Assembly (NCBI GenBank): GCA_937995785.1
Contig: CALKJQ010000060.1
Span: 1-55,398 of the forward strand
DNA length: 55,398 nt
Origin: Candidatus Kapaibacterium sp.
GTDB lineage: Bacteria > Bacteroidota > Ignavibacteria > Kapaibacteriales > UBA2268
Direction of reading: 5' to 3'
Each line of letters starts with the position of its first letter. Positions within the stretch are counted from its first letter, which is position 1. The notes below the pieces were generated by a model. That model made no database searches. It was not told where the DNA came from and saw nothing but the letters and a program-made list of their open reading frames with translations. Of this stretch, positions 1-55,398 are shown one piece after another. The translations under genes and the position numbers were made by a program.

Positions 1-6
1 GCCAAC

Positions 7-146
7 CCCCTCTTACGAAGAGGGGACAAGGGAAAAGGAACTTCCCCCGTCCCCCTCTTACAAAGATGGGGGAGCATCCCCCCCCTCTCTTAGCACGAGA
101 GGGGGGCAGGGGGGGTGAGTTCCAAAAAGGGGGGTGAGTTCCAAAA
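7..146. repeat. Cluster of GC-rich palindromes (C-run/CTCTT...AAGAG/G-run) followed by two direct copies of ggggggtgagttccaaaa
   Basis: cccctctt-acg-aagagggg at 7-25; a related imperfect palindrome at about 50-73; cccccctctc-(7 nt)-gagagggggg at 80-106; direct repeat ggggggtgagttccaaaa at 110-127 and 129-146 (19-bp period). Confidence 0.8.
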
Positions 147-214
147 TCAGATAAAGAAGAATGAGTAAATAAAAATTTGAAAACAAAATGTATAATAAAA
201 TAGAGGAAATAATT

Positions 215-3200
215 ATGAGAAAATCGACCAACAAAATCTGGAAAATAGCAATCGTAGCAACAGTGCTATTTGTAGTGGTTGGATTTTTGAGCGAGACATT
301 TGCTCAATCGTACTACGATTTTTCGCTGAAATACCGCAGATTGGGTAACAAGATTGGAGTTGAATTGTGGGTGAAATCCACAAGTGCATCGGCGCCAGCA
401 TTGGGGTCGTTCACAGTTCCCGTTACCTACAACACAAGTTTTTTGCAACCAGCGGCATTAACTTACACAGCACACCAAACAGATAGCGTAAGCTACAATG
501 TGGATCAGTCAAGTCCCGTCCCGACGATAACATCGCCCTATCATAGTGCAAATGGCTATGGAGCAATCACAATCGTAAATGGAACTGGATATGCAGAATG
601 GGAAATCACCTACAACAGTGGCTCGGGCTTTGTTCCATCATCGACAGGCCGGGGAACATTTGTTGGCAGGATAGAATTCGACATTATTAACTATGCAACA
701 TTAGGTGCGTCCGACCAAACAGGCATAGCAATCAAAACAAGTGGCATACCTAATATTGCAGTAACCAATACCAGTGGAACAACATTAACATTGAATACAG
801 ACTATACAGTAACAAATCCAACAGATATCAACATCAAAGGTATAACAATATTAAATCCAAACGGACCAAAAGAAGTTGTAAATAAGTACTATAAATACTC
901 GTCGTTAGGTGGCACTATTTATGGCTATCCAATATACTTTGAGCGTTCGGGATTGGTAAACACAGCAACATATAACTATGGAACAGATGCATTGGCATAC
1001 CAAGCATCATACTCGATAGATGGCGGAATAAATTATACAAACACATTCCGATTTGCCGAGACCTCAGCCTTAGCAACAGTGGTCAATTATGCAAATTTAG
1101 CTGATGGCGATATAGAAACAACAACCGGAATACTACCAGGCTATACCGTAACAAAACCCGATGGATCGCCCGTTCCATTCAATTGGAAAGGAGTATTGCG
1201 AGTAATCTGGAAAGCCGACCCATATTTTGCACAACGAAGCGAAAAAGCACGCTTTAAGTTGCAACAATTGTCGCCAACCGGAAGCGGCTCGCCAATCACA
1301 GGCCGAACATTAGAAACACCCTTTGGAACAAGCGAATTCAACTTTGTGTTGGGTCGCACATTTTTTGTTCAATTGGACGGACAATGTGCATATCTAAAGA
1401 CAGCGCAAAATTATAGTTTGCCAACTCAATTAACAGTTGAAGCATGGGTAAACGTAAACGCATTAGGAGCAGCCGGAACCGAACCGGGAATTATAGCCCA
1501 CAGTGGTGGGTCGTCCTCCCCTGGCGAAGGAGCATTTTTATTGTATTTGGAGAACGGACAATATCCTGCATTCCGCGTACGCGAATTCCAAGACAGAGGT
1601 TATGATGGATCATCGATTTATTTGGGCAAAGTAGTAGCCAACGAACCAATAACAGTTGCCAATGCAAACATAGTGCTATCGAACGATGCGGCAAGCGAGG
1701 CACATCGCAAGAATTGGGTGCATTTAGCAGGCGTAGTTCGCAATAATGTAGTGGAATTATATGTAAATGGTCAAAGAGTGGGACGCACAACCAACACCCA
1801 AGCAATAGATGCAAGAATGGCAACATTCGAACATCCAGTGTGGGTGGGAGTAAATCCAAATGGCGGCATCCAAGCAGGCGACTATGTTAATGCAGGTATC
1901 AAAGAAGTAAAAATTTGGAGAACAGCATTAACACAAGAAGAAATCCAAAGCAAAGCCGCAGGCGTTTACGACCCAGCTGGCGCAATCAACCCATTGGGAC
2001 CATTAAATCCAGATTCATTGAGAATTTCGTTGGATATGTACTACACATTCCAAGCAAATCGCAACGATTATGCAACAGACGTAACATATCAATACGGAAA
2101 TAATATATTAAATAACTACACATGTAGCGAAGTGATGGATAACGATGCAATCGTTTATCGTCCCGACCGTCCACACATCAAATTAATCGCACCAATCGCA
2201 GGCGACGGAGCAAAGAACAAAGAAGACGATTTGTTCTATATTCGTTGGATTGGATTTGGTTTGGGTTCGATAGCATCGTCGTCGTCGCAAGATTTGCAAA
2301 TTGAATTTAGCCGCGATGGTGGATTGAACTGGGCAGATGCTTTGGATAATACAGTATCGCCCGCAGGCGTGCCATTAGACCAAGTGGAAATCGAATCGAA
2401 TTATGCAATATGGGAACCATATAATAGCGTAACATATTCAGGTGCATATTCGGATTTACAAGGCTTGGGAAACACAATCGACCAAAACTATACTAAAACA
2501 ACAAAAATTAGAATTAAGGGTAAAACTACCAACAACCAAGATGATATTTATGACGAAAGTGGCGAATTTTATGTAGCACCATACTTTGCACTTCGCAATG
2601 GTGGAGCCGCACAAATATACGTGCCAGGTTCGACAGATTTCAACTTAAGTCGTGGTGTATCATTTATCGAAATGTGGATTTCGCCCGAAAGATTTCCAAC
2701 TGCATCCGAAGGCTACTTTGTGTTGGCATCGAAATCGAATGGAACAAATTCTCATTATGAATTAAGATTGTTGAGCAATGGAAGATTACAATTCTTGGTT
2801 GTTAATTCAAGTGGAACAATCTTAACAGCAACAAGTGATGCAACTAAACCATTAGTAGTGCCAAACGAAACATTGTTAGGTAAAATCTGGACACATGTAG
2901 GCGTTTTGGTTAATTTAGCAAACGGAACAGGCACAAGTAATGTTCGCTTCTATATTGATGGTTTGCCCCAAACCGAAGATGTATTAACACAACAATTGGG
3001 ATCGAATGTAACAACTAATTTGTCGAACACATACCCATTGTATATTGCATCCTCACCAACAGGCACCAACAACTTTGTTGGCGAAGTTCGTGAATTCCGT
3101 TTCTGGAATGGCTATCCCGCCGACCAATCAGCATCGGGAGTGGAATCGCAAGCAAGTCCAACGGCATTGACCAAGTTTATTCAAGGTGCATTAACTACAT

Positions 3201-6200
3201 ACGCTAAAGATTTCACGACAACACCAACAAATTATCAAAAGAACTTAGTTGCCGCATTTGCATTCGATGGCGGTTCGTTTGTCAATAATGGTTGGTATAA
3301 ATCAGTACCATCAACAAATAGCAACCATCAAGCATTAATCATAGGCAACGTTGGCTTGAATGGTAATGGAATAAGCTACCGAAGCACTCGTCCATATTTG
3401 AAATTGGTTGAACCAATAGTAAAGCAAGAAGTGCCTAACACAACAACAGACTTACGCGTTCGTTGGGTAGGATTCCACTTTGACGAAGTAGCATTCCGTT
3501 CGGGTAGCAATGCATTGAACCAAGATGCAGATATGTCATTCGGTTTGTTCGGTGGAGGTGGTCAAGTTATTCAGCCTTATCAATTTGTGGCAAGTGATAA
3601 ATATGCAGTAGCATATACCAATGCATTAAGTTTATTAACAACAACTGCATATAGGTTTGCTGGAACATCAACAACTCCACAATATGCTGCATCTTTGAAT
3701 ATTTCAATCACAGATCCCGACGAAAACAATGACGAAACATACAACGACCAAGGACCATTAAGTGCTGCATTAACCAATGCAAGATTACGCTTGCGAGGTC
3801 GTTCCACTATAAATGCTTCGATTCCTTGGGAATACACAAGCATTCCAACTTTGCAAACCGAAGGTAATTTGTTTACAGTTACTCCTCCATCCAACTTTAC
3901 TTTAAGAGTATTATTGGAAGGTTTCCACACTGGTAGCAACAATAACATAGTTAATTTGGGTTCAACATATAATACATTAGGTATCAAAGCATCGTTGTTC
4001 TCCGAAAGTGCTGGTCAGCCCAATGAATTGCGTGCAACCAAAGAAGGAACAGGCTACATTACTTCCAATGCAACAGCATTAGATCCAACAACTCGTGGAA
4101 CAAATGGTTCTTATTTTGCAAATGTGCCATTTGTATTCACCAACTTAACAGACGGCAACTACTTTGCAGTAGTAGAACATTTAAACCACTTGCCAGTTAT
4201 GTCCCGTTTTGCTGCACCATTTATGTTTGATGGTGATAATTTGGAGACTTGGACAATTGAATCGGGTTGGGACTTCCAAAGCTGGGGTCAAAACTCAACT
4301 CCAACTGCAAATGATTATATGCAAGTATCCACCGACGACAAATATTCGGGAACAGGTTTATTCTCGGCATACGGTCAAACACAAATCAGTCCAAGCATCG
4401 TAGGTTTCGACGAAACTTCATTGAACTTTACTGCTGGTCAGATTGTATCGACTTCGAATAAAATGGCTGCAATGGTAGCTGGTGATGTTTATCGTGATGG
4501 TCAAATCAATGCAATCGACCGTGTTCAAGTTCGCGCCGATATAGGTTCGTCCGTCTATCGTTCCGATGTTACGGGTGATGGTTTGGTAAATGCAATCGAC
4601 CGCGATTTAACCGACCGTAACTCGAACAAATTAACTCGTTTAACAGACCTTGGTGTTGTAACCTATCCAGCTGTTCCTAAAGCATTTGATTGGATTGCAC
4701 AAAGTAACCCAATCGAAGCTGTTTCGCCATTAGATCCAAATCGCAGTGAAGAAATGAATAATGCTGCCAAAGAATTCTTGGCTAATGGTGGAAAACGCAA
4801 CGATAAGAAAAACAACAACTATGCTTTGCAAGGTGGTGTTAGCTATAAAGTTATGGGTTCGACTGAAAAGAAAGGCGATAAAATCTATGTTAACGTCTTT
4901 ATCCAAAATACAGGCGGCGATTGGGCTCCGGGTAACTGTACATTTGGTTTAACATTCGACAACAATTCGCTCGAGTTTGTCGGATTAACAAATGTGGACG
5001 AAAACCCATTCCAAAACTACAAAAACAAAGGTTACTCAGCGGCATATTCGGGTCCAACCAAGGACGGTATCAACCCAATTGCTAACCTGAGAACAATCGA
5101 AATCGACTATGATGGTTATGTTCGTCCCGAAGGCGTTATTGTTCCTAAAACTTGGACTAAATTAGGTACTTTGGAATTCAAAATTAATAGTTTCGTTGAT
5201 AGATATGAATTTGCTTGGCACAACATCACCGCTGTATTAACTACAGATGGTCGCAACGTAACAGGTAATGGCGAATTTATGCCAATCGAACCCGTTGATG
5301 TTGTTAGAACTGTTGCTATCACTTCTCCAAATGGCGGCGAAAACTGGCGTTCTGGCAAAACTTATCAAATCACTTGGACATTACCATCGGATAATGCTAT
5401 GGGTTATCTTGAATTTTCGGATAACGCTGGTGCATCTTGGTCGAGAATTACCGCTGAACCAATCAACTTAATGTCGGGTGTTTACACTTGGAATTCACCA
5501 AAAGTAAACTCCAACAAATGCTTGGTTCGCATCGTTGATATCCGCAACGGTAACGAAATCGACCGTAGTAACAACACATTCACATTGAGCGAAGACGTAA
5601 TTAAAATCACTCGTCCTGCATCCACCGATCCTATCTACAAATACGGCAAGATCGACTTTATCGAATGGACAATGGAAGATCTGGCAACCATTCGCTTCGA
5701 ATTTAGTGCAAACGGCAAAGATAATTGGAAAATAGTTACCGATCCAGTTAGCTCACGCTTATTGCAAACTAAATGGGAAATCCCTGCAGTGAACACTCGC
5801 GAAGCCGTTGTTCGTATGGTTGATGTTAATACCAATCAGGTGTTGGCTTATAGCTCACCATTCAAAATTTTGGGTGGCAATGGCACATTTATCACTCCTA
5901 AGAAAGGTCAAATTGTTAAATGTGGTGCGAGCGAACCTATTCGCTGGACAAGTGAATACATCAGTAAATTCGATTTGCAACTCTCGGTTGATGGTGGCAA
6001 AACTTGGCAATTTATCGCAAAAGATGTTAATGCATTGAAGAGTGTTTATACTTGGACAGTTCCAAGTGTTAAAACCGACAATGCTATTATCCGTGCAATT
6101 TGGAATGGTCAAGAAGATATGGAATATATGAGAACTAGTATTTTCCGCATCCAATGCGACGGTATTGGCAATGTGGAAGAACCTGTGGCTAAAATCCACT

Positions 6201-6457
6201 TCTTGAACGAACCCGTTCCAAACCCATTTGCCAACGAAACAAGAGTTCGCTTCACTTTGGGAACAACAGCAAAAGTTTCTGTTAAAGTTTACTCAGTAAA
6301 TGGAGATTTGGTTGCTATCTTGGCTGACAATGTTGATTTCGTTGAAGGTACTCATTCGTTAGACTTCAATGCAATTAACTTACCAGCAGGTGTTTATATC
6401 ATCCGTTTGAATGCAGGTACATTTGTTGATACCAAAGAAGTAATTCACATCAAATAA
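215..6457 (+). CDS. Giant secreted T9SS substrate with cohesin-like, two LamG/ConA-like, dockerin-like, and three C-terminal 'SPNGGEnW...ItW' domains plus a type-A sorting domain
   Basis: ORF 188..6457; the ATG at 215 (MRKSTNKIWKIAIVATVLFVVVGFLSETFAQ, signal peptide, SD-like agagga upstream) is the likelier start. C-terminus NEPVPNPFANETRVRFTL...LPAGVYIIRLNAGTFVDTKEVIHIK is typical of a T9SS CTD. Confidence 0.85.
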   Translation: MRKSTNKIWKIAIVATVLFVVVGFLSETFAQSYYDFSLKYRRLGNKIGVELWVKSTSASAPALGSFTVPVTYNTSFLQPAALTYTAHQTDSVSYNVDQSSPVPTITSPYHSANGYGAITIVNGTGYAEWEITYNSGSGFVPSSTGRGTFVGRIEFDIINYATLGASDQTGIAIKTSGIPNIAVTNTSGTTLTLNTDYTVTNPTDINIKGITILNPNGPKEVVNKYYKYSSLGGTIYGYPIYFERSGLVNTATYNYGTDALAYQASYSIDGGINYTNTFRFAETSALATVVNYANLADGDIETTTGILPGYTVTKPDGSPVPFNWKGVLRVIWKADPYFAQRSEKARFKLQQLSPTGSGSPITGRTLETPFGTSEFNFVLGRTFFVQLDGQCAYLKTAQNYSLPTQLTVEAWVNVNALGAAGTEPGIIAHSGGSSSPGEGAFLLYLENGQYPAFRVREFQDRGYDGSSIYLGKVVANEPITVANANIVLSNDAASEAHRKNWVHLAGVVRNNVVELYVNGQRVGRTTNTQAIDARMATFEHPVWVGVNPNGGIQAGDYVNAGIKEVKIWRTALTQEEIQSKAAGVYDPAGAINPLGPLNPDSLRISLDMYYTFQANRNDYATDVTYQYGNNILNNYTCSEVMDNDAIVYRPDRPHIKLIAPIAGDGAKNKEDDLFYIRWIGFGLGSIASSSSQDLQIEFSRDGGLNWADALDNTVSPAGVPLDQVEIESNYAIWEPYNSVTYSGAYSDLQGLGNTIDQNYTKTTKIRIKGKTTNNQDDIYDESGEFYVAPYFALRNGGAAQIYVPGSTDFNLSRGVSFIEMWISPERFPTASEGYFVLASKSNGTNSHYELRLLSNGRLQFLVVNSSGTILTATSDATKPLVVPNETLLGKIWTHVGVLVNLANGTGTSNVRFYIDGLPQTEDVLTQQLGSNVTTNLSNTYPLYIASSPTGTNNFVGEVREFRFWNGYPADQSASGVESQASPTALTKFIQGALTTYAKDFTTTPTNYQKNLVAAFAFDGGSFVNNGWYKSVPSTNSNHQALIIGNVGLNGNGISYRSTRPYLKLVEPIVKQEVPNTTTDLRVRWVGFHFDEVAFRSGSNALNQDADMSFGLFGGGGQVIQPYQFVASDKYAVAYTNALSLLTTTAYRFAGTSTTPQYAASLNISITDPDENNDETYNDQGPLSAALTNARLRLRGRSTINASIPWEYTSIPTLQTEGNLFTVTPPSNFTLRVLLEGFHTGSNNNIVNLGSTYNTLGIKASLFSESAGQPNELRATKEGTGYITSNATALDPTTRGTNGSYFANVPFVFTNLTDGNYFAVVEHLNHLPVMSRFAAPFMFDGDNLETWTIESGWDFQSWGQNSTPTANDYMQVSTDDKYSGTGLFSAYGQTQISPSIVGFDETSLNFTAGQIVSTSNKMAAMVAGDVYRDGQINAIDRVQVRADIGSSVYRSDVTGDGLVNAIDRDLTDRNSNKLTRLTDLGVVTYPAVPKAFDWIAQSNPIEAVSPLDPNRSEEMNNAAKEFLANGGKRNDKKNNNYALQGGVSYKVMGSTEKKGDKIYVNVFIQNTGGDWAPGNCTFGLTFDNNSLEFVGLTNVDENPFQNYKNKGYSAAYSGPTKDGINPIANLRTIEIDYDGYVRPEGVIVPKTWTKLGTLEFKINSFVDRYEFAWHNITAVLTTDGRNVTGNGEFMPIEPVDVVRTVAITSPNGGENWRSGKTYQITWTLPSDNAMGYLEFSDNAGASWSRITAEPINLMSGVYTWNSPKVNSNKCLVRIVDIRNGNEIDRSNNTFTLSEDVIKITRPASTDPIYKYGKIDFIEWTMEDLATIRFEFSANGKDNWKIVTDPVSSRLLQTKWEIPAVNTREAVVRMVDVNTNQVLAYSSPFKILGGNGTFITPKKGQIVKCGASEPIRWTSEYISKFDLQLSVDGGKTWQFIAKDVNALKSVYTWTVPSVKTDNAIIRAIWNGQEDMEYMRTSIFRIQCDGIGNVEEPVAKIHFLNEPVPNPFANETRVRFTLGTTAKVSVKVYSVNGDLVAILADNVDFVEGTHSLDFNAINLPAGVYIIRLNAGTFVDTKEVIHIK
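4481..4632 (+). other. Dockerin-like (type I) duplicated EF-hand segment inside the giant surface protein
   Basis: GDVYRDGQINAIDRVQVRADIGSSVYRSDVTGDGLVNAIDRDLTDRNSNK: two D-x-x-x-D-G-x-[IV]-N-A-I-D repeats. Confidence 0.7.
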
Positions 6458-6484
6458 GTAAGTTCTCCTTAAAGAACTGAAAAA

Positions 6485-6517
6485 GGGAGGCAGTCCGAAA
6501 GGATTGCCTCTTTTTTT
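6485..6517 (+). terminator. Rho-independent terminator
   Basis: gaggcagtcc-gaaa-ggattgcctc followed by ttttttt; GAAA tetraloop, one G-U pair. Confidence 0.85.
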
Positions 6518-6605
6518 GTATTGATTAACCCTTAAGGGTTTGTAAATTTATAAGGTTTGTTTTTTCTGATTTATTTAAATAAATATTTAAATATAGGCAA
6601 GATTT

Positions 6606-7463
6606 CTAATCGATTTCTAAATGGATTTCGGCGGCTTTAACAGTGTGGGTTAGTGCTCCAATCGATATTGCATCAATTCCCGTATCAAGGTAACCCTGAA
6701 TATTGTGCAGGTTAATTCCGCCGCTTGCTTCAACAAAGATGTGGTTTCCCAGTTGGTGAGAACGGATGAGCCGAACACATTCTCGAATTTGATTGGGCGA
6801 CATATTATCGAGCAATACTCCATCCACACCAACTTCCAATGCAGCCTTTAATTGCTCGATTGTATCTACTTCTAATTCAATAAACAAATTGTTGCTATTT
6901 TTGTTTTTTACTTCAATTAACAATTCTTTTAAATTTTTTCCAGAAATGTGATTATCCTTGATTAAAATACCATTGGAAAGATTGGTTCTGTGGTTAGTGC
7001 CACCGGCGGCGGCTACGGCATATTTGTCGAATAATCGCAATCCGGGTGCAGTTTTGCGAGTATCTAAAATTCTCACTCCATAAGGATTAGCTAATTTGGT
7101 AAATTCACTTGTTAAATTGGCAATTCCGCACATTCTTTGTAATAAATTGAGTAGCGTGCGTTCCACAAGTAAAATATAGCGTTTGTTGCCCGTTACAATT
7201 GCAATAGTTTGCCCTTGGTGAACTTCGTAGCCATCGCGGAAATTCAAGGAAAAATCGAAATCTGAAGAAAAAAAATAGGGAAGAACAAATTCCCCCACGA
7301 AGACTAAATTTGCTTGGGCAATTATTTTGGCTGTTGTTGTTTCGTTAGGGTCGATAGTTAATTCGCAGGTTGCATCACCATTTGGTGCATCTTCGGCAAG
7401 AAACTGAGCGATACGAGACTTTACGTAATCTTCTGGCAATTTTTTGATTTGCTCGTAAATCAT
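6606..7463 (-). CDS. nadC: Nicotinate-nucleotide pyrophosphorylase (carboxylating)
   Basis: 285 aa; motifs ERTLLNLLQRMCGIAN, ILDTRKTAPGLRLFDKYAVAAAGGTNHRTNLSNGILIKDNH, EASGGI. Confidence 0.95.
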   Translation of the reverse strand: MIYEQIKKLPEDYVKSRIAQFLAEDAPNGDATCELTIDPNETTTAKIIAQANLVFVGEFVLPYFFSSDFDFSLNFRDGYEVHQGQTIAIVTGNKRYILLVERTLLNLLQRMCGIANLTSEFTKLANPYGVRILDTRKTAPGLRLFDKYAVAAAGGTNHRTNLSNGILIKDNHISGKNLKELLIEVKNKNSNNLFIELEVDTIEQLKAALEVGVDGVLLDNMSPNQIRECVRLIRSHQLGNHIFVEASGGINLHNIQGYLDTGIDAISIGALTHTVKAAEIHLEID

Positions 7464-8392
7464 TTACTAATCTCCAGCATCCTTTGGATTGGTATCAATG
7501 CCTTTAATCTAATTTCTTCGGGAATTTCAATTTCGGGTTGAAGAGTTTCCAATGAATTAATGATTTTATCCAAAGTGTTCAATCTCATATAAGGGCATTC
7601 GTTGCAACTGCATCCATCTAAATTGGGCACATCTATATAAGTTTTTTGTGGTGCTCTTTTCTTCATTTCGTGGATAACGCCGGGCTCTGTTAAAATGATG
7701 AATTTGGTATCTTTGGAATTAACAGCAGTATCAATTATCTTGGTTGTCGAGCCAATTATATGGGCGTATTTCAAAATATTGGGTGGGCATTCGGGGTGAG
7801 CCAACACGATTGCATCGGGATGTTCGTTAGTAAGTTGGATTACTTTTTCCTCAGAAAACATTTCGTGGACTTGGCAAGTTCCGTTCCATAATTCCAAATA
7901 CCGTCCTGTGGAAAGACGCACATAAGCACCAAGGAACTTATCTGGAGCAAATAGCACTTTTTTATCTTTTGGAATCGATTCAACGATTTTAACCGCATTC
8001 GAAGATGTGCAAATTAAATCGGACATTGCCTTTATCTCTGCGGTCGAATTGATGTAGGTAACAACCACACTATCGGGATATTGTTCTATCCATTTTTGGA
8101 ATTCTTCGGGTTTGGCAGAGTCGGCTAACGAACAACCTGCATTCAAATCGGGAATAACCACTTTTTTTGATGGATTTAAAATTTTTGAGGTTTCTGCCAT
8201 AAAATGAACTCCGCAAAACAAAATTATATCCTCGTCCACTTGAGTTGCTCGCTGACTTAATGCCAATGAATCCCCAACAAAATCTGCAATATCCTGAATA
8301 TCACCATCTTGATAATAGTGAGCCAAGATTATTGCGTTTTTCTCCTTTTTTAATCGAAGGATTTTATTAATTTTTTCTTCTTTTGTTAGCAT
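7460..8392 (-). CDS. nadA: Quinolinate synthase
   Basis: 310 aa; AHYYQDGDIQDIADFVGDSLALS, FCGVHFMAETSKILNP, HPECPP, GCSCNECPYM; overlaps the nadC start by 4 bp. Confidence 0.95.
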   Translation of the reverse strand: MLTKEEKINKILRLKKEKNAIILAHYYQDGDIQDIADFVGDSLALSQRATQVDEDIILFCGVHFMAETSKILNPSKKVVIPDLNAGCSLADSAKPEEFQKWIEQYPDSVVVTYINSTAEIKAMSDLICTSSNAVKIVESIPKDKKVLFAPDKFLGAYVRLSTGRYLELWNGTCQVHEMFSEEKVIQLTNEHPDAIVLAHPECPPNILKYAHIIGSTTKIIDTAVNSKDTKFIILTEPGVIHEMKKRAPQKTYIDVPNLDGCSCNECPYMRLNTLDKIINSLETLQPEIEIPEEIRLKALIPIQRMLEISK

Positions 8393-8818
8393 CTAATCAT
8401 TCAATTTTAATGAATACTCTGCAAAAGCATCCGAAGTTTCGTAAACACGTACTGTTAATTCTTTAATATTTTTTTGTTTTCGGAATTCCTCGGCAAATTG
8501 ATGAGCAAAATTTATAGCAATGTTTTCGCTTGTGCTTGTAAATTTAATTGCAACATAGCGAAAATTATTTTCCTTTAGAAATTTGAGTGTTGTTTCGTCG
8601 TTTTCGTCCACAAGCATAGAATGGTCGTAGGTGTTAATTATTGGCTTAACGACTTTATCGATATCATAGAAATCGATAAGCATTCCGTTTTCGTCCAATT
8701 CTCCAACAAGTTCTAAACGCATTTTATAGGAATGACCGTGAATATTCTTGCACCATCCATTATGAAATGGCAATCGGTGGCTCATTTCCCAAACGAAATC
8801 TTTACCTAATTTGATCAT
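8393..8818 (-). CDS. queD: 6-carboxy-5,6,7,8-tetrahydropterin synthase / 6-pyruvoyl-tetrahydropterin synthase family
   Basis: ORF 8393..8926; likely start MIKLGKDFVWEMSHRLPFHNGWCKNIHGHSYKM at 8818; conserved His motifs and AEYS near the C-terminus. Confidence 0.85.
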   Translation of the reverse strand: MIKLGKDFVWEMSHRLPFHNGWCKNIHGHSYKMRLELVGELDENGMLIDFYDIDKVVKPIINTYDHSMLVDENDETTLKFLKENNFRYVAIKFTSTSENIAINFAHQFAEEFRKQKNIKELTVRVYETSDAFAEYSLKLND

Positions 8819-9161
8819 TTTCGCCTTTATTGTATTTTGCAATGATAGTTGACGAAATTCCACCGCGTGTAGTCCATTCCGAGATAACCTCCATTGATTT
8901 TGGTTGGCAAGCCTCCACCAAATCATTTAGGATTTGATTTGTAACATCTTCGTAAAAAATTCCCTTGTTGCGAAATTCCAAAAAATAGTATTTAAGCGAT
9001 TTTAATTCCAAACACAGTTTATCGGGTACATATTGAATTGTGATTGTACCAAAATCGGGCAAACCAGTTTTGGGGCAAACCGAAGTAAACTCTGGATTTG
9101 AATGCACTATTTCGTAATCTCTATATTGATGGGCGTTTTCGAACACCTCTACATTTGGCAT
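8802..9161 (-). CDS. queF: preQ0 reductase (NADPH-dependent 7-cyano-7-deazaguanine reductase)
   Basis: 119 aa; EFTSVCPKTGLPDFGTITIQYVPDKLCLELKSLKYYFLEFRNKGIFYE is typical of QueF. Confidence 0.93.
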   Translation of the reverse strand: MPNVEVFENAHQYRDYEIVHSNPEFTSVCPKTGLPDFGTITIQYVPDKLCLELKSLKYYFLEFRNKGIFYEDVTNQILNDLVEACQPKSMEVISEWTTRGGISSTIIAKYNKGENDQIR

Positions 9162-9209
9162 ATAAACTCCTTTAATTTAATGATATAACGATTTATAAAT
9201 CTTATTATT

Positions 9210-11036
9210 CTATCTACTTTCGAGCTTAACTTTAACCAATTGTTCTTTGCCAGATCTTAAAAATCGGACATTGACCTCGTCGCCAGGTTTGTAATTATCC
9301 TTTAATATCGACATAAAATCTTGGATATTTTTGGTTGGGTGCTCGTCGATAGATAAAATAATATCGTTTTCCTTCAATCCTGCTTTGTCGGCAGGAGAAT
9401 TGGGGGATGCCCCCGCAATTTTCAATCCTTCTTTGCTTGTTTCGAAATTTGGAATAATTCCGAACTTAATTCCACCCATTCCTCGCCCTGATGTATTGCT
9501 TGGATCCATCGCCCCCGAAGTTTTTACATAAGTTAATTTTGATTCTTTATTGGCGGTTTCGACCACAACCTTAGTGAGAAAATTAATTACTTTTGCCATT
9601 CCATCATAGTTAATTTTGTCCCAATCGTCCGAAGGACGATGGTAATCTAAATGAACTCCAGTAAAAAACATAATAGAGGGCACACCTTTGATATAAAAAG
9701 AGGTTTGGTCGCTCGAACCAATTGGTGATTCGCTTTTGGTGATTGTTAGTGTATCTTGTTCGCTAATTTGAGTGATGATTTCATCTAACTCCGCTGCCGA
9801 ACCCGTGCCAATTGCATACAAAGTATTATTTTTCAATCGTCCTACCATATCTAAATTAATCATTAAAGATACTTTTTGAAGATCGATTGGCGAATTATTT
9901 ACGAAGTAGTTCGAACCAAGCAATCCTAATTCCTCACCGGTGAAGGCAACAAACAATACCGAGCGTTTAGCGGGATTTTGGCTAATTATTCTTGCTAATT
10001 CCATCATTGCTGCAACTCCCGAAGCGTTGTCGTCGGCACCATTGTGAACCATTGGCTTTTTACCCTTGTAATTCGAGGTTGGACCTCCATAACCTAAATG
10101 ATCGTAGTGGGCTCCAATAACAATAAACTCTTCTTTCAACTTAGCATCAGTTCCCTCGACAAATCCAACAACGTTTTCGGATGGAACGCGGTTTTCTTCC
10201 AAATTTACTTTAATGCTGATTGTCGAATTTGGTAAATCGAAACTTTTTGGCTTTTGTGTTTTGTTTATTTCAATTTCGGATGGAAATAGTGAATTGTTTG
10301 GGAAATATTCCGCAATTCTATTTCGGTTCACTTGTATCACGACTAAACCCGAATTTTGAGCAAATCTATCCCTATCCAATGGCACAAAAACATTTGCAGA
10401 ATCGCCTTTTATTTTGATGAAAATCACACCTACAGCACCTCGCTCGCGAACGTTTTGTAATTTGGATTGATACGAGATATAATTAGCAAATTTGCCATCT
10501 TCCTTCTCGCCTTCGGGAGAATTGGTAAGAATTATTGCTACTTTATTTTTAACATCAATTGCTTCATAATCGTCGTAATTTAATTCTTTGGCGGTAATTC
10601 CGTAACCACAAAACACCATCGAGGCTTCGATTTGCTTGTTTTCCGAAAAACTCATTGGCATCCAGTCCTTGCCGATTTCCCAAGTTTTCCTTACGGGGCG
10701 TACTTTGTCGATTGGAACGCCTGGCTTGGGTATTATTACACTAAAAAACACTTCGTTGCCTTCGCCCAATTTATAACCAATTCCCACATCTAATTTTTGC
10801 AAATAATCGTTGTTGAGTTTTTTTAGGTTAAACGCACCAAATTGATTGGCAATATAATCCCTTGCTTTGGCTATTCCTGTAGTTCCGGGATATCTTCCTT
10901 CCAGTTCATCGCTTGCTAAGTATTTTATGTGGTTTTGGGTGTATTGAGCAATTTGAGAAAGAAGGTTAGCCCACCCAAATATAAATACAAAAAGTAATAG
11001 AACGCTCGATTTAAGGTTAAAATGTAATTTTTGCAT
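9210..11036 (-). CDS. Secreted M28-family metallopeptidase with PA-like insert and C-terminal PDZ domain
   Basis: 608 aa; signal peptide; IGAHYDHLGYGG...HNGADDNASGVAAMMELA, FVAFTGEELGLLGS; C-terminal GLKIAGASPNSPADKAGLKENDIILSIDEHP (PDZ). Confidence 0.9.
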   Translation of the reverse strand: MQKLHFNLKSSVLLLFVFIFGWANLLSQIAQYTQNHIKYLASDELEGRYPGTTGIAKARDYIANQFGAFNLKKLNNDYLQKLDVGIGYKLGEGNEVFFSVIIPKPGVPIDKVRPVRKTWEIGKDWMPMSFSENKQIEASMVFCGYGITAKELNYDDYEAIDVKNKVAIILTNSPEGEKEDGKFANYISYQSKLQNVRERGAVGVIFIKIKGDSANVFVPLDRDRFAQNSGLVVIQVNRNRIAEYFPNNSLFPSEIEINKTQKPKSFDLPNSTISIKVNLEENRVPSENVVGFVEGTDAKLKEEFIVIGAHYDHLGYGGPTSNYKGKKPMVHNGADDNASGVAAMMELARIISQNPAKRSVLFVAFTGEELGLLGSNYFVNNSPIDLQKVSLMINLDMVGRLKNNTLYAIGTGSAAELDEIITQISEQDTLTITKSESPIGSSDQTSFYIKGVPSIMFFTGVHLDYHRPSDDWDKINYDGMAKVINFLTKVVVETANKESKLTYVKTSGAMDPSNTSGRGMGGIKFGIIPNFETSKEGLKIAGASPNSPADKAGLKENDIILSIDEHPTKNIQDFMSILKDNYKPGDEVNVRFLRSGKEQLVKVKLESR

Positions 11037-11126
11037 AATGTTATAAATTTTTTTTGTAAAATTAAGGTTTTTCGTTTAAATATTCATATTTATCATTTCG
11101 ATGGATTTCGTATTATTTGTAAAAAA

Positions 11127-11160
11127 AAAAGCCAAACCTATTAGTGGATGGCTCTTTTTT
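11127..11160 (-). terminator. Probable rho-independent terminator downstream of 11180..11548
   Basis: aaaaaagcca...tggctctttttt; short agcca/tggct stem with A/T runs on both sides. Confidence 0.45.
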
Positions 11161-11179
11161 ATAATTAATGATTTACAAA

Positions 11180-11548
11180 TTACATTGTATCGATTAATTC
11201 CATAATTAAGATGTTGATACCATTAATTTTCTTAACAGTGCCAACAATTCCAACCTTTGCATTATGGGCATATTTAGCTAACTTCTTGCTTGCAAAAGTG
11301 CCATCTTCATTGTAAACAAAGTAAATTTGAGCTTTTTTGCCGGTGCCCGACATAAATACAAATGGAGTACCTTTGGCGGCTTCGGCTTCGGCGGCTTCTT
11401 TTGTCCATGTTTGGAAACTACCAATTGCTAAATCATTCATACTAACCACTTTGCCTTCGATTGGCTTATTGGATTTCTTTTGAGCATCCAAATTTGTAAC
11501 GGAAACAAATATTCCAAAGATTAACATTAAAATTAATACTTTCTTCAT
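11180..11548 (-). CDS. Small secreted protein of unknown function
   Basis: 122 aa with N-terminal signal peptide (MKKVLILMLIFGIFVSVTNLDAQ). Confidence 0.7.
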   Translation of the reverse strand: MKKVLILMLIFGIFVSVTNLDAQKKSNKPIEGKVVSMNDLAIGSFQTWTKEAAEAEAAKGTPFVFMSGTGKKAQIYFVYNEDGTFASKKLAKYAHNAKVGIVGTVKKINGINILIMELIDTM

Positions 11549-11560
11549 TGGTAATCTCCC

Positions 11561-12490
11561 TTATTTAATATTATTGTTGGATTGTTCTAATTCGCGAGTA
11601 ATTGCATAAGGAACGCCAGTTTTTTCTTGGTGCGAAACAATTAAAGTAATATAGCGGTTGCCAGATGCTCCTTGCAAGAAGTTGCCGCTAACATATTTAA
11701 TGAATACTTTTGCGTAGTTCCATTCGGTTTTACCCGCTTGTTTGTAGCGTAATGCGAAAGCAATATTTGTGTTGTATTTGCTCAAATCGATAGTTTTGGA
11801 TGCAAATGTTTTGGACGATAAGGCTTGGCTATCAAAAAATTCATCTAAGGAATTTATTCCAGTAATTACATCAGCGATTTCGGTTGCGGCAGTTGGGGTC
11901 GAACCGTAGTTATAGTCCAATTCTTTTGGTGAACCCAGAATTATGCCCGTCTTGGTGGATAATCCTAAAGTCCATTTAGAACCATCTGCAACTTTCAATG
12001 TTACGGGTTTTTTGTTTGTGCCATATAATTGCAAACCGCTACCAAAACTCGAAGCAGTTTCATAGATTCTTATGTCTGCATCGTTTTCGTTTGTTTCAAA
12101 ACGAGATGCAGGCGACCATTTAATTGTAGCCGCATCGGAGAGTTCTTCGTTTGTGAATTTTGCTTGCAACGAAAAAGTATATTCAATACCTTCTTCTAAA
12201 CCCGCAACAGTATAAGTTTTCTGACCTTTTGCAATTGCAATTGGTGCCATTGTGTTGCCACCTGTAACTTTCAAAACATAACCTGCAAACAATGCATCAG
12301 TTTCGGATGTGGATGAGGTCCACTTTAAAATAACTGAAGTTGAGTCTTTGCTTGTTGCCATTAATTGTGTTGGTGCATTTGGCTTGGGCTTCGTGTTGTT
12401 GTCGTCGGGGTTAGTAGTTGTGTCCTCGCAAGCCCAAAACATAAAAGCTGCAAAAAGAAAAGCGGTTAAGTATAATGATAGTTTTTTCAT
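11561..12490 (-). CDS. Lipoprotein with fibronectin type III domain
   Basis: 309 aa; lipobox-like FMFWACED; APTQLMATSKDSTSVILKWTSSTSETDALFAGYVLKVTGG...TYTVAGLEEGIEYTFSLQA (FN3). Confidence 0.8.
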   Translation of the reverse strand: MKKLSLYLTAFLFAAFMFWACEDTTTNPDDNNTKPKPNAPTQLMATSKDSTSVILKWTSSTSETDALFAGYVLKVTGGNTMAPIAIAKGQKTYTVAGLEEGIEYTFSLQAKFTNEELSDAATIKWSPASRFETNENDADIRIYETASSFGSGLQLYGTNKKPVTLKVADGSKWTLGLSTKTGIILGSPKELDYNYGSTPTAATEIADVITGINSLDEFFDSQALSSKTFASKTIDLSKYNTNIAFALRYKQAGKTEWNYAKVFIKYVSGNFLQGASGNRYITLIVSHQEKTGVPYAITRELEQSNNNIK

Positions 12491-12528
12491 AGAATACCTC
12501 TATTTTTTAGTTAAACAAAAATAATTTA

Positions 12529-13221
12529 TTACCAAGTTAATTCATTTTTTCTGTAAAAGTATTTACCGGTTTGTTCCATAGTGCCTTCGGTTGCTAACCA
12601 AACTGAAGTGTAAGCACCATCTTGGACGTCCATATCCGCATCCTTACCACCCATATCTGTTCGAACCCAACCGGGGTGAACTGAATAAACGGCAATATTA
12701 TGTTTATATAGTGCAGCAGCGGTTTGGCGGGTTAGTGCGTTCAATGCTGTTTTGGAAATACTATAAGCGGGGGAGTAGTTTTTCATAGATTTCAATTGAC
12801 CAAGAATACTCGATAAATTAATGATTTTTCCATTGGGATTAATTATCGGATAAAATTCTTGTATCATCATTAGCGGACCATATAAATTTGCTTTCAATGT
12901 AGTGTCAAGAACATCAATAGGCATATCCAAAACGCCAGTTTTATCGAGCATGATGCCAGCATTATTGATTAATACATCAATTTTGCCAACTTCTTGCTCT
13001 ATATGTTGTTTGGCTTGCTTTATACTTTCGTGATTAGTTACATCAATTTGAACAAAACGGGGCGATAATCCAATCTGTTGTAATTTATCTACTGCTTCCA
13101 TTCCTTTTGCTATATCGCGTGAACTTAGATATACATCGTAGTTTAGCTCAAGTAGTTGCTTGGCGGTTTCTAAGCCGATTCCTTTGTTTGCGCCAGTAAT
13201 TAGTGCAATTTTTTTGTTCAT
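12529..13221 (-). CDS. Short-chain dehydrogenase/reductase (carbonyl reductase-like)
   Basis: 230 aa; ALITGANKGIGLETA, INNAGIM, YSISKTALN. Confidence 0.9.
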   Translation of the reverse strand: MNKKIALITGANKGIGLETAKQLLELNYDVYLSSRDIAKGMEAVDKLQQIGLSPRFVQIDVTNHESIKQAKQHIEQEVGKIDVLINNAGIMLDKTGVLDMPIDVLDTTLKANLYGPLMMIQEFYPIINPNGKIINLSSILGQLKSMKNYSPAYSISKTALNALTRQTAAALYKHNIAVYSVHPGWVRTDMGGKDADMDVQDGAYTSVWLATEGTMEQTGKYFYRKNELTW

Positions 13222-13286
13222 TAGCGATAATACTTTTTCATTAATAAATTGACGAATTTTAATTTTAATATTTTAAGTAATAATAC

Positions 13287-16193
13287 TTAATTAACCTCGC
13301 CATTCATTAATTGATTATATAATAATTCAATTGGATGTAAAGCCCTCTTGCCAGTGAGTTCTTTTATTTGATGACGGCAACTAGTTCCATTTGCCAACAC
13401 AACATCATCCTCTTGTAGTTTGTTGATGTAGGGTATTAGATTCAAATTTGCAATTTTAATCGAAATTTCATATTTGTCGTTTTCGTAGCCAAATGCCCCC
13501 GCCATTCCGCAACAAGTAGATTGGATTTGGCGAACTTTGTATCCCGTTGCTTTTTCAATCATTTGTACCAATGTGCCCTCTTTTGTTAAAGCTTTTTGGT
13601 AACAATGGGTGTGGAGATGAACTGTCTTGTTTTGTTCATTAGCTATTGCGTTTGGTTCAAAATATTTCAAGAAAAATTCATCGAACAATAAACAATTTTT
13701 GGCAAGTTGTTTAGCCTTATCATAAAGCTGTTCGCTCACCAATTCGGGATATTCATCTCGAAAAGTTAAAATAGCCGATGGTTCAATGCCTATTAGTGGT
13801 TTATCATTTGATATTATGCTATGGAGTAATTCAACATTTTTTTCGGCTACTGTTTTTGCCTTCTTTACCAATCCTTTCGATAGATATGTCCGTCCGCTTT
13901 CGATGTGATTAGGAATAATCACTTTGAAGCCCATATAATCCAATAATTTAATGGCTTTTATTCCAATTTCTGCATCATTATAATTCGTAAATTCATCGGC
14001 AAATAGATAAACAACTTTTTCCGTTTCCTTTGCAATGTATTTCTTCTTGTACCAATCAATCAATGTTTGGTTACTATATTTAGGTAAATTTCTTTCTTTG
14101 TTGAAGTTCAATAATTTAAATAAAATAGTTTTAACAATTGAATTTTGTAGAATAGAATTTGAAAAATCGGGGAAAAAAGATAGTAATCTATTTAGTTTAG
14201 GTAAGTAAGCTATCAGTTTCGAACTCATTGGAGTTCCGTATTCATCATAAAAATGTTGCAAAAATTCTGCTTTATACTTGGTGATGTCCACGCCCGACGG
14301 GCATTCACTTTTGCAGGCTTTACACGACAAGCATAGTTCCATCACTTCTTTAATTTCCGAAGATGCCAGCGGATTGGGTTTAGATGAATTAATAAGGATT
14401 TCTCTCAATATATTTGCCCTTGCTCGCGTGGAGTCTTTTTCGTTCAATGTTGCTCGGTAACTCGGACACATAACTCCGGCAAATCCGTTAGGTTTGCGGC
14501 AATCTCCCGAGCCATTGCAACGCTCGATGGCGTGGTGAAATCCATTGTCGCCCGAATAATCAAAATAAGTATTAATTTCGGGCAATTTAGTTCTATAATC
14601 AATCCTAAGAGATGTGTTCATCCGGGGGGCATCGACTATTTTTCCGGGGTTCAGTATGCCTTTGGGATCGAAGATTGCTTTTATATTTTTAAATAAATCA
14701 TAGATTTCGTCGCTATACATAAATGGAATTAACTCTGCACGTAGCCGACCGTCGCCGTGCTCCCCACATAGCGAGCCACGATATTTTTTTACAATTTTTG
14801 CCGTTTCCCAAATTACTTGACGGTATTGTTCCACTCCTTCGGGAGTTTTTAAATTTAATATTGGATGGAAATGCAATTCTCCGCTGCCCGCATGGGCGTA
14901 AGTTATAATTTTTATTCCCAACTTGTTCATCCGCTGAATGAGTTCCTTTGTGTATTCAGGTAAGTCGTGGATATCGACTGCTGTGTCCTCGATTACCGTT
15001 ACGCTTCGCTCATCGCTTGTTATGTTCGAAAGCAGTCCCAGCCCAGCCTTTCGCAATTCCCAAATACGATTAATTTCATTTCCTTTGATTATTGGATAAC
15101 AATATCCTAAGCCGTTTTCTTTAAGCAATCTAACCACCTTTTGCAACTTCATCTCTAATTCTTCTTCGGAATTGCCTGTTTGCTCTATTACCAAAATTGC
15201 TTCGGGATTTCCTTCCACAAAAAAATTGTTCCGCACCTGAATGGGATTTTGCTTAGATAATTCTATGATTGTGTTATCGATTAATTCCGAAGCAGTTGCT
15301 CCGTTTTCGATTGCTAAAATATTAGCTTTCAGTGATTCATATAAATTTTCGAAGTGGGCGGCTATAACTCCCACAAACTTCGGAGGTCGCTCCACAAGGC
15401 GAAGCTTTATTTCAGTCAGAAACACCAAAGTTCCTTCGCTTCCGGCTATCAAATTGCATAAATTAATTGGTTTGCCATTGTGGTTAATTAAGTCCGAATC
15501 GATTAGATAATCCACTGCGTAGCCATTATTTCGCCGTCTAATTGTAGGTTTTGGAAATACATCCTTGATAGTTTTTTGTAATCTATCATCAATAAGCAAA
15601 TCAATAATTTTGGAAATAATTTCTTTTTCTTTCCCATTCGATGTTTCAAACTCTTTTTTACTTAGCTGAGTAAAGTGCACTTCGCTGCCGTCGGAAAGAA
15701 ACCCTTTAACTTCGAGCAAATTTTCCCTTGTATTGCCATAAACGGGAAAGTGAGTTCCGCACGAATTATTGCCGACCATTCCTGCAATTGTATTGCGATT
15801 AGATGTTGATGTTTCGGGTCCCCAAAATAAATTATACGGCTCTAATTCCTTATTCAACACATCAGGTATAACCCCAGTTTCGGTCCAACAGTACCTATCT
15901 TGGGAATTAATTTCGATTATTCGTGTCATATATCGCGAAATGTCCACAACCAATCCATTACCAACAACTTGACCTGCAAGTGACGTTCCACCGCCGCGAG
16001 GGATTATAGGAATAGAATGTTCGTAACAAAACTTGATAATTGTTTTGATGTCATCTTTGCTTTTGGGGTAGGCAACCCCCAATGGTTTTTCGGAATAATC
16101 CGAAGCATCCGTCGAATAAAGCATTCTGTGAGTTTCGTCCAAATATAATTCGCAATTCAGAATTGATTGCAGATTATTTAATTTTTCAGGCAT
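13287..16193 (-). CDS. FAD-binding oxidase fused to Fe-S/cysteine-rich domains (YdiJ / D-2-hydroxyacid dehydrogenase type)
   Basis: 968 aa; IPIIPRGGGTSLAGQVVG FAD-binding motif; LCGEHGDGRLR; CLSCKACKSECPSGVD Fe-S motif; C-terminal CCGMAGAFGYE. Confidence 0.9.
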   Translation of the reverse strand: MPEKLNNLQSILNCELYLDETHRMLYSTDASDYSEKPLGVAYPKSKDDIKTIIKFCYEHSIPIIPRGGGTSLAGQVVGNGLVVDISRYMTRIIEINSQDRYCWTETGVIPDVLNKELEPYNLFWGPETSTSNRNTIAGMVGNNSCGTHFPVYGNTRENLLEVKGFLSDGSEVHFTQLSKKEFETSNGKEKEIISKIIDLLIDDRLQKTIKDVFPKPTIRRRNNGYAVDYLIDSDLINHNGKPINLCNLIAGSEGTLVFLTEIKLRLVERPPKFVGVIAAHFENLYESLKANILAIENGATASELIDNTIIELSKQNPIQVRNNFFVEGNPEAILVIEQTGNSEEELEMKLQKVVRLLKENGLGYCYPIIKGNEINRIWELRKAGLGLLSNITSDERSVTVIEDTAVDIHDLPEYTKELIQRMNKLGIKIITYAHAGSGELHFHPILNLKTPEGVEQYRQVIWETAKIVKKYRGSLCGEHGDGRLRAELIPFMYSDEIYDLFKNIKAIFDPKGILNPGKIVDAPRMNTSLRIDYRTKLPEINTYFDYSGDNGFHHAIERCNGSGDCRKPNGFAGVMCPSYRATLNEKDSTRARANILREILINSSKPNPLASSEIKEVMELCLSCKACKSECPSGVDITKYKAEFLQHFYDEYGTPMSSKLIAYLPKLNRLLSFFPDFSNSILQNSIVKTILFKLLNFNKERNLPKYSNQTLIDWYKKKYIAKETEKVVYLFADEFTNYNDAEIGIKAIKLLDYMGFKVIIPNHIESGRTYLSKGLVKKAKTVAEKNVELLHSIISNDKPLIGIEPSAILTFRDEYPELVSEQLYDKAKQLAKNCLLFDEFFLKYFEPNAIANEQNKTVHLHTHCYQKALTKEGTLVQMIEKATGYKVRQIQSTCCGMAGAFGYENDKYEISIKIANLNLIPYINKLQEDDVVLANGTSCRHQIKELTGKRALHPIELLYNQLMNGEVN

Positions 16194-16244
16194 TTTCGAT
16201 TATTAATCATTATTTATTTCAACAAAATTATTAAAACAAAAATA

Positions 16245-16275
16245 TAAAAAAAACCACCAAAGAAACTTGATGGTT
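16245..16275 (-). terminator. Rho-independent terminator for the 16322..17266 gene
   Basis: aaccatcaa-gtttct-ttggtggtt (minus strand, one wobble) followed by a T-run. Confidence 0.75.
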
Positions 16276-16321
16276 CGAAAATTCCAACACAATATTATTG
16301 ATTATTTTGTTTATGAGGTTA

Positions 16322-17266
16322 TTATAGTAACCTTTTCTCGCCTTCTAAATCCCGATAAGGTTTTATGTCGTGCACCATTTCCACACATCCTTGATAGTTG
16401 CCTTTATCATCTCGGACAGCATAGTAGGAAATATGAACGAACATCGAATCGAAGTTAATCCAAAAATCAGCTTTATCGCGACTGCCTTCTTTCATTTCCG
16501 CTAAAATTTTATTTACCATATGAACACTTTTTTCGGGATGGCACTTTTGAACCGTTCGTCCGATAACCGAAAGTGAACGATGAAATATCTTTTTCTTATT
16601 CTGGTGGGTATAGAATCTCACAATATCGTTTTCATCAACAAACGAAAGCTCGACTGGCAAAGCATCCAACATATTAGTTATCACATCCAACTGCAATCCC
16701 GCTAACATATTTACCTTGCCGCCCGTCTGGTGTTCGAATGCATCAATCATATCGCTATAACGCATATATCCGTCTTGTCCGAAACGAGAAAAAGTAAACT
16801 CTTCGAACTTGTGTAGCAAGTCCACTCCATCTTGTGTAGAAAGTATCCTCTTGCCCATTGGGTAAAGAATATCATTTTCTTTCCATATATGATTTTTGGT
16901 CAGTTCCACATATTCTGCCGTTGTTTCTGTTAATTGAGGATTGAATGTATTGTTAATCTTAAATTTTGCAATCATCTGTTTGATTTCCGAAAGGTAATTC
17001 CGTTCGGATTTGTGTTCCTCCAGCATTACAGCAACTGGTCCCATTGGTGGCAAACCTCTCTCCAACAATAAAGGGAAATAAAATTGTTCTTCTTTTTGAT
17101 TATGGCACTCGTCGCCATAGTCTTCCAAAAATGTAATCAGCGATAATGCTATATCGGGGTTCATTTGCTCGCCCTTAGCAATCTCTTTTTCGAACATTAC
17201 TAATGCTCTTTCGATTAGAGTATGGTCGTTAATAAGATTATCCAAATAGCTTTGAATTGTTTCCAT
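16322..17266 (-). CDS. Hemerythrin-domain plus PAS (DUF438-like) protein
   Basis: 314 aa; N-terminal H...HxxxE hemerythrin-like pattern (LINDHTLIERAL, YGDECHNQKEEQFYFPLL, EEHKSERNYLSE); C-terminal PAS-like LPVELSFVDENDIVRFYTHQNKKKIFHRSLSVIGRTVQKCHP. Confidence 0.8.
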   Translation of the reverse strand: METIQSYLDNLINDHTLIERALVMFEKEIAKGEQMNPDIALSLITFLEDYGDECHNQKEEQFYFPLLLERGLPPMGPVAVMLEEHKSERNYLSEIKQMIAKFKINNTFNPQLTETTAEYVELTKNHIWKENDILYPMGKRILSTQDGVDLLHKFEEFTFSRFGQDGYMRYSDMIDAFEHQTGGKVNMLAGLQLDVITNMLDALPVELSFVDENDIVRFYTHQNKKKIFHRSLSVIGRTVQKCHPEKSVHMVNKILAEMKEGSRDKADFWINFDSMFVHISYYAVRDDKGNYQGCVEMVHDIKPYRDLEGEKRLL

Positions 17267-17349
17267 TTTTTATACCTTTATAAATAAGATAAAATAATCT
17301 TATTACAAAATTATAAAAAATTATACAATTAACAATAGAAATGATAAAA

Positions 17350-17383
17350 AAAAACTGCCCCTTTGCAAGAGAGGCAGTTTTTC
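17350..17383 (-). terminator. Rho-independent terminator for the 17405..22108 gene
   Basis: aaaaactgcc...ggcagttttt inverted repeat flanked by A/T runs. Confidence 0.8.
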
Positions 17384-17404
17384 ATAATAATACGCTAATC
17401 TAAA

Positions 17405-20400
17405 TTAGGGCATATAAATGAATTTTTGAGTTAATGACTCTGAGCCATTTATTCTCAAAACGTAAGTTCCCGCAGATAATTGAACTGGTAGATTATTCAT
17501 ATAGAAGGAAATTGTATTGTAACCTTCACCAATTCTGTAATCGTTGGACCATTTAACTTCGCCATTCAAATCAATAATTTCAATTTTAACTGATTCGGAG
17601 GCAGGAGCAAACAAATCGAATACCAATTCATCGCGTACTGGATTTGGAGCAATTGAATTCATTTCGAAACGGTTGCCAACTACTGCAAAGTCGGTTTCGC
17701 GTGGAGTTGTGTAGATAACCTTAGGATTGTTTGTAGCACTATTTGGATTATAGAGTATCATTCCACTGTAATTTGCATAAGTAAATCCACGGAAGTAGTA
17801 CGCAGTATTTTGAGCTAAGTTGGTAACTGTTACGTTTGTTGCAGTTCCGTTCAAGATAACATAAGCGTTGTTGCCCAAATCATCACCCAATGGGAATTGA
17901 GTGTTGGCTGTGTAGCTTGTGTTATTTGTTGGAGTTGTTGGGGCAATTGAATTGCTTTGCTTAACTGCAATAATGTGTGCATCGCCACTACCAGCAGTGA
18001 ATTGGATTGTTATTGTGTTCTTGGAACGAGCAGTGAAGTAAATACCCGATACTTGAGTAGCAGGATAAACTGTCAAGCTTGCATAGTTACTGAACACATT
18101 GCCACAACCAGCGTTGATAGCTTCGCAGTAATAGTATCCAATATGAGAATATTGAATATTGTTCAAATTCAAAGTTGCAGATGTTGCACCCGAAATTGGA
18201 GTTCCATCATATCCCGAATTATCGTTGTCGTAATACCATTGGTAAGAAGTTGTGTTAAGAGCAGTAACGCTGAATGAAACATTGGAACCAACACCACTTG
18301 AAACGTTTGCGGGATGACCGGTGATGCTTGGTGGTGCAACAACAGTAACTGTAATATTATAGTTATTACTTACGCAAGTATTTGCATTGCGAACATTCAG
18401 AATTGCGTTGTATGTGCCGACTGCTGCTCCAGCAGGAACAGTAATTACTATTGGCGAGGTTGGCAATGAAGTCCAAGCAACATCAACAAAACCTTGTGCT
18501 TCAGCAGCACCATCAAAATTAATCGTGTAATCTGTTGGTGATTCAGTTGTTGCACTATAGGTTAAATTAGTAGATGTTGTTCCCTGGCATACTGATGGAT
18601 TAGTACCCAAAGTAATGGTTGGTAATGCATTGATTGTTACAGTAATGTTGTAGGCTTGGCTTTCGCAAGTTGTTCCGGAGTTTCTAACCTTTAACACGGC
18701 ATTGTAAACACCAGCAGGAGCAGCAGGTACTGCGATAGTAATTGGTGAAGCAGGTAAAGCTGTCCAACCAACATCAACAAAACCAGCTCCATTGGCTGTT
18801 AAATCGAAATCAATTGAGTATTGATTAGCACCGCCGGTGGTTGCTGAATAAGTTAAGTTGGCAGGAGTTGAACCAAAGCATACACTTGGATTAGCTCCTA
18901 AAGTGATTGTTGGTAATGGGTTGATTGTCCAACTTACGGTTGAAGTAACAGGAGTACAATGGTCAGCATTACGAGTTGTTCGAATTTCTACCTGAGTGTA
19001 TCCAGTTGTTGACAAGTTGTTGCCTGGTGTATAAGCCGACCAAGCACCTGCACCATTGTAGCGATATTCATAAGTATTTGTGCCATTACCGCCACTTCCA
19101 CCAGAGAAAGTAGCACTTACGGGTGTTCCGTCGCAAACGCTGGCAACATTAGGCGATTTTGTAATTGTTTGAGCTACTGGAATAGCTTCAACAGTCCAGC
19201 TAACAGTGTTTGTTGCAGGAGTGCAAGCAGATGCATTTCTTGTAGCACGAATTTGGATATTAGTTAATCCAGCAGCAGCTATTGGTGTTCCACCAGTATA
19301 TGCAACCCATGGAGTCCAAGTCATTCCACCATCAGCGGAAGTTCTTGATTCGTATGTGTTGATGCCATTACCACCACTACCACCAGTAAATGTAGCATTA
19401 ACTGAACTAGTGCCACAAACTACAGTTGTATTAGGTGATTTTGTGATTGTTGGAGCAACTGGAGTTGCTTCAACTGTCCAACTTGCTGTGTTAGTTGCAG
19501 GAGTGCAAGCGATAGCATTGCGAGTTGCACGAACTTCAACGTTAGTTAATCCAGTAGTGATAATTGGGTTACCAGCACCATAAGTAGTCCAACCGGTCCA
19601 AGTACCACCACCATTTGTGGATGTTCTGTATTCATAAGTGTTTGTGCCATTACCACCACTTCCACCAGAGAAAGTAGCACTTACATTAGTGCCTGCACAA
19701 ACGGAAGCAGTATTGGGCGATTTGGTAATAGTTTGAGCAACGGGAGTTCCTTCTACTATCCAGCTAACAGTGTTAGTTGCAGGAGTGCAAGCAGATGCAT
19801 TGCGAGTTGCACGAACTTCAATATGAGTTAGACCAGCTGCAGCTATTGGATTACCTGATGTATAAGCAGTCCAACCGGTCCAATTTACTCCGCCATCGTT
19901 TGATGTTCTATAATGATAACTATTGGTGCCATCTCCACCACTACCGCCCGAGAATGTTGCACTTGCGTTGGATGTTTGACAGACGTGTGTACCAGCTGGT
20001 GTTTTGTTGATTGTTTGAGCAACAGGAGTTGCTTCGACTGACCACATAACTGTGTTCCAAGCTGATGTAGCACAAATAGCGGCTAATCTACGTGTACGAA
20101 TTTGAACAACATTTGCTCCCGAAAGACCTGTTGTCGAGATGCTGTTGCCAGATGTATAAGTAGTCCAAGTACCGCCAGCATTGGTTGAATACTGAGTTTC
20201 GTCAGTTCCATTGCCACCTGAACCAGGAGTTAAAGTTGCACTTACGGCAGTTCCAGCACAAACAGTTGCAACATTTGGTGATTTAGTTAAAGTGCCGGCT
20301 ATTGGAGTTCCTTCGATTGTTACGGTGAAGCTATAAGCAGCACTTTCGCATAATAAAGCATTTCGAACTTTTAATGTTGCATTATAAACACCAGCAGGAA

Positions 20401-22108
20401 CACCAGGAATTGTCAAAGCAATCGGTGAAACTGGTAAACCAGTCCAAGCAACATCCACGAAACCTGCAGTATTTGCGGCTGCATCATAATCTATTGAATA
20501 TTGAGTTGGAGTGCCTGTTGCACCAGAATATGGTAAATTAGCTGTTGGTGTTCCTTGGCAAACCTGTGGATTAGTTCCTAAGGTAACTGTTGGTAATGCA
20601 TTAATAGTAACTGGTAAATTATCGGTACCAACACAACCATTGATGTCGGTTACTGCAATGCTTACTGAACCAGCTCCAGCAGTACCCCAATCGACTGTGA
20701 TTGATGATGTATTTTGGCCAGCTGTGATTGTTCCGCCCAACACAGTCCAACTATATGAATTGAAAGCACCAACGGAATAAGTTACGCCAATTTGACCATC
20801 ACATACACCTGCTGGTCCAGTGATAGCAGGAGTTGGCAAAGCAATCTTTGTTACTGGTAATACTGTTGAACCAGAACAACCGTTAAGGTCGGTTACGTTA
20901 ACTGTAACATTTCCAACTCCAGCAGCGCCCCAATTAACAGAGATAGAAGACATATTTGTTGGTCCAACTATTGTTCCGCCACTGCAAGTCCAGCTAATTG
21001 AAGAATATGAACCAGTGATTGAATAAGTTTGTCCGGTTACATTTGCACAAACTGTGGTATTTCCCGAGATCGGAGGATTTGGTAATGGATTGACGGTAAC
21101 TGTGTAGGATGCACTACCAGTACAGCCACTTCCATCTGTAACTGCAACAGAAACTGTTCCAATTCCACCTGGACCCCAATCAACAGTCAAAGTATTAGTT
21201 CCTTGTCCAGCAGCGATTGTACCACCAGAAACAGTCCAGAAGTATGTAGTGAATGCTGGAGAAACAGTATAAGTTACTCCTAATGTATTAGCACAAACAC
21301 TTGCAGTTCCCGAAATAACAGGAGCACCGCCGGTAGTAGAAAAGTTAACAGAAGCAGTCGAAGAAGCAGTGTTATAGAACGCGTCATAGGTTAGAAGTTC
21401 AGCTTTGTAATTAGTGCTTGGGTTCAAACCAGTAATTGTGTAGGTTTTGGAAACGGGAAGTCCTATGTCGAGAGCGCTAATGACAACGGTGCTTGTCGAT
21501 AAATCAGTAACGGTAAGGAAATAACCCGCAGCATTTGCCCCATCTGTTGTCCAAGCTATTTGCCCACCAGAGAAGCAAGTATAATTCATTGCCAAGCCAG
21601 TTGGTGGGGTAATTGTGTAAGGAGTGAAGCTTCTTGGATTCATAAAAGCATTTGAATAATTGAATTGAGGCATATTGCCACTTAAATTGAATTCAAATAC
21701 TTTTACGTGATATTGAGTGTTAGTGGTTAGATTAATGAAATTTGATGTACGGTTTTGCCCCGTAGTCCTATCCATAATAACATAGGTAATACCACTATTA
21801 ACCCATTTGTTTGTAGAACTTGCAAAAGCAATGTTGAAATCACCATTTGCATCTACAACATTATTGATGTTTGTGATAGCTGCTAAAAAAGATGTTTGGA
21901 AAGCAGTCCAATTGGCTGCTCCACCGTAAGCAGCCACTGCGATACGGTTTGTTCCGTTTCCGTTTATCCAGGAAACAGTAACAGAAGTGCTTTGAGCATT
22001 TGTGAAACCAACATAGCGTGCTTGCAATGATGGTGGAGCGGCCATAACCTCGAGTGTAAGGCTACAGAGAGCAACAAATGCTAAAAGGAAGATTGTGAAT
22101 TTTTTCAT
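17405..22108 (-). CDS. Giant secreted T9SS substrate with mosaic tandem PKD/Ig-like repeats and type-A sorting domain
   Basis: 1567 aa; signal peptide; FN3-like domain, three PKD-like repeats, repeats of two further classes, Ig-like domain, C-terminal IAPNPVRDELVFDLFAPASESVKIEIIDLNGEV...LSAGTYVLRINGSESLTQKFIYMP. Confidence 0.88.
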   Translation of the reverse strand: MKKFTIFLLAFVALCSLTLEVMAAPPSLQARYVGFTNAQSTSVTVSWINGNGTNRIAVAAYGGAANWTAFQTSFLAAITNINNVVDANGDFNIAFASSTNKWVNSGITYVIMDRTTGQNRTSNFINLTTNTQYHVKVFEFNLSGNMPQFNYSNAFMNPRSFTPYTITPPTGLAMNYTCFSGGQIAWTTDGANAAGYFLTVTDLSTSTVVISALDIGLPVSKTYTITGLNPSTNYKAELLTYDAFYNTASSTASVNFSTTGGAPVISGTASVCANTLGVTYTVSPAFTTYFWTVSGGTIAAGQGTNTLTVDWGPGGIGTVSVAVTDGSGCTGSASYTVTVNPLPNPPISGNTTVCANVTGQTYSITGSYSSISWTCSGGTIVGPTNMSSISVNWGAAGVGNVTVNVTDLNGCSGSTVLPVTKIALPTPAITGPAGVCDGQIGVTYSVGAFNSYSWTVLGGTITAGQNTSSITVDWGTAGAGSVSIAVTDINGCVGTDNLPVTINALPTVTLGTNPQVCQGTPTANLPYSGATGTPTQYSIDYDAAANTAGFVDVAWTGLPVSPIALTIPGVPAGVYNATLKVRNALLCESAAYSFTVTIEGTPIAGTLTKSPNVATVCAGTAVSATLTPGSGGNGTDETQYSTNAGGTWTTYTSGNSISTTGLSGANVVQIRTRRLAAICATSAWNTVMWSVEATPVAQTINKTPAGTHVCQTSNASATFSGGSGGDGTNSYHYRTSNDGGVNWTGWTAYTSGNPIAAAGLTHIEVRATRNASACTPATNTVSWIVEGTPVAQTITKSPNTASVCAGTNVSATFSGGSGGNGTNTYEYRTSTNGGGTWTGWTTYGAGNPIITTGLTNVEVRATRNAIACTPATNTASWTVEATPVAPTITKSPNTTVVCGTSSVNATFTGGSGGNGINTYESRTSADGGMTWTPWVAYTGGTPIAAAGLTNIQIRATRNASACTPATNTVSWTVEAIPVAQTITKSPNVASVCDGTPVSATFSGGSGGNGTNTYEYRYNGAGAWSAYTPGNNLSTTGYTQVEIRTTRNADHCTPVTSTVSWTINPLPTITLGANPSVCFGSTPANLTYSATTGGANQYSIDFDLTANGAGFVDVGWTALPASPITIAVPAAPAGVYNAVLKVRNSGTTCESQAYNITVTINALPTITLGTNPSVCQGTTSTNLTYSATTESPTDYTINFDGAAEAQGFVDVAWTSLPTSPIVITVPAGAAVGTYNAILNVRNANTCVSNNYNITVTVVAPPSITGHPANVSSGVGSNVSFSVTALNTTSYQWYYDNDNSGYDGTPISGATSATLNLNNIQYSHIGYYYCEAINAGCGNVFSNYASLTVYPATQVSGIYFTARSKNTITIQFTAGSGDAHIIAVKQSNSIAPTTPTNNTSYTANTQFPLGDDLGNNAYVILNGTATNVTVTNLAQNTAYYFRGFTYANYSGMILYNPNSATNNPKVIYTTPRETDFAVVGNRFEMNSIAPNPVRDELVFDLFAPASESVKIEIIDLNGEVKWSNDYRIGEGYNTISFYMNNLPVQLSAGTYVLRINGSESLTQKFIYMP
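18915..20307 (-). repeat. Five tandem ~92-aa (about 278-bp) intragenic repeats
   Basis: Consensus PVAQTITKSPN.ASVC.GT.VSATFSGGSGGNGTNTYEYRTS..GG.TWTGWT.Y..GNPI...GLT.VEVRATRNA.ACTPATNTVSWTVEAT, five consecutive copies. Confidence 0.85.
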
Positions 22109-22414
22109 AGATACTCCTTTTATTGAAAAAATTAATTAACATACTTATAAATATTATCAAATTTACGAAAAATTTATAAACTACATATTATAATAGTATA
22201 AATATTTTTCCAAATTTTGTGCCATTTTATCAATTTTTTTTATGAAAATTTATATTTATTTTGATTGAATTGTAGATTTAAACTTTTATAACTAATTAGA
22301 CCAGTGTAAATTATTCAATGTTTACCTGTATAAATTTGATAAATCGGTATTTGCAAATAATTTGAAAAATGTAAATTATCAAAGAACTGTTGTGTGAAAA
22401 ATATTACACACTGT

Positions 22415-23818
22415 TTATATATTTACTGCTTCGCCATAAGCATTAGCAGCGGCTTCCATTATTGCTTCGCTTAGAGTTGGATGGGCATGAATTGTTTTCA
22501 TAATCGACTTACCTGTTGCTCCAATGCTGCGAGCCAAACCTGCCTCGGCTATTAATTCGGTAACATCTGGACCGATCATATGCACGCCCAAAACTTCGCC
22601 ATATTTTGCATCGAATATTACTTTAACGAAGCCCGAGTTGTCGCCAATTGCAGTGGCTTTGCCGCTTGCGGCAAATGGGAATTTTCCTATTTTTAGTTCG
22701 TAGCCCAATTCTTTTGCCTTCGCTTCGGTCAATCCCACGCTTGCAACTTGTGGTATGCAATAAGTGCAACCAGGGATGTTGTTATAATCAATGCCATTTA
22801 TTTTATGACCAGCAATGTGTTCGGCGGCTTCGATTCCTTCTGCCGAAGCTTTGTGGGCAAGCCAAGGTGCTCCTGCCACATCTCCAATCGCATAAATATT
22901 TGAGACATTTGTCTGCATAAACTTGTTTATCTTTATAAAGTTTCGTTCTAATTCGATTCCAACATTTTCCAATCCAATGTTTTCGATATTTGCTTGTATG
23001 CCAATTGCGTTCAAAGCAATATCCGAAGTGAGTACCTTCTCCTTGCCATCTTTGTCCTGGATTGTAACCTCGGCTTTGCCGTTCACAACTTTGGCGGATA
23101 CAACTCGAGTATTGGTCAGAACATCTATTCCATATTTTTTGTAATGCTTTAGCAATTCTTTGGAGACCTCCTCATCCTCGACGGGCAACAATCTGTCCAT
23201 CATTTCGATTATGGTAACCTTGGTGCCAACAGAACTATAATAATAGGCAAATTCCACACCAATAGCACCCGCACCCATAACTATCATAGTTTCGGGTTTG
23301 GTGTCCAAAGTCATTGCTTCGCGACTTGTGATTATCACCTGGTGGTCTACTTCGATACCGGGGAACATTCTTGGGCGTGCACCCGTTGCAATCATAATGT
23401 ATTTGGTTTCTATAATGTCGGTTGGATTGCCGTTTTGGTCGTTCACAACAACGCTGTTTGGATTTTTTATTACTCCATGACCAACTAAAGTTTGCACTTT
23501 ATTCTTTTTGAATAAAAATTGCACACCTTTCGACATTTTATCGGCAACCTTTCGGCTTCGGGCTACGATGTCTTTTAATTCGAAAGAAAAATCGTTTACT
23601 TTAATTCCAAAGTTTGTTGATTCTTTTATATGGTGTATTATTTCGGCACTTTTAAGAAGTGCTTTAGTGGGAATGCAGCCCCAATTTAAACAAATGCCCC
23701 CCAGTTCTGCTTTTTCGATGCAAATTGTTTTCAATCCTAATTGGGTGGCTCTAATTGCAGCAACATAACCTCCTGGTCCCGATCCTATAACAACCAAATC
23801 TGCTTGATGTTGATTCAT
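22415..23818 (-). CDS. lpdA: Dihydrolipoyl dehydrogenase
   Basis: Track ORF 22415..23887; likelier start MNQHQADLVVIGSGPGGYVAAIRATQLGLK at 23818; ELGGICLNWGCIPTKALL active-site disulfide; HAHPTLSEA C-terminus. Confidence 0.95.
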   Translation of the reverse strand: MNQHQADLVVIGSGPGGYVAAIRATQLGLKTICIEKAELGGICLNWGCIPTKALLKSAEIIHHIKESTNFGIKVNDFSFELKDIVARSRKVADKMSKGVQFLFKKNKVQTLVGHGVIKNPNSVVVNDQNGNPTDIIETKYIMIATGARPRMFPGIEVDHQVIITSREAMTLDTKPETMIVMGAGAIGVEFAYYYSSVGTKVTIIEMMDRLLPVEDEEVSKELLKHYKKYGIDVLTNTRVVSAKVVNGKAEVTIQDKDGKEKVLTSDIALNAIGIQANIENIGLENVGIELERNFIKINKFMQTNVSNIYAIGDVAGAPWLAHKASAEGIEAAEHIAGHKINGIDYNNIPGCTYCIPQVASVGLTEAKAKELGYELKIGKFPFAASGKATAIGDNSGFVKVIFDAKYGEVLGVHMIGPDVTELIAEAGLARSIGATGKSIMKTIHAHPTLSEAIMEAAANAYGEAVNI

Positions 23819-23911
23819 ATTTTCTCCTGTAAAAATATTTATTTTTTCTACTTTAAAAAAAACGTTGACGTCGAATAGTTTATTCAATTTTTTTATAAAT
23901 AATTTTTTTTA

Positions 23912-23944
23912 TTTGTTATTTGTATCGGAATTTATTTATATTTG
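23912..23944 (+). promoter_or_regulatory. Candidate Bacteroidota-type promoter (TTTG-N21-TATATTTG)
   Basis: TTTG at 23912-23915 and TATATTTG at 23937-23944, 22 bp upstream of the likely ATG at 23966. Confidence 0.5.
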
Positions 23945-23965
23945 TGTAAACAAGTTGAGCATAAA

Positions 23966-24973
23966 ATGAAAAAACTTGAAACATTTATCAACATCGACAA
24001 AAAAGACCAGTTTATACGCGACATTGCGCACTCATTCAAAAAAAGTAGAATTTTATTTACAAGTTTGGAATTGGGACTTTTCACAATTATTGGCAACGAA
24101 TCCCGCTCGCTTCGTTCGATAGCAGAAGAATCGAATTGCAACGAAAGAGCGTTAGAAAAGATACTTAACGCACTGGTAAGTATGGGATTATTGAATTTTA
24201 AAAACGCATTTTATTCCAACACCCCCGACTCTTTGATTTTCCTAAGCAAAGAAAGCCCTAACTATCTGGGCGATTTGATGCACATTGCGGCATTATGGGA
24301 TAATTGGAGTAGTCTTACCGAAATCGTTCGTGTGGGCAAACCAACTAAATATCAATCTTTGTCCGAAAAAAGCGACGAATGGTTAGAAGCATTTATATTG
24401 GCAAGTTTTCGGGAATCCAAAAATTATGCAAATATAATTACACGTCAAATCCCAGCCCAAAATCCAATGAAAATTTTGGATTTAGGTGCGGGATCGGGCG
24501 TATTTAGTATTGAATTGGCAAAGCTTTATCCCAAATCTCAGATTTATTGTTTCGAATTGCCTCGAGTTGCAGAATTAACTCAGAAATTCATAGATAGGTC
24601 GGGTTTGAGTGATAGAATCCACACCATTGTTGGCGATTTTACGAAAGATGAAATTGGCAACGACTACGATTTAGTACTTATTTCGGATGTGTTGAGCGAA
24701 TATTCTTTTAAAACCGTTATGCAAACATTAACCAAAGTGTATGATGCAATGAAATTCCGAGGAGTTTTGGCAATTTTCGATTATTTCTTCGATGACAAAC
24801 GCACAAGCCCAGCGGAGGTTGTAACTCATTCAATCAATATGCTAATAAATACCCTTGAGGGTGAAATACTGAACAACACCGATATTTGGTTCGCAATGCG
24901 AGAGGCATGGTTCTCAGACATTTACAAAATCGAAACAAATTTTGGCAAAAGTCTGGTTATTGGGTTTAAATAA
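23966..24973 (+). CDS. SAM-dependent methyltransferase (O-methyltransferase family 2-like with N-terminal winged-helix dimerisation domain)
   Basis: Track ORF from TTG 23942; ATG at 23966 preferred. ILDLGAGSGVFSIELAKLYP motif I; N-terminal SLRSIAEESNCNERALEKILNALVSMGLL. Confidence 0.85.
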   Translation: MKKLETFINIDKKDQFIRDIAHSFKKSRILFTSLELGLFTIIGNESRSLRSIAEESNCNERALEKILNALVSMGLLNFKNAFYSNTPDSLIFLSKESPNYLGDLMHIAALWDNWSSLTEIVRVGKPTKYQSLSEKSDEWLEAFILASFRESKNYANIITRQIPAQNPMKILDLGAGSGVFSIELAKLYPKSQIYCFELPRVAELTQKFIDRSGLSDRIHTIVGDFTKDEIGNDYDLVLISDVLSEYSFKTVMQTLTKVYDAMKFRGVLAIFDYFFDDKRTSPAEVVTHSINMLINTLEGEILNNTDIWFAMREAWFSDIYKIETNFGKSLVIGFK

Positions 24974-24985
24974 TCTTTATGATTT

Positions 24986-25084
24986 TTATTTATTATTTTT
25001 TAATACTTTTGCAATTGAATATATCGATAAAGATAGAATAAACCCCCAAGCTAAACTTAAGAAAATCCATCCTTGTGTTGTCAT
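24986..25084 (-). CDS. metS: MetS-like small subunit of NSS transporter (32 aa; not in supplied ORF track)
   Basis: Manual minus-strand translation: MTTQGWIFLSLAWGFILSLSIYSIAKVLKNNK*. Single TM, LAWG motif, 3 bp after the NSS transporter stop codon. Confidence 0.8.
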   Translation of the reverse strand: MTTQGWIFLSLAWGFILSLSIYSIAKVLKNNK

Positions 25085-25087
25085 ATA

Positions 25088-26659
25088 TCAACCCTCCATT
25101 TTTTCTTGAGAAATTTGATTGCTTTTATTGTGTTTCCAAGCAAATCCAATCATCACCAAAAGAGCTATTGCTATTCCAATCATCAAGCCGCGTGCTATCC
25201 AGCGATATGGGACTTGCTCGGGCGAAACATCGTTGAGCAATAAAATTGGTATTGCATCTTGATAAGTCCAAACCACTAATATTACAATCAGATACAATGG
25301 TGTTACATATTTGATGATAAATTTATAAACACTTGGAATTTTTATTAATGCACCCTTATTGATTTCGTTCCAACCTTTGTCTATTCCAAATATCCACGCA
25401 AAAATTATAACTTCGATTAAAGCAATTATTACTAATGTGAATGTCCCACTCCAATAATCCATCTCGTCCAAAAAACCATATTGGAAGAATATAACAACCA
25501 AATTAATGCAAAGAAATGCTATTCCTCCAACTATTGCTGTTGCTTTGCGCTTAGTTACTTTAAACTGCTCTTCGAGAAACGAAATTATGGGTTGAGCCAT
25601 CGCAACCGATGAGGTGATACCCGCAAAGAAAAGTAGCAAAAACCACATAAACCCCAATATATCCCCAAAAGGAAGATGTTGGAATATCAATGGCATCGAT
25701 ACAAAACCCAAATTGAATGCACCACCAGCTGCTATTTCTTGGGTGGTTGTCAGACCAAAAAATGCCACCGCAATCGGTATTGCAATCGAGGCACCCAAAA
25801 TTACTTCGGCAAATTCGTTCAGCGATACAGTTGCCAAACTGCCCAATGCTATGTCATCTTTTTCCTTTAAATAACTCGCATAAGCCGAGAGTGTTCCCAT
25901 TCCGATACTTAATGTGAAAAATATTTGTCCAGCTGCTGCCAACCAGACCTTGGCGCTACTCAGAAGAGAAAAGTCGGGGTTCCATATATAAGAAAATCCT
26001 GCCATCACATTCCAATCGGGGTGATTAACGGGGTCGGGAGTGCCCAAGGTAAGAACTCTTATCATAATCGCAATTGCAAATAATAAAAGCAGCGGCATCG
26101 CTATTAGTGCTAACTTTTCTATTCCTTTTGCCACACCTTTATATAGCACATAAAAATTGGCGGCAAATGTGATGATTAAAAATATATATGCTGTTCCAAT
26201 CGACGGAAAATACTTATCATTTGCACCCTGATAACTCGTTAGAAAGGTATGCATTTCGCCAAAACTATCCAATCCAAAATAAGTTTTTGTAATCGAAAAG
26301 AAACTATATGCCAAACTCCACGACTCGATATAAGTGTAATAAATTAAAATAGCTCCCGAAGAGAATAACCCTAACATTCCAACGAATTTGGCAATCTTGT
26401 TTTTCCACATAACATCGAACATTCCTGGCAGACTTCCGTGACCATATTTGCCTCCATAGCGACCAATCGACCACTCCACCAACACCATTGGGATTCCCAA
26501 AAGCAACAATGCAATAAAATACGGGATCATAAAAGAACCCCCGCCATTTGTGGCAGCTTGCACCGGAAACCTTAAAAAATTTCCCAATCCTAATGCGTTT
26601 CCAGCCATTGCAAGTATTAATCCAATTTTTGTTCCCCAGTTTTCTCTTTTTTGTATCAT
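25088..26659 (-). CDS. Neurotransmitter:sodium symporter (NSS/SNF) family transporter
   Basis: 523 aa; KIGLILAMAGNALGLGNFLRFPVQAATNGGGSFMIPYFIALLLLGIPMVLVEW. Confidence 0.93.
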   Translation of the reverse strand: MIQKRENWGTKIGLILAMAGNALGLGNFLRFPVQAATNGGGSFMIPYFIALLLLGIPMVLVEWSIGRYGGKYGHGSLPGMFDVMWKNKIAKFVGMLGLFSSGAILIYYTYIESWSLAYSFFSITKTYFGLDSFGEMHTFLTSYQGANDKYFPSIGTAYIFLIITFAANFYVLYKGVAKGIEKLALIAMPLLLLFAIAIMIRVLTLGTPDPVNHPDWNVMAGFSYIWNPDFSLLSSAKVWLAAAGQIFFTLSIGMGTLSAYASYLKEKDDIALGSLATVSLNEFAEVILGASIAIPIAVAFFGLTTTQEIAAGGAFNLGFVSMPLIFQHLPFGDILGFMWFLLLFFAGITSSVAMAQPIISFLEEQFKVTKRKATAIVGGIAFLCINLVVIFFQYGFLDEMDYWSGTFTLVIIALIEVIIFAWIFGIDKGWNEINKGALIKIPSVYKFIIKYVTPLYLIVILVVWTYQDAIPILLLNDVSPEQVPYRWIARGLMIGIAIALLVMIGFAWKHNKSNQISQEKMEG

Positions 26660-26777
26660 TTACATCTCGGTAAAAATACAATTTAAGATTTTTTTTTGTT
26701 AAAACAAAATGAATTTAGTTCATTTTTCTTAATTTAGATAAATATTAAAATTATTTTAAACTAAACTATGAGTTAAT

Positions 26778-28022
26778 ATGAAGAAATTATTACTTGGTTT
26801 AATTGCAATCCTACTGAGCAATAGTATTGCATTTTCGGCTGGATTTCAGATTAACGACCACTCGGCTCGTTCGGTAGCAATGGGATTTTCGACTGTTGCT
26901 TTCAATCCCGATGCGTCAGCAATTTATTTCAATCCAGCATATGCCGCTTTTCAGGATGGAACTTTAAATATCTCCGCTGGGCTGGCTTACATTATGCCAG
27001 GTGCTAAATTCACTGGTCCCACCACCATGAATCGAAACTACACGGAAACGCTCGAAAAATGGAATTTCCCAATACCTCATTTATTTGCTAATTGGAAAAC
27101 ACCGATTGATAATTTACATTTTGGATTAGGCGTTTTTGTTCCTTTTGGTTTGGGCACTCAGTGGCCCGAAGATTGGTATGGGCGGTTTTTAGCCAAAAAA
27201 ACCTACCTCGAGGCAATAGAAATTAACCCCAATTTGGCTTATTCATTCGCTTTGGGTGGAATGCCAATTGCTGTTGCCGCTGGATTTGGTTATGTTATTG
27301 GTGCTGTGGAACTCGAGAAAAATCTCTCCACATTTACTCCCGAACCGGTTTTGAACTTAAAAGGCAACGGCAATGGCACTACATTCAATTTTGCTTTGAG
27401 TGCCCTGATTTTGGATAATTTATATTTTGGTGCGTCTTACCGACACAACATCGAAGTTGAATTCGAAGGAGATACGAAATACCAGAACATCAGCGGATTG
27501 GAAGCATTATTCCAAGAAGCACCTGGCAAAGCCAAGATTAATTTTCCAAACGACTTACGTGCGGCATTTGCCTATAAAATTTCGCCCAATTTTGTTATCG
27601 AAGCAGGTATGAACTATGTTGGTTGGTCGTCGTATGATACTTTGAAAATAGAATTCGAAAAAGGTCCTGGTAATCCATCGCAACCATATACGTCTGCCGC
27701 CGAAAGGTCTTATAAAAATATAATCACCTATAGATTAGGTGCAGAATACAATATGGATAAAACAAGTATACGATTTGGTGTATATTACGAGCCAATGCCT
27801 GTGGATGTCAAGCACGTCGAACCCGTATTACCCGAAACAGATCGAATTGGGGTGAGTGCCGGGCTGGGATTTTCCCTTCTTGATAATCTTAATATGGATT
27901 TAGGTTATTTGCTCATTACAGGTCCGCAAACCGAAGTGGTTGGCAACCCCAACTTATTTGATGGTTATTATAATGCTTGGGCAAATATAGTTTGTTTAAC
28001 TTTTTCTTATGCAATTAAGTAA
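26778..28022 (+). CDS. OmpP1/FadL/TodX-family outer membrane transporter
   Basis: 414 aa; signal peptide; GFQINDHSARSVAMGFSTVAFNPDASAIYFNPA; C-terminal aromatic beta-barrel strand. Confidence 0.9.
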   Translation: MKKLLLGLIAILLSNSIAFSAGFQINDHSARSVAMGFSTVAFNPDASAIYFNPAYAAFQDGTLNISAGLAYIMPGAKFTGPTTMNRNYTETLEKWNFPIPHLFANWKTPIDNLHFGLGVFVPFGLGTQWPEDWYGRFLAKKTYLEAIEINPNLAYSFALGGMPIAVAAGFGYVIGAVELEKNLSTFTPEPVLNLKGNGNGTTFNFALSALILDNLYFGASYRHNIEVEFEGDTKYQNISGLEALFQEAPGKAKINFPNDLRAAFAYKISPNFVIEAGMNYVGWSSYDTLKIEFEKGPGNPSQPYTSAAERSYKNIITYRLGAEYNMDKTSIRFGVYYEPMPVDVKHVEPVLPETDRIGVSAGLGFSLLDNLNMDLGYLLITGPQTEVVGNPNLFDGYYNAWANIVCLTFSYAIK

Positions 28023-28033
28023 GAGGTGAGAGA

Positions 28034-29377
28034 ATGAAAAGCTTTAAAAATTTATTAGTTTTGTTATTAGTTGGATTTATTTTTTCTTGCGAACCACAAA
28101 TCGATAATCCAGTCGGCACGGGTAATTTAGGCGATTTAGTCGGAAATGGCGAGAAAATTGTATATGTTGCAATAGGTAATTCATTAACTGCGGGATACCA
28201 AAATGGTGCAGTTTACGCATCGGGTCAGGAATACAGTTTTCCTAAATTATTGGCACATCAATTGGGTGTAGAAGAATTTATTCAACCACAAATACCCGAG
28301 GCTGGTATTGGCGATAAAATGACATTTGCGGGATTCAATGCTTTGGGGCGTCCAATTATTAATCGAAACGGAATTACCTTATCGCCCGTCGGAAACGCTA
28401 ATCATCCAAAACCATACCACAATTTGGGAGTTCCCGGTATGATTGCATACGATTTGATTGATGAGTCCGATTATTTGGCACGCTCCCAACAACGCGGCAA
28501 TCCTTTTTATTCAAGCATACTTCGAAGCCAGAACTTAGGTAGCAACATTTTGAAGCAAGCAATCGCACTCAATCCCAATTTAATTACTCTATGGGCAGGC
28601 AATAACGACGTATTGGGATATGCCACTTCTGGTGGGACAATATCGACAACTGGTATGCCAAACAACCCCGTTCCAACACCTAAGGAACAAATGCAACAAA
28701 TTTTCGGTGGTGCATTGCAGTTACTTTCTGGCTCTTTACCCAAAGCCAAGATTTTAATGTTTACTATTCCCGATGTGGTTGGCACACCATACTTTAATGT
28801 CGTACCTTGGAATGCTTTGGTATTAACAAAGCAAGAAGACGTGGACAAACTCAACCAAGCTTATGCCGCTTTGGGATTTAAGTTCAAACTTGGGCAAAAT
28901 GGATTTGTTGCTCAATCTCCATCTTCGCCCGGTGGATTGAAGCAACTAACAAAAGAAGACAAAATCACTTTGGCTTGTCCGCAAGATAGTTTGGCTGCGG
29001 GATGGGGTAGTTCCAAACCAATACCCAACCAATATGTGCTCGATGCAAACGAAATCCAAATTACCAAAAATGCAATAGCAGAATATAATCAGATAATTAA
29101 ATCGATGGAATCAGCTTTTAGTGGCAAAGTTTTCGTTATTGATATGAACGCAATTTTTGCTGGAATTCTCTCGAATGGATACAAAGTTCCCGGCTCTGCA
29201 ACACTAACCAATGCCTATATATCAGGCGAATTTTTTAGTTTGGACGGTATTCATCCATCTTCTCGCGGCTATGGAGTAGTTACCAATGAAATCATTAAAT
29301 ATATTAATAATAAATTCAAAGCCGATATTCCTTATGTTTTAGTTCAAAACCTACCAGTAACAAAAGTAAGTAAGTAA
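28034..29377 (+). CDS. SGNH/GDSL-type lipase-like lipoprotein
   Basis: 447 aa; lipobox IFSCEP; VAIGNSLTAGYQNGA, WAGNNDVLG, DGIHPSSRGYG blocks. Confidence 0.9.
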   Translation: MKSFKNLLVLLLVGFIFSCEPQIDNPVGTGNLGDLVGNGEKIVYVAIGNSLTAGYQNGAVYASGQEYSFPKLLAHQLGVEEFIQPQIPEAGIGDKMTFAGFNALGRPIINRNGITLSPVGNANHPKPYHNLGVPGMIAYDLIDESDYLARSQQRGNPFYSSILRSQNLGSNILKQAIALNPNLITLWAGNNDVLGYATSGGTISTTGMPNNPVPTPKEQMQQIFGGALQLLSGSLPKAKILMFTIPDVVGTPYFNVVPWNALVLTKQEDVDKLNQAYAALGFKFKLGQNGFVAQSPSSPGGLKQLTKEDKITLACPQDSLAAGWGSSKPIPNQYVLDANEIQITKNAIAEYNQIIKSMESAFSGKVFVIDMNAIFAGILSNGYKVPGSATLTNAYISGEFFSLDGIHPSSRGYGVVTNEIIKYINNKFKADIPYVLVQNLPVTKVSK

Positions 29378-29399
29378 AATCGATTTTTATTATTTATCA

Positions 29400-29429
29400 C
29401 CATCCGAAGGCGCCGCCACCTTCGGATGG
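29400..29429. repeat. Perfect 11-bp inverted repeat between convergent genes (possible bidirectional terminator)
   Basis: ccatccgaagg-cgccgcca-ccttcggatgg; no strong T-run adjacent. Confidence 0.6.
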
Positions 29430-29471
29430 GTTATTAGCAGTCGATGCTTAAATTGAAAATATTATTTTCTT

Positions 29472-29744
29472 TTAATTTGCTTTTCCTTCTCTTTTCAATT
29501 TCCATAAATATTGAGTGGAAACTCCCAATTCCACTGCAATTTGCTTTAACGACTTATGATTATTTTGGTTTAGATAACGCACTACGAATTTTTCCAATCT
29601 CGAAATTTTTGGAATATAAATATATGCTCCTTGCAAATTCCGTAGCAAATTGCGAAGAACATCGATGCCAACTACACTGGCAATTAATTCCAAATCATCG
29701 GTTAAATCTTGGATTTCGATTTTTTCATAGATATCTTTCATCAT
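29472..29744 (-). CDS. Mor (phage Mu middle operon regulator)-like transcriptional activator
   Basis: 90 aa; DLTDDLELIASVVGIDVLRNLLRNLQGAYIYIPKISR...RYLNQNNHKSLKQIAVELGVSTQYLWKLKRE: Mor/C-like GGxxIYIP segment followed by HTH. Confidence 0.65.
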   Translation of the reverse strand: MMKDIYEKIEIQDLTDDLELIASVVGIDVLRNLLRNLQGAYIYIPKISRLEKFVVRYLNQNNHKSLKQIAVELGVSTQYLWKLKREGKAN

Positions 29745-29994
29745 TATCCTCCTCCATTATTTCTTCTTCAATTTGGTTCAAATATTCAAAATACGATTCA
29801 CATAAGTAGCGGAATTCCTCCAATTTGTCGGCTGATATTAATTTCAAATTTCTTATTTCATCCAAAAATTGGTTTTGCAAAATGCAAACCACATCGTTCC
29901 CTATTCTCTTGTTTGTAGGTTGGAAAAATTGATTGTCGGGCAAACTAATACTCACCATTTCTTTTTGGCTTAATATTTTTTTAGTTCTATACAT
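29725..29994 (-). CDS. Small acidic protein of unknown function, overlapping the Mor-like gene
   Basis: 89 aa; ends within the start of 29472..29744 (20-bp overlap); acidic tail IEEEIMEEDNDERYL. Confidence 0.55.
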   Translation of the reverse strand: MYRTKKILSQKEMVSISLPDNQFFQPTNKRIGNDVVCILQNQFLDEIRNLKLISADKLEEFRYLCESYFEYLNQIEEEIMEEDNDERYL

Positions 29995-30008
29995 TTTTTA
30001 CTCCAATT

Positions 30009-30054
30009 TTTTGTAATTTTGTAATAAATAATAATGTAAATAATAATTACAAAA
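30009..30054. promoter_or_regulatory. Operator-like repeats in the divergent regulatory region
   Basis: TTTTGTAAT at 30009-30017 and 30017-30025 (direct), ATTACAAAA at 30046-30054 (inverted). Confidence 0.5.
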
Positions 30055-30109
30055 ATATGTAAAAAATACATAAATAAAAAGTAAATTATTCATAAAATAT
30101 AGAAAAGTT

Positions 30110-30538
30110 TTGAACATTTTAAACAAACAAATAGGGGCGAGATTGCGGTTAATTCGTTCGATTTTCAACGAAGGTGGCAAACTTTCAGCAGAACAATTCG
30201 CTTATTTGCTTAATCAAAATACAGATAAAATTCTAAATTACGAACTTGGGCGTGCCGCTGTTCCATTAGAGTTACTAATCATTCTTTACGAGCGTGGTTA
30301 TAATCCAACATTTATTCTCACGGGCAAGGAATCAATCTTTGCAAATAATTCAGAAGGAAAAAAGAGAAAGAAGGAATTGGAAAATCGAGGTGTCAATATC
30401 AAAAATGTGATTGATAAAAATATCGTTAGTATCGATAATTTGGGCGATAGTTCAACAAAATTACCAGTGATAAGCGTTGCCGCTGGCAAAATCCAAACTA
30501 AATCGAAGAGAGAAAACCTCCATCAACCGGAAAGTTAA
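30110..30538 (+). CDS. XRE/cI-like HTH repressor-like protein, apparently lacking a C-terminal S24-like domain
   Basis: 142 aa, TTG start; RLRLIRSIFNEGGKLSAEQFAYLLNQNTDKILNYELGRAAVPLELLIILYERGYNPTFILTGKE; ends LPVISVAAGK... then reads into antisense of the SDR gene. Confidence 0.6.
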   Translation: MNILNKQIGARLRLIRSIFNEGGKLSAEQFAYLLNQNTDKILNYELGRAAVPLELLIILYERGYNPTFILTGKESIFANNSEGKKRKKELENRGVNIKNVIDKNIVSIDNLGDSSTKLPVISVAAGKIQTKSKRENLHQPES

Positions 30539-31286
30539 TTCCATTGACGTAAGCCGCATATTCCGAAGCCAAAAAGGTAGCTGCATAGCCAATTTCTTCG
30601 GGTTTGCCTATTCTTCCGACGGGCACCTGACTTTGGCGGAATTGCATCTCTGCTTCGAAACTAATGCCCTTGCGTTTTGCCTCGGTATCAATCAACGAAA
30701 TTAATCTGTCAGTTAAAATAAATCCAGGAAGAATGTTATTCACAGTAATTCCATAAGGGGCTAATTCTCTCGATAGGGTTTTTGCCCAGCTGGTAACAGC
30801 CCCTCGTAATGTGTTGCTCACGCCCAAATTTGGTATAGGCTGCTTGGCACCAATAGAAGTTATGTTGATAATTCGCCCATAAAATTGTTCAACCATTCCG
30901 GGTTTAACAACATCCAAAACAATTTGAAAGGCAAATAATTGCTGGCGAAATGCCGCTTCGTATTCCTCCACTCGTGCATTAATTGCAAATCCTGCCGAAG
31001 GTCCACCCGAATTATTCACAACAATCGAAAAATTGCCAAATTGCTCCAACTTATTTTGCAATTCCAAACGAAGTTGCTCCAAATTGCTAATGTCGATGGC
31101 GAGGTAATCGAATCGTTGATTATATTTTTCTTGCAATTGCTTAATTACTTTCTGAAGTTTATTCTCGCGGCGTGCAACCAAAAGCAAATTTGCGCCACTT
31201 TCGGCAAATTGTTCCGCAATAGCCAAGCCAAGTCCTGCCGAAGCACCCAAGACAAGTGCATTACGATTGGAAAGATTAATTTTCAT
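30498..31286 (-). CDS. Short-chain dehydrogenase/reductase (3-oxoacyl-ACP reductase-like)
   Basis: 262 aa; ALVLGASAGLGLAIAEQFAESGANL, VNNSGGPSAG; canonical end NGINFPVDGGFLSSI. Confidence 0.9.
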   Translation of the reverse strand: MKINLSNRNALVLGASAGLGLAIAEQFAESGANLLLVARRENKLQKVIKQLQEKYNQRFDYLAIDISNLEQLRLELQNKLEQFGNFSIVVNNSGGPSAGFAINARVEEYEAAFRQQLFAFQIVLDVVKPGMVEQFYGRIINITSIGAKQPIPNLGVSNTLRGAVTSWAKTLSRELAPYGITVNNILPGFILTDRLISLIDTEAKRKGISFEAEMQFRQSQVPVGRIGKPEEIGYAATFLASEYAAYVNGINFPVDGGFLSSI

Positions 31287-31347
31287 ATATTTTTAACAAA
31301 ATTATTTACTCAAGATTATTATTGATTGAATATTATTCTTCGTCAAA

Positions 31348-32904
31348 TTAATGTTTAAAGTGGCGAATACCGGTAAAAGCCATTGCTATATTGTGTTCGT
31401 CTGCAGCTTTAATCACTTCGTCGTCGCGAACCGAACCACCTGGTTGAATTACTGCCGTTGCACCTGCCTCGACTGCTTTAAGCAAACCGTCAGCAAATGG
31501 GAAAAAAGCATCGCTTGCAACAACTGACCCTTGCAAATCGATACCCATCAATTTTGCTTTTTCGACTGCTATGCGAGCAGAATCAACTCGGGACATCTGT
31601 CCCGCACCAACTGCAAGTGTTCGGTCGGCTTCGCAATAAACAATGGCATTGGATTTTACGTGCTTTGCCACTTTCCATCCAAACAACATTGCCTTCATTT
31701 CGTTATCGCTTGGTTTGCGGTTTGTTACTATTTTCATTGTTTCGTTATCTATCAAAATGTTGTTTGGTGATTGCACTAAATAACCTCCCGAAACCGACTT
31801 AAAGTCGTTGGAACGAAGATTGACAAATCTATCAATATTCACTTTAAGCAATCGGCGATTTTTCTTTTTTGTTAATAATTCCAATGCTTCGTTCGAAAAA
31901 GAAGGTGCAATTAGAACTTCTGTAAAAATTTCATCAATTTCTTTGGCAAGTTCCAAATTAAGTTCCGCATTCATTGCAATCACCCCACCAAAAGGCGATT
32001 CTTTATCGGTGGCAAAAGCCTTTTCCCAAGCTTTAGTTATATCTGATGGGTCGCTGCCCACTCCGCAAGGGTTAGTGTGTTTGATGATTGCAACAGTTGG
32101 CTCGTCGAACTCGCTTATTAAATCAACAGCGGCATTAATATCCACAATATTATTAAAGGATAATTCCTTTCCGTGCAATTGTGTGAATATAGTGTTAAAA
32201 TTACCATAGAGAGCGGCTTCTTGGTGTGGATTTTCGCCATATCGTAAGCTTTGCTCCAACTTCATTCCAATTGTATATTTGTCGGGCGTATGGATTTGGT
32301 TATAGGAATTGAAATAACCTGCAATTAAACTATCGTAATATGCAGTTTCTTGGAATACTTCGCCCGCAAGTTCCAACCGAACCTTTTCGGGTATGGTCAT
32401 ATTATTCGTTTTTAATAGTTCAATTATCTGACCATATCTTTTAGGATTGATTATCGGTGCTGTCCATTTATAGTTTTTGGCAGCTGCCCTAAGCATAGTG
32501 GGACCTCCGATATCGATATTCTCGACCAATTCGTCGTGTTCGATGTCGGGAGTGTTTAGTTTTTGTTCGAATGGATAAAGATTAACTACCAATATATCAA
32601 TCGATTTGTAGTTAAATTTTGCCAATTGTTCCAAATGTTCTCGATTGTCCAATTGGGCTAATAATCCCGAATGAATTGCCGGGTGCAAAGTTTTCACTCG
32701 TCCATCGAAACACTCGGGAAACTGAGTTAATTCCGTTATCGATTTTACTTTAATTCCCTCATTTCTCAAAGTTTTCTCAGTTCCTCCCGTCGAAAAAATC
32801 TCAATACCCATCGTATCGAGTTCTTTGGCAAATTCAATAATTCCGTTTTTATCGGAAACCGAGATAATAGCAGTTTTTACTTGATAATTATTACAATTTA
32901 ACAT
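31348..32904 (-). CDS. purH: Bifunctional AICAR transformylase / IMP cyclohydrolase
   Basis: 518 aa; [86 protein letters not shown]. Confidence 0.97.
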
Positions 32905-32939
32905 CTTTATTATCCTTATTAATTGATATCAAAATTAAT

Positions 32940-33275
32940 TTATTCTTTATCTGTTGCATCTTTGGATTTGGTGGAATCGATTATTTGCTGATACTCTTTC
33001 TTTGCTGAATTGCGAAGAGAATCAATTGTTCGAATGAAATCTTTTTCCTTTGCTGCTAATTCAAAGAAATCGCGGCGGAATTGTTGCTCGGTGTAGCCAT
33101 TCTTTTTCAAAATTTCCATAACTTTGGCATTAGCTGCGAGCGAATCATTAGTTTCTGCACGAGCATTCAAAATTTGTCGGTAGGTATTATAAAATCTCAC
33201 TTTCTCGCTATTATATTCACAAGAAATAAGGGATAAAACCAATACGAAAGAAATTAATATTTTCATTAAATCCAA
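32940..33275 (-). CDS. Small lipoprotein of unknown function
   Basis: 111 aa; lipobox VLSLISCEY; coiled-coil-rich remainder. Confidence 0.65.
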   Translation of the reverse strand: MDLMKILISFVLVLSLISCEYNSEKVRFYNTYRQILNARAETNDSLAANAKVMEILKKNGYTEQQFRRDFFELAAKEKDFIRTIDSLRNSAKKEYQQIIDSTKSKDATDKE

Positions 33276-33309
33276 AAAAACTAAATTAAGAAAAAATATA
33301 CAGAAAAAT

Positions 33310-33624
33310 CTATAATTCTAATTCAATTAGCAAATCGTTCTTTGCAACTCTTTGTTCGGTTTTAACATAAATTTTTTTCACTTTGCCACTAATAGGCGAG
33401 AAAATGCGATTCTTCATTTTCATTGCTTCCAACACAAGCAATTTGTCGCCTTTTTTAACCATCTCGCCTTGTTGAACCGAAATTTCGCGTATTGTTCCGG
33501 GAATAAAAGCCCTTATTTCATTATTTTTTTCGCCACTATAGGTTTTACGAAGTTCAAATTTTTTGGTAAACTTAGTGCTATAGGTACTATCATCAATTAT
33601 CAATTTTTTTAATTCATTATTCAT
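33310..33624 (-). CDS. Biotin carboxyl carrier domain protein
   Basis: 104 aa; LVLEAMKMKN biotinylation motif. Confidence 0.9.
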   Translation of the reverse strand: MNNELKKLIIDDSTYSTKFTKKFELRKTYSGEKNNEIRAFIPGTIREISVQQGEMVKKGDKLLVLEAMKMKNRIFSPISGKVKKIYVKTEQRVAKNDLLIELEL

Positions 33625-33638
33625 TTTTCATACTCCTA

Positions 33639-35180
33639 TTAAAATGGCGGGATGCCATGCTTTTTCTTTGGATTTTCCACTGATTTATTCGAACCAATTT
33701 GCATAGCATGGATTATATATTCGCGTGTTTCTTCGGGGCTAATCACGGCATCCACATAGCCCGCCGAAGCAGCTTTGTAGGGGTTAGCGAACTTTTCGGT
33801 ATATTCCTGAACTTTCTGTTTTCTCATTTCGTCTGGATTTGGTGCCGATTCAATTTCCTTTTTGAAAATAATGTTGGCTGCACCTTCGGGACCCATAACT
33901 GCTATTTCGGCTGTGGGCCAAGCAAAAACGAAATCGGCAGCCAAATGTCGAGAGCACATAGCTATGTAACCACCACCATAAGCCTTACGCATTATCACAG
34001 TCATTTTCAATACAGTAGCTTCGCTATATGCATAAAGAACTTTGGCACCGTGGCGGATAACACCAGCGTGTTCTTGGTCAACTCCGGGCAAGTATCCGGG
34101 CAAATCGACGAGAGTGAGAATAGGGATATTAAAACTATCGCAAAAGCGTATAAATCGAGCCGCTTTGTCCGACGAGTCCACATCCAAGACGCCCGCAAGA
34201 ACAAGTGGCTGATTGGCAACCACACCTACTGTCTCACCATTCATCCTAATAAAACCAATCACAATATTGGATGCCCAATATTTTTGGATTTCCAAAAACT
34301 TCGACTCGTCCGAAAGTGCTTGGATAACATCGCGAACATCGTAGGGTTCGGTGTTATCTTTGGGTAATACATTAGCAATATTTCTCTCGGCTTTTGGTGG
34401 TTTTGGCGGGAATGGATCGGCTTTTTTGCGGTTGTTCCAAGGGATATAAGTAACCAACTGCTTGATTTGCTCGAAGCATTCCTGCTCCGACTCTGCATAA
34501 AAGTGAGCATTACCCGAAATTTCGGCTTGCACTCGAGCACCACCCAAATCTTCCATCGATATTTCTTCGCCTAAAACTGTTTTAATCACTTCGGGACCGG
34601 TGATAAACATTTTGGATATTTTATCGACAACGAAAACGAAATCGGTTAATGCCGGCGAATAAACTGCACCTCCCGCACAAGGACCTAGGATAACCGAAAT
34701 TTGGGGAATTACTCCCGAAGCTCTTGTATTTCGATAAAATATCTCTCCATAACCTGCCAATGAGTTCACGCCCTCTTGGATGCGTGCTCCACCCGAATCG
34801 TTGATGCCAATTAAGGGTAAGCCCAAATTCATTGCGTGGTCCATTATTTTTGTGATTTTACGGGCATGAGCTAATCCCAAAGAACCTCCCGCAACCGAAA
34901 AGTCCTGTGCGTAAATACAAACAGGAAAGCCCATTATTTTGCCCGTTCCCGTCAATACTCCATCGCGAGGCAACTCCTTCTTATCCATACCAAAATCTTC
35001 GGCTTGATGCTGAACAAATAAATCATATTCGTGGAAGGTCCCCGGATCCAATATCTCTTCAATGCGTTGGCGAGCACTCAGTTTGCCCATTTTTTCTTGC
35101 TTTTGTTTTGCTATTATTTCTACTTCTTTAACTTCTGATTTCTTTTTAAAGAAGTCCATTATTCTTGATGCTAAGGACAT
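33639..35180 (-). CDS. Acyl-CoA carboxylase beta (carboxyltransferase) subunit, propionyl-CoA carboxylase / methylmalonyl-CoA decarboxylase alpha type
   Basis: Track ORF 33639..35195; likelier start MSLASRIMDFF at 35180. KLSARQRIEEILDPGTFHE, GLPLIGINDSGGARIQEGVNSLAGYGEIFYRN, TDFVFVV, AVMGPEGAANIIF. Confidence 0.92.
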   Translation of the reverse strand: MSLASRIMDFFKKKSEVKEVEIIAKQKQEKMGKLSARQRIEEILDPGTFHEYDLFVQHQAEDFGMDKKELPRDGVLTGTGKIMGFPVCIYAQDFSVAGGSLGLAHARKITKIMDHAMNLGLPLIGINDSGGARIQEGVNSLAGYGEIFYRNTRASGVIPQISVILGPCAGGAVYSPALTDFVFVVDKISKMFITGPEVIKTVLGEEISMEDLGGARVQAEISGNAHFYAESEQECFEQIKQLVTYIPWNNRKKADPFPPKPPKAERNIANVLPKDNTEPYDVRDVIQALSDESKFLEIQKYWASNIVIGFIRMNGETVGVVANQPLVLAGVLDVDSSDKAARFIRFCDSFNIPILTLVDLPGYLPGVDQEHAGVIRHGAKVLYAYSEATVLKMTVIMRKAYGGGYIAMCSRHLAADFVFAWPTAEIAVMGPEGAANIIFKKEIESAPNPDEMRKQKVQEYTEKFANPYKAASAGYVDAVISPEETREYIIHAMQIGSNKSVENPKKKHGIPPF

Positions 35181-35349
35181 TTTAAATTCTCCCATCTATT
35201 TCAAATAATATAAGATTACAAAATTATGTAAGAATAAGTAAATATGCTTAAATATTAAAAATTATTAATATAAAGATAGATATTTTAGTTTGCAAAATGA
35301 TTTTCTAATACACATATAATGTAATTAGTTATATAGAATTGGTAATTCA

Positions 35350-35367
35350 GTATATTAATCAATATAC
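35350..35367. promoter_or_regulatory. Operator-like palindrome gtatatt-aatc-aatatac upstream of the carboxyltransferase gene
   Basis: Perfect 7-bp arms in the 203-bp AT-rich gap. Confidence 0.35.
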
Positions 35368-35397
35368 GCAGTATTAAAAGGTAATTCTTATTAATTT

Positions 35398-36468
35398 CTA
35401 CTTTCTTAATAATTCAAGACAATTTAAAAAATCATCAGGTAATTCGGAACTTAACTGAATTTTTTCATTTGTTGCGGGGTGGGTAAACCCAAGAGTTCGA
35501 GCGTGAAGCATTTGGTGGGTTGCTATTTTTAGCAATTCCATTGATTTGTTGCGATACGAGGGAAATTCACCGCCATAAACTATTTTGTTGCCGCCATAAA
35601 GTTCATCGCCCAATATAGGGTGGCGGTTATGGCTCGAATGAACCCTTATTTGATGTGTGCGTCCAGTGTGAAGTTTGTATTTTACCAAGGAATGGTAATC
35701 GAATGATTCTTGAACAAAATAATCTGTTCGTGCGTGTTTGCCACCTTTGCGGACAACTGCAAACATTTTACGATTATTAGGTGAGCGTCCTATATCGCCC
35801 GTGTATGTGCCCTCGCTTTCGGAATACTTGCCCCAACAAATTGCCCAATATTCACGGTCTATGGTGTGTTTGGCAAATTGTGCGGCAAGTTTGGCGTGAG
35901 TAACCGGATCCTTTGCAACAAGCAACAATCCCGAAGTATCCTTGTCGATTCGATGGACTATGCCAGGGCGTACTTCGTCGCTAATCATTATGCGAGTTTC
36001 TTCGTCCAAATCATCTTCTTCGTCTTCGTCGTCCAATTCTATCGAAATTGCCTCGCGTTTACCCAAATAATATAGAATTGCGTTTACCATTGTGCCATAT
36101 CTATTGCCAAAGCCGGGATGGACAACCATACCAGCAGGTTTGTTCACCACCATTAAGTATTCGTCCTCGTAAACAACTTTGATTGGAATATCCTGTGGGA
36201 TTAATTGCATAGGTGGTGGCTTCAATATTCGGCAAACGATGTGGTCCAATGGGTGGGTTTTTCTGCTCGATTTGGCAACTATTCCATTAACTGTAACTCG
36301 TCCGTCGTCGATTGCTTTTTGCACCTTGGTGCGAGTTGCGTTTTGCACCATTCGTGTGATATATTGGTCTAATCGTTCCGACTTCTGCCCTTTCGGTATT
36401 CGGAATTCAAAAATATGCTCAATGTATTCGGCTTTTGTTTCCGAGAGCTCGGATTTAGGTTTGTTCAT
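35398..36468 (-). CDS. RluD-family pseudouridine synthase with S4 domain
   Basis: 356 aa; VVNKPAGMVVHPG, GIVHRIDKDTSGLLLVAKD, HTGRTHQIRVH. Confidence 0.93.
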   Translation of the reverse strand: MNKPKSELSETKAEYIEHIFEFRIPKGQKSERLDQYITRMVQNATRTKVQKAIDDGRVTVNGIVAKSSRKTHPLDHIVCRILKPPPMQLIPQDIPIKVVYEDEYLMVVNKPAGMVVHPGFGNRYGTMVNAILYYLGKREAISIELDDEDEEDDLDEETRIMISDEVRPGIVHRIDKDTSGLLLVAKDPVTHAKLAAQFAKHTIDREYWAICWGKYSESEGTYTGDIGRSPNNRKMFAVVRKGGKHARTDYFVQESFDYHSLVKYKLHTGRTHQIRVHSSHNRHPILGDELYGGNKIVYGGEFPSYRNKSMELLKIATHQMLHARTLGFTHPATNEKIQLSSELPDDFLNCLELLRK

Positions 36469-37096
36469 TGTTGGTCAGTTCCAATTTGTCGTCTGTTTTT
36501 TCGGGAGTCAACTTTTTCTTGAAAGTAAAGATTTCATTAAGCGAGGGAATGTGGTTATAGAATATTAATAGTGTTATTATTCCAATGGTTACGCAGGAAT
36601 CTGCAACGTTGAAAACCGGGAAATGGGTCATACTATAAAATCCCAAATCGATGTCGGGGACGTCCACTTGAACGAAATCGACGACTTTGCCATACAGTAA
36701 AGGTGCGTAGCCATAAAATATTCCGTAGAATACTCTATCTATTAAATTACCAAAAGCACCTGCCAAAATTAGCGAAAATCCGAGTTTCACACCGAAATGA
36801 GCATCTCTTATTTGCTTAATCAAATAAATAAGTGCAATACTTGCAATAATCGAAAAAGAACTCAAAAAGAACTTTCCAACAATCCCAAAATGTATTCCCC
36901 AAGCCATTCCTGGATTTTCGATGAAAGTGAGTTGAACGTAAGATCCAATTATAGGTATCAATTCTCCATAGTCCAATCCTTGGTGGTGAAATCCAAATAG
37001 GTCGAATCCCTTGACTAATACTTTGGTTATTTGGTCTAAAATAACTAAAATTCCTGCGGCTAAATAAAAATTTGATATGTTTTTTTGCTTGTCCAT
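36455..37096 (-). CDS. lspA: Lipoprotein signal peptidase
   Basis: 213 aa; ENPGMAWG, LILAGAFGNLIDRVFYG, VDF...FPVFNVADSCVTIG; overlaps the rluD-like start by 14 bp. Confidence 0.93.
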   Translation of the reverse strand: MDKQKNISNFYLAAGILVILDQITKVLVKGFDLFGFHHQGLDYGELIPIIGSYVQLTFIENPGMAWGIHFGIVGKFFLSSFSIIASIALIYLIKQIRDAHFGVKLGFSLILAGAFGNLIDRVFYGIFYGYAPLLYGKVVDFVQVDVPDIDLGFYSMTHFPVFNVADSCVTIGIITLLIFYNHIPSLNEIFTFKKKLTPEKTDDKLELTNNEQT

Positions 37097-37194
37097 TACT
37101 CTAAATAAAAAAATTCAAAATTACGATTAACATAAAAAAGTAAACGATTTTTCGTTCAAATTAGTTAATTTGCCATTGTTTATATGAAAAATTA

Positions 37195-38064
37195 ATGAGA
37201 AATATTATAGTATTCTATTTAATTTTTTTTGGAATAAATTCAATTTCGTTGTCGCAATTAAAAATCAACGAAGTAATGCACATTCCCGTTAATAAAGAAC
37301 CCGAATGGATTGAGTTAATCAATTTCCAGAATATATTTATCGATTCGCTCCAACTTGTTCTATCCGATACCAAGGGGAGTTTCCCATTTTTGATTAAAGA
37401 TGTGAAGCCCTATCAATACATCGTAGTAGTTAAGGATACGAATTTGTTGAAAAAATATCGGTTCATCGCCGACACAAGCAAGCTGCTACAGGCAAAAATA
37501 CCATCATTGAATAATACGGGTGATAGTTTGGTTCTTAGGAACAAAAATGGAGATTTAATTGATTTCTTTTACTTCGGAAAAGATTTTGGTAGAAATGGCA
37601 TCTCACTCGAAAGGATTTATCCCGATTTACCCGCCGACAATAAAGAAAATCTCCAACCTTCTAAATCAATTGATTCGGCAACATGCGGCAGAATTAATTC
37701 CCAAAGTTTTACAAATAAGGATACAAATAATCAAATTAATGCTGTGATTATAGAGCCAAATCCATTTTCTCCAAATTCCGAAAAGAATAAAACTAAAATC
37801 ACGATAAATTCTGATAATTACATAATTTATTTATCAATCAAAATATTTGATGTTAATGGAAATGAAATAAAAACACTTTATAAAAGTGATACTGGGGATA
37901 AATTTTCCCGAAAAGAAGTAGAATGGGACGGCACCAACAATCTTGGTAGTTTGGTAGGGGTGGGTGCCTATCCATTATTAATCGAATACGAAAAAATCGA
38001 ATACGAAAACCAAAGCAGAAATGATAAGGTTTCGATAAAAAAAATTATTGTGGTCGGACAATAA
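37195..38064 (+). CDS. Secreted lamin-tail-domain protein with FlgD-like C-terminal Ig domain
   Basis: 289 aa; LKINEVMHIPVNKEPEWIELINFQN...LDSL (LTD); IKIFDVNGNEIKTLYK...EVEWDGTNNLGSLVGVGAYPLLIEY. Confidence 0.75.
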   Translation: MRNIIVFYLIFFGINSISLSQLKINEVMHIPVNKEPEWIELINFQNIFIDSLQLVLSDTKGSFPFLIKDVKPYQYIVVVKDTNLLKKYRFIADTSKLLQAKIPSLNNTGDSLVLRNKNGDLIDFFYFGKDFGRNGISLERIYPDLPADNKENLQPSKSIDSATCGRINSQSFTNKDTNNQINAVIIEPNPFSPNSEKNKTKITINSDNYIIYLSIKIFDVNGNEIKTLYKSDTGDKFSRKEVEWDGTNNLGSLVGVGAYPLLIEYEKIEYENQSRNDKVSIKKIIVVGQ

Positions 38065-38129
38065 AAAATTGAATAACTTAGCAAGAAATTTGTTAATTTG
38101 TTGTTTAGAAAAATCGTGAGGGATAAAAG

Positions 38130-38567
38130 ATGTTAAAGCAAACCAAAGTATCCGAAATAATGAGCCAGAATTTGTTCACAATCGAAATAACTGATACTCT
38201 ACGTCATGCCGACGAAATTATGAAACGCGAAAATGTTCGCTATGTGCCCGTTTTGGAAGGGAGTAAGTATATTGGATTGATTACCAATCATCGCATAATG
38301 GAATATACATTGCGCCACCTTTATGATTTTAACGAGGATGTGAACGAATTTGTTGAAACCCAAATCCTTGATTTCGAAAATATCATAGAAAAAAACCTAC
38401 ATCTACTCTATCCCGAGGATAGTATTCAAAAGGTTTTAGAACTTTTTGCAAAATATCGCTACGAAGTTTTGCCCGTTGTGGATTGGGACAAAAATTTGGT
38501 GGGCATTGTTAGCACAACCGACATTTTGCTTTTCATAAATAAATATATTCAAGAAGAAAGTCAATAA
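38130..38567 (+). CDS. Tandem CBS-domain protein
   Basis: 145 aa; MKRENVRYVPVLEGSKYIGLITNHRIME, FAKYRYEVLPVVDWDKNLVGIVSTTDIL. Confidence 0.88.
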   Translation: MLKQTKVSEIMSQNLFTIEITDTLRHADEIMKRENVRYVPVLEGSKYIGLITNHRIMEYTLRHLYDFNEDVNEFVETQILDFENIIEKNLHLLYPEDSIQKVLELFAKYRYEVLPVVDWDKNLVGIVSTTDILLFINKYIQEESQ

Positions 38568-38570
38568 TAT

Positions 38571-40115
38571 ATGTATTCAAAGTTATTTACTTCGTCTCTG
38601 TTTGGTATTGACGCATTTTCAGTCGAAATTGAAACACATCTCGAAAATGGTATGCCCATATTTCAAATTGTGGGACTTCCCGATACTACCGTTAAAGAAT
38701 CTCGCGAACGAGTGATTGCCGCACTCAAAAATTCCGACCTTACCTTTCCGCCAGGCAAGAAAATCACAGTAAACCTCGCACCTGCTAATGTTCGTAAGGA
38801 AGGAAGTGGATTCGATTTTCCCATTGCTGTTGGTATTTTGGCGGCGTTGGGACAGATACCACTGGAAACCTTAGAAAATACAATGCTTATTGGAGAATTG
38901 GCTCTCGAGGGTTCGTTGCGAGGTGTAAATGGATTATTGCCAGTTTCAATTCAAGCGGCAAAAGATGGCTTTCGAAGAATACTTGTTCCCAAAGAAAATG
39001 CCTCGGAAGCTGCTTTGGTTAGCGATATCGAAGTTATTGGAATTGAATCCTTGCAGCAAGCATTTCGCTATTTGAACAATGAATTGGAAATTGAACCAAC
39101 AAAAGTAGATCTCGAGGAATTATTTGAAAGTGGACAAGAGAGTTTTTTGTTCGATTTTAGCGATGTGAAGGGACAGGAAAACGTAAAACGTGCATTAGAA
39201 GTGGCAGTTGCCGGAGGTCATAATTTATTGATGATTGGACCGCCAGGCTCGGGAAAATCTATGCTTGCCAAACGAATCGTAACGATTATGCCACCTCTAT
39301 CGTTGGACGAAGCATTGGAAACGACTAAGATACATTCCATTGCGGGTATTTTGCCACCGAATACGCCACTTATTACAACACGTCCGTTTCGTTCGCCTCA
39401 TCATACTATTTCGGATGCGGCATTGGTTGGTGGCGGAATTAATAAAATACGTCCCGGCGAGATATCGTTATCGCACCACGGAGTGCTTTTTATGGACGAA
39501 TTACCCGAATTTGCTCGTAATGTCTTAGAGGTGCTTCGTCAACCTCTCGAAGATAAAGCAATCACAGTATCGCGAACCAAACAAACATTGAACTTTCCCG
39601 CAAACTTTATGCTTGTGTGTTCGATGAATCCTTGTCCTTGTGGTCATTACGGTAGCACTTATAATGCCTGCACTTGCACGCCAACAAACATTCAGCGCTA
39701 TATTGGTAAAATATCCGGACCACTTTTGGACCGCATCGATATACATATCGAAGTACCTGCTGTTAATTATCAAGAAATTTCGTCCAAACGCACTGGTGAG
39801 CCATCCCAAACAATTAAGGAAAGAGTTCTGAAAGCACGACAAATACAGATAGAACGCTTTGCCAAATCCAAAAATGTTTATAAGAATGCCGATATGACCT
39901 CCAAGCAAATTCGCAAGTATTGCGAATTGGACGAAAAATCGAACAATTTACTTAAAATTGCTATGGAGAAAATGGGCTTATCTGCCCGTGCTTACGATAG
40001 AATTCTCAAGGTAGCAAGAACTATTGCCGATTTAGCCGAATCCGAACCAATCCGTGCCGAACACATTAGCGAAGCAATTCAATATCGTGCACTTGATAGA
40101 GATTATTGGAAATAG
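38571..40115 (+). CDS. YifB/ComM-family Mg-chelatase-like AAA ATPase
   Basis: 514 aa; MIGPPGSGKSMLAKR Walker A; PFRSPHHTISDAALVGGG; MNPCPCGHYG. Confidence 0.95.
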   Translation: MYSKLFTSSLFGIDAFSVEIETHLENGMPIFQIVGLPDTTVKESRERVIAALKNSDLTFPPGKKITVNLAPANVRKEGSGFDFPIAVGILAALGQIPLETLENTMLIGELALEGSLRGVNGLLPVSIQAAKDGFRRILVPKENASEAALVSDIEVIGIESLQQAFRYLNNELEIEPTKVDLEELFESGQESFLFDFSDVKGQENVKRALEVAVAGGHNLLMIGPPGSGKSMLAKRIVTIMPPLSLDEALETTKIHSIAGILPPNTPLITTRPFRSPHHTISDAALVGGGINKIRPGEISLSHHGVLFMDELPEFARNVLEVLRQPLEDKAITVSRTKQTLNFPANFMLVCSMNPCPCGHYGSTYNACTCTPTNIQRYIGKISGPLLDRIDIHIEVPAVNYQEISSKRTGEPSQTIKERVLKARQIQIERFAKSKNVYKNADMTSKQIRKYCELDEKSNNLLKIAMEKMGLSARAYDRILKVARTIADLAESEPIRAEHISEAIQYRALDRDYWK

Positions 40116-40124
40116 GAGATATAA

Positions 40125-40844
40125 ATGAAAATTGCCAAGAAAAATTTAATCTTTTTCTATGTCTCATTTTTGATAATACAATTTAGTTATGCCCAACATA
40201 TTGATGATTGTCTCAAAAAAAGAAATCCCTATGGCCTAAAGATAATACAATGTCTTTCCGATTATAAGGCACTTATACTAAATAATCCCGATATGGAGTT
40301 GATGAATTTAGAGGAGTTGATTCCAAATATTAATTTAGATATTAGATACGCAACAATTAACAATTTTACGAGCAAAATTATTTACACAAAACCAAAAGCA
40401 TATGCACGCAAACAGGTTGCTTATGCTCTTAAAAAAGTTCAGGATTCTTTAACCAAAATAGGTTTGGGATTGAGGATTTTTGATGCTTATCGCCCATATT
40501 CTGCTACTTTAAAATTCTATGAAGTATATCCCGATACAAACTTTGTTGCTAACCCACGCTATGGGTCGCGACATAATCGAGGTTGTGCGATTGATTTGAC
40601 ATTGATTAATTTGTTTACGGGCAACGAAATTCCATTGCCTACACCTTTCGACGATTTTACCGAGAAAGCTCATCCCGATTATCCCAACTTCCCCGAGGAA
40701 ATTCTCGAGAACAGAGCATTGTTATTCGGGGTGCTATCCCATTTTGGATTTACTCATTATCCAACTGAATGGTGGCACTTCGACTTTAAGGGATGGGAAC
40801 AATACCCTTTGATGGATTTATCATTCGAAGAATTACAGCATTAA
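40125..40844 (+). CDS. D-alanyl-D-alanine dipeptidase (VanX-like, M15D)
   Basis: 239 aa; signal peptide; LRIFDAYRPYSA, SRHNRGCAIDLTL, EWWHFDF. Confidence 0.9.
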   Translation: MKIAKKNLIFFYVSFLIIQFSYAQHIDDCLKKRNPYGLKIIQCLSDYKALILNNPDMELMNLEELIPNINLDIRYATINNFTSKIIYTKPKAYARKQVAYALKKVQDSLTKIGLGLRIFDAYRPYSATLKFYEVYPDTNFVANPRYGSRHNRGCAIDLTLINLFTGNEIPLPTPFDDFTEKAHPDYPNFPEEILENRALLFGVLSHFGFTHYPTEWWHFDFKGWEQYPLMDLSFEELQH

Positions 40845-40956
40845 AGCAGCATTTTTGCAAATTTAAATTAATAAATACATCATTATAAAATGTTTATTAC
40901 TCTAAATTTACTAACATAATAAATTCTTTTCTCTATATTTTTCTTAATTTTACAAA

Positions 40957-42003
40957 ATGAAAGATGCCAAAGAGAAAAATGAATTGTTAGGTGGCAACCA
41001 AAATAAAAGCGATAACGACGCCGACAAAGTGTTGCGACCCTCCAACTTCGACCAATTTACGGGACAAAGGAAATTAGTCGATAATCTCAAAATCTTTATC
41101 AAAGCCGCCAAAAAGCGTGGTGAACCATTAGACCATACTTTGTTTACGGGACCACCGGGATTAGGTAAGACAACATTAAGTATGATTATTTCGCGCGAAA
41201 TGGACACTAAAATCAAAATAACCTCTGGTCCAGTATTGGAAAAACCGGGCGATTTGGCGGGAATATTAACCACATTGGACGAAGGCGATATTTTATTTAT
41301 TGATGAAATTCATCGGCTCCATCCCGTAATCGAGGAATTTCTGTATTCGGCAATGGAAGATTATCGGTTGGATATAATGATAGAATCGGGACCAAATGCC
41401 CGTTCAATCCAGATAGCATTGCCGCGGTTCACCTTAATAGGTGCCACCACACGAGCAGGATTGCTCACCGCACCGCTGCGTTCTCGTTTTGGTATTGTTA
41501 ATCGATTGGATTATTACGATACAGAAGATTTATCCAAAATAGTGAGACGCTCGGCAACTATTTTGAATGTGGAAATCGACCACGATGCATCTGTAGAAAT
41601 TGCTTCGCGTTCGCGAGGCACTCCGAGAATTGTAAATAGATTGCTCCGCCGCACTCGCGACTTTGCACAAGTGGAAGGCGACGGCAGAATTAACTTGAAA
41701 ATTGTACGTCGGGCACTTGCCGCACTCGATGTGGACAATCGCGGATTGGACGAAATGGACAAACGAATTTTGTTGACAATAATCGAAAAGTTCGATGGCG
41801 GTCCCGTTGGATTGAATGCGATTGCTTCTTCCCTTAGCGAAGATGCTGGAACTATCGAGGAGGTTTACGAACCATTCCTACTGCAACAAGGATTTATAAA
41901 CCGAACCCCAAGAGGACGAACTGCAACAAAATCTGCTTACAAGCATTTCGATATTAGTATTAAGGGTTCTAATCTACAAGATTTGTTCGAAGATGGAAAT
42001 TAA
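40957..42003 (+). CDS. ruvB: Holliday junction DNA helicase RuvB
   Basis: 348 aa; [73 protein letters not shown]. Confidence 0.97.
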
Positions 42004-42319
42004 TAATTTATATACTAACGAAACTTTGAAGTTAGTTCCTGGCAAGGAACTTTTTGAAAAAATTTTAAAAACGGGCAACTTTTTTGTGGAAAGAATTATA
42101 AGCCCCGGAAATTGTCCGAGCAAGGAATGGATGATACAGGATTGGACGGAACTGGTTTTTCTAATCAAAGGCAGTGCAACCATAGAATTCGAGGGTAATC
42201 AAACAATTGAATTGAAAGAGGGGGATTATTGCTCAATTCCAAAGCAATTAGCCCACCGAGTAATAAAAACAAATGATTTACAAACAATTTGGTTAGCAAT
42301 TCATTATGAAGAAAATTAA
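41993..42319 (+). CDS. Small cupin-domain protein
   Basis: 108 aa; [55 protein letters not shown]. Confidence 0.88.
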
Positions 42320-43283
42320 AACAATTGCCCGACCTAATATTGCGTTAATTAAATATTGGGGAAAACGCGACGAAAAATTAAACCTACCCGCAGTTGGTAG
42401 CATATCGATAACATTGGATGGAATTTCAACTAAAACCGAAATCTGGTTAACTCAAGACGTTGATAAATTCTATTTGAACGAAAAAATCGATATCGATGAG
42501 CATTCAAAAATTGTCCCTTTCTTGGATTATGTTAGGGATTTCATTAACGACAAGGTGTATTTCGAAATACATTCTGTTAATAATTTTCCCACAGCTGCTG
42601 GTTTGGCTTCATCAGCGTCGGGTTATGCCTCGATAGCAAAGGGTATTAATCAATTGCTAAATTTAAATTTATCAGATAAAGAATTATCCAAACTTGCGCG
42701 TCGGGGAAGTGGTTCGGCAGCTCGTTCTATTTTTGGTGGTATTGTGGAAATGCACAAAGGCAACGAACCCGATGGCTCGGATTGTTATGCCGAACAATTG
42801 TATTCTACCGAATATTTCCCGCTGGATGTAGTTGTTGTTATTACCAACACAGAAGTCAAAAAAACAAGTTCACGCAACGGTATGCTGATCTCCAAAAATA
42901 CTTCTCCATATTATTCCAATTGGGTTAATAATTCAGAATACGATATAAACGCTATGAAAATGGCATTACGCGAAAAGGATTTTAATAAAATTGCCGATTT
43001 ATCAATCCGTAGCTGCCTTAAAATGCACTCGGTTATGATGACTTCTAATCCGCCGTTGTTATATTGGAATTCTACTACATTCGAAATTATAAAGCAAATC
43101 GAAGATTTATTTTACGAGCAAAATCAGCCGGTATTTTTCACTATCGACGCTGGTCCCCAAGTTAAAATTCTTACTACCCCCGATTATAAAAAACATTTGT
43201 TAAAAATTATTAAAAAATTAGACAATATTCAAGATTATTACGTCTTAGAACTCGGAAATGGTGCAGAAATAATTGAGGATTAA
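42306..43283 (+). CDS. mvaD: Diphosphomevalonate decarboxylase
   Basis: 325 aa; ARPNIALIKYWGKRDEKLNLPAVGSISITLDG; NFPTAAGLASSASGYA; ARRGSGSAARSIFGG. Confidence 0.96.
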   Translation: MKKIKTIARPNIALIKYWGKRDEKLNLPAVGSISITLDGISTKTEIWLTQDVDKFYLNEKIDIDEHSKIVPFLDYVRDFINDKVYFEIHSVNNFPTAAGLASSASGYASIAKGINQLLNLNLSDKELSKLARRGSGSAARSIFGGIVEMHKGNEPDGSDCYAEQLYSTEYFPLDVVVVITNTEVKKTSSRNGMLISKNTSPYYSNWVNNSEYDINAMKMALREKDFNKIADLSIRSCLKMHSVMMTSNPPLLYWNSTTFEIIKQIEDLFYEQNQPVFFTIDAGPQVKILTTPDYKKHLLKIIKKLDNIQDYYVLELGNGAEIIED

Positions 43284-44381
43284 TTGAATATTTCCACTAA
43301 AACACCTGGAAAACTAATAATATTAGGCGAATATGCAGTGCTCGAGGGTGCACCCTCGCTTGTTGCCTCCACCAATAGATTTGCAAATGCAATTTTTAAA
43401 AAATCCGAGGACGGAGTGTTCAAAATTAAAGCTCCTTCCATCAATGTTCCTTTACTAAATTTTTTGATGGATGATGATGGCAAAGTGAAATTCATCGATA
43501 AATCCTTCGAAAAAGTAATGGAAAAACTCAGTTTATTTGTTGCAATATTCGAACATACAGCGCGAAAATTAACCGAAAAAGGAATAAAAATTCCACCATT
43601 AGAAATATTTTTGGATACTTACGATTTTTATTACACTCAGAGTTTATTGAAATTAGGCTTAGGTTCGAGTGCCGCAGTTACAGTATCGCTCATAACGGGG
43701 CTACTATCAGCAAATTTGGTCGACCCGAACGAAATATCACGCGAAACTATTTTGAAACTCGCAATGGATTCCCACAAAAAAGCACAAGGTAATATCGGAA
43801 GTGGTATCGATATCGTTACGGCAGTATATGGGGGCATTCTAAAATATCAAATAAAAAATAATGAAATAAGCTTTCAGAGATTGAAGATGCCCGAAAACTT
43901 ATATTATTTAACGGTTTGGTCAGGTAAATCAGCCTCGACAACAGGTTATGTGAAAAAATTCTATGACTATAAAAAACAAAGTCCCAATGAGTTTCGGCAA
44001 TTAGTCCACAGAATGACCATAACTTCGAGCGAAGGAATAGAAGCTTTCGAAAATCAAGATTTGGATATTTTCCTAAAAAAATACGACGAGTATTATCACC
44101 TACTTCATTCGTTAAATCATAATTTGTCGATACCCGTAATTACTAACGAACATCGATTAATCCACGAAGTTTGCCATAGCAATGGAGTTGTTTATAAATC
44201 CTCGGGTGCAGGCGGAGGCGATCTGGGAATTGCTTTTTCTACCTCAAAAGAAAAGCTGGATTTAGTTGCAAGTGAATTAAAATCGCTAAATTTCGATACT
44301 TTAGAAATTGAGTTCGGAGCCGATGGTATCAACGAAGAAATTCCTCTAAGAGAAGAATATGCCAAATTCTCGTATTCCTAA
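43284..44381 (+). CDS. mvaK2: Phosphomevalonate kinase (GHMP family)
   Basis: 365 aa, TTG start immediately after the mvaD stop; KTPGKLIILGEYAVLEGAPSL, LGLGSSAAVTVSL, GNIGSGIDIVTAVYGG, KSSGAGGGDLGIAF. Confidence 0.88.
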   Translation: MNISTKTPGKLIILGEYAVLEGAPSLVASTNRFANAIFKKSEDGVFKIKAPSINVPLLNFLMDDDGKVKFIDKSFEKVMEKLSLFVAIFEHTARKLTEKGIKIPPLEIFLDTYDFYYTQSLLKLGLGSSAAVTVSLITGLLSANLVDPNEISRETILKLAMDSHKKAQGNIGSGIDIVTAVYGGILKYQIKNNEISFQRLKMPENLYYLTVWSGKSASTTGYVKKFYDYKKQSPNEFRQLVHRMTITSSEGIEAFENQDLDIFLKKYDEYYHLLHSLNHNLSIPVITNEHRLIHEVCHSNGVVYKSSGAGGGDLGIAFSTSKEKLDLVASELKSLNFDTLEIEFGADGINEEIPLREEYAKFSYS

Positions 44382-46599
44382 TTTTTATAAATTTTCTATA
44401 TTTCAGCGTTACGATATCCTTCGCGAAAATGGATTTATCGAGCAACAGGATATTAAGGACATTATCGAAGAAAAATACGAACTAACCGACGAACAAGCCA
44501 ACAAAATGATAGAAAATGTGATTTCTACATTTTCACTACCAATGGGATTGGCTCTGAATATGCAAGTAAATGGGAAAGACTATGCCGTTCCAATGGTAGT
44601 CGAGGAACCATCGATTGTTGCGGCGTTGAGTTCGGCTGCCAAGATTGTTCGCGAATCGGGCGGGTTTAGTGCCGAAAGCACTCGTCCCGTGCTAATAGGT
44701 CAGGTTTTATTGCTAAATGCAGAACATTCCACCAAGTCGAAACAGGCAGTAATACAACACAAAGACGAGATATTGGCATTAGCAAATTATTTGCAACCAA
44801 ATATGTATTCTCGTGGTGGGGGAGCAATCGATTTGGACGTAAGGATATTGCCCAATCCGAACGATACGGGTGATATGATTGTAGTGCACATATATGTTGA
44901 TACTTGCGATGCGATGGGCGCCAATATGGTGAATAGTATTTGCGAGGGTATCGCACCTTTGCTCGAAAAGATATCAGGAGCTAAGTCGTTTATGCGAATT
45001 TTGTCGAATTTACACGACAATTCTATTGCTCGTGCAAAGTGCGTTATTCCACCACAATTGCTCAACGATGGAAAATACGATGGCAAGGAATTAATCGACG
45101 GGATAATTATTGCAAATCAATTTGCAATAATGGACCCATATCGAGCCGCAACCCATAACAAAGGTATTATGAATGGAATAGACCCATTAGCAATAGCAAC
45201 GGGGAATGATTGGCGTGCCATCGAGGCTGGAGTTCACGCCTTTGCTTCGAGAACGGGTAGATATATTTCCCTCACAAATTGGCATAGGGACGCTAATGGC
45301 AATTTAGTCGGGTCAATCGAGATACCATTAAAGGTTGGAATAGTTGGTGCTCCTCTGCAATCCAATCCAAAGATTAAGTTGGTCCATAAAATTTTAGGTA
45401 TAAAATCCGCAAACGAATTGATGGAATTGATGGCGGCTGTGGGATTGGCTCAGAATTTTTCGGCAATTAAAGCATTGGTAAGCGAGGGAATTCAACGTGG
45501 CCATATGAGCTTGCATGCGCGTTCGGTTGCCAAAGCTGCGGGCGTTAGCGAAAAGTATTTTGATATCGTTGTCGATGAATTAATCAAATTAGGAGATATT
45601 AAAATTAGAACAGCTCAAGATATTGAACAAAAATTACAAAACAATAAAATGGTAATAGAAGAAAAAAAGGAAGAACAAAATCTGCATTCAGGCTATGGGA
45701 AAGTGATTTTATTTGGCGAACACGCAGTTGTGTATGGTTCGAATGCTATTGCAGCACCAATACCCTATGCTATAAAATCCAAAGTGGAACCATCACAGAA
45801 TGGGACCCGCATAGTTATTCCTCGTTGGGGGGTGGAATTTGATTTATTTAAGAAAACCAAAGATACCAACTCATTAATTCAATCTGCCGAGTTAATTATA
45901 ACAAAATTGGGATTGGACAAAACACCGCTCCAAATTTTGGTTTTTCCAGGAATTCCGCGTGCAATGGGTTTGGGTGGTTCGGCGGCTCTGGCTGTATCAA
46001 TAATTAGGGCATTGTCGCATTTTGCAAGTAAAAATCTATCGGACGAACAAATAAACGAAATTGCCTATGAATCCGAAAAATTGGTTCACGGCACTCCGTC
46101 GGGAATCGACAATACTATGGCTACTTATGGCAAATTAATCAGATACAAAAAGGATGCCCAACCAAAAACGCAATTAATCGACTTGAAAAATCCACTTCCA
46201 ATTGTTATTGGATTGAGCGGCACCGAAGGTTTAACCTTAAAAATGGTACGAATGGTACGCGAAGGTTGGTTAAAAAATCGAAATCACTATGATACAATTT
46301 TCAATCAAATCAATCAAATATCATTGGAAGCAATCGAGGCATTCGAAAATTACGACTTGGAAAAATTAGGTTATTTAATGAATCTAAACCACGGATTTCT
46401 GAATGCGTTGCAAGTATCCACTCAAGAATTGGAGGAAATGATTGCAATAGCTCGTCGCAATGGTGCATTGGGTGCAAAACTCACCGGTGGAGGTGGTGGC
46501 GGTGCAATGATAGCATTATGTCCCGATCACCGAAACGAAGTTGTCCAATCACTAAACAATTCTGGTTACCATACTATAGTAACTGATATTACAAATTAA
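44359..46599 (+). CDS. Bifunctional class II HMG-CoA reductase - mevalonate kinase fusion
   Basis: 746 aa. N-terminal ~430 aa: LPMGLALNMQVNGKDYAVPMVVEEPSIVAALSSAAKI...GHMSLHARSVAKAAG (class II HMGR). C-terminal ~315 aa: GYGKVILFGEHAVVYG, MGLGGSAALAVSIIRAL, VHGTPSGIDNTMATYG, KLTGGGGGGAMIAL (mevalonate kinase). Confidence 0.93.
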   Translation: MPNSRIPNFYKFSIFQRYDILRENGFIEQQDIKDIIEEKYELTDEQANKMIENVISTFSLPMGLALNMQVNGKDYAVPMVVEEPSIVAALSSAAKIVRESGGFSAESTRPVLIGQVLLLNAEHSTKSKQAVIQHKDEILALANYLQPNMYSRGGGAIDLDVRILPNPNDTGDMIVVHIYVDTCDAMGANMVNSICEGIAPLLEKISGAKSFMRILSNLHDNSIARAKCVIPPQLLNDGKYDGKELIDGIIIANQFAIMDPYRAATHNKGIMNGIDPLAIATGNDWRAIEAGVHAFASRTGRYISLTNWHRDANGNLVGSIEIPLKVGIVGAPLQSNPKIKLVHKILGIKSANELMELMAAVGLAQNFSAIKALVSEGIQRGHMSLHARSVAKAAGVSEKYFDIVVDELIKLGDIKIRTAQDIEQKLQNNKMVIEEKKEEQNLHSGYGKVILFGEHAVVYGSNAIAAPIPYAIKSKVEPSQNGTRIVIPRWGVEFDLFKKTKDTNSLIQSAELIITKLGLDKTPLQILVFPGIPRAMGLGGSAALAVSIIRALSHFASKNLSDEQINEIAYESEKLVHGTPSGIDNTMATYGKLIRYKKDAQPKTQLIDLKNPLPIVIGLSGTEGLTLKMVRMVREGWLKNRNHYDTIFNQINQISLEAIEAFENYDLEKLGYLMNLNHGFLNALQVSTQELEEMIAIARRNGALGAKLTGGGGGGAMIALCPDHRNEVVQSLNNSGYHTIVTDITN

Positions 46600-46615
46600 T
46601 GTTTATATTTGCATT

Positions 46616-47197
46616 ATGGAAAAATCACTACATTCCGACCAAAACAACAGAATCGTATCATTTGTCGATGAGCCATTAATATTGGTTGACGAAAACGATG
46701 TTGAGATTGGTTACGAAAGCAAAGACAAGTGCCACCAAGGAAATGGCATATTGCACCGTGCATTCTCTATTTTTTTGTTCAACAGCAATCACGAATTACT
46801 TTTTCAAAAACGTTCCGACGATAAATTACTTTGGGGAGGGTATTGGTCTAATACCGTTTGCAGCCATCCACGCAAAGGCGAAACTATCGAAGTTGCCACA
46901 CAAAGAAGATTGATGGACGAAATGGGTGTGGAAGCCGAGTTGCAATTTCTATTTAAATTTCAATATCAGGCAAAGTTCAAACAAATCGGTTCCGAAAATG
47001 AATTGTGCTATGTTTTTATCGGTAAGCACGATGGACCTTATCATCCCAATCCCAACGAAATAAAAGATTTAATGTTTATTCCTTTCGATAAAATCGAGGA
47101 AGAACTCAAACGGAATGGAAAATTCTACACGCCGTGGTTCAAAATCGAATACCAAAGAATGTTAGAAGAATTTCGAGAACAAGTATATTCATTGTAA
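46616..47197 (+). CDS. idi: Isopentenyl-diphosphate delta-isomerase type I (Nudix)
   Basis: 193 aa; HRAFSIFLFNSNHELLFQKRSDDKLLWGGYWSNTVCSHPRKGETIEVATQRRLMDEMG. Confidence 0.96.
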   Translation: MEKSLHSDQNNRIVSFVDEPLILVDENDVEIGYESKDKCHQGNGILHRAFSIFLFNSNHELLFQKRSDDKLLWGGYWSNTVCSHPRKGETIEVATQRRLMDEMGVEAELQFLFKFQYQAKFKQIGSENELCYVFIGKHDGPYHPNPNEIKDLMFIPFDKIEEELKRNGKFYTPWFKIEYQRMLEEFREQVYSL

Positions 47198-47267
47198 GTT
47201 CCAATTCCATTTTCATTTGCTATTTATTCATTTATTCTTAATTTGCATTTTTTAATATTGCAAGCAT

Positions 47268-48455
47268 TTGAATATATTATTTCTTACGCCAAGATTACCA
47301 TATCCATTAATTGGTGGGGACCGAATTAAACCTTACCATTTACTTTCGCATCTTGCAAAGAATCATTCTGTTACTTTGGTATCGTTTTACCAAGGCAAAC
47401 ATGATTGGCGACAATACCAAAAGGAGTTAGAAAAATTGGGCATTGAGGTTTTTATTTTACCCTTAAACCCCATTAAAGCAGGTTTGAGCTGCTTGTTTCG
47501 GATTTATCAATTGAAACCTCTTGAGATTTTATATTATTTGCAATCTGAGTACCATAAATTGGTGAACGAACTGCTTACGACTCGAAAATATGATATTGGT
47601 TTTTCATTTTTTATGAGAACAGCCGAATATCTAAAAAAAGCAGACATCCCAAAAGTACTTATTGCCGAAGACTGCCGAGTTCTCTATCAATATCGATCGT
47701 TTAAAGAAAGCAAAAGTATCCCCCAAAAAGCAATCCGATTGTACGAGCACCTAACTCTCAAACTTTACGAACCCAAAACTATGAAGTATTTCGACCGCGA
47801 TACATTTGTATCAACCGAAGATATCGATTATATGAAATCTGTATTGCCATTAGACACTTATCGGTTGATTACAAATGGAACAGAAGTAGATAAATTTGTT
47901 CCCGATGATTTTTCCAAGCGTCACACCATACTTTTCACGGGAAATTTAGGATTGTGGGCAAACAGAATGATGATGGATAGAATTATTTATTCTATTTTTC
48001 CCGCTATCAAAAAAGCAGTTCCCAATGCAACCTTAACTTTTGTTGGTGCAAGAGCCCCCGAATACGTAAAAGAATTGCATCAAAGCGGTTTTCTAACATT
48101 ATACGAAAATGTTCCCGATTTCGTCCCATATTTGCAACAAGCCAGATTATTCCTTCATCCTCATTTGGGTGCCTCGGGAATACAAAATAAATTGCTCGAA
48201 GCAATGAGTGCTGGTTGCCCCGTAGTAACCACTCATTCGGGAAATCAGGGAATACACGGTGTTCATAACGAGCATTTGATGATAGGTGTGGAAGACGAGG
48301 AAATAATAGAACATTCTATCGATTTATTGACCAACGAAGCCAAAGCCCGTAAAATATCCGAAAATGCGCGTCAGTTAATAGTAAACAATCATTCCTGGCA
48401 AAGGGTGTTCAACGACCTCGACAAATTGATAGACGAGGTTCTAAATGCCAAATAA
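47268..48455 (+). CDS. Glycosyltransferase family 4-like protein
   Basis: 395 aa, TTG start; MNILFLTPRLPYPLIGGDRIKPYHLLSHLAKNHSVTLVSF; ILFTGNLG; LHPHLGASGIQNKLLEAMSAGCPVVTT. Confidence 0.88.
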   Translation: MNILFLTPRLPYPLIGGDRIKPYHLLSHLAKNHSVTLVSFYQGKHDWRQYQKELEKLGIEVFILPLNPIKAGLSCLFRIYQLKPLEILYYLQSEYHKLVNELLTTRKYDIGFSFFMRTAEYLKKADIPKVLIAEDCRVLYQYRSFKESKSIPQKAIRLYEHLTLKLYEPKTMKYFDRDTFVSTEDIDYMKSVLPLDTYRLITNGTEVDKFVPDDFSKRHTILFTGNLGLWANRMMMDRIIYSIFPAIKKAVPNATLTFVGARAPEYVKELHQSGFLTLYENVPDFVPYLQQARLFLHPHLGASGIQNKLLEAMSAGCPVVTTHSGNQGIHGVHNEHLMIGVEDEEIIEHSIDLLTNEAKARKISENARQLIVNNHSWQRVFNDLDKLIDEVLNAK

Positions 48456-48978
48456 AGCTGTCTTTTTCGATAGAGATGGCATTGTTAATCATCGAAAAAT
48501 CAATGATTATATAAAAACGATTGAAGAATTTCATTTTATTCCTGCGTTTTTCGAAACTTTTAAAATAGCCAAAAGCAATGGCTATCTTGCTTTTTTGGTA
48601 ACTAACCAACAAGGAATAGGCAAAGGGCTTTATTCCATAACCGACCTTGCAATCATTCATAATTATATGCAAGATAAATTGCTAAAGCAAACTGGTTTTA
48701 AGTTCGATGATATAGCATTTTGCCCTTCGTTGCACGAAGTTAATGATTTTAGGCGTAAACCCAACCCAGGGATGCTATTAGAATTTATCGAAAAATACGA
48801 TTTAGATATCGATAAGTGTTGGATGATTGGCGATTCGGAATCCGATATATTGGCTGCCGAAAATGCAGAAATTAAATCAATCCTTATAAGAGATAGTTTT
48901 AATCGGTGCAATCCAACACTGAGATTTGATAGTTTAGAAAAATTAAACAAAGTGTTTTCTCAAATTTTATCGATATAA
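48445..48978 (+). CDS. HAD-IIIA phosphatase (GmhB-like heptose bisphosphate phosphatase family)
   Basis: 177 aa; AVFFDRDGIVNHR, LVTNQQGIGKG, RKPNPGML, WMIGDSESDILAAENA. Confidence 0.88.
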   Translation: MPNKAVFFDRDGIVNHRKINDYIKTIEEFHFIPAFFETFKIAKSNGYLAFLVTNQQGIGKGLYSITDLAIIHNYMQDKLLKQTGFKFDDIAFCPSLHEVNDFRRKPNPGMLLEFIEKYDLDIDKCWMIGDSESDILAAENAEIKSILIRDSFNRCNPTLRFDSLEKLNKVFSQILSI

Positions 48979-51030
48979 TTGAATAAATCCAACAAAATAA
49001 CAATTGATTTAATCAATAAATTGACAGATATTTACAAGCAATTCGTAAATACAGAATATTTATTTCTTTTCACGCTGGCTACAATTCTCGGAATCATAAC
49101 TGGTTTTGCCGAAGTAGGATTAAAAATGTTGATAAAAGAGTTCTCCTATTTGTTTTTTCCGGGCGATGGTAAAGGTGTTTTGGAGCAAATTTCGAATTCA
49201 CCATGGTATTTGATTTTATTGATACCGACAATAGGATTATTAATTAGCAAATTCATTAATAATTTATTTAAGGATAAAACTCACACTCACGGGATTGCCA
49301 AAATAATAGAAAGTATTCTTGTAAATAGGGGTATAATAAAACCATTTGTTCCGATTGTAAAAGCAATAAATTCTGCGATAACTATTGGAATGGGGGGGTC
49401 GGTGGGACCCGAAGGACCTGCCGCCTATTTAGGAGCAGGATTAGGTTCGGGTATCGGTCAGTTGTTCAAAGTTAATAGTCAACGAATAAGAACATTGGTG
49501 GCTGCAGGTGCGGGAGCCGGTATTGCAGCGGCATTCAATGCTCCAATTGCTGGAGCATTGTTCGCTGTCGAGATTATTTTGATGGAATTTAAATTCCATC
49601 AATTTTCGGTGATAGTTATTGCTGCGGTTATGGCAACCTTTGTGTCGCGTTCATTGATGGGCGATTTTGCCGAATTCCAATCAATAGAATTTACATTGAA
49701 AAATGGATTTGAGTTTATTTTCTTTATTCTTCTTGGATTGGCAAGTGGGTTTGTGTCATGGTTGTTTATTCAATCAATAAACTGGCTTGAGAAATTCTAT
49801 CGGGCAAATAAGTTTGCTTCATCGATTTATGGAACGATGTTATCGGGATTGCTTTTGGGTGCGATTGGATTGTTCATACCATACACACTTGGAACTGGCT
49901 ACGAGACAATAGATTTAGCAATATCCAATAATCTTTTGTGGTATTTAGCATTTGCATTGATTTTCATCAAAATTATAACCACTGGACTAACATTGGCTGG
50001 AGGGGGCACTGGTGGGGTGTTTGCCCCAGCAATTGTGGTTGGTGCAACCCTTGGGATGACAATTGGTGTTGCATTTCATTGGCTATTTCCTTCATCCACC
50101 CCCCCAATAGGAGCTATGTCGATTGTTGGAGTTGCGGGGTTGCTTGCGGGAACAATGCATGCGCCTTTCACAGCAATAATCGTTGTGTTTGAATTAACAA
50201 AAAACCAAGATTTTATATTGCCAACAATGATAACATCCATTATAAGCGTAGCAATTACAAAAAAATTTGTAAAAGAATCAATTTATACAATTCCTATTGT
50301 ATTCAAAAATTCATTAATTAAGTATCGAAACGAAAGTAATTTACTCGATAATTTGTTCGTGAGCGATTATTATAAAACAGATTTCACGATAATATACGAA
50401 AACAGTAATTTAACAAGCGTAATAGAAACATTAATCAGAGATAAGCACCGTTCGATAGTTGTTTATGATTTGCAACAAAGATACTATGGATTAATAACAA
50501 TCGAAGTGATTAAAGAAATTTTATTGGACAAGGATATTTTAAAAGATATAATCATTGCAGGCGATATTGCTTTGCTTAATTTACCAAGGGTTAAAGAAAG
50601 TAATAGTATAAAAAAAGTATGGGAATTAATGAACAAGAATTCAATTGATGTACTTCCCGTTTTTTCGGAGGACAATGCTTTCGTTGGAATAATCGACAGA
50701 AAAACTGTTGACGAAGTCTATGCTGATGAATTATCAAAACTAAACATATCAGTCTCATTGGCATCGAATGTTACAAGTTCGCTTTCGGAAAATCTTGTTA
50801 ACTTGAGCAATGATGTAATTTTATCAGAAATTGATGTTCCAGAGCTATTTATTGGTAAATCAATCAAAGAATTAGATATAAGGAATCAGTTTAATGTCGA
50901 AATTATAATGATTAAGAAGTACAATAACGAACAGATAATGACTAATCCAAATTATATCCTACAAAGAAACGATAAGTTAATAATAACTACTAATAACATC
51001 AAACACATTAATAGATTAAAAGATTTATGA
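48979..51030 (+). CDS. ClC-family chloride channel/antiporter with CBS pair and TrkA-C-like domain
   Basis: 683 aa, TTG start; GMGGSVGPEGPAAYLGAGLGSGIGQ, AAAFNAPIAGALFAVE, GGGTGGVFAPAIVVGA; C-terminal CBS and IDVPELFIGKSIKELDIRNQFNVEIIMIKK...LQRNDKLIITTN. Confidence 0.92.
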   Translation: MNKSNKITIDLINKLTDIYKQFVNTEYLFLFTLATILGIITGFAEVGLKMLIKEFSYLFFPGDGKGVLEQISNSPWYLILLIPTIGLLISKFINNLFKDKTHTHGIAKIIESILVNRGIIKPFVPIVKAINSAITIGMGGSVGPEGPAAYLGAGLGSGIGQLFKVNSQRIRTLVAAGAGAGIAAAFNAPIAGALFAVEIILMEFKFHQFSVIVIAAVMATFVSRSLMGDFAEFQSIEFTLKNGFEFIFFILLGLASGFVSWLFIQSINWLEKFYRANKFASSIYGTMLSGLLLGAIGLFIPYTLGTGYETIDLAISNNLLWYLAFALIFIKIITTGLTLAGGGTGGVFAPAIVVGATLGMTIGVAFHWLFPSSTPPIGAMSIVGVAGLLAGTMHAPFTAIIVVFELTKNQDFILPTMITSIISVAITKKFVKESIYTIPIVFKNSLIKYRNESNLLDNLFVSDYYKTDFTIIYENSNLTSVIETLIRDKHRSIVVYDLQQRYYGLITIEVIKEILLDKDILKDIIIAGDIALLNLPRVKESNSIKKVWELMNKNSIDVLPVFSEDNAFVGIIDRKTVDEVYADELSKLNISVSLASNVTSSLSENLVNLSNDVILSEIDVPELFIGKSIKELDIRNQFNVEIIMIKKYNNEQIMTNPNYILQRNDKLIITTNNIKHINRLKDL

Positions 51031-51289
51031 AAACGAACTATTTATACTACAAAAGTTACTACAAAAAGATAATTTTAATCACTACAAAAATGAATTAACG
51101 TTTCTTTTGTAAATATATATAATATAACTATTTAGAAGTAATGTTAAATATTCTTAATAATTGTTATTTTGTGAAATCTTAGTATTTTTGAAAAAACTTT
51201 GTAATAAATTCCTATTTTTTTTGTTAATATTATAGTTTAGAAAACGTACAAAATGCAAAAAGTATTAATTTTCAATAAAAAGGTGTAAT

Positions 51290-54200
51290 ATGTTTAAAAA
51301 ATTTACCAGTATCGTTCTTTCGTTACTGTTGGTTGCATTGTTTGCCAATAATGTAGCCCAAGCCGATGTGGACATCGAAAAGGTGCGTGCCACATTACCC
51401 AAGCTACTTGGTGCTAACAATGCCGGAACCGAATTCGTATTCGGATTCCACCCTTGCTGGGAGGAATTTGGCGCAAACAATGCTTTGCGTATCTATGTAT
51501 CCTCTCCTGTGGTTACTCAAGTAAGCCTCACTATTCCTTACTTTAGTCAAGAACCTTACTTAATTAAGACAACAAAACCCAACGACATCATCGAATTTGT
51601 GTTGGCACCCGCAGTTGGTCAGCCATATACTCGTGGTGGTGGCGGGCAAGTTGCAACACTGAAACCAACTCAAGTATGGCCAGGTCGTGGTATTATCCTA
51701 AAAGCCGATGCACCTATCATCGCCTATGGCGTAACACGCTATCAATACACTTCCGATGGTTTTTTGGCAGTTCCAACCCATGCGCTTAGCAAAGCATATA
51801 TTATTTCAGCTTACCGCGAAACTGCCAACTTTCAAAATCAATCCTTAACCCCTTATGCCGACATCATTGGTGTATTCGACAAAACAAGGGTAACATTCAA
51901 CATTGGTGGTAACAACGCAACGACGGTTAGAACAATCGACGATAAAAAGTGGAGACCATACGATGTGTTGAGAGCCGAACTCAATCGAGGTGACTTCTGG
52001 TTGATTGCATCAGAAGGACCACAATCCGATATTGGTGGTAGCTATGTTACCGCAAACAAGCCTATTGCAGTTCTATCTGGTTCGCACTGTGCTTACATAC
52101 CAACATCTGTCTCGGCTTGCGACTTTATTATTGAACAAGAATTGCCCGTAATTGCTTGGGGAAAGAAGTATCACGTTACTAATATCGTAGACAGAAAGAA
52201 AGCATCAGTTATTAGAATGTTTGCCAAAGAGCCAAATACTAGTTTTGTTCGTAACGGTGGTAATGAAATTGGGTATTTAACAATGAACTTCGGTATAGAA
52301 GGCGAAGGTTGGTTAGAAACTCGGCATGATCCTGATACGAATAGACCTGCTGTTATCACCTCCAATAAAGCTATCAACGTCGTTCAATACAACCAAGGTA
52401 TGAGCGATGACCAAGTTCCAAGTGACCCATTCCAATTAATGTTAACCCCCGAAGAACAATTCCAGAATGAAATAATTTTCAATACTCCAGGTATTCGCGG
52501 TGGTTATGGCTTCCGTAAGAATTATATTAACATTGTATATAAATCAGACTCAAGTGGTCAAATTCCCGATGACCTATTACTCGGCGAAGTGTTCCCAACA
52601 GGCGAAACAAAATGGACAAAAGTCCGCGATATTTCGGGAGCACCAGGTGCTATATTTCAAGATCCCGACCAATTCGATAAAAAAGAAAAGTATTACTCGA
52701 AAACCATTCCAATGCCTTATGATGCTGTATATCGATTAAATGTGAAGTCGCAAAAAATCGCTGCTTATGCCTATGGCTTTGCTGATTGGGACTCATATGG
52801 ATTTCCCACATCCATAGCATTAGCCGACTTGGAAAAACCAGACACACTCTGCCCTATACCCGTCTATCAAATCTTTTGTGATGGAGGTACATTCAATCCA
52901 AAGAACGGAAAGAATACAGGTATAGTTATGGATATGCCCGACGACGATACAATTAGAACCAACTTAGCGATTGTAATTTTCCATAGAAATGAAAGTTTCA
53001 ACTATTTGTTCGAATATGATGATTTTATTCCTGGCGAAACCAGAACAATTAAATGGTCGTTGAGAACAATTGATCCAAATCAAGATGCCCGTGCAATTAT
53101 AACTTTTGCAGACCGTGCTGGCAACGACACAACCATCAAAATTGATTACAATGCTATTAAGTTGTCGATTACTCCAAGAACATTCTACTATGGTAATATG
53201 AAAATTGGAGACTCGAAAACTCAAAACTTTGTTGTAAAGAATGACTCTAAAACAAGTGCTGCAGTACTAACAGAATTATCGTTGCAATCATTCAAATATT
53301 CACTTGAATCACAGGGATTTAAGTTAAACATTCCTGATGACTTTTTACTCGAACCATTACCTCCTGGACAAACAAGAGCTTTTAGTGCAACCTTTACGGC
53401 TACAAAAGAAGGTGAATTCCGTGATTCTATAGGTGTTGGTGATACTTGTTTCTATCAATTCAAGACATTGATAAGAGCAAGTGTGGGAACCCCAATCATC
53501 AATGTTACCGATGTTGATTTTGGCAAGAGAACCGTAGGTTTCAAAACAAGTCCAATGATTGCAACTATAACCAATACCGGCACAACATCATTAGCAATCA
53601 CAGGTTATCAAACTAATAAATTATCAGTATATACTCACGATTTGCCCGAAATTACTCCACAAAATCCATTGATTATCGATAAAGGTGGTTCATATCAATT
53701 CAATGTATGGTTCGAACCAAATGCAGTTCAAATTTTTAACGATGAAATTGTGTTTATAAGCGATGCGGGTACTAACATTGATAACGTATGTAAAATTGTA
53801 GGTGAAGGTATCGAACCAATGCTCGAAGCAACCGGTGATAATTGGGGAAGAAGACGCGTCCACTTAGCTCGCTACGACGAACCAACAAGTATATATAAAT
53901 TCACTCCATATCCGTCGCCTAATGGTGCTATACAATTGCGTAATGATGGTTCGAAAGATGTATCTATAAGCAAGATTAATATTATCGAAAATACTAATGG
54001 TGATGCATTCGAAATTATGGTTAATGGCAAATTAGAACCAATTACTAAATACATCAACAGCTTAGGTCAAATTAAAGACAAAGATGGCAAGTCAATTACA
54101 GTTATCGATAAGCAAGGAAGTCGCCATATTCCGGTTTACTTCCATCCAAAAACCGAAGGCGAACACAAGCTAGTATTAGAATACGAAAGTGATGCTCCCG

Positions 54201-55398
54201 TTAAACCAACATCAGTTTTAGAAGGTATTGGTATTTATCCAAAAATCTCGACTATAGATCTCGACTTCGGAACTAAAGTTATTGGAGATGCACCCGCAAA
54301 ACAAACATTGAGATATATCAACGAAATTTGGGATTATTCCGACCAAGTGGAAATAGCACAATTAGTAAACGTACCCAACGGAACAATAAGTGCTAAAATT
54401 GGAACTTACGGAACAGAAGGATTTAACTACAATGGTGATGCAATTCGTTTGGATATGGCCGGAATTGCCACATTCCCAGTGAAGTTGAACCCAGGTCAAT
54501 TCATTGAATTAGATTGCGAATTTGCTCCTTCGAAAACTGGCAACGCCCAAGCCGTATTAACCACTTTGAGTGATGCGGCCGCCGAAGCTCCTTCAAATTG
54601 GAAAGGTTTTGGCATAGCAGAAGGTCTGGAAATGGTTGAAGGTATAGAGCCTTATATTTGCTACAATACTACTGATGAAATCAAGGTATTGCTTCGAAAC
54701 ACAGGTTCAAGCGCGGTAAACGTCCTTGCAAACGAAGTTAAAATAATAAACGATCCTAACAATGTATTTGTTATCGACCGAGTAACTCGTGCTGATTTAT
54801 CACAAATTGACTACTCCAAAGACTTTGCACTTGCCTCGGGTGAGACAGTGAATATCTTCGTGAAATACATTCCTAAAACATGGAAACAAGTCAATATCCA
54901 AGAATTACATGAAGCAAAAGTACAAGTGAAAACAGATGCTGTTACACCATCATTAAAAACTTTAACTGAAGATGTTAAAGGTCGTGCTATTCACTTTACT
55001 CGTACAAGTGAGTCTAAGATAAATGGTCAAGTTCAAGTGATTGTTGACCCAGGTCAGGATCCAAAAGCTAAACCAATTACTTATTCCGTTTATATCAATC
55101 AAGGTACATTACTCGATGTAGCAAATCCAACTGAATTTACAGTAACAATGAAATACGAAAAGAACTTCTTGGCAATCCGCGAAGAAAACTCAAAACTTTT
55201 GATTAATGTTGGTGCTGATATGCCAGCTGGTTGGACTGTAAAAAATACAAAATTATCAATAGATAAAGCAACTAACGTCGAAACAGTAGTTATTGTTCTT
55301 ACTGGTATGACACCACTCAAAAAGGTAGAAAGAACTGAATTAGTTAAAGTGGAATTCATATCTTGGTTGCCTTGGTACACAAATGATCAAGGTCAAAT
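51290..55398 (+). CDS. Giant secreted protein with IgGFc-binding-like N-terminal region and ASH/HYDIN-like (choice-of-anchor-D) repeats; 3' end beyond window
   Basis: Not in ORF track (no stop in window). Manual translation: MFKKFTSIVLSLLLVALFANNVAQADVDIEKVRATLPKLLGANNAGTEFVFGFHPCWEEFGANNALRIYVSS...; repeats such as PIINVTDVDFGKRTVGFKTSPMIATITNTGTTSLAITGYQ and PKISTIDLDFGTKVIGDAPAKQTLRYIN. Confidence 0.85.
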   Translation, partial: MFKKFTSIVLSLLLVALFANNVAQADVDIEKVRATLPKLLGANNAGTEFVFGFHPCWEEFGANNALRIYVSSPVVTQVSLTIPYFSQEPYLIKTTKPNDIIEFVLAPAVGQPYTRGGGGQVATLKPTQVWPGRGIILKADAPIIAYGVTRYQYTSDGFLAVPTHALSKAYIISAYRETANFQNQSLTPYADIIGVFDKTRVTFNIGGNNATTVRTIDDKKWRPYDVLRAELNRGDFWLIASEGPQSDIGGSYVTANKPIAVLSGSHCAYIPTSVSACDFIIEQELPVIAWGKKYHVTNIVDRKKASVIRMFAKEPNTSFVRNGGNEIGYLTMNFGIEGEGWLETRHDPDTNRPAVITSNKAINVVQYNQGMSDDQVPSDPFQLMLTPEEQFQNEIIFNTPGIRGGYGFRKNYINIVYKSDSSGQIPDDLLLGEVFPTGETKWTKVRDISGAPGAIFQDPDQFDKKEKYYSKTIPMPYDAVYRLNVKSQKIAAYAYGFADWDSYGFPTSIALADLEKPDTLCPIPVYQIFCDGGTFNPKNGKNTGIVMDMPDDDTIRTNLAIVIFHRNESFNYLFEYDDFIPGETRTIKWSLRTIDPNQDARAIITFADRAGNDTTIKIDYNAIKLSITPRTFYYGNMKIGDSKTQNFVVKNDSKTSAAVLTELSLQSFKYSLESQGFKLNIPDDFLLEPLPPGQTRAFSATFTATKEGEFRDSIGVGDTCFYQFKTLIRASVGTPIINVTDVDFGKRTVGFKTSPMIATITNTGTTSLAITGYQTNKLSVYTHDLPEITPQNPLIIDKGGSYQFNVWFEPNAVQIFNDEIVFISDAGTNIDNVCKIVGEGIEPMLEATGDNWGRRRVHLARYDEPTSIYKFTPYPSPNGAIQLRNDGSKDVSISKINIIENTNGDAFEIMVNGKLEPITKYINSLGQIKDKDGKSITVIDKQGSRHIPVYFHPKTEGEHKLVLEYESDAPVKPTSVLEGIGIYPKISTIDLDFGTKVIGDAPAKQTLRYINEIWDYSDQVEIAQLVNVPNGTISAKIGTYGTEGFNYNGDAIRLDMAGIATFPVKLNPGQFIELDCEFAPSKTGNAQAVLTTLSDAAAEAPSNWKGFGIAEGLEMVEGIEPYICYNTTDEIKVLLRNTGSSAVNVLANEVKIINDPNNVFVIDRVTRADLSQIDYSKDFALASGETVNIFVKYIPKTWKQVNIQELHEAKVQVKTDAVTPSLKTLTEDVKGRAIHFTRTSESKINGQVQVIVDPGQDPKAKPITYSVYINQGTLLDVANPTEFTVTMKYEKNFLAIREENSKLLINVGADMPAGWTVKNTKLSIDKATNVETVVIVLTGMTPLKKVERTELVKVEFISWLPWYTNDQGQ

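Follow-up and report, generated by a model that had tools for sequence, protein, structure and literature searches.

The window, a stretch of 55,398 nucleotides, contains a compact operon with the gene order MvaD, phosphomevalonate kinase, HMGR::MVK and IDI-1. The first gene (42306..43283, +) encodes a diphosphomevalonate decarboxylase (MvaD; TIGR01240, 288 bits, cut-off 171). It is followed by the gene of a GHMP kinase (43284..44381, +), probably a phosphomevalonate kinase (PMK), which reaches 123.6 bits with TIGR01220, below the cut-off of 165.7, and holds a conserved position, the PMK slot being the same in all fusion operons examined. The PMK gene overlaps by 23 bp the HMG-CoA reductase::mevalonate kinase fusion gene (44359..46599, +; 746 aa), which is assigned by its single frame and by Pfam, NCBIfam and fold matches. 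A type 1 isopentenyl-diphosphate isomerase gene (IDI-1; 46616..47197, +; TIGR02150, 147 bits, cut-off 106) completes the operon. Promoter and terminator scans gave site counts about equal to those of shuffles. The operon PMK (43284-44381) is conserved to a lesser degree than the genes beside it: compared to the fusion operons of other phyla, it shows 26-35% identity and MvaD 38-46%.

Next to the operon lies a glycosyltransferase (47268-48455) with a match to TIGR03087 (PEP-CTERM/XrtA-associated) below cut-off, and a TIGR03087-like glycosyltransferase also stands beside the operon in the sister genus (L143, L144). The window further encodes two very large secreted-looking proteins of 2089 and 1567 aa (188-6457 and 17405-22108), whose C-termini resemble sorting-signal domains when judged by eye only.

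A preliminary description had read the fusion gene as one uninterrupted ORF, and a single frame does run from the ATG at 44359 to a TAA ending at 46599. It is the sole HMGR and the sole MVK copy in the 2.25 Mb genome, in which one further match was obtained, namely the neighbouring PMK, which matches the kinase half weakly. The genome is a draft of 153 contigs, and most of the relatives are also drafts, mostly metagenome-assembled. An assembly or sequencing artefact joining two genes might be suspected in such a draft, but its probability is negligible, because a further 42 distinct sequences show the fusion, from genomes that were assembled independently and belong to two phyla, and these independent occurrences led us to reject it. 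Two apparent irregularities among the relatives were likewise dismissed: the locus of G004 reads as a full 746-aa fusion and its apparent stop was taken as the terminal one, while the odd length of L148 (G728), a candidate broken fusion, is caused by a stretch of N in the part that encodes the kinase. The HMGR::MVK fusion is true and conserved, belongs to known families and is apparently undescribed.

Domains and active-site residues

The class II HMGR part comprises residues 1-423 (44359..45627, +), as delimited by PF00368/TIGR00532, residue mapping and model helices. The Pfam family HMG-CoA_red (PF00368) matches residues 16-387 (E 4e-109), and TIGR00532 scores 410.5 bits against an NCBIfam cut-off of 260. 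Residues 444-746 (45688..46596, +) constitute the mevalonate kinase part, for which TIGR00549 (248.8 bits, cut-off 163), GHMP_kinases_N (PF00288, residues 507-590), GHMP_kinases_C (PF08544, residues 658-737) and an alignment to solved MVKs agree. The charged linker postulated to join the halves could be located at residues 424-443 (45628..45687, +) from pLDDT and a linker alignment; in the relatives the linker has 20-36 aa and is variable in sequence.

Alignment to the P. mevalonii HMGR identified the catalytic residues E83, K268, D284 and H382 of the reductase, and the catalytic Lys, Ser, Glu and Asp of the kinase were assigned by motif to K448, S541, E573 and D584. All eight are invariant in the 43 distinct fused homologues, with one D584 falling into a run of N. 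The preliminary description had claimed that all hallmark motifs of both enzymes are there, which agrees with the presence of the checked catalytic residues and with both profiles scoring over their cut-offs. The predicted activity of the N-terminal half is the reduction of HMG-CoA to mevalonate, which would consume 2 NAD(P)H. For the C-terminal half, phosphorylation of mevalonate with ATP to 5-phosphomevalonate is predicted; the nearest solved relatives are MVKs and the position in the operon agrees with this.

An AlphaFold2 model built from 21 fused sequences (mean pLDDT 80, pTM 0.55) displays two folded halves, the relative placement of which is not fixed by the model. Linker residues 430-439 have a pLDDT <50. 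The C-terminal flap of the reductase at residues ∼379-428 consists of three model helices (379-393, 401-411 and 416-428) of low to moderate confidence, with parts of the flap weak. In Foldseek searches the first half matched class II HMGR structures (1qax, E 4e-41) and the second half mevalonate kinases (2hfs, E 1.5e-22; 6mde), and none of the 50 matches listed was a solved chain spanning both halves.

The P. mevalonii reductase is the source of the family name 'degradative'. Since degradative-type class II reductases are the best NCBIfam and PDB matches of the N-terminal half, a mevalonate-degrading enzyme working in the reverse direction like that of P. mevalonii has to be considered. However, the operon carries the downstream biosynthetic genes as far as IPP isomerase, the lack of Dxr discussed below makes the mevalonate route necessary for isoprenoids, and the cofactor residues are not of the NADH type, which renders a degradative role very improbable. 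NADH-type HMGRs have D146, Q147, L148 and L152, where NADPH-type enzymes have Y/P/S/R (PMC10070635). Instead of the P. mevalonii-type set Asp146/Gln147/Leu148/Leu152, the fusion protein has Q146, P147, N148 and R152, with P147 and R152 found in 43/43 fused sequences. From these residues the fusion protein would use NADPH and, as they are NADPH-like, we infer a biosynthetic role, so that the family name is not to be taken literally.

One chain or two proteins

The fused frame could be continuous by accident, with the kinase made separately by initiation within the linker and translationally coupled as in Oceanobacillus. In Oceanobacillus, Lentibacillus and relatives HMGR and MVK follow each other as separate frames, and in 12/12 loci the HMGR stop overlaps an MVK ATG. 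Most of the 43 fused linkers contain internal start codons, with an SD-like 4-mer before one of them in 16/43. In the window an in-frame Met at 45649 is indeed present, as previously remarked, and corresponds to residue 431. However, the position of this Met is not conserved in the relatives, the linkers of L058 and L109 are without any internal start, and the shared frame is preserved in 43 distinct sequences, stop-free through a linker of varying length and sequence. Two separate proteins are therefore an improbable explanation.

It had also been argued that the absence of a Shine-Dalgarno sequence at 45649 speaks for a fusion. None was found there, but the argument is weak, because that scan found none at the genuine start at 44359 either. 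Retention of the frame is the better argument, since fused sequences as low as 45% (HMGR) and 37% (MVK) in pairwise identity all retain it, and the claim of a real fusion is strongly supported by these 43 diverged sequences. The gene product is very likely one bifunctional polypeptide that carries out two successive steps in the synthesis of isoprenoid precursors, with a single origin and a spread together with the operon. Some additional separate MVK may be made from the same mRNA via internal starts.

Distribution, origin and pathway context

The 43 distinct fused proteins were recovered from Bacteroidota and gammaproteobacteria. In the family of the window (f1) the fusion is present in 5/5 genomes of the window's genus and 2/2 of the sister genus but in none of the other family members sampled; among named relatives, the nearest are MAGs to which their submitters gave the label Chloroherpeton thalassium. 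Another family of the class contributes a single genome (G125), and 9 of the 77 genomes of a third family of the same phylum (f43) carry the fusion. The named gammaproteobacterial carriers are largely Rhodanobacteraceae/Lysobacterales MAGs. Within one gammaproteobacterial order 33/151 genomes have the fusion, while of 399 genomes spread over the carriers' phylum only two have it, one of them being the query centre. No fused copy was found in plasmid records. In every fused locus with flanks examined far enough the order MvaD-PMK-HMGR::MVK is identical across phyla, and IDI-1 follows in the examined fused loci except those of f43.

In a tree of 86 sequences all 43 HMGR domains from fused proteins group in one clade (SH-aLRT 100). 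In a first MVK tree the fused group was not one clade but required 3 changes, which we ascribe to very long rows and to a tandem MVK copy in G738. When the very long rows (branch 6.58) and this copy were left out, the fused MVK domains took one side of a branch with support 77. The tandem copy itself encodes MVK alone; it lies immediately downstream of the fusion (L147; G738:C4:93981-97173) and is sister to the MVK half of that fusion in the tree. Divergence of the HMGR and MVK domains correlates with r = 0.93. According to the simplest reading of these trees, the two genes were fused on one occasion and the operon then passed laterally from phylum to phylum. The gammaproteobacterial sequences L029 and L031 fall outside the remaining fused sequences in the HMGR tree, a position that hints at a gammaproteobacterial source of the fusion. 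The fusion would have arisen once, probably when two neighbouring genes on the same strand of a mevalonate operon were joined, and would then have spread with an operon of MvaD, PMK, HMGR::MVK and usually IDI-1. The Oceanobacillus/Lentibacillus arrangement is a plausible analogue of the pre-fusion state, which does not imply ancestry itself.

Synthesis of HMG-CoA is encoded elsewhere in the source genome. A search with PF08540 found no HMG-CoA synthase there, but the view that the genome lacks one was overturned by an archaeal-type synthase on another contig (TIGR00748, 475.6 bits, cut-off 353), which is adjoined by an archaeal-type thiolase (L117/L145; G000:C119, ∼28.7-31 kb). Together with the operon, this thiolase/synthase pair makes the mevalonate route look complete in the source genome. 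The archaeal-type synthase also occurs in G012 and G013 of the same family, which have Dxr and no HMGR match, so that it may be older than the operon or have another role. In the f43 carriers no HMG-CoA synthase was found by PF08540 (G435, G486) or by TIGR00748 over cut-off; f43 genomes including these two (L135-L137, L146) have the fusion operon without IDI-1 and keep Dxr. Fusion-bearing gammaproteobacteria encode a divergent HMG-CoA synthase of ∼500 aa that scores below all NCBIfam cut-offs (L112:391-1875, P0002; G576, G577, G733), and in G579 such a synthase adjoins the fusion operon.

Dxr is the committed enzyme of the MEP pathway. It is absent in 7/7 fused genomes of the window's family and present in 10/12 unfused members tested. 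Since f43, G125 and G580 retained Dxr, the mevalonate operon is an addition there. Apart from G580, the gammaproteobacteria tested (G576-G579) lack Dxr. In the window's lineage the archaeal-type thiolase/synthase pair would feed the mevalonate route, which goes with the absence of Dxr.

Proposed function and relation to known systems

During catalysis the C-terminal flap of class II HMGRs is closed, and it shifts its conformation so that the products can leave (PMC10070635). In the fusion protein the kinase would hang from this flap by a flexible linker of 20-36 aa, and since it is attached straight after the flap, released mevalonate would appear near the tethered kinase. We infer that selection keeps a fixed 1:1 ratio of the two sites and/or their closeness. 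A refinement of the fusion reading is that the fusion was selected for direct channelling, in which mevalonate would pass straight from the reductase site to that of the kinase. The consecutive steps, the placement of the kinase after a mobile flap whose conformation changes for product exit (PMC10070635) and the maintenance of one fused clade over a long divergence are in agreement with this. On the other hand, the low-confidence and variable linker does not imply a fixed tunnel, the pTM of the fusion model is only 0.55, and the fusion may merely fix co-expression and the 1:1 ratio; direct channelling is therefore rather doubtful. The most far-reaching reading would be an undescribed bifunctional enzyme, in which the kinase is tethered to the moving flap and receives mevalonate when the flap opens, and which marks a laterally transferred mevalonate operon that took the place of the MEP pathway in one lineage of Bacteroidota. 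Taken as a whole, this reading is rather improbable.

In the mevalonate route HMGR is commonly rate-limiting, and feedback inhibition often acts on mevalonate kinase. A naturally occurring HMGR::MVK fusion fixes the ratio of both enzymes and offers a ready-made test case for channelling and metabolic engineering. Being a rare genomic change, it also serves as a marker of how an entire mevalonate operon was passed between gammaproteobacteria and Bacteroidota, and in the window's lineage it goes with the loss of the MEP pathway.

The fusion had initially been regarded as not standard. In support of this, searches of the full texts in a collection of 5.39 million open-access papers yielded no description of HMGR and MVK being fused in nature, and term searches of a review on isoprenoid pathways of bacteria (PMC13001223) and of a preprint on HMGR diversity, both from 2026, did not yield one either. 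However, the fusion recurs in at least four lineages of two phyla, is frequent in one gammaproteobacterial order and is thus no singular case, being widespread enough to count as real and useful.

With the known class II HMGRs (P. mevalonii 1qax, Delftia 6dio, S. pneumoniae 5wpj, E. faecalis 7m3h) the N-terminal half shares the fold, the catalytic Glu/Lys/Asp/His and the flap, with 46-48% identity to 1qax-type structures in the fold match. While the solved enzymes stop after the flap, the fusion protein runs on into the kinase, and its cofactor residues are unlike those of the NADH-type P. mevalonii enzyme. Mevalonate kinases of the GHMP family (TIGR00549; 2hfs, 6mde, 2x7i, 1kvk) have their kinase motifs in common with the whole C-terminal half, which differs from them in not being stand-alone, as linker and reductase precede its N-terminus. 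A class II HMGR fused to a neighbouring pathway step is known from MvaE, an acetoacetyl-CoA thiolase::HMG-CoA reductase. MvaE joins the upstream thiolase N-terminally, whereas HMGR::MVK joins the downstream kinase C-terminally; in the fusion protein no thiolase profile matched as an N-terminal domain of the MvaE type, and HMGR homology begins at residue 3. According to the review cited above, IspDF is a bacterial fusion of MEP-pathway enzymes (PMC13001223). It resembles HMGR::MVK as a fusion of isoprenoid-pathway enzymes, but belongs to the other pathway, combines non-consecutive steps and is built from unrelated domains. In the cluster of Oceanobacillus/Lentibacillus, the HMGR of which is 48-52% identical to that of the fusion, MVK comes immediately after HMGR. 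Here, however, two genes in different frames overlap by stop and start, and MvaD and PMK come after them, while they come before in the fusion operons. Both halves of HMGR::MVK represent known families, and it is the combination of domains that is new, not the type of system.
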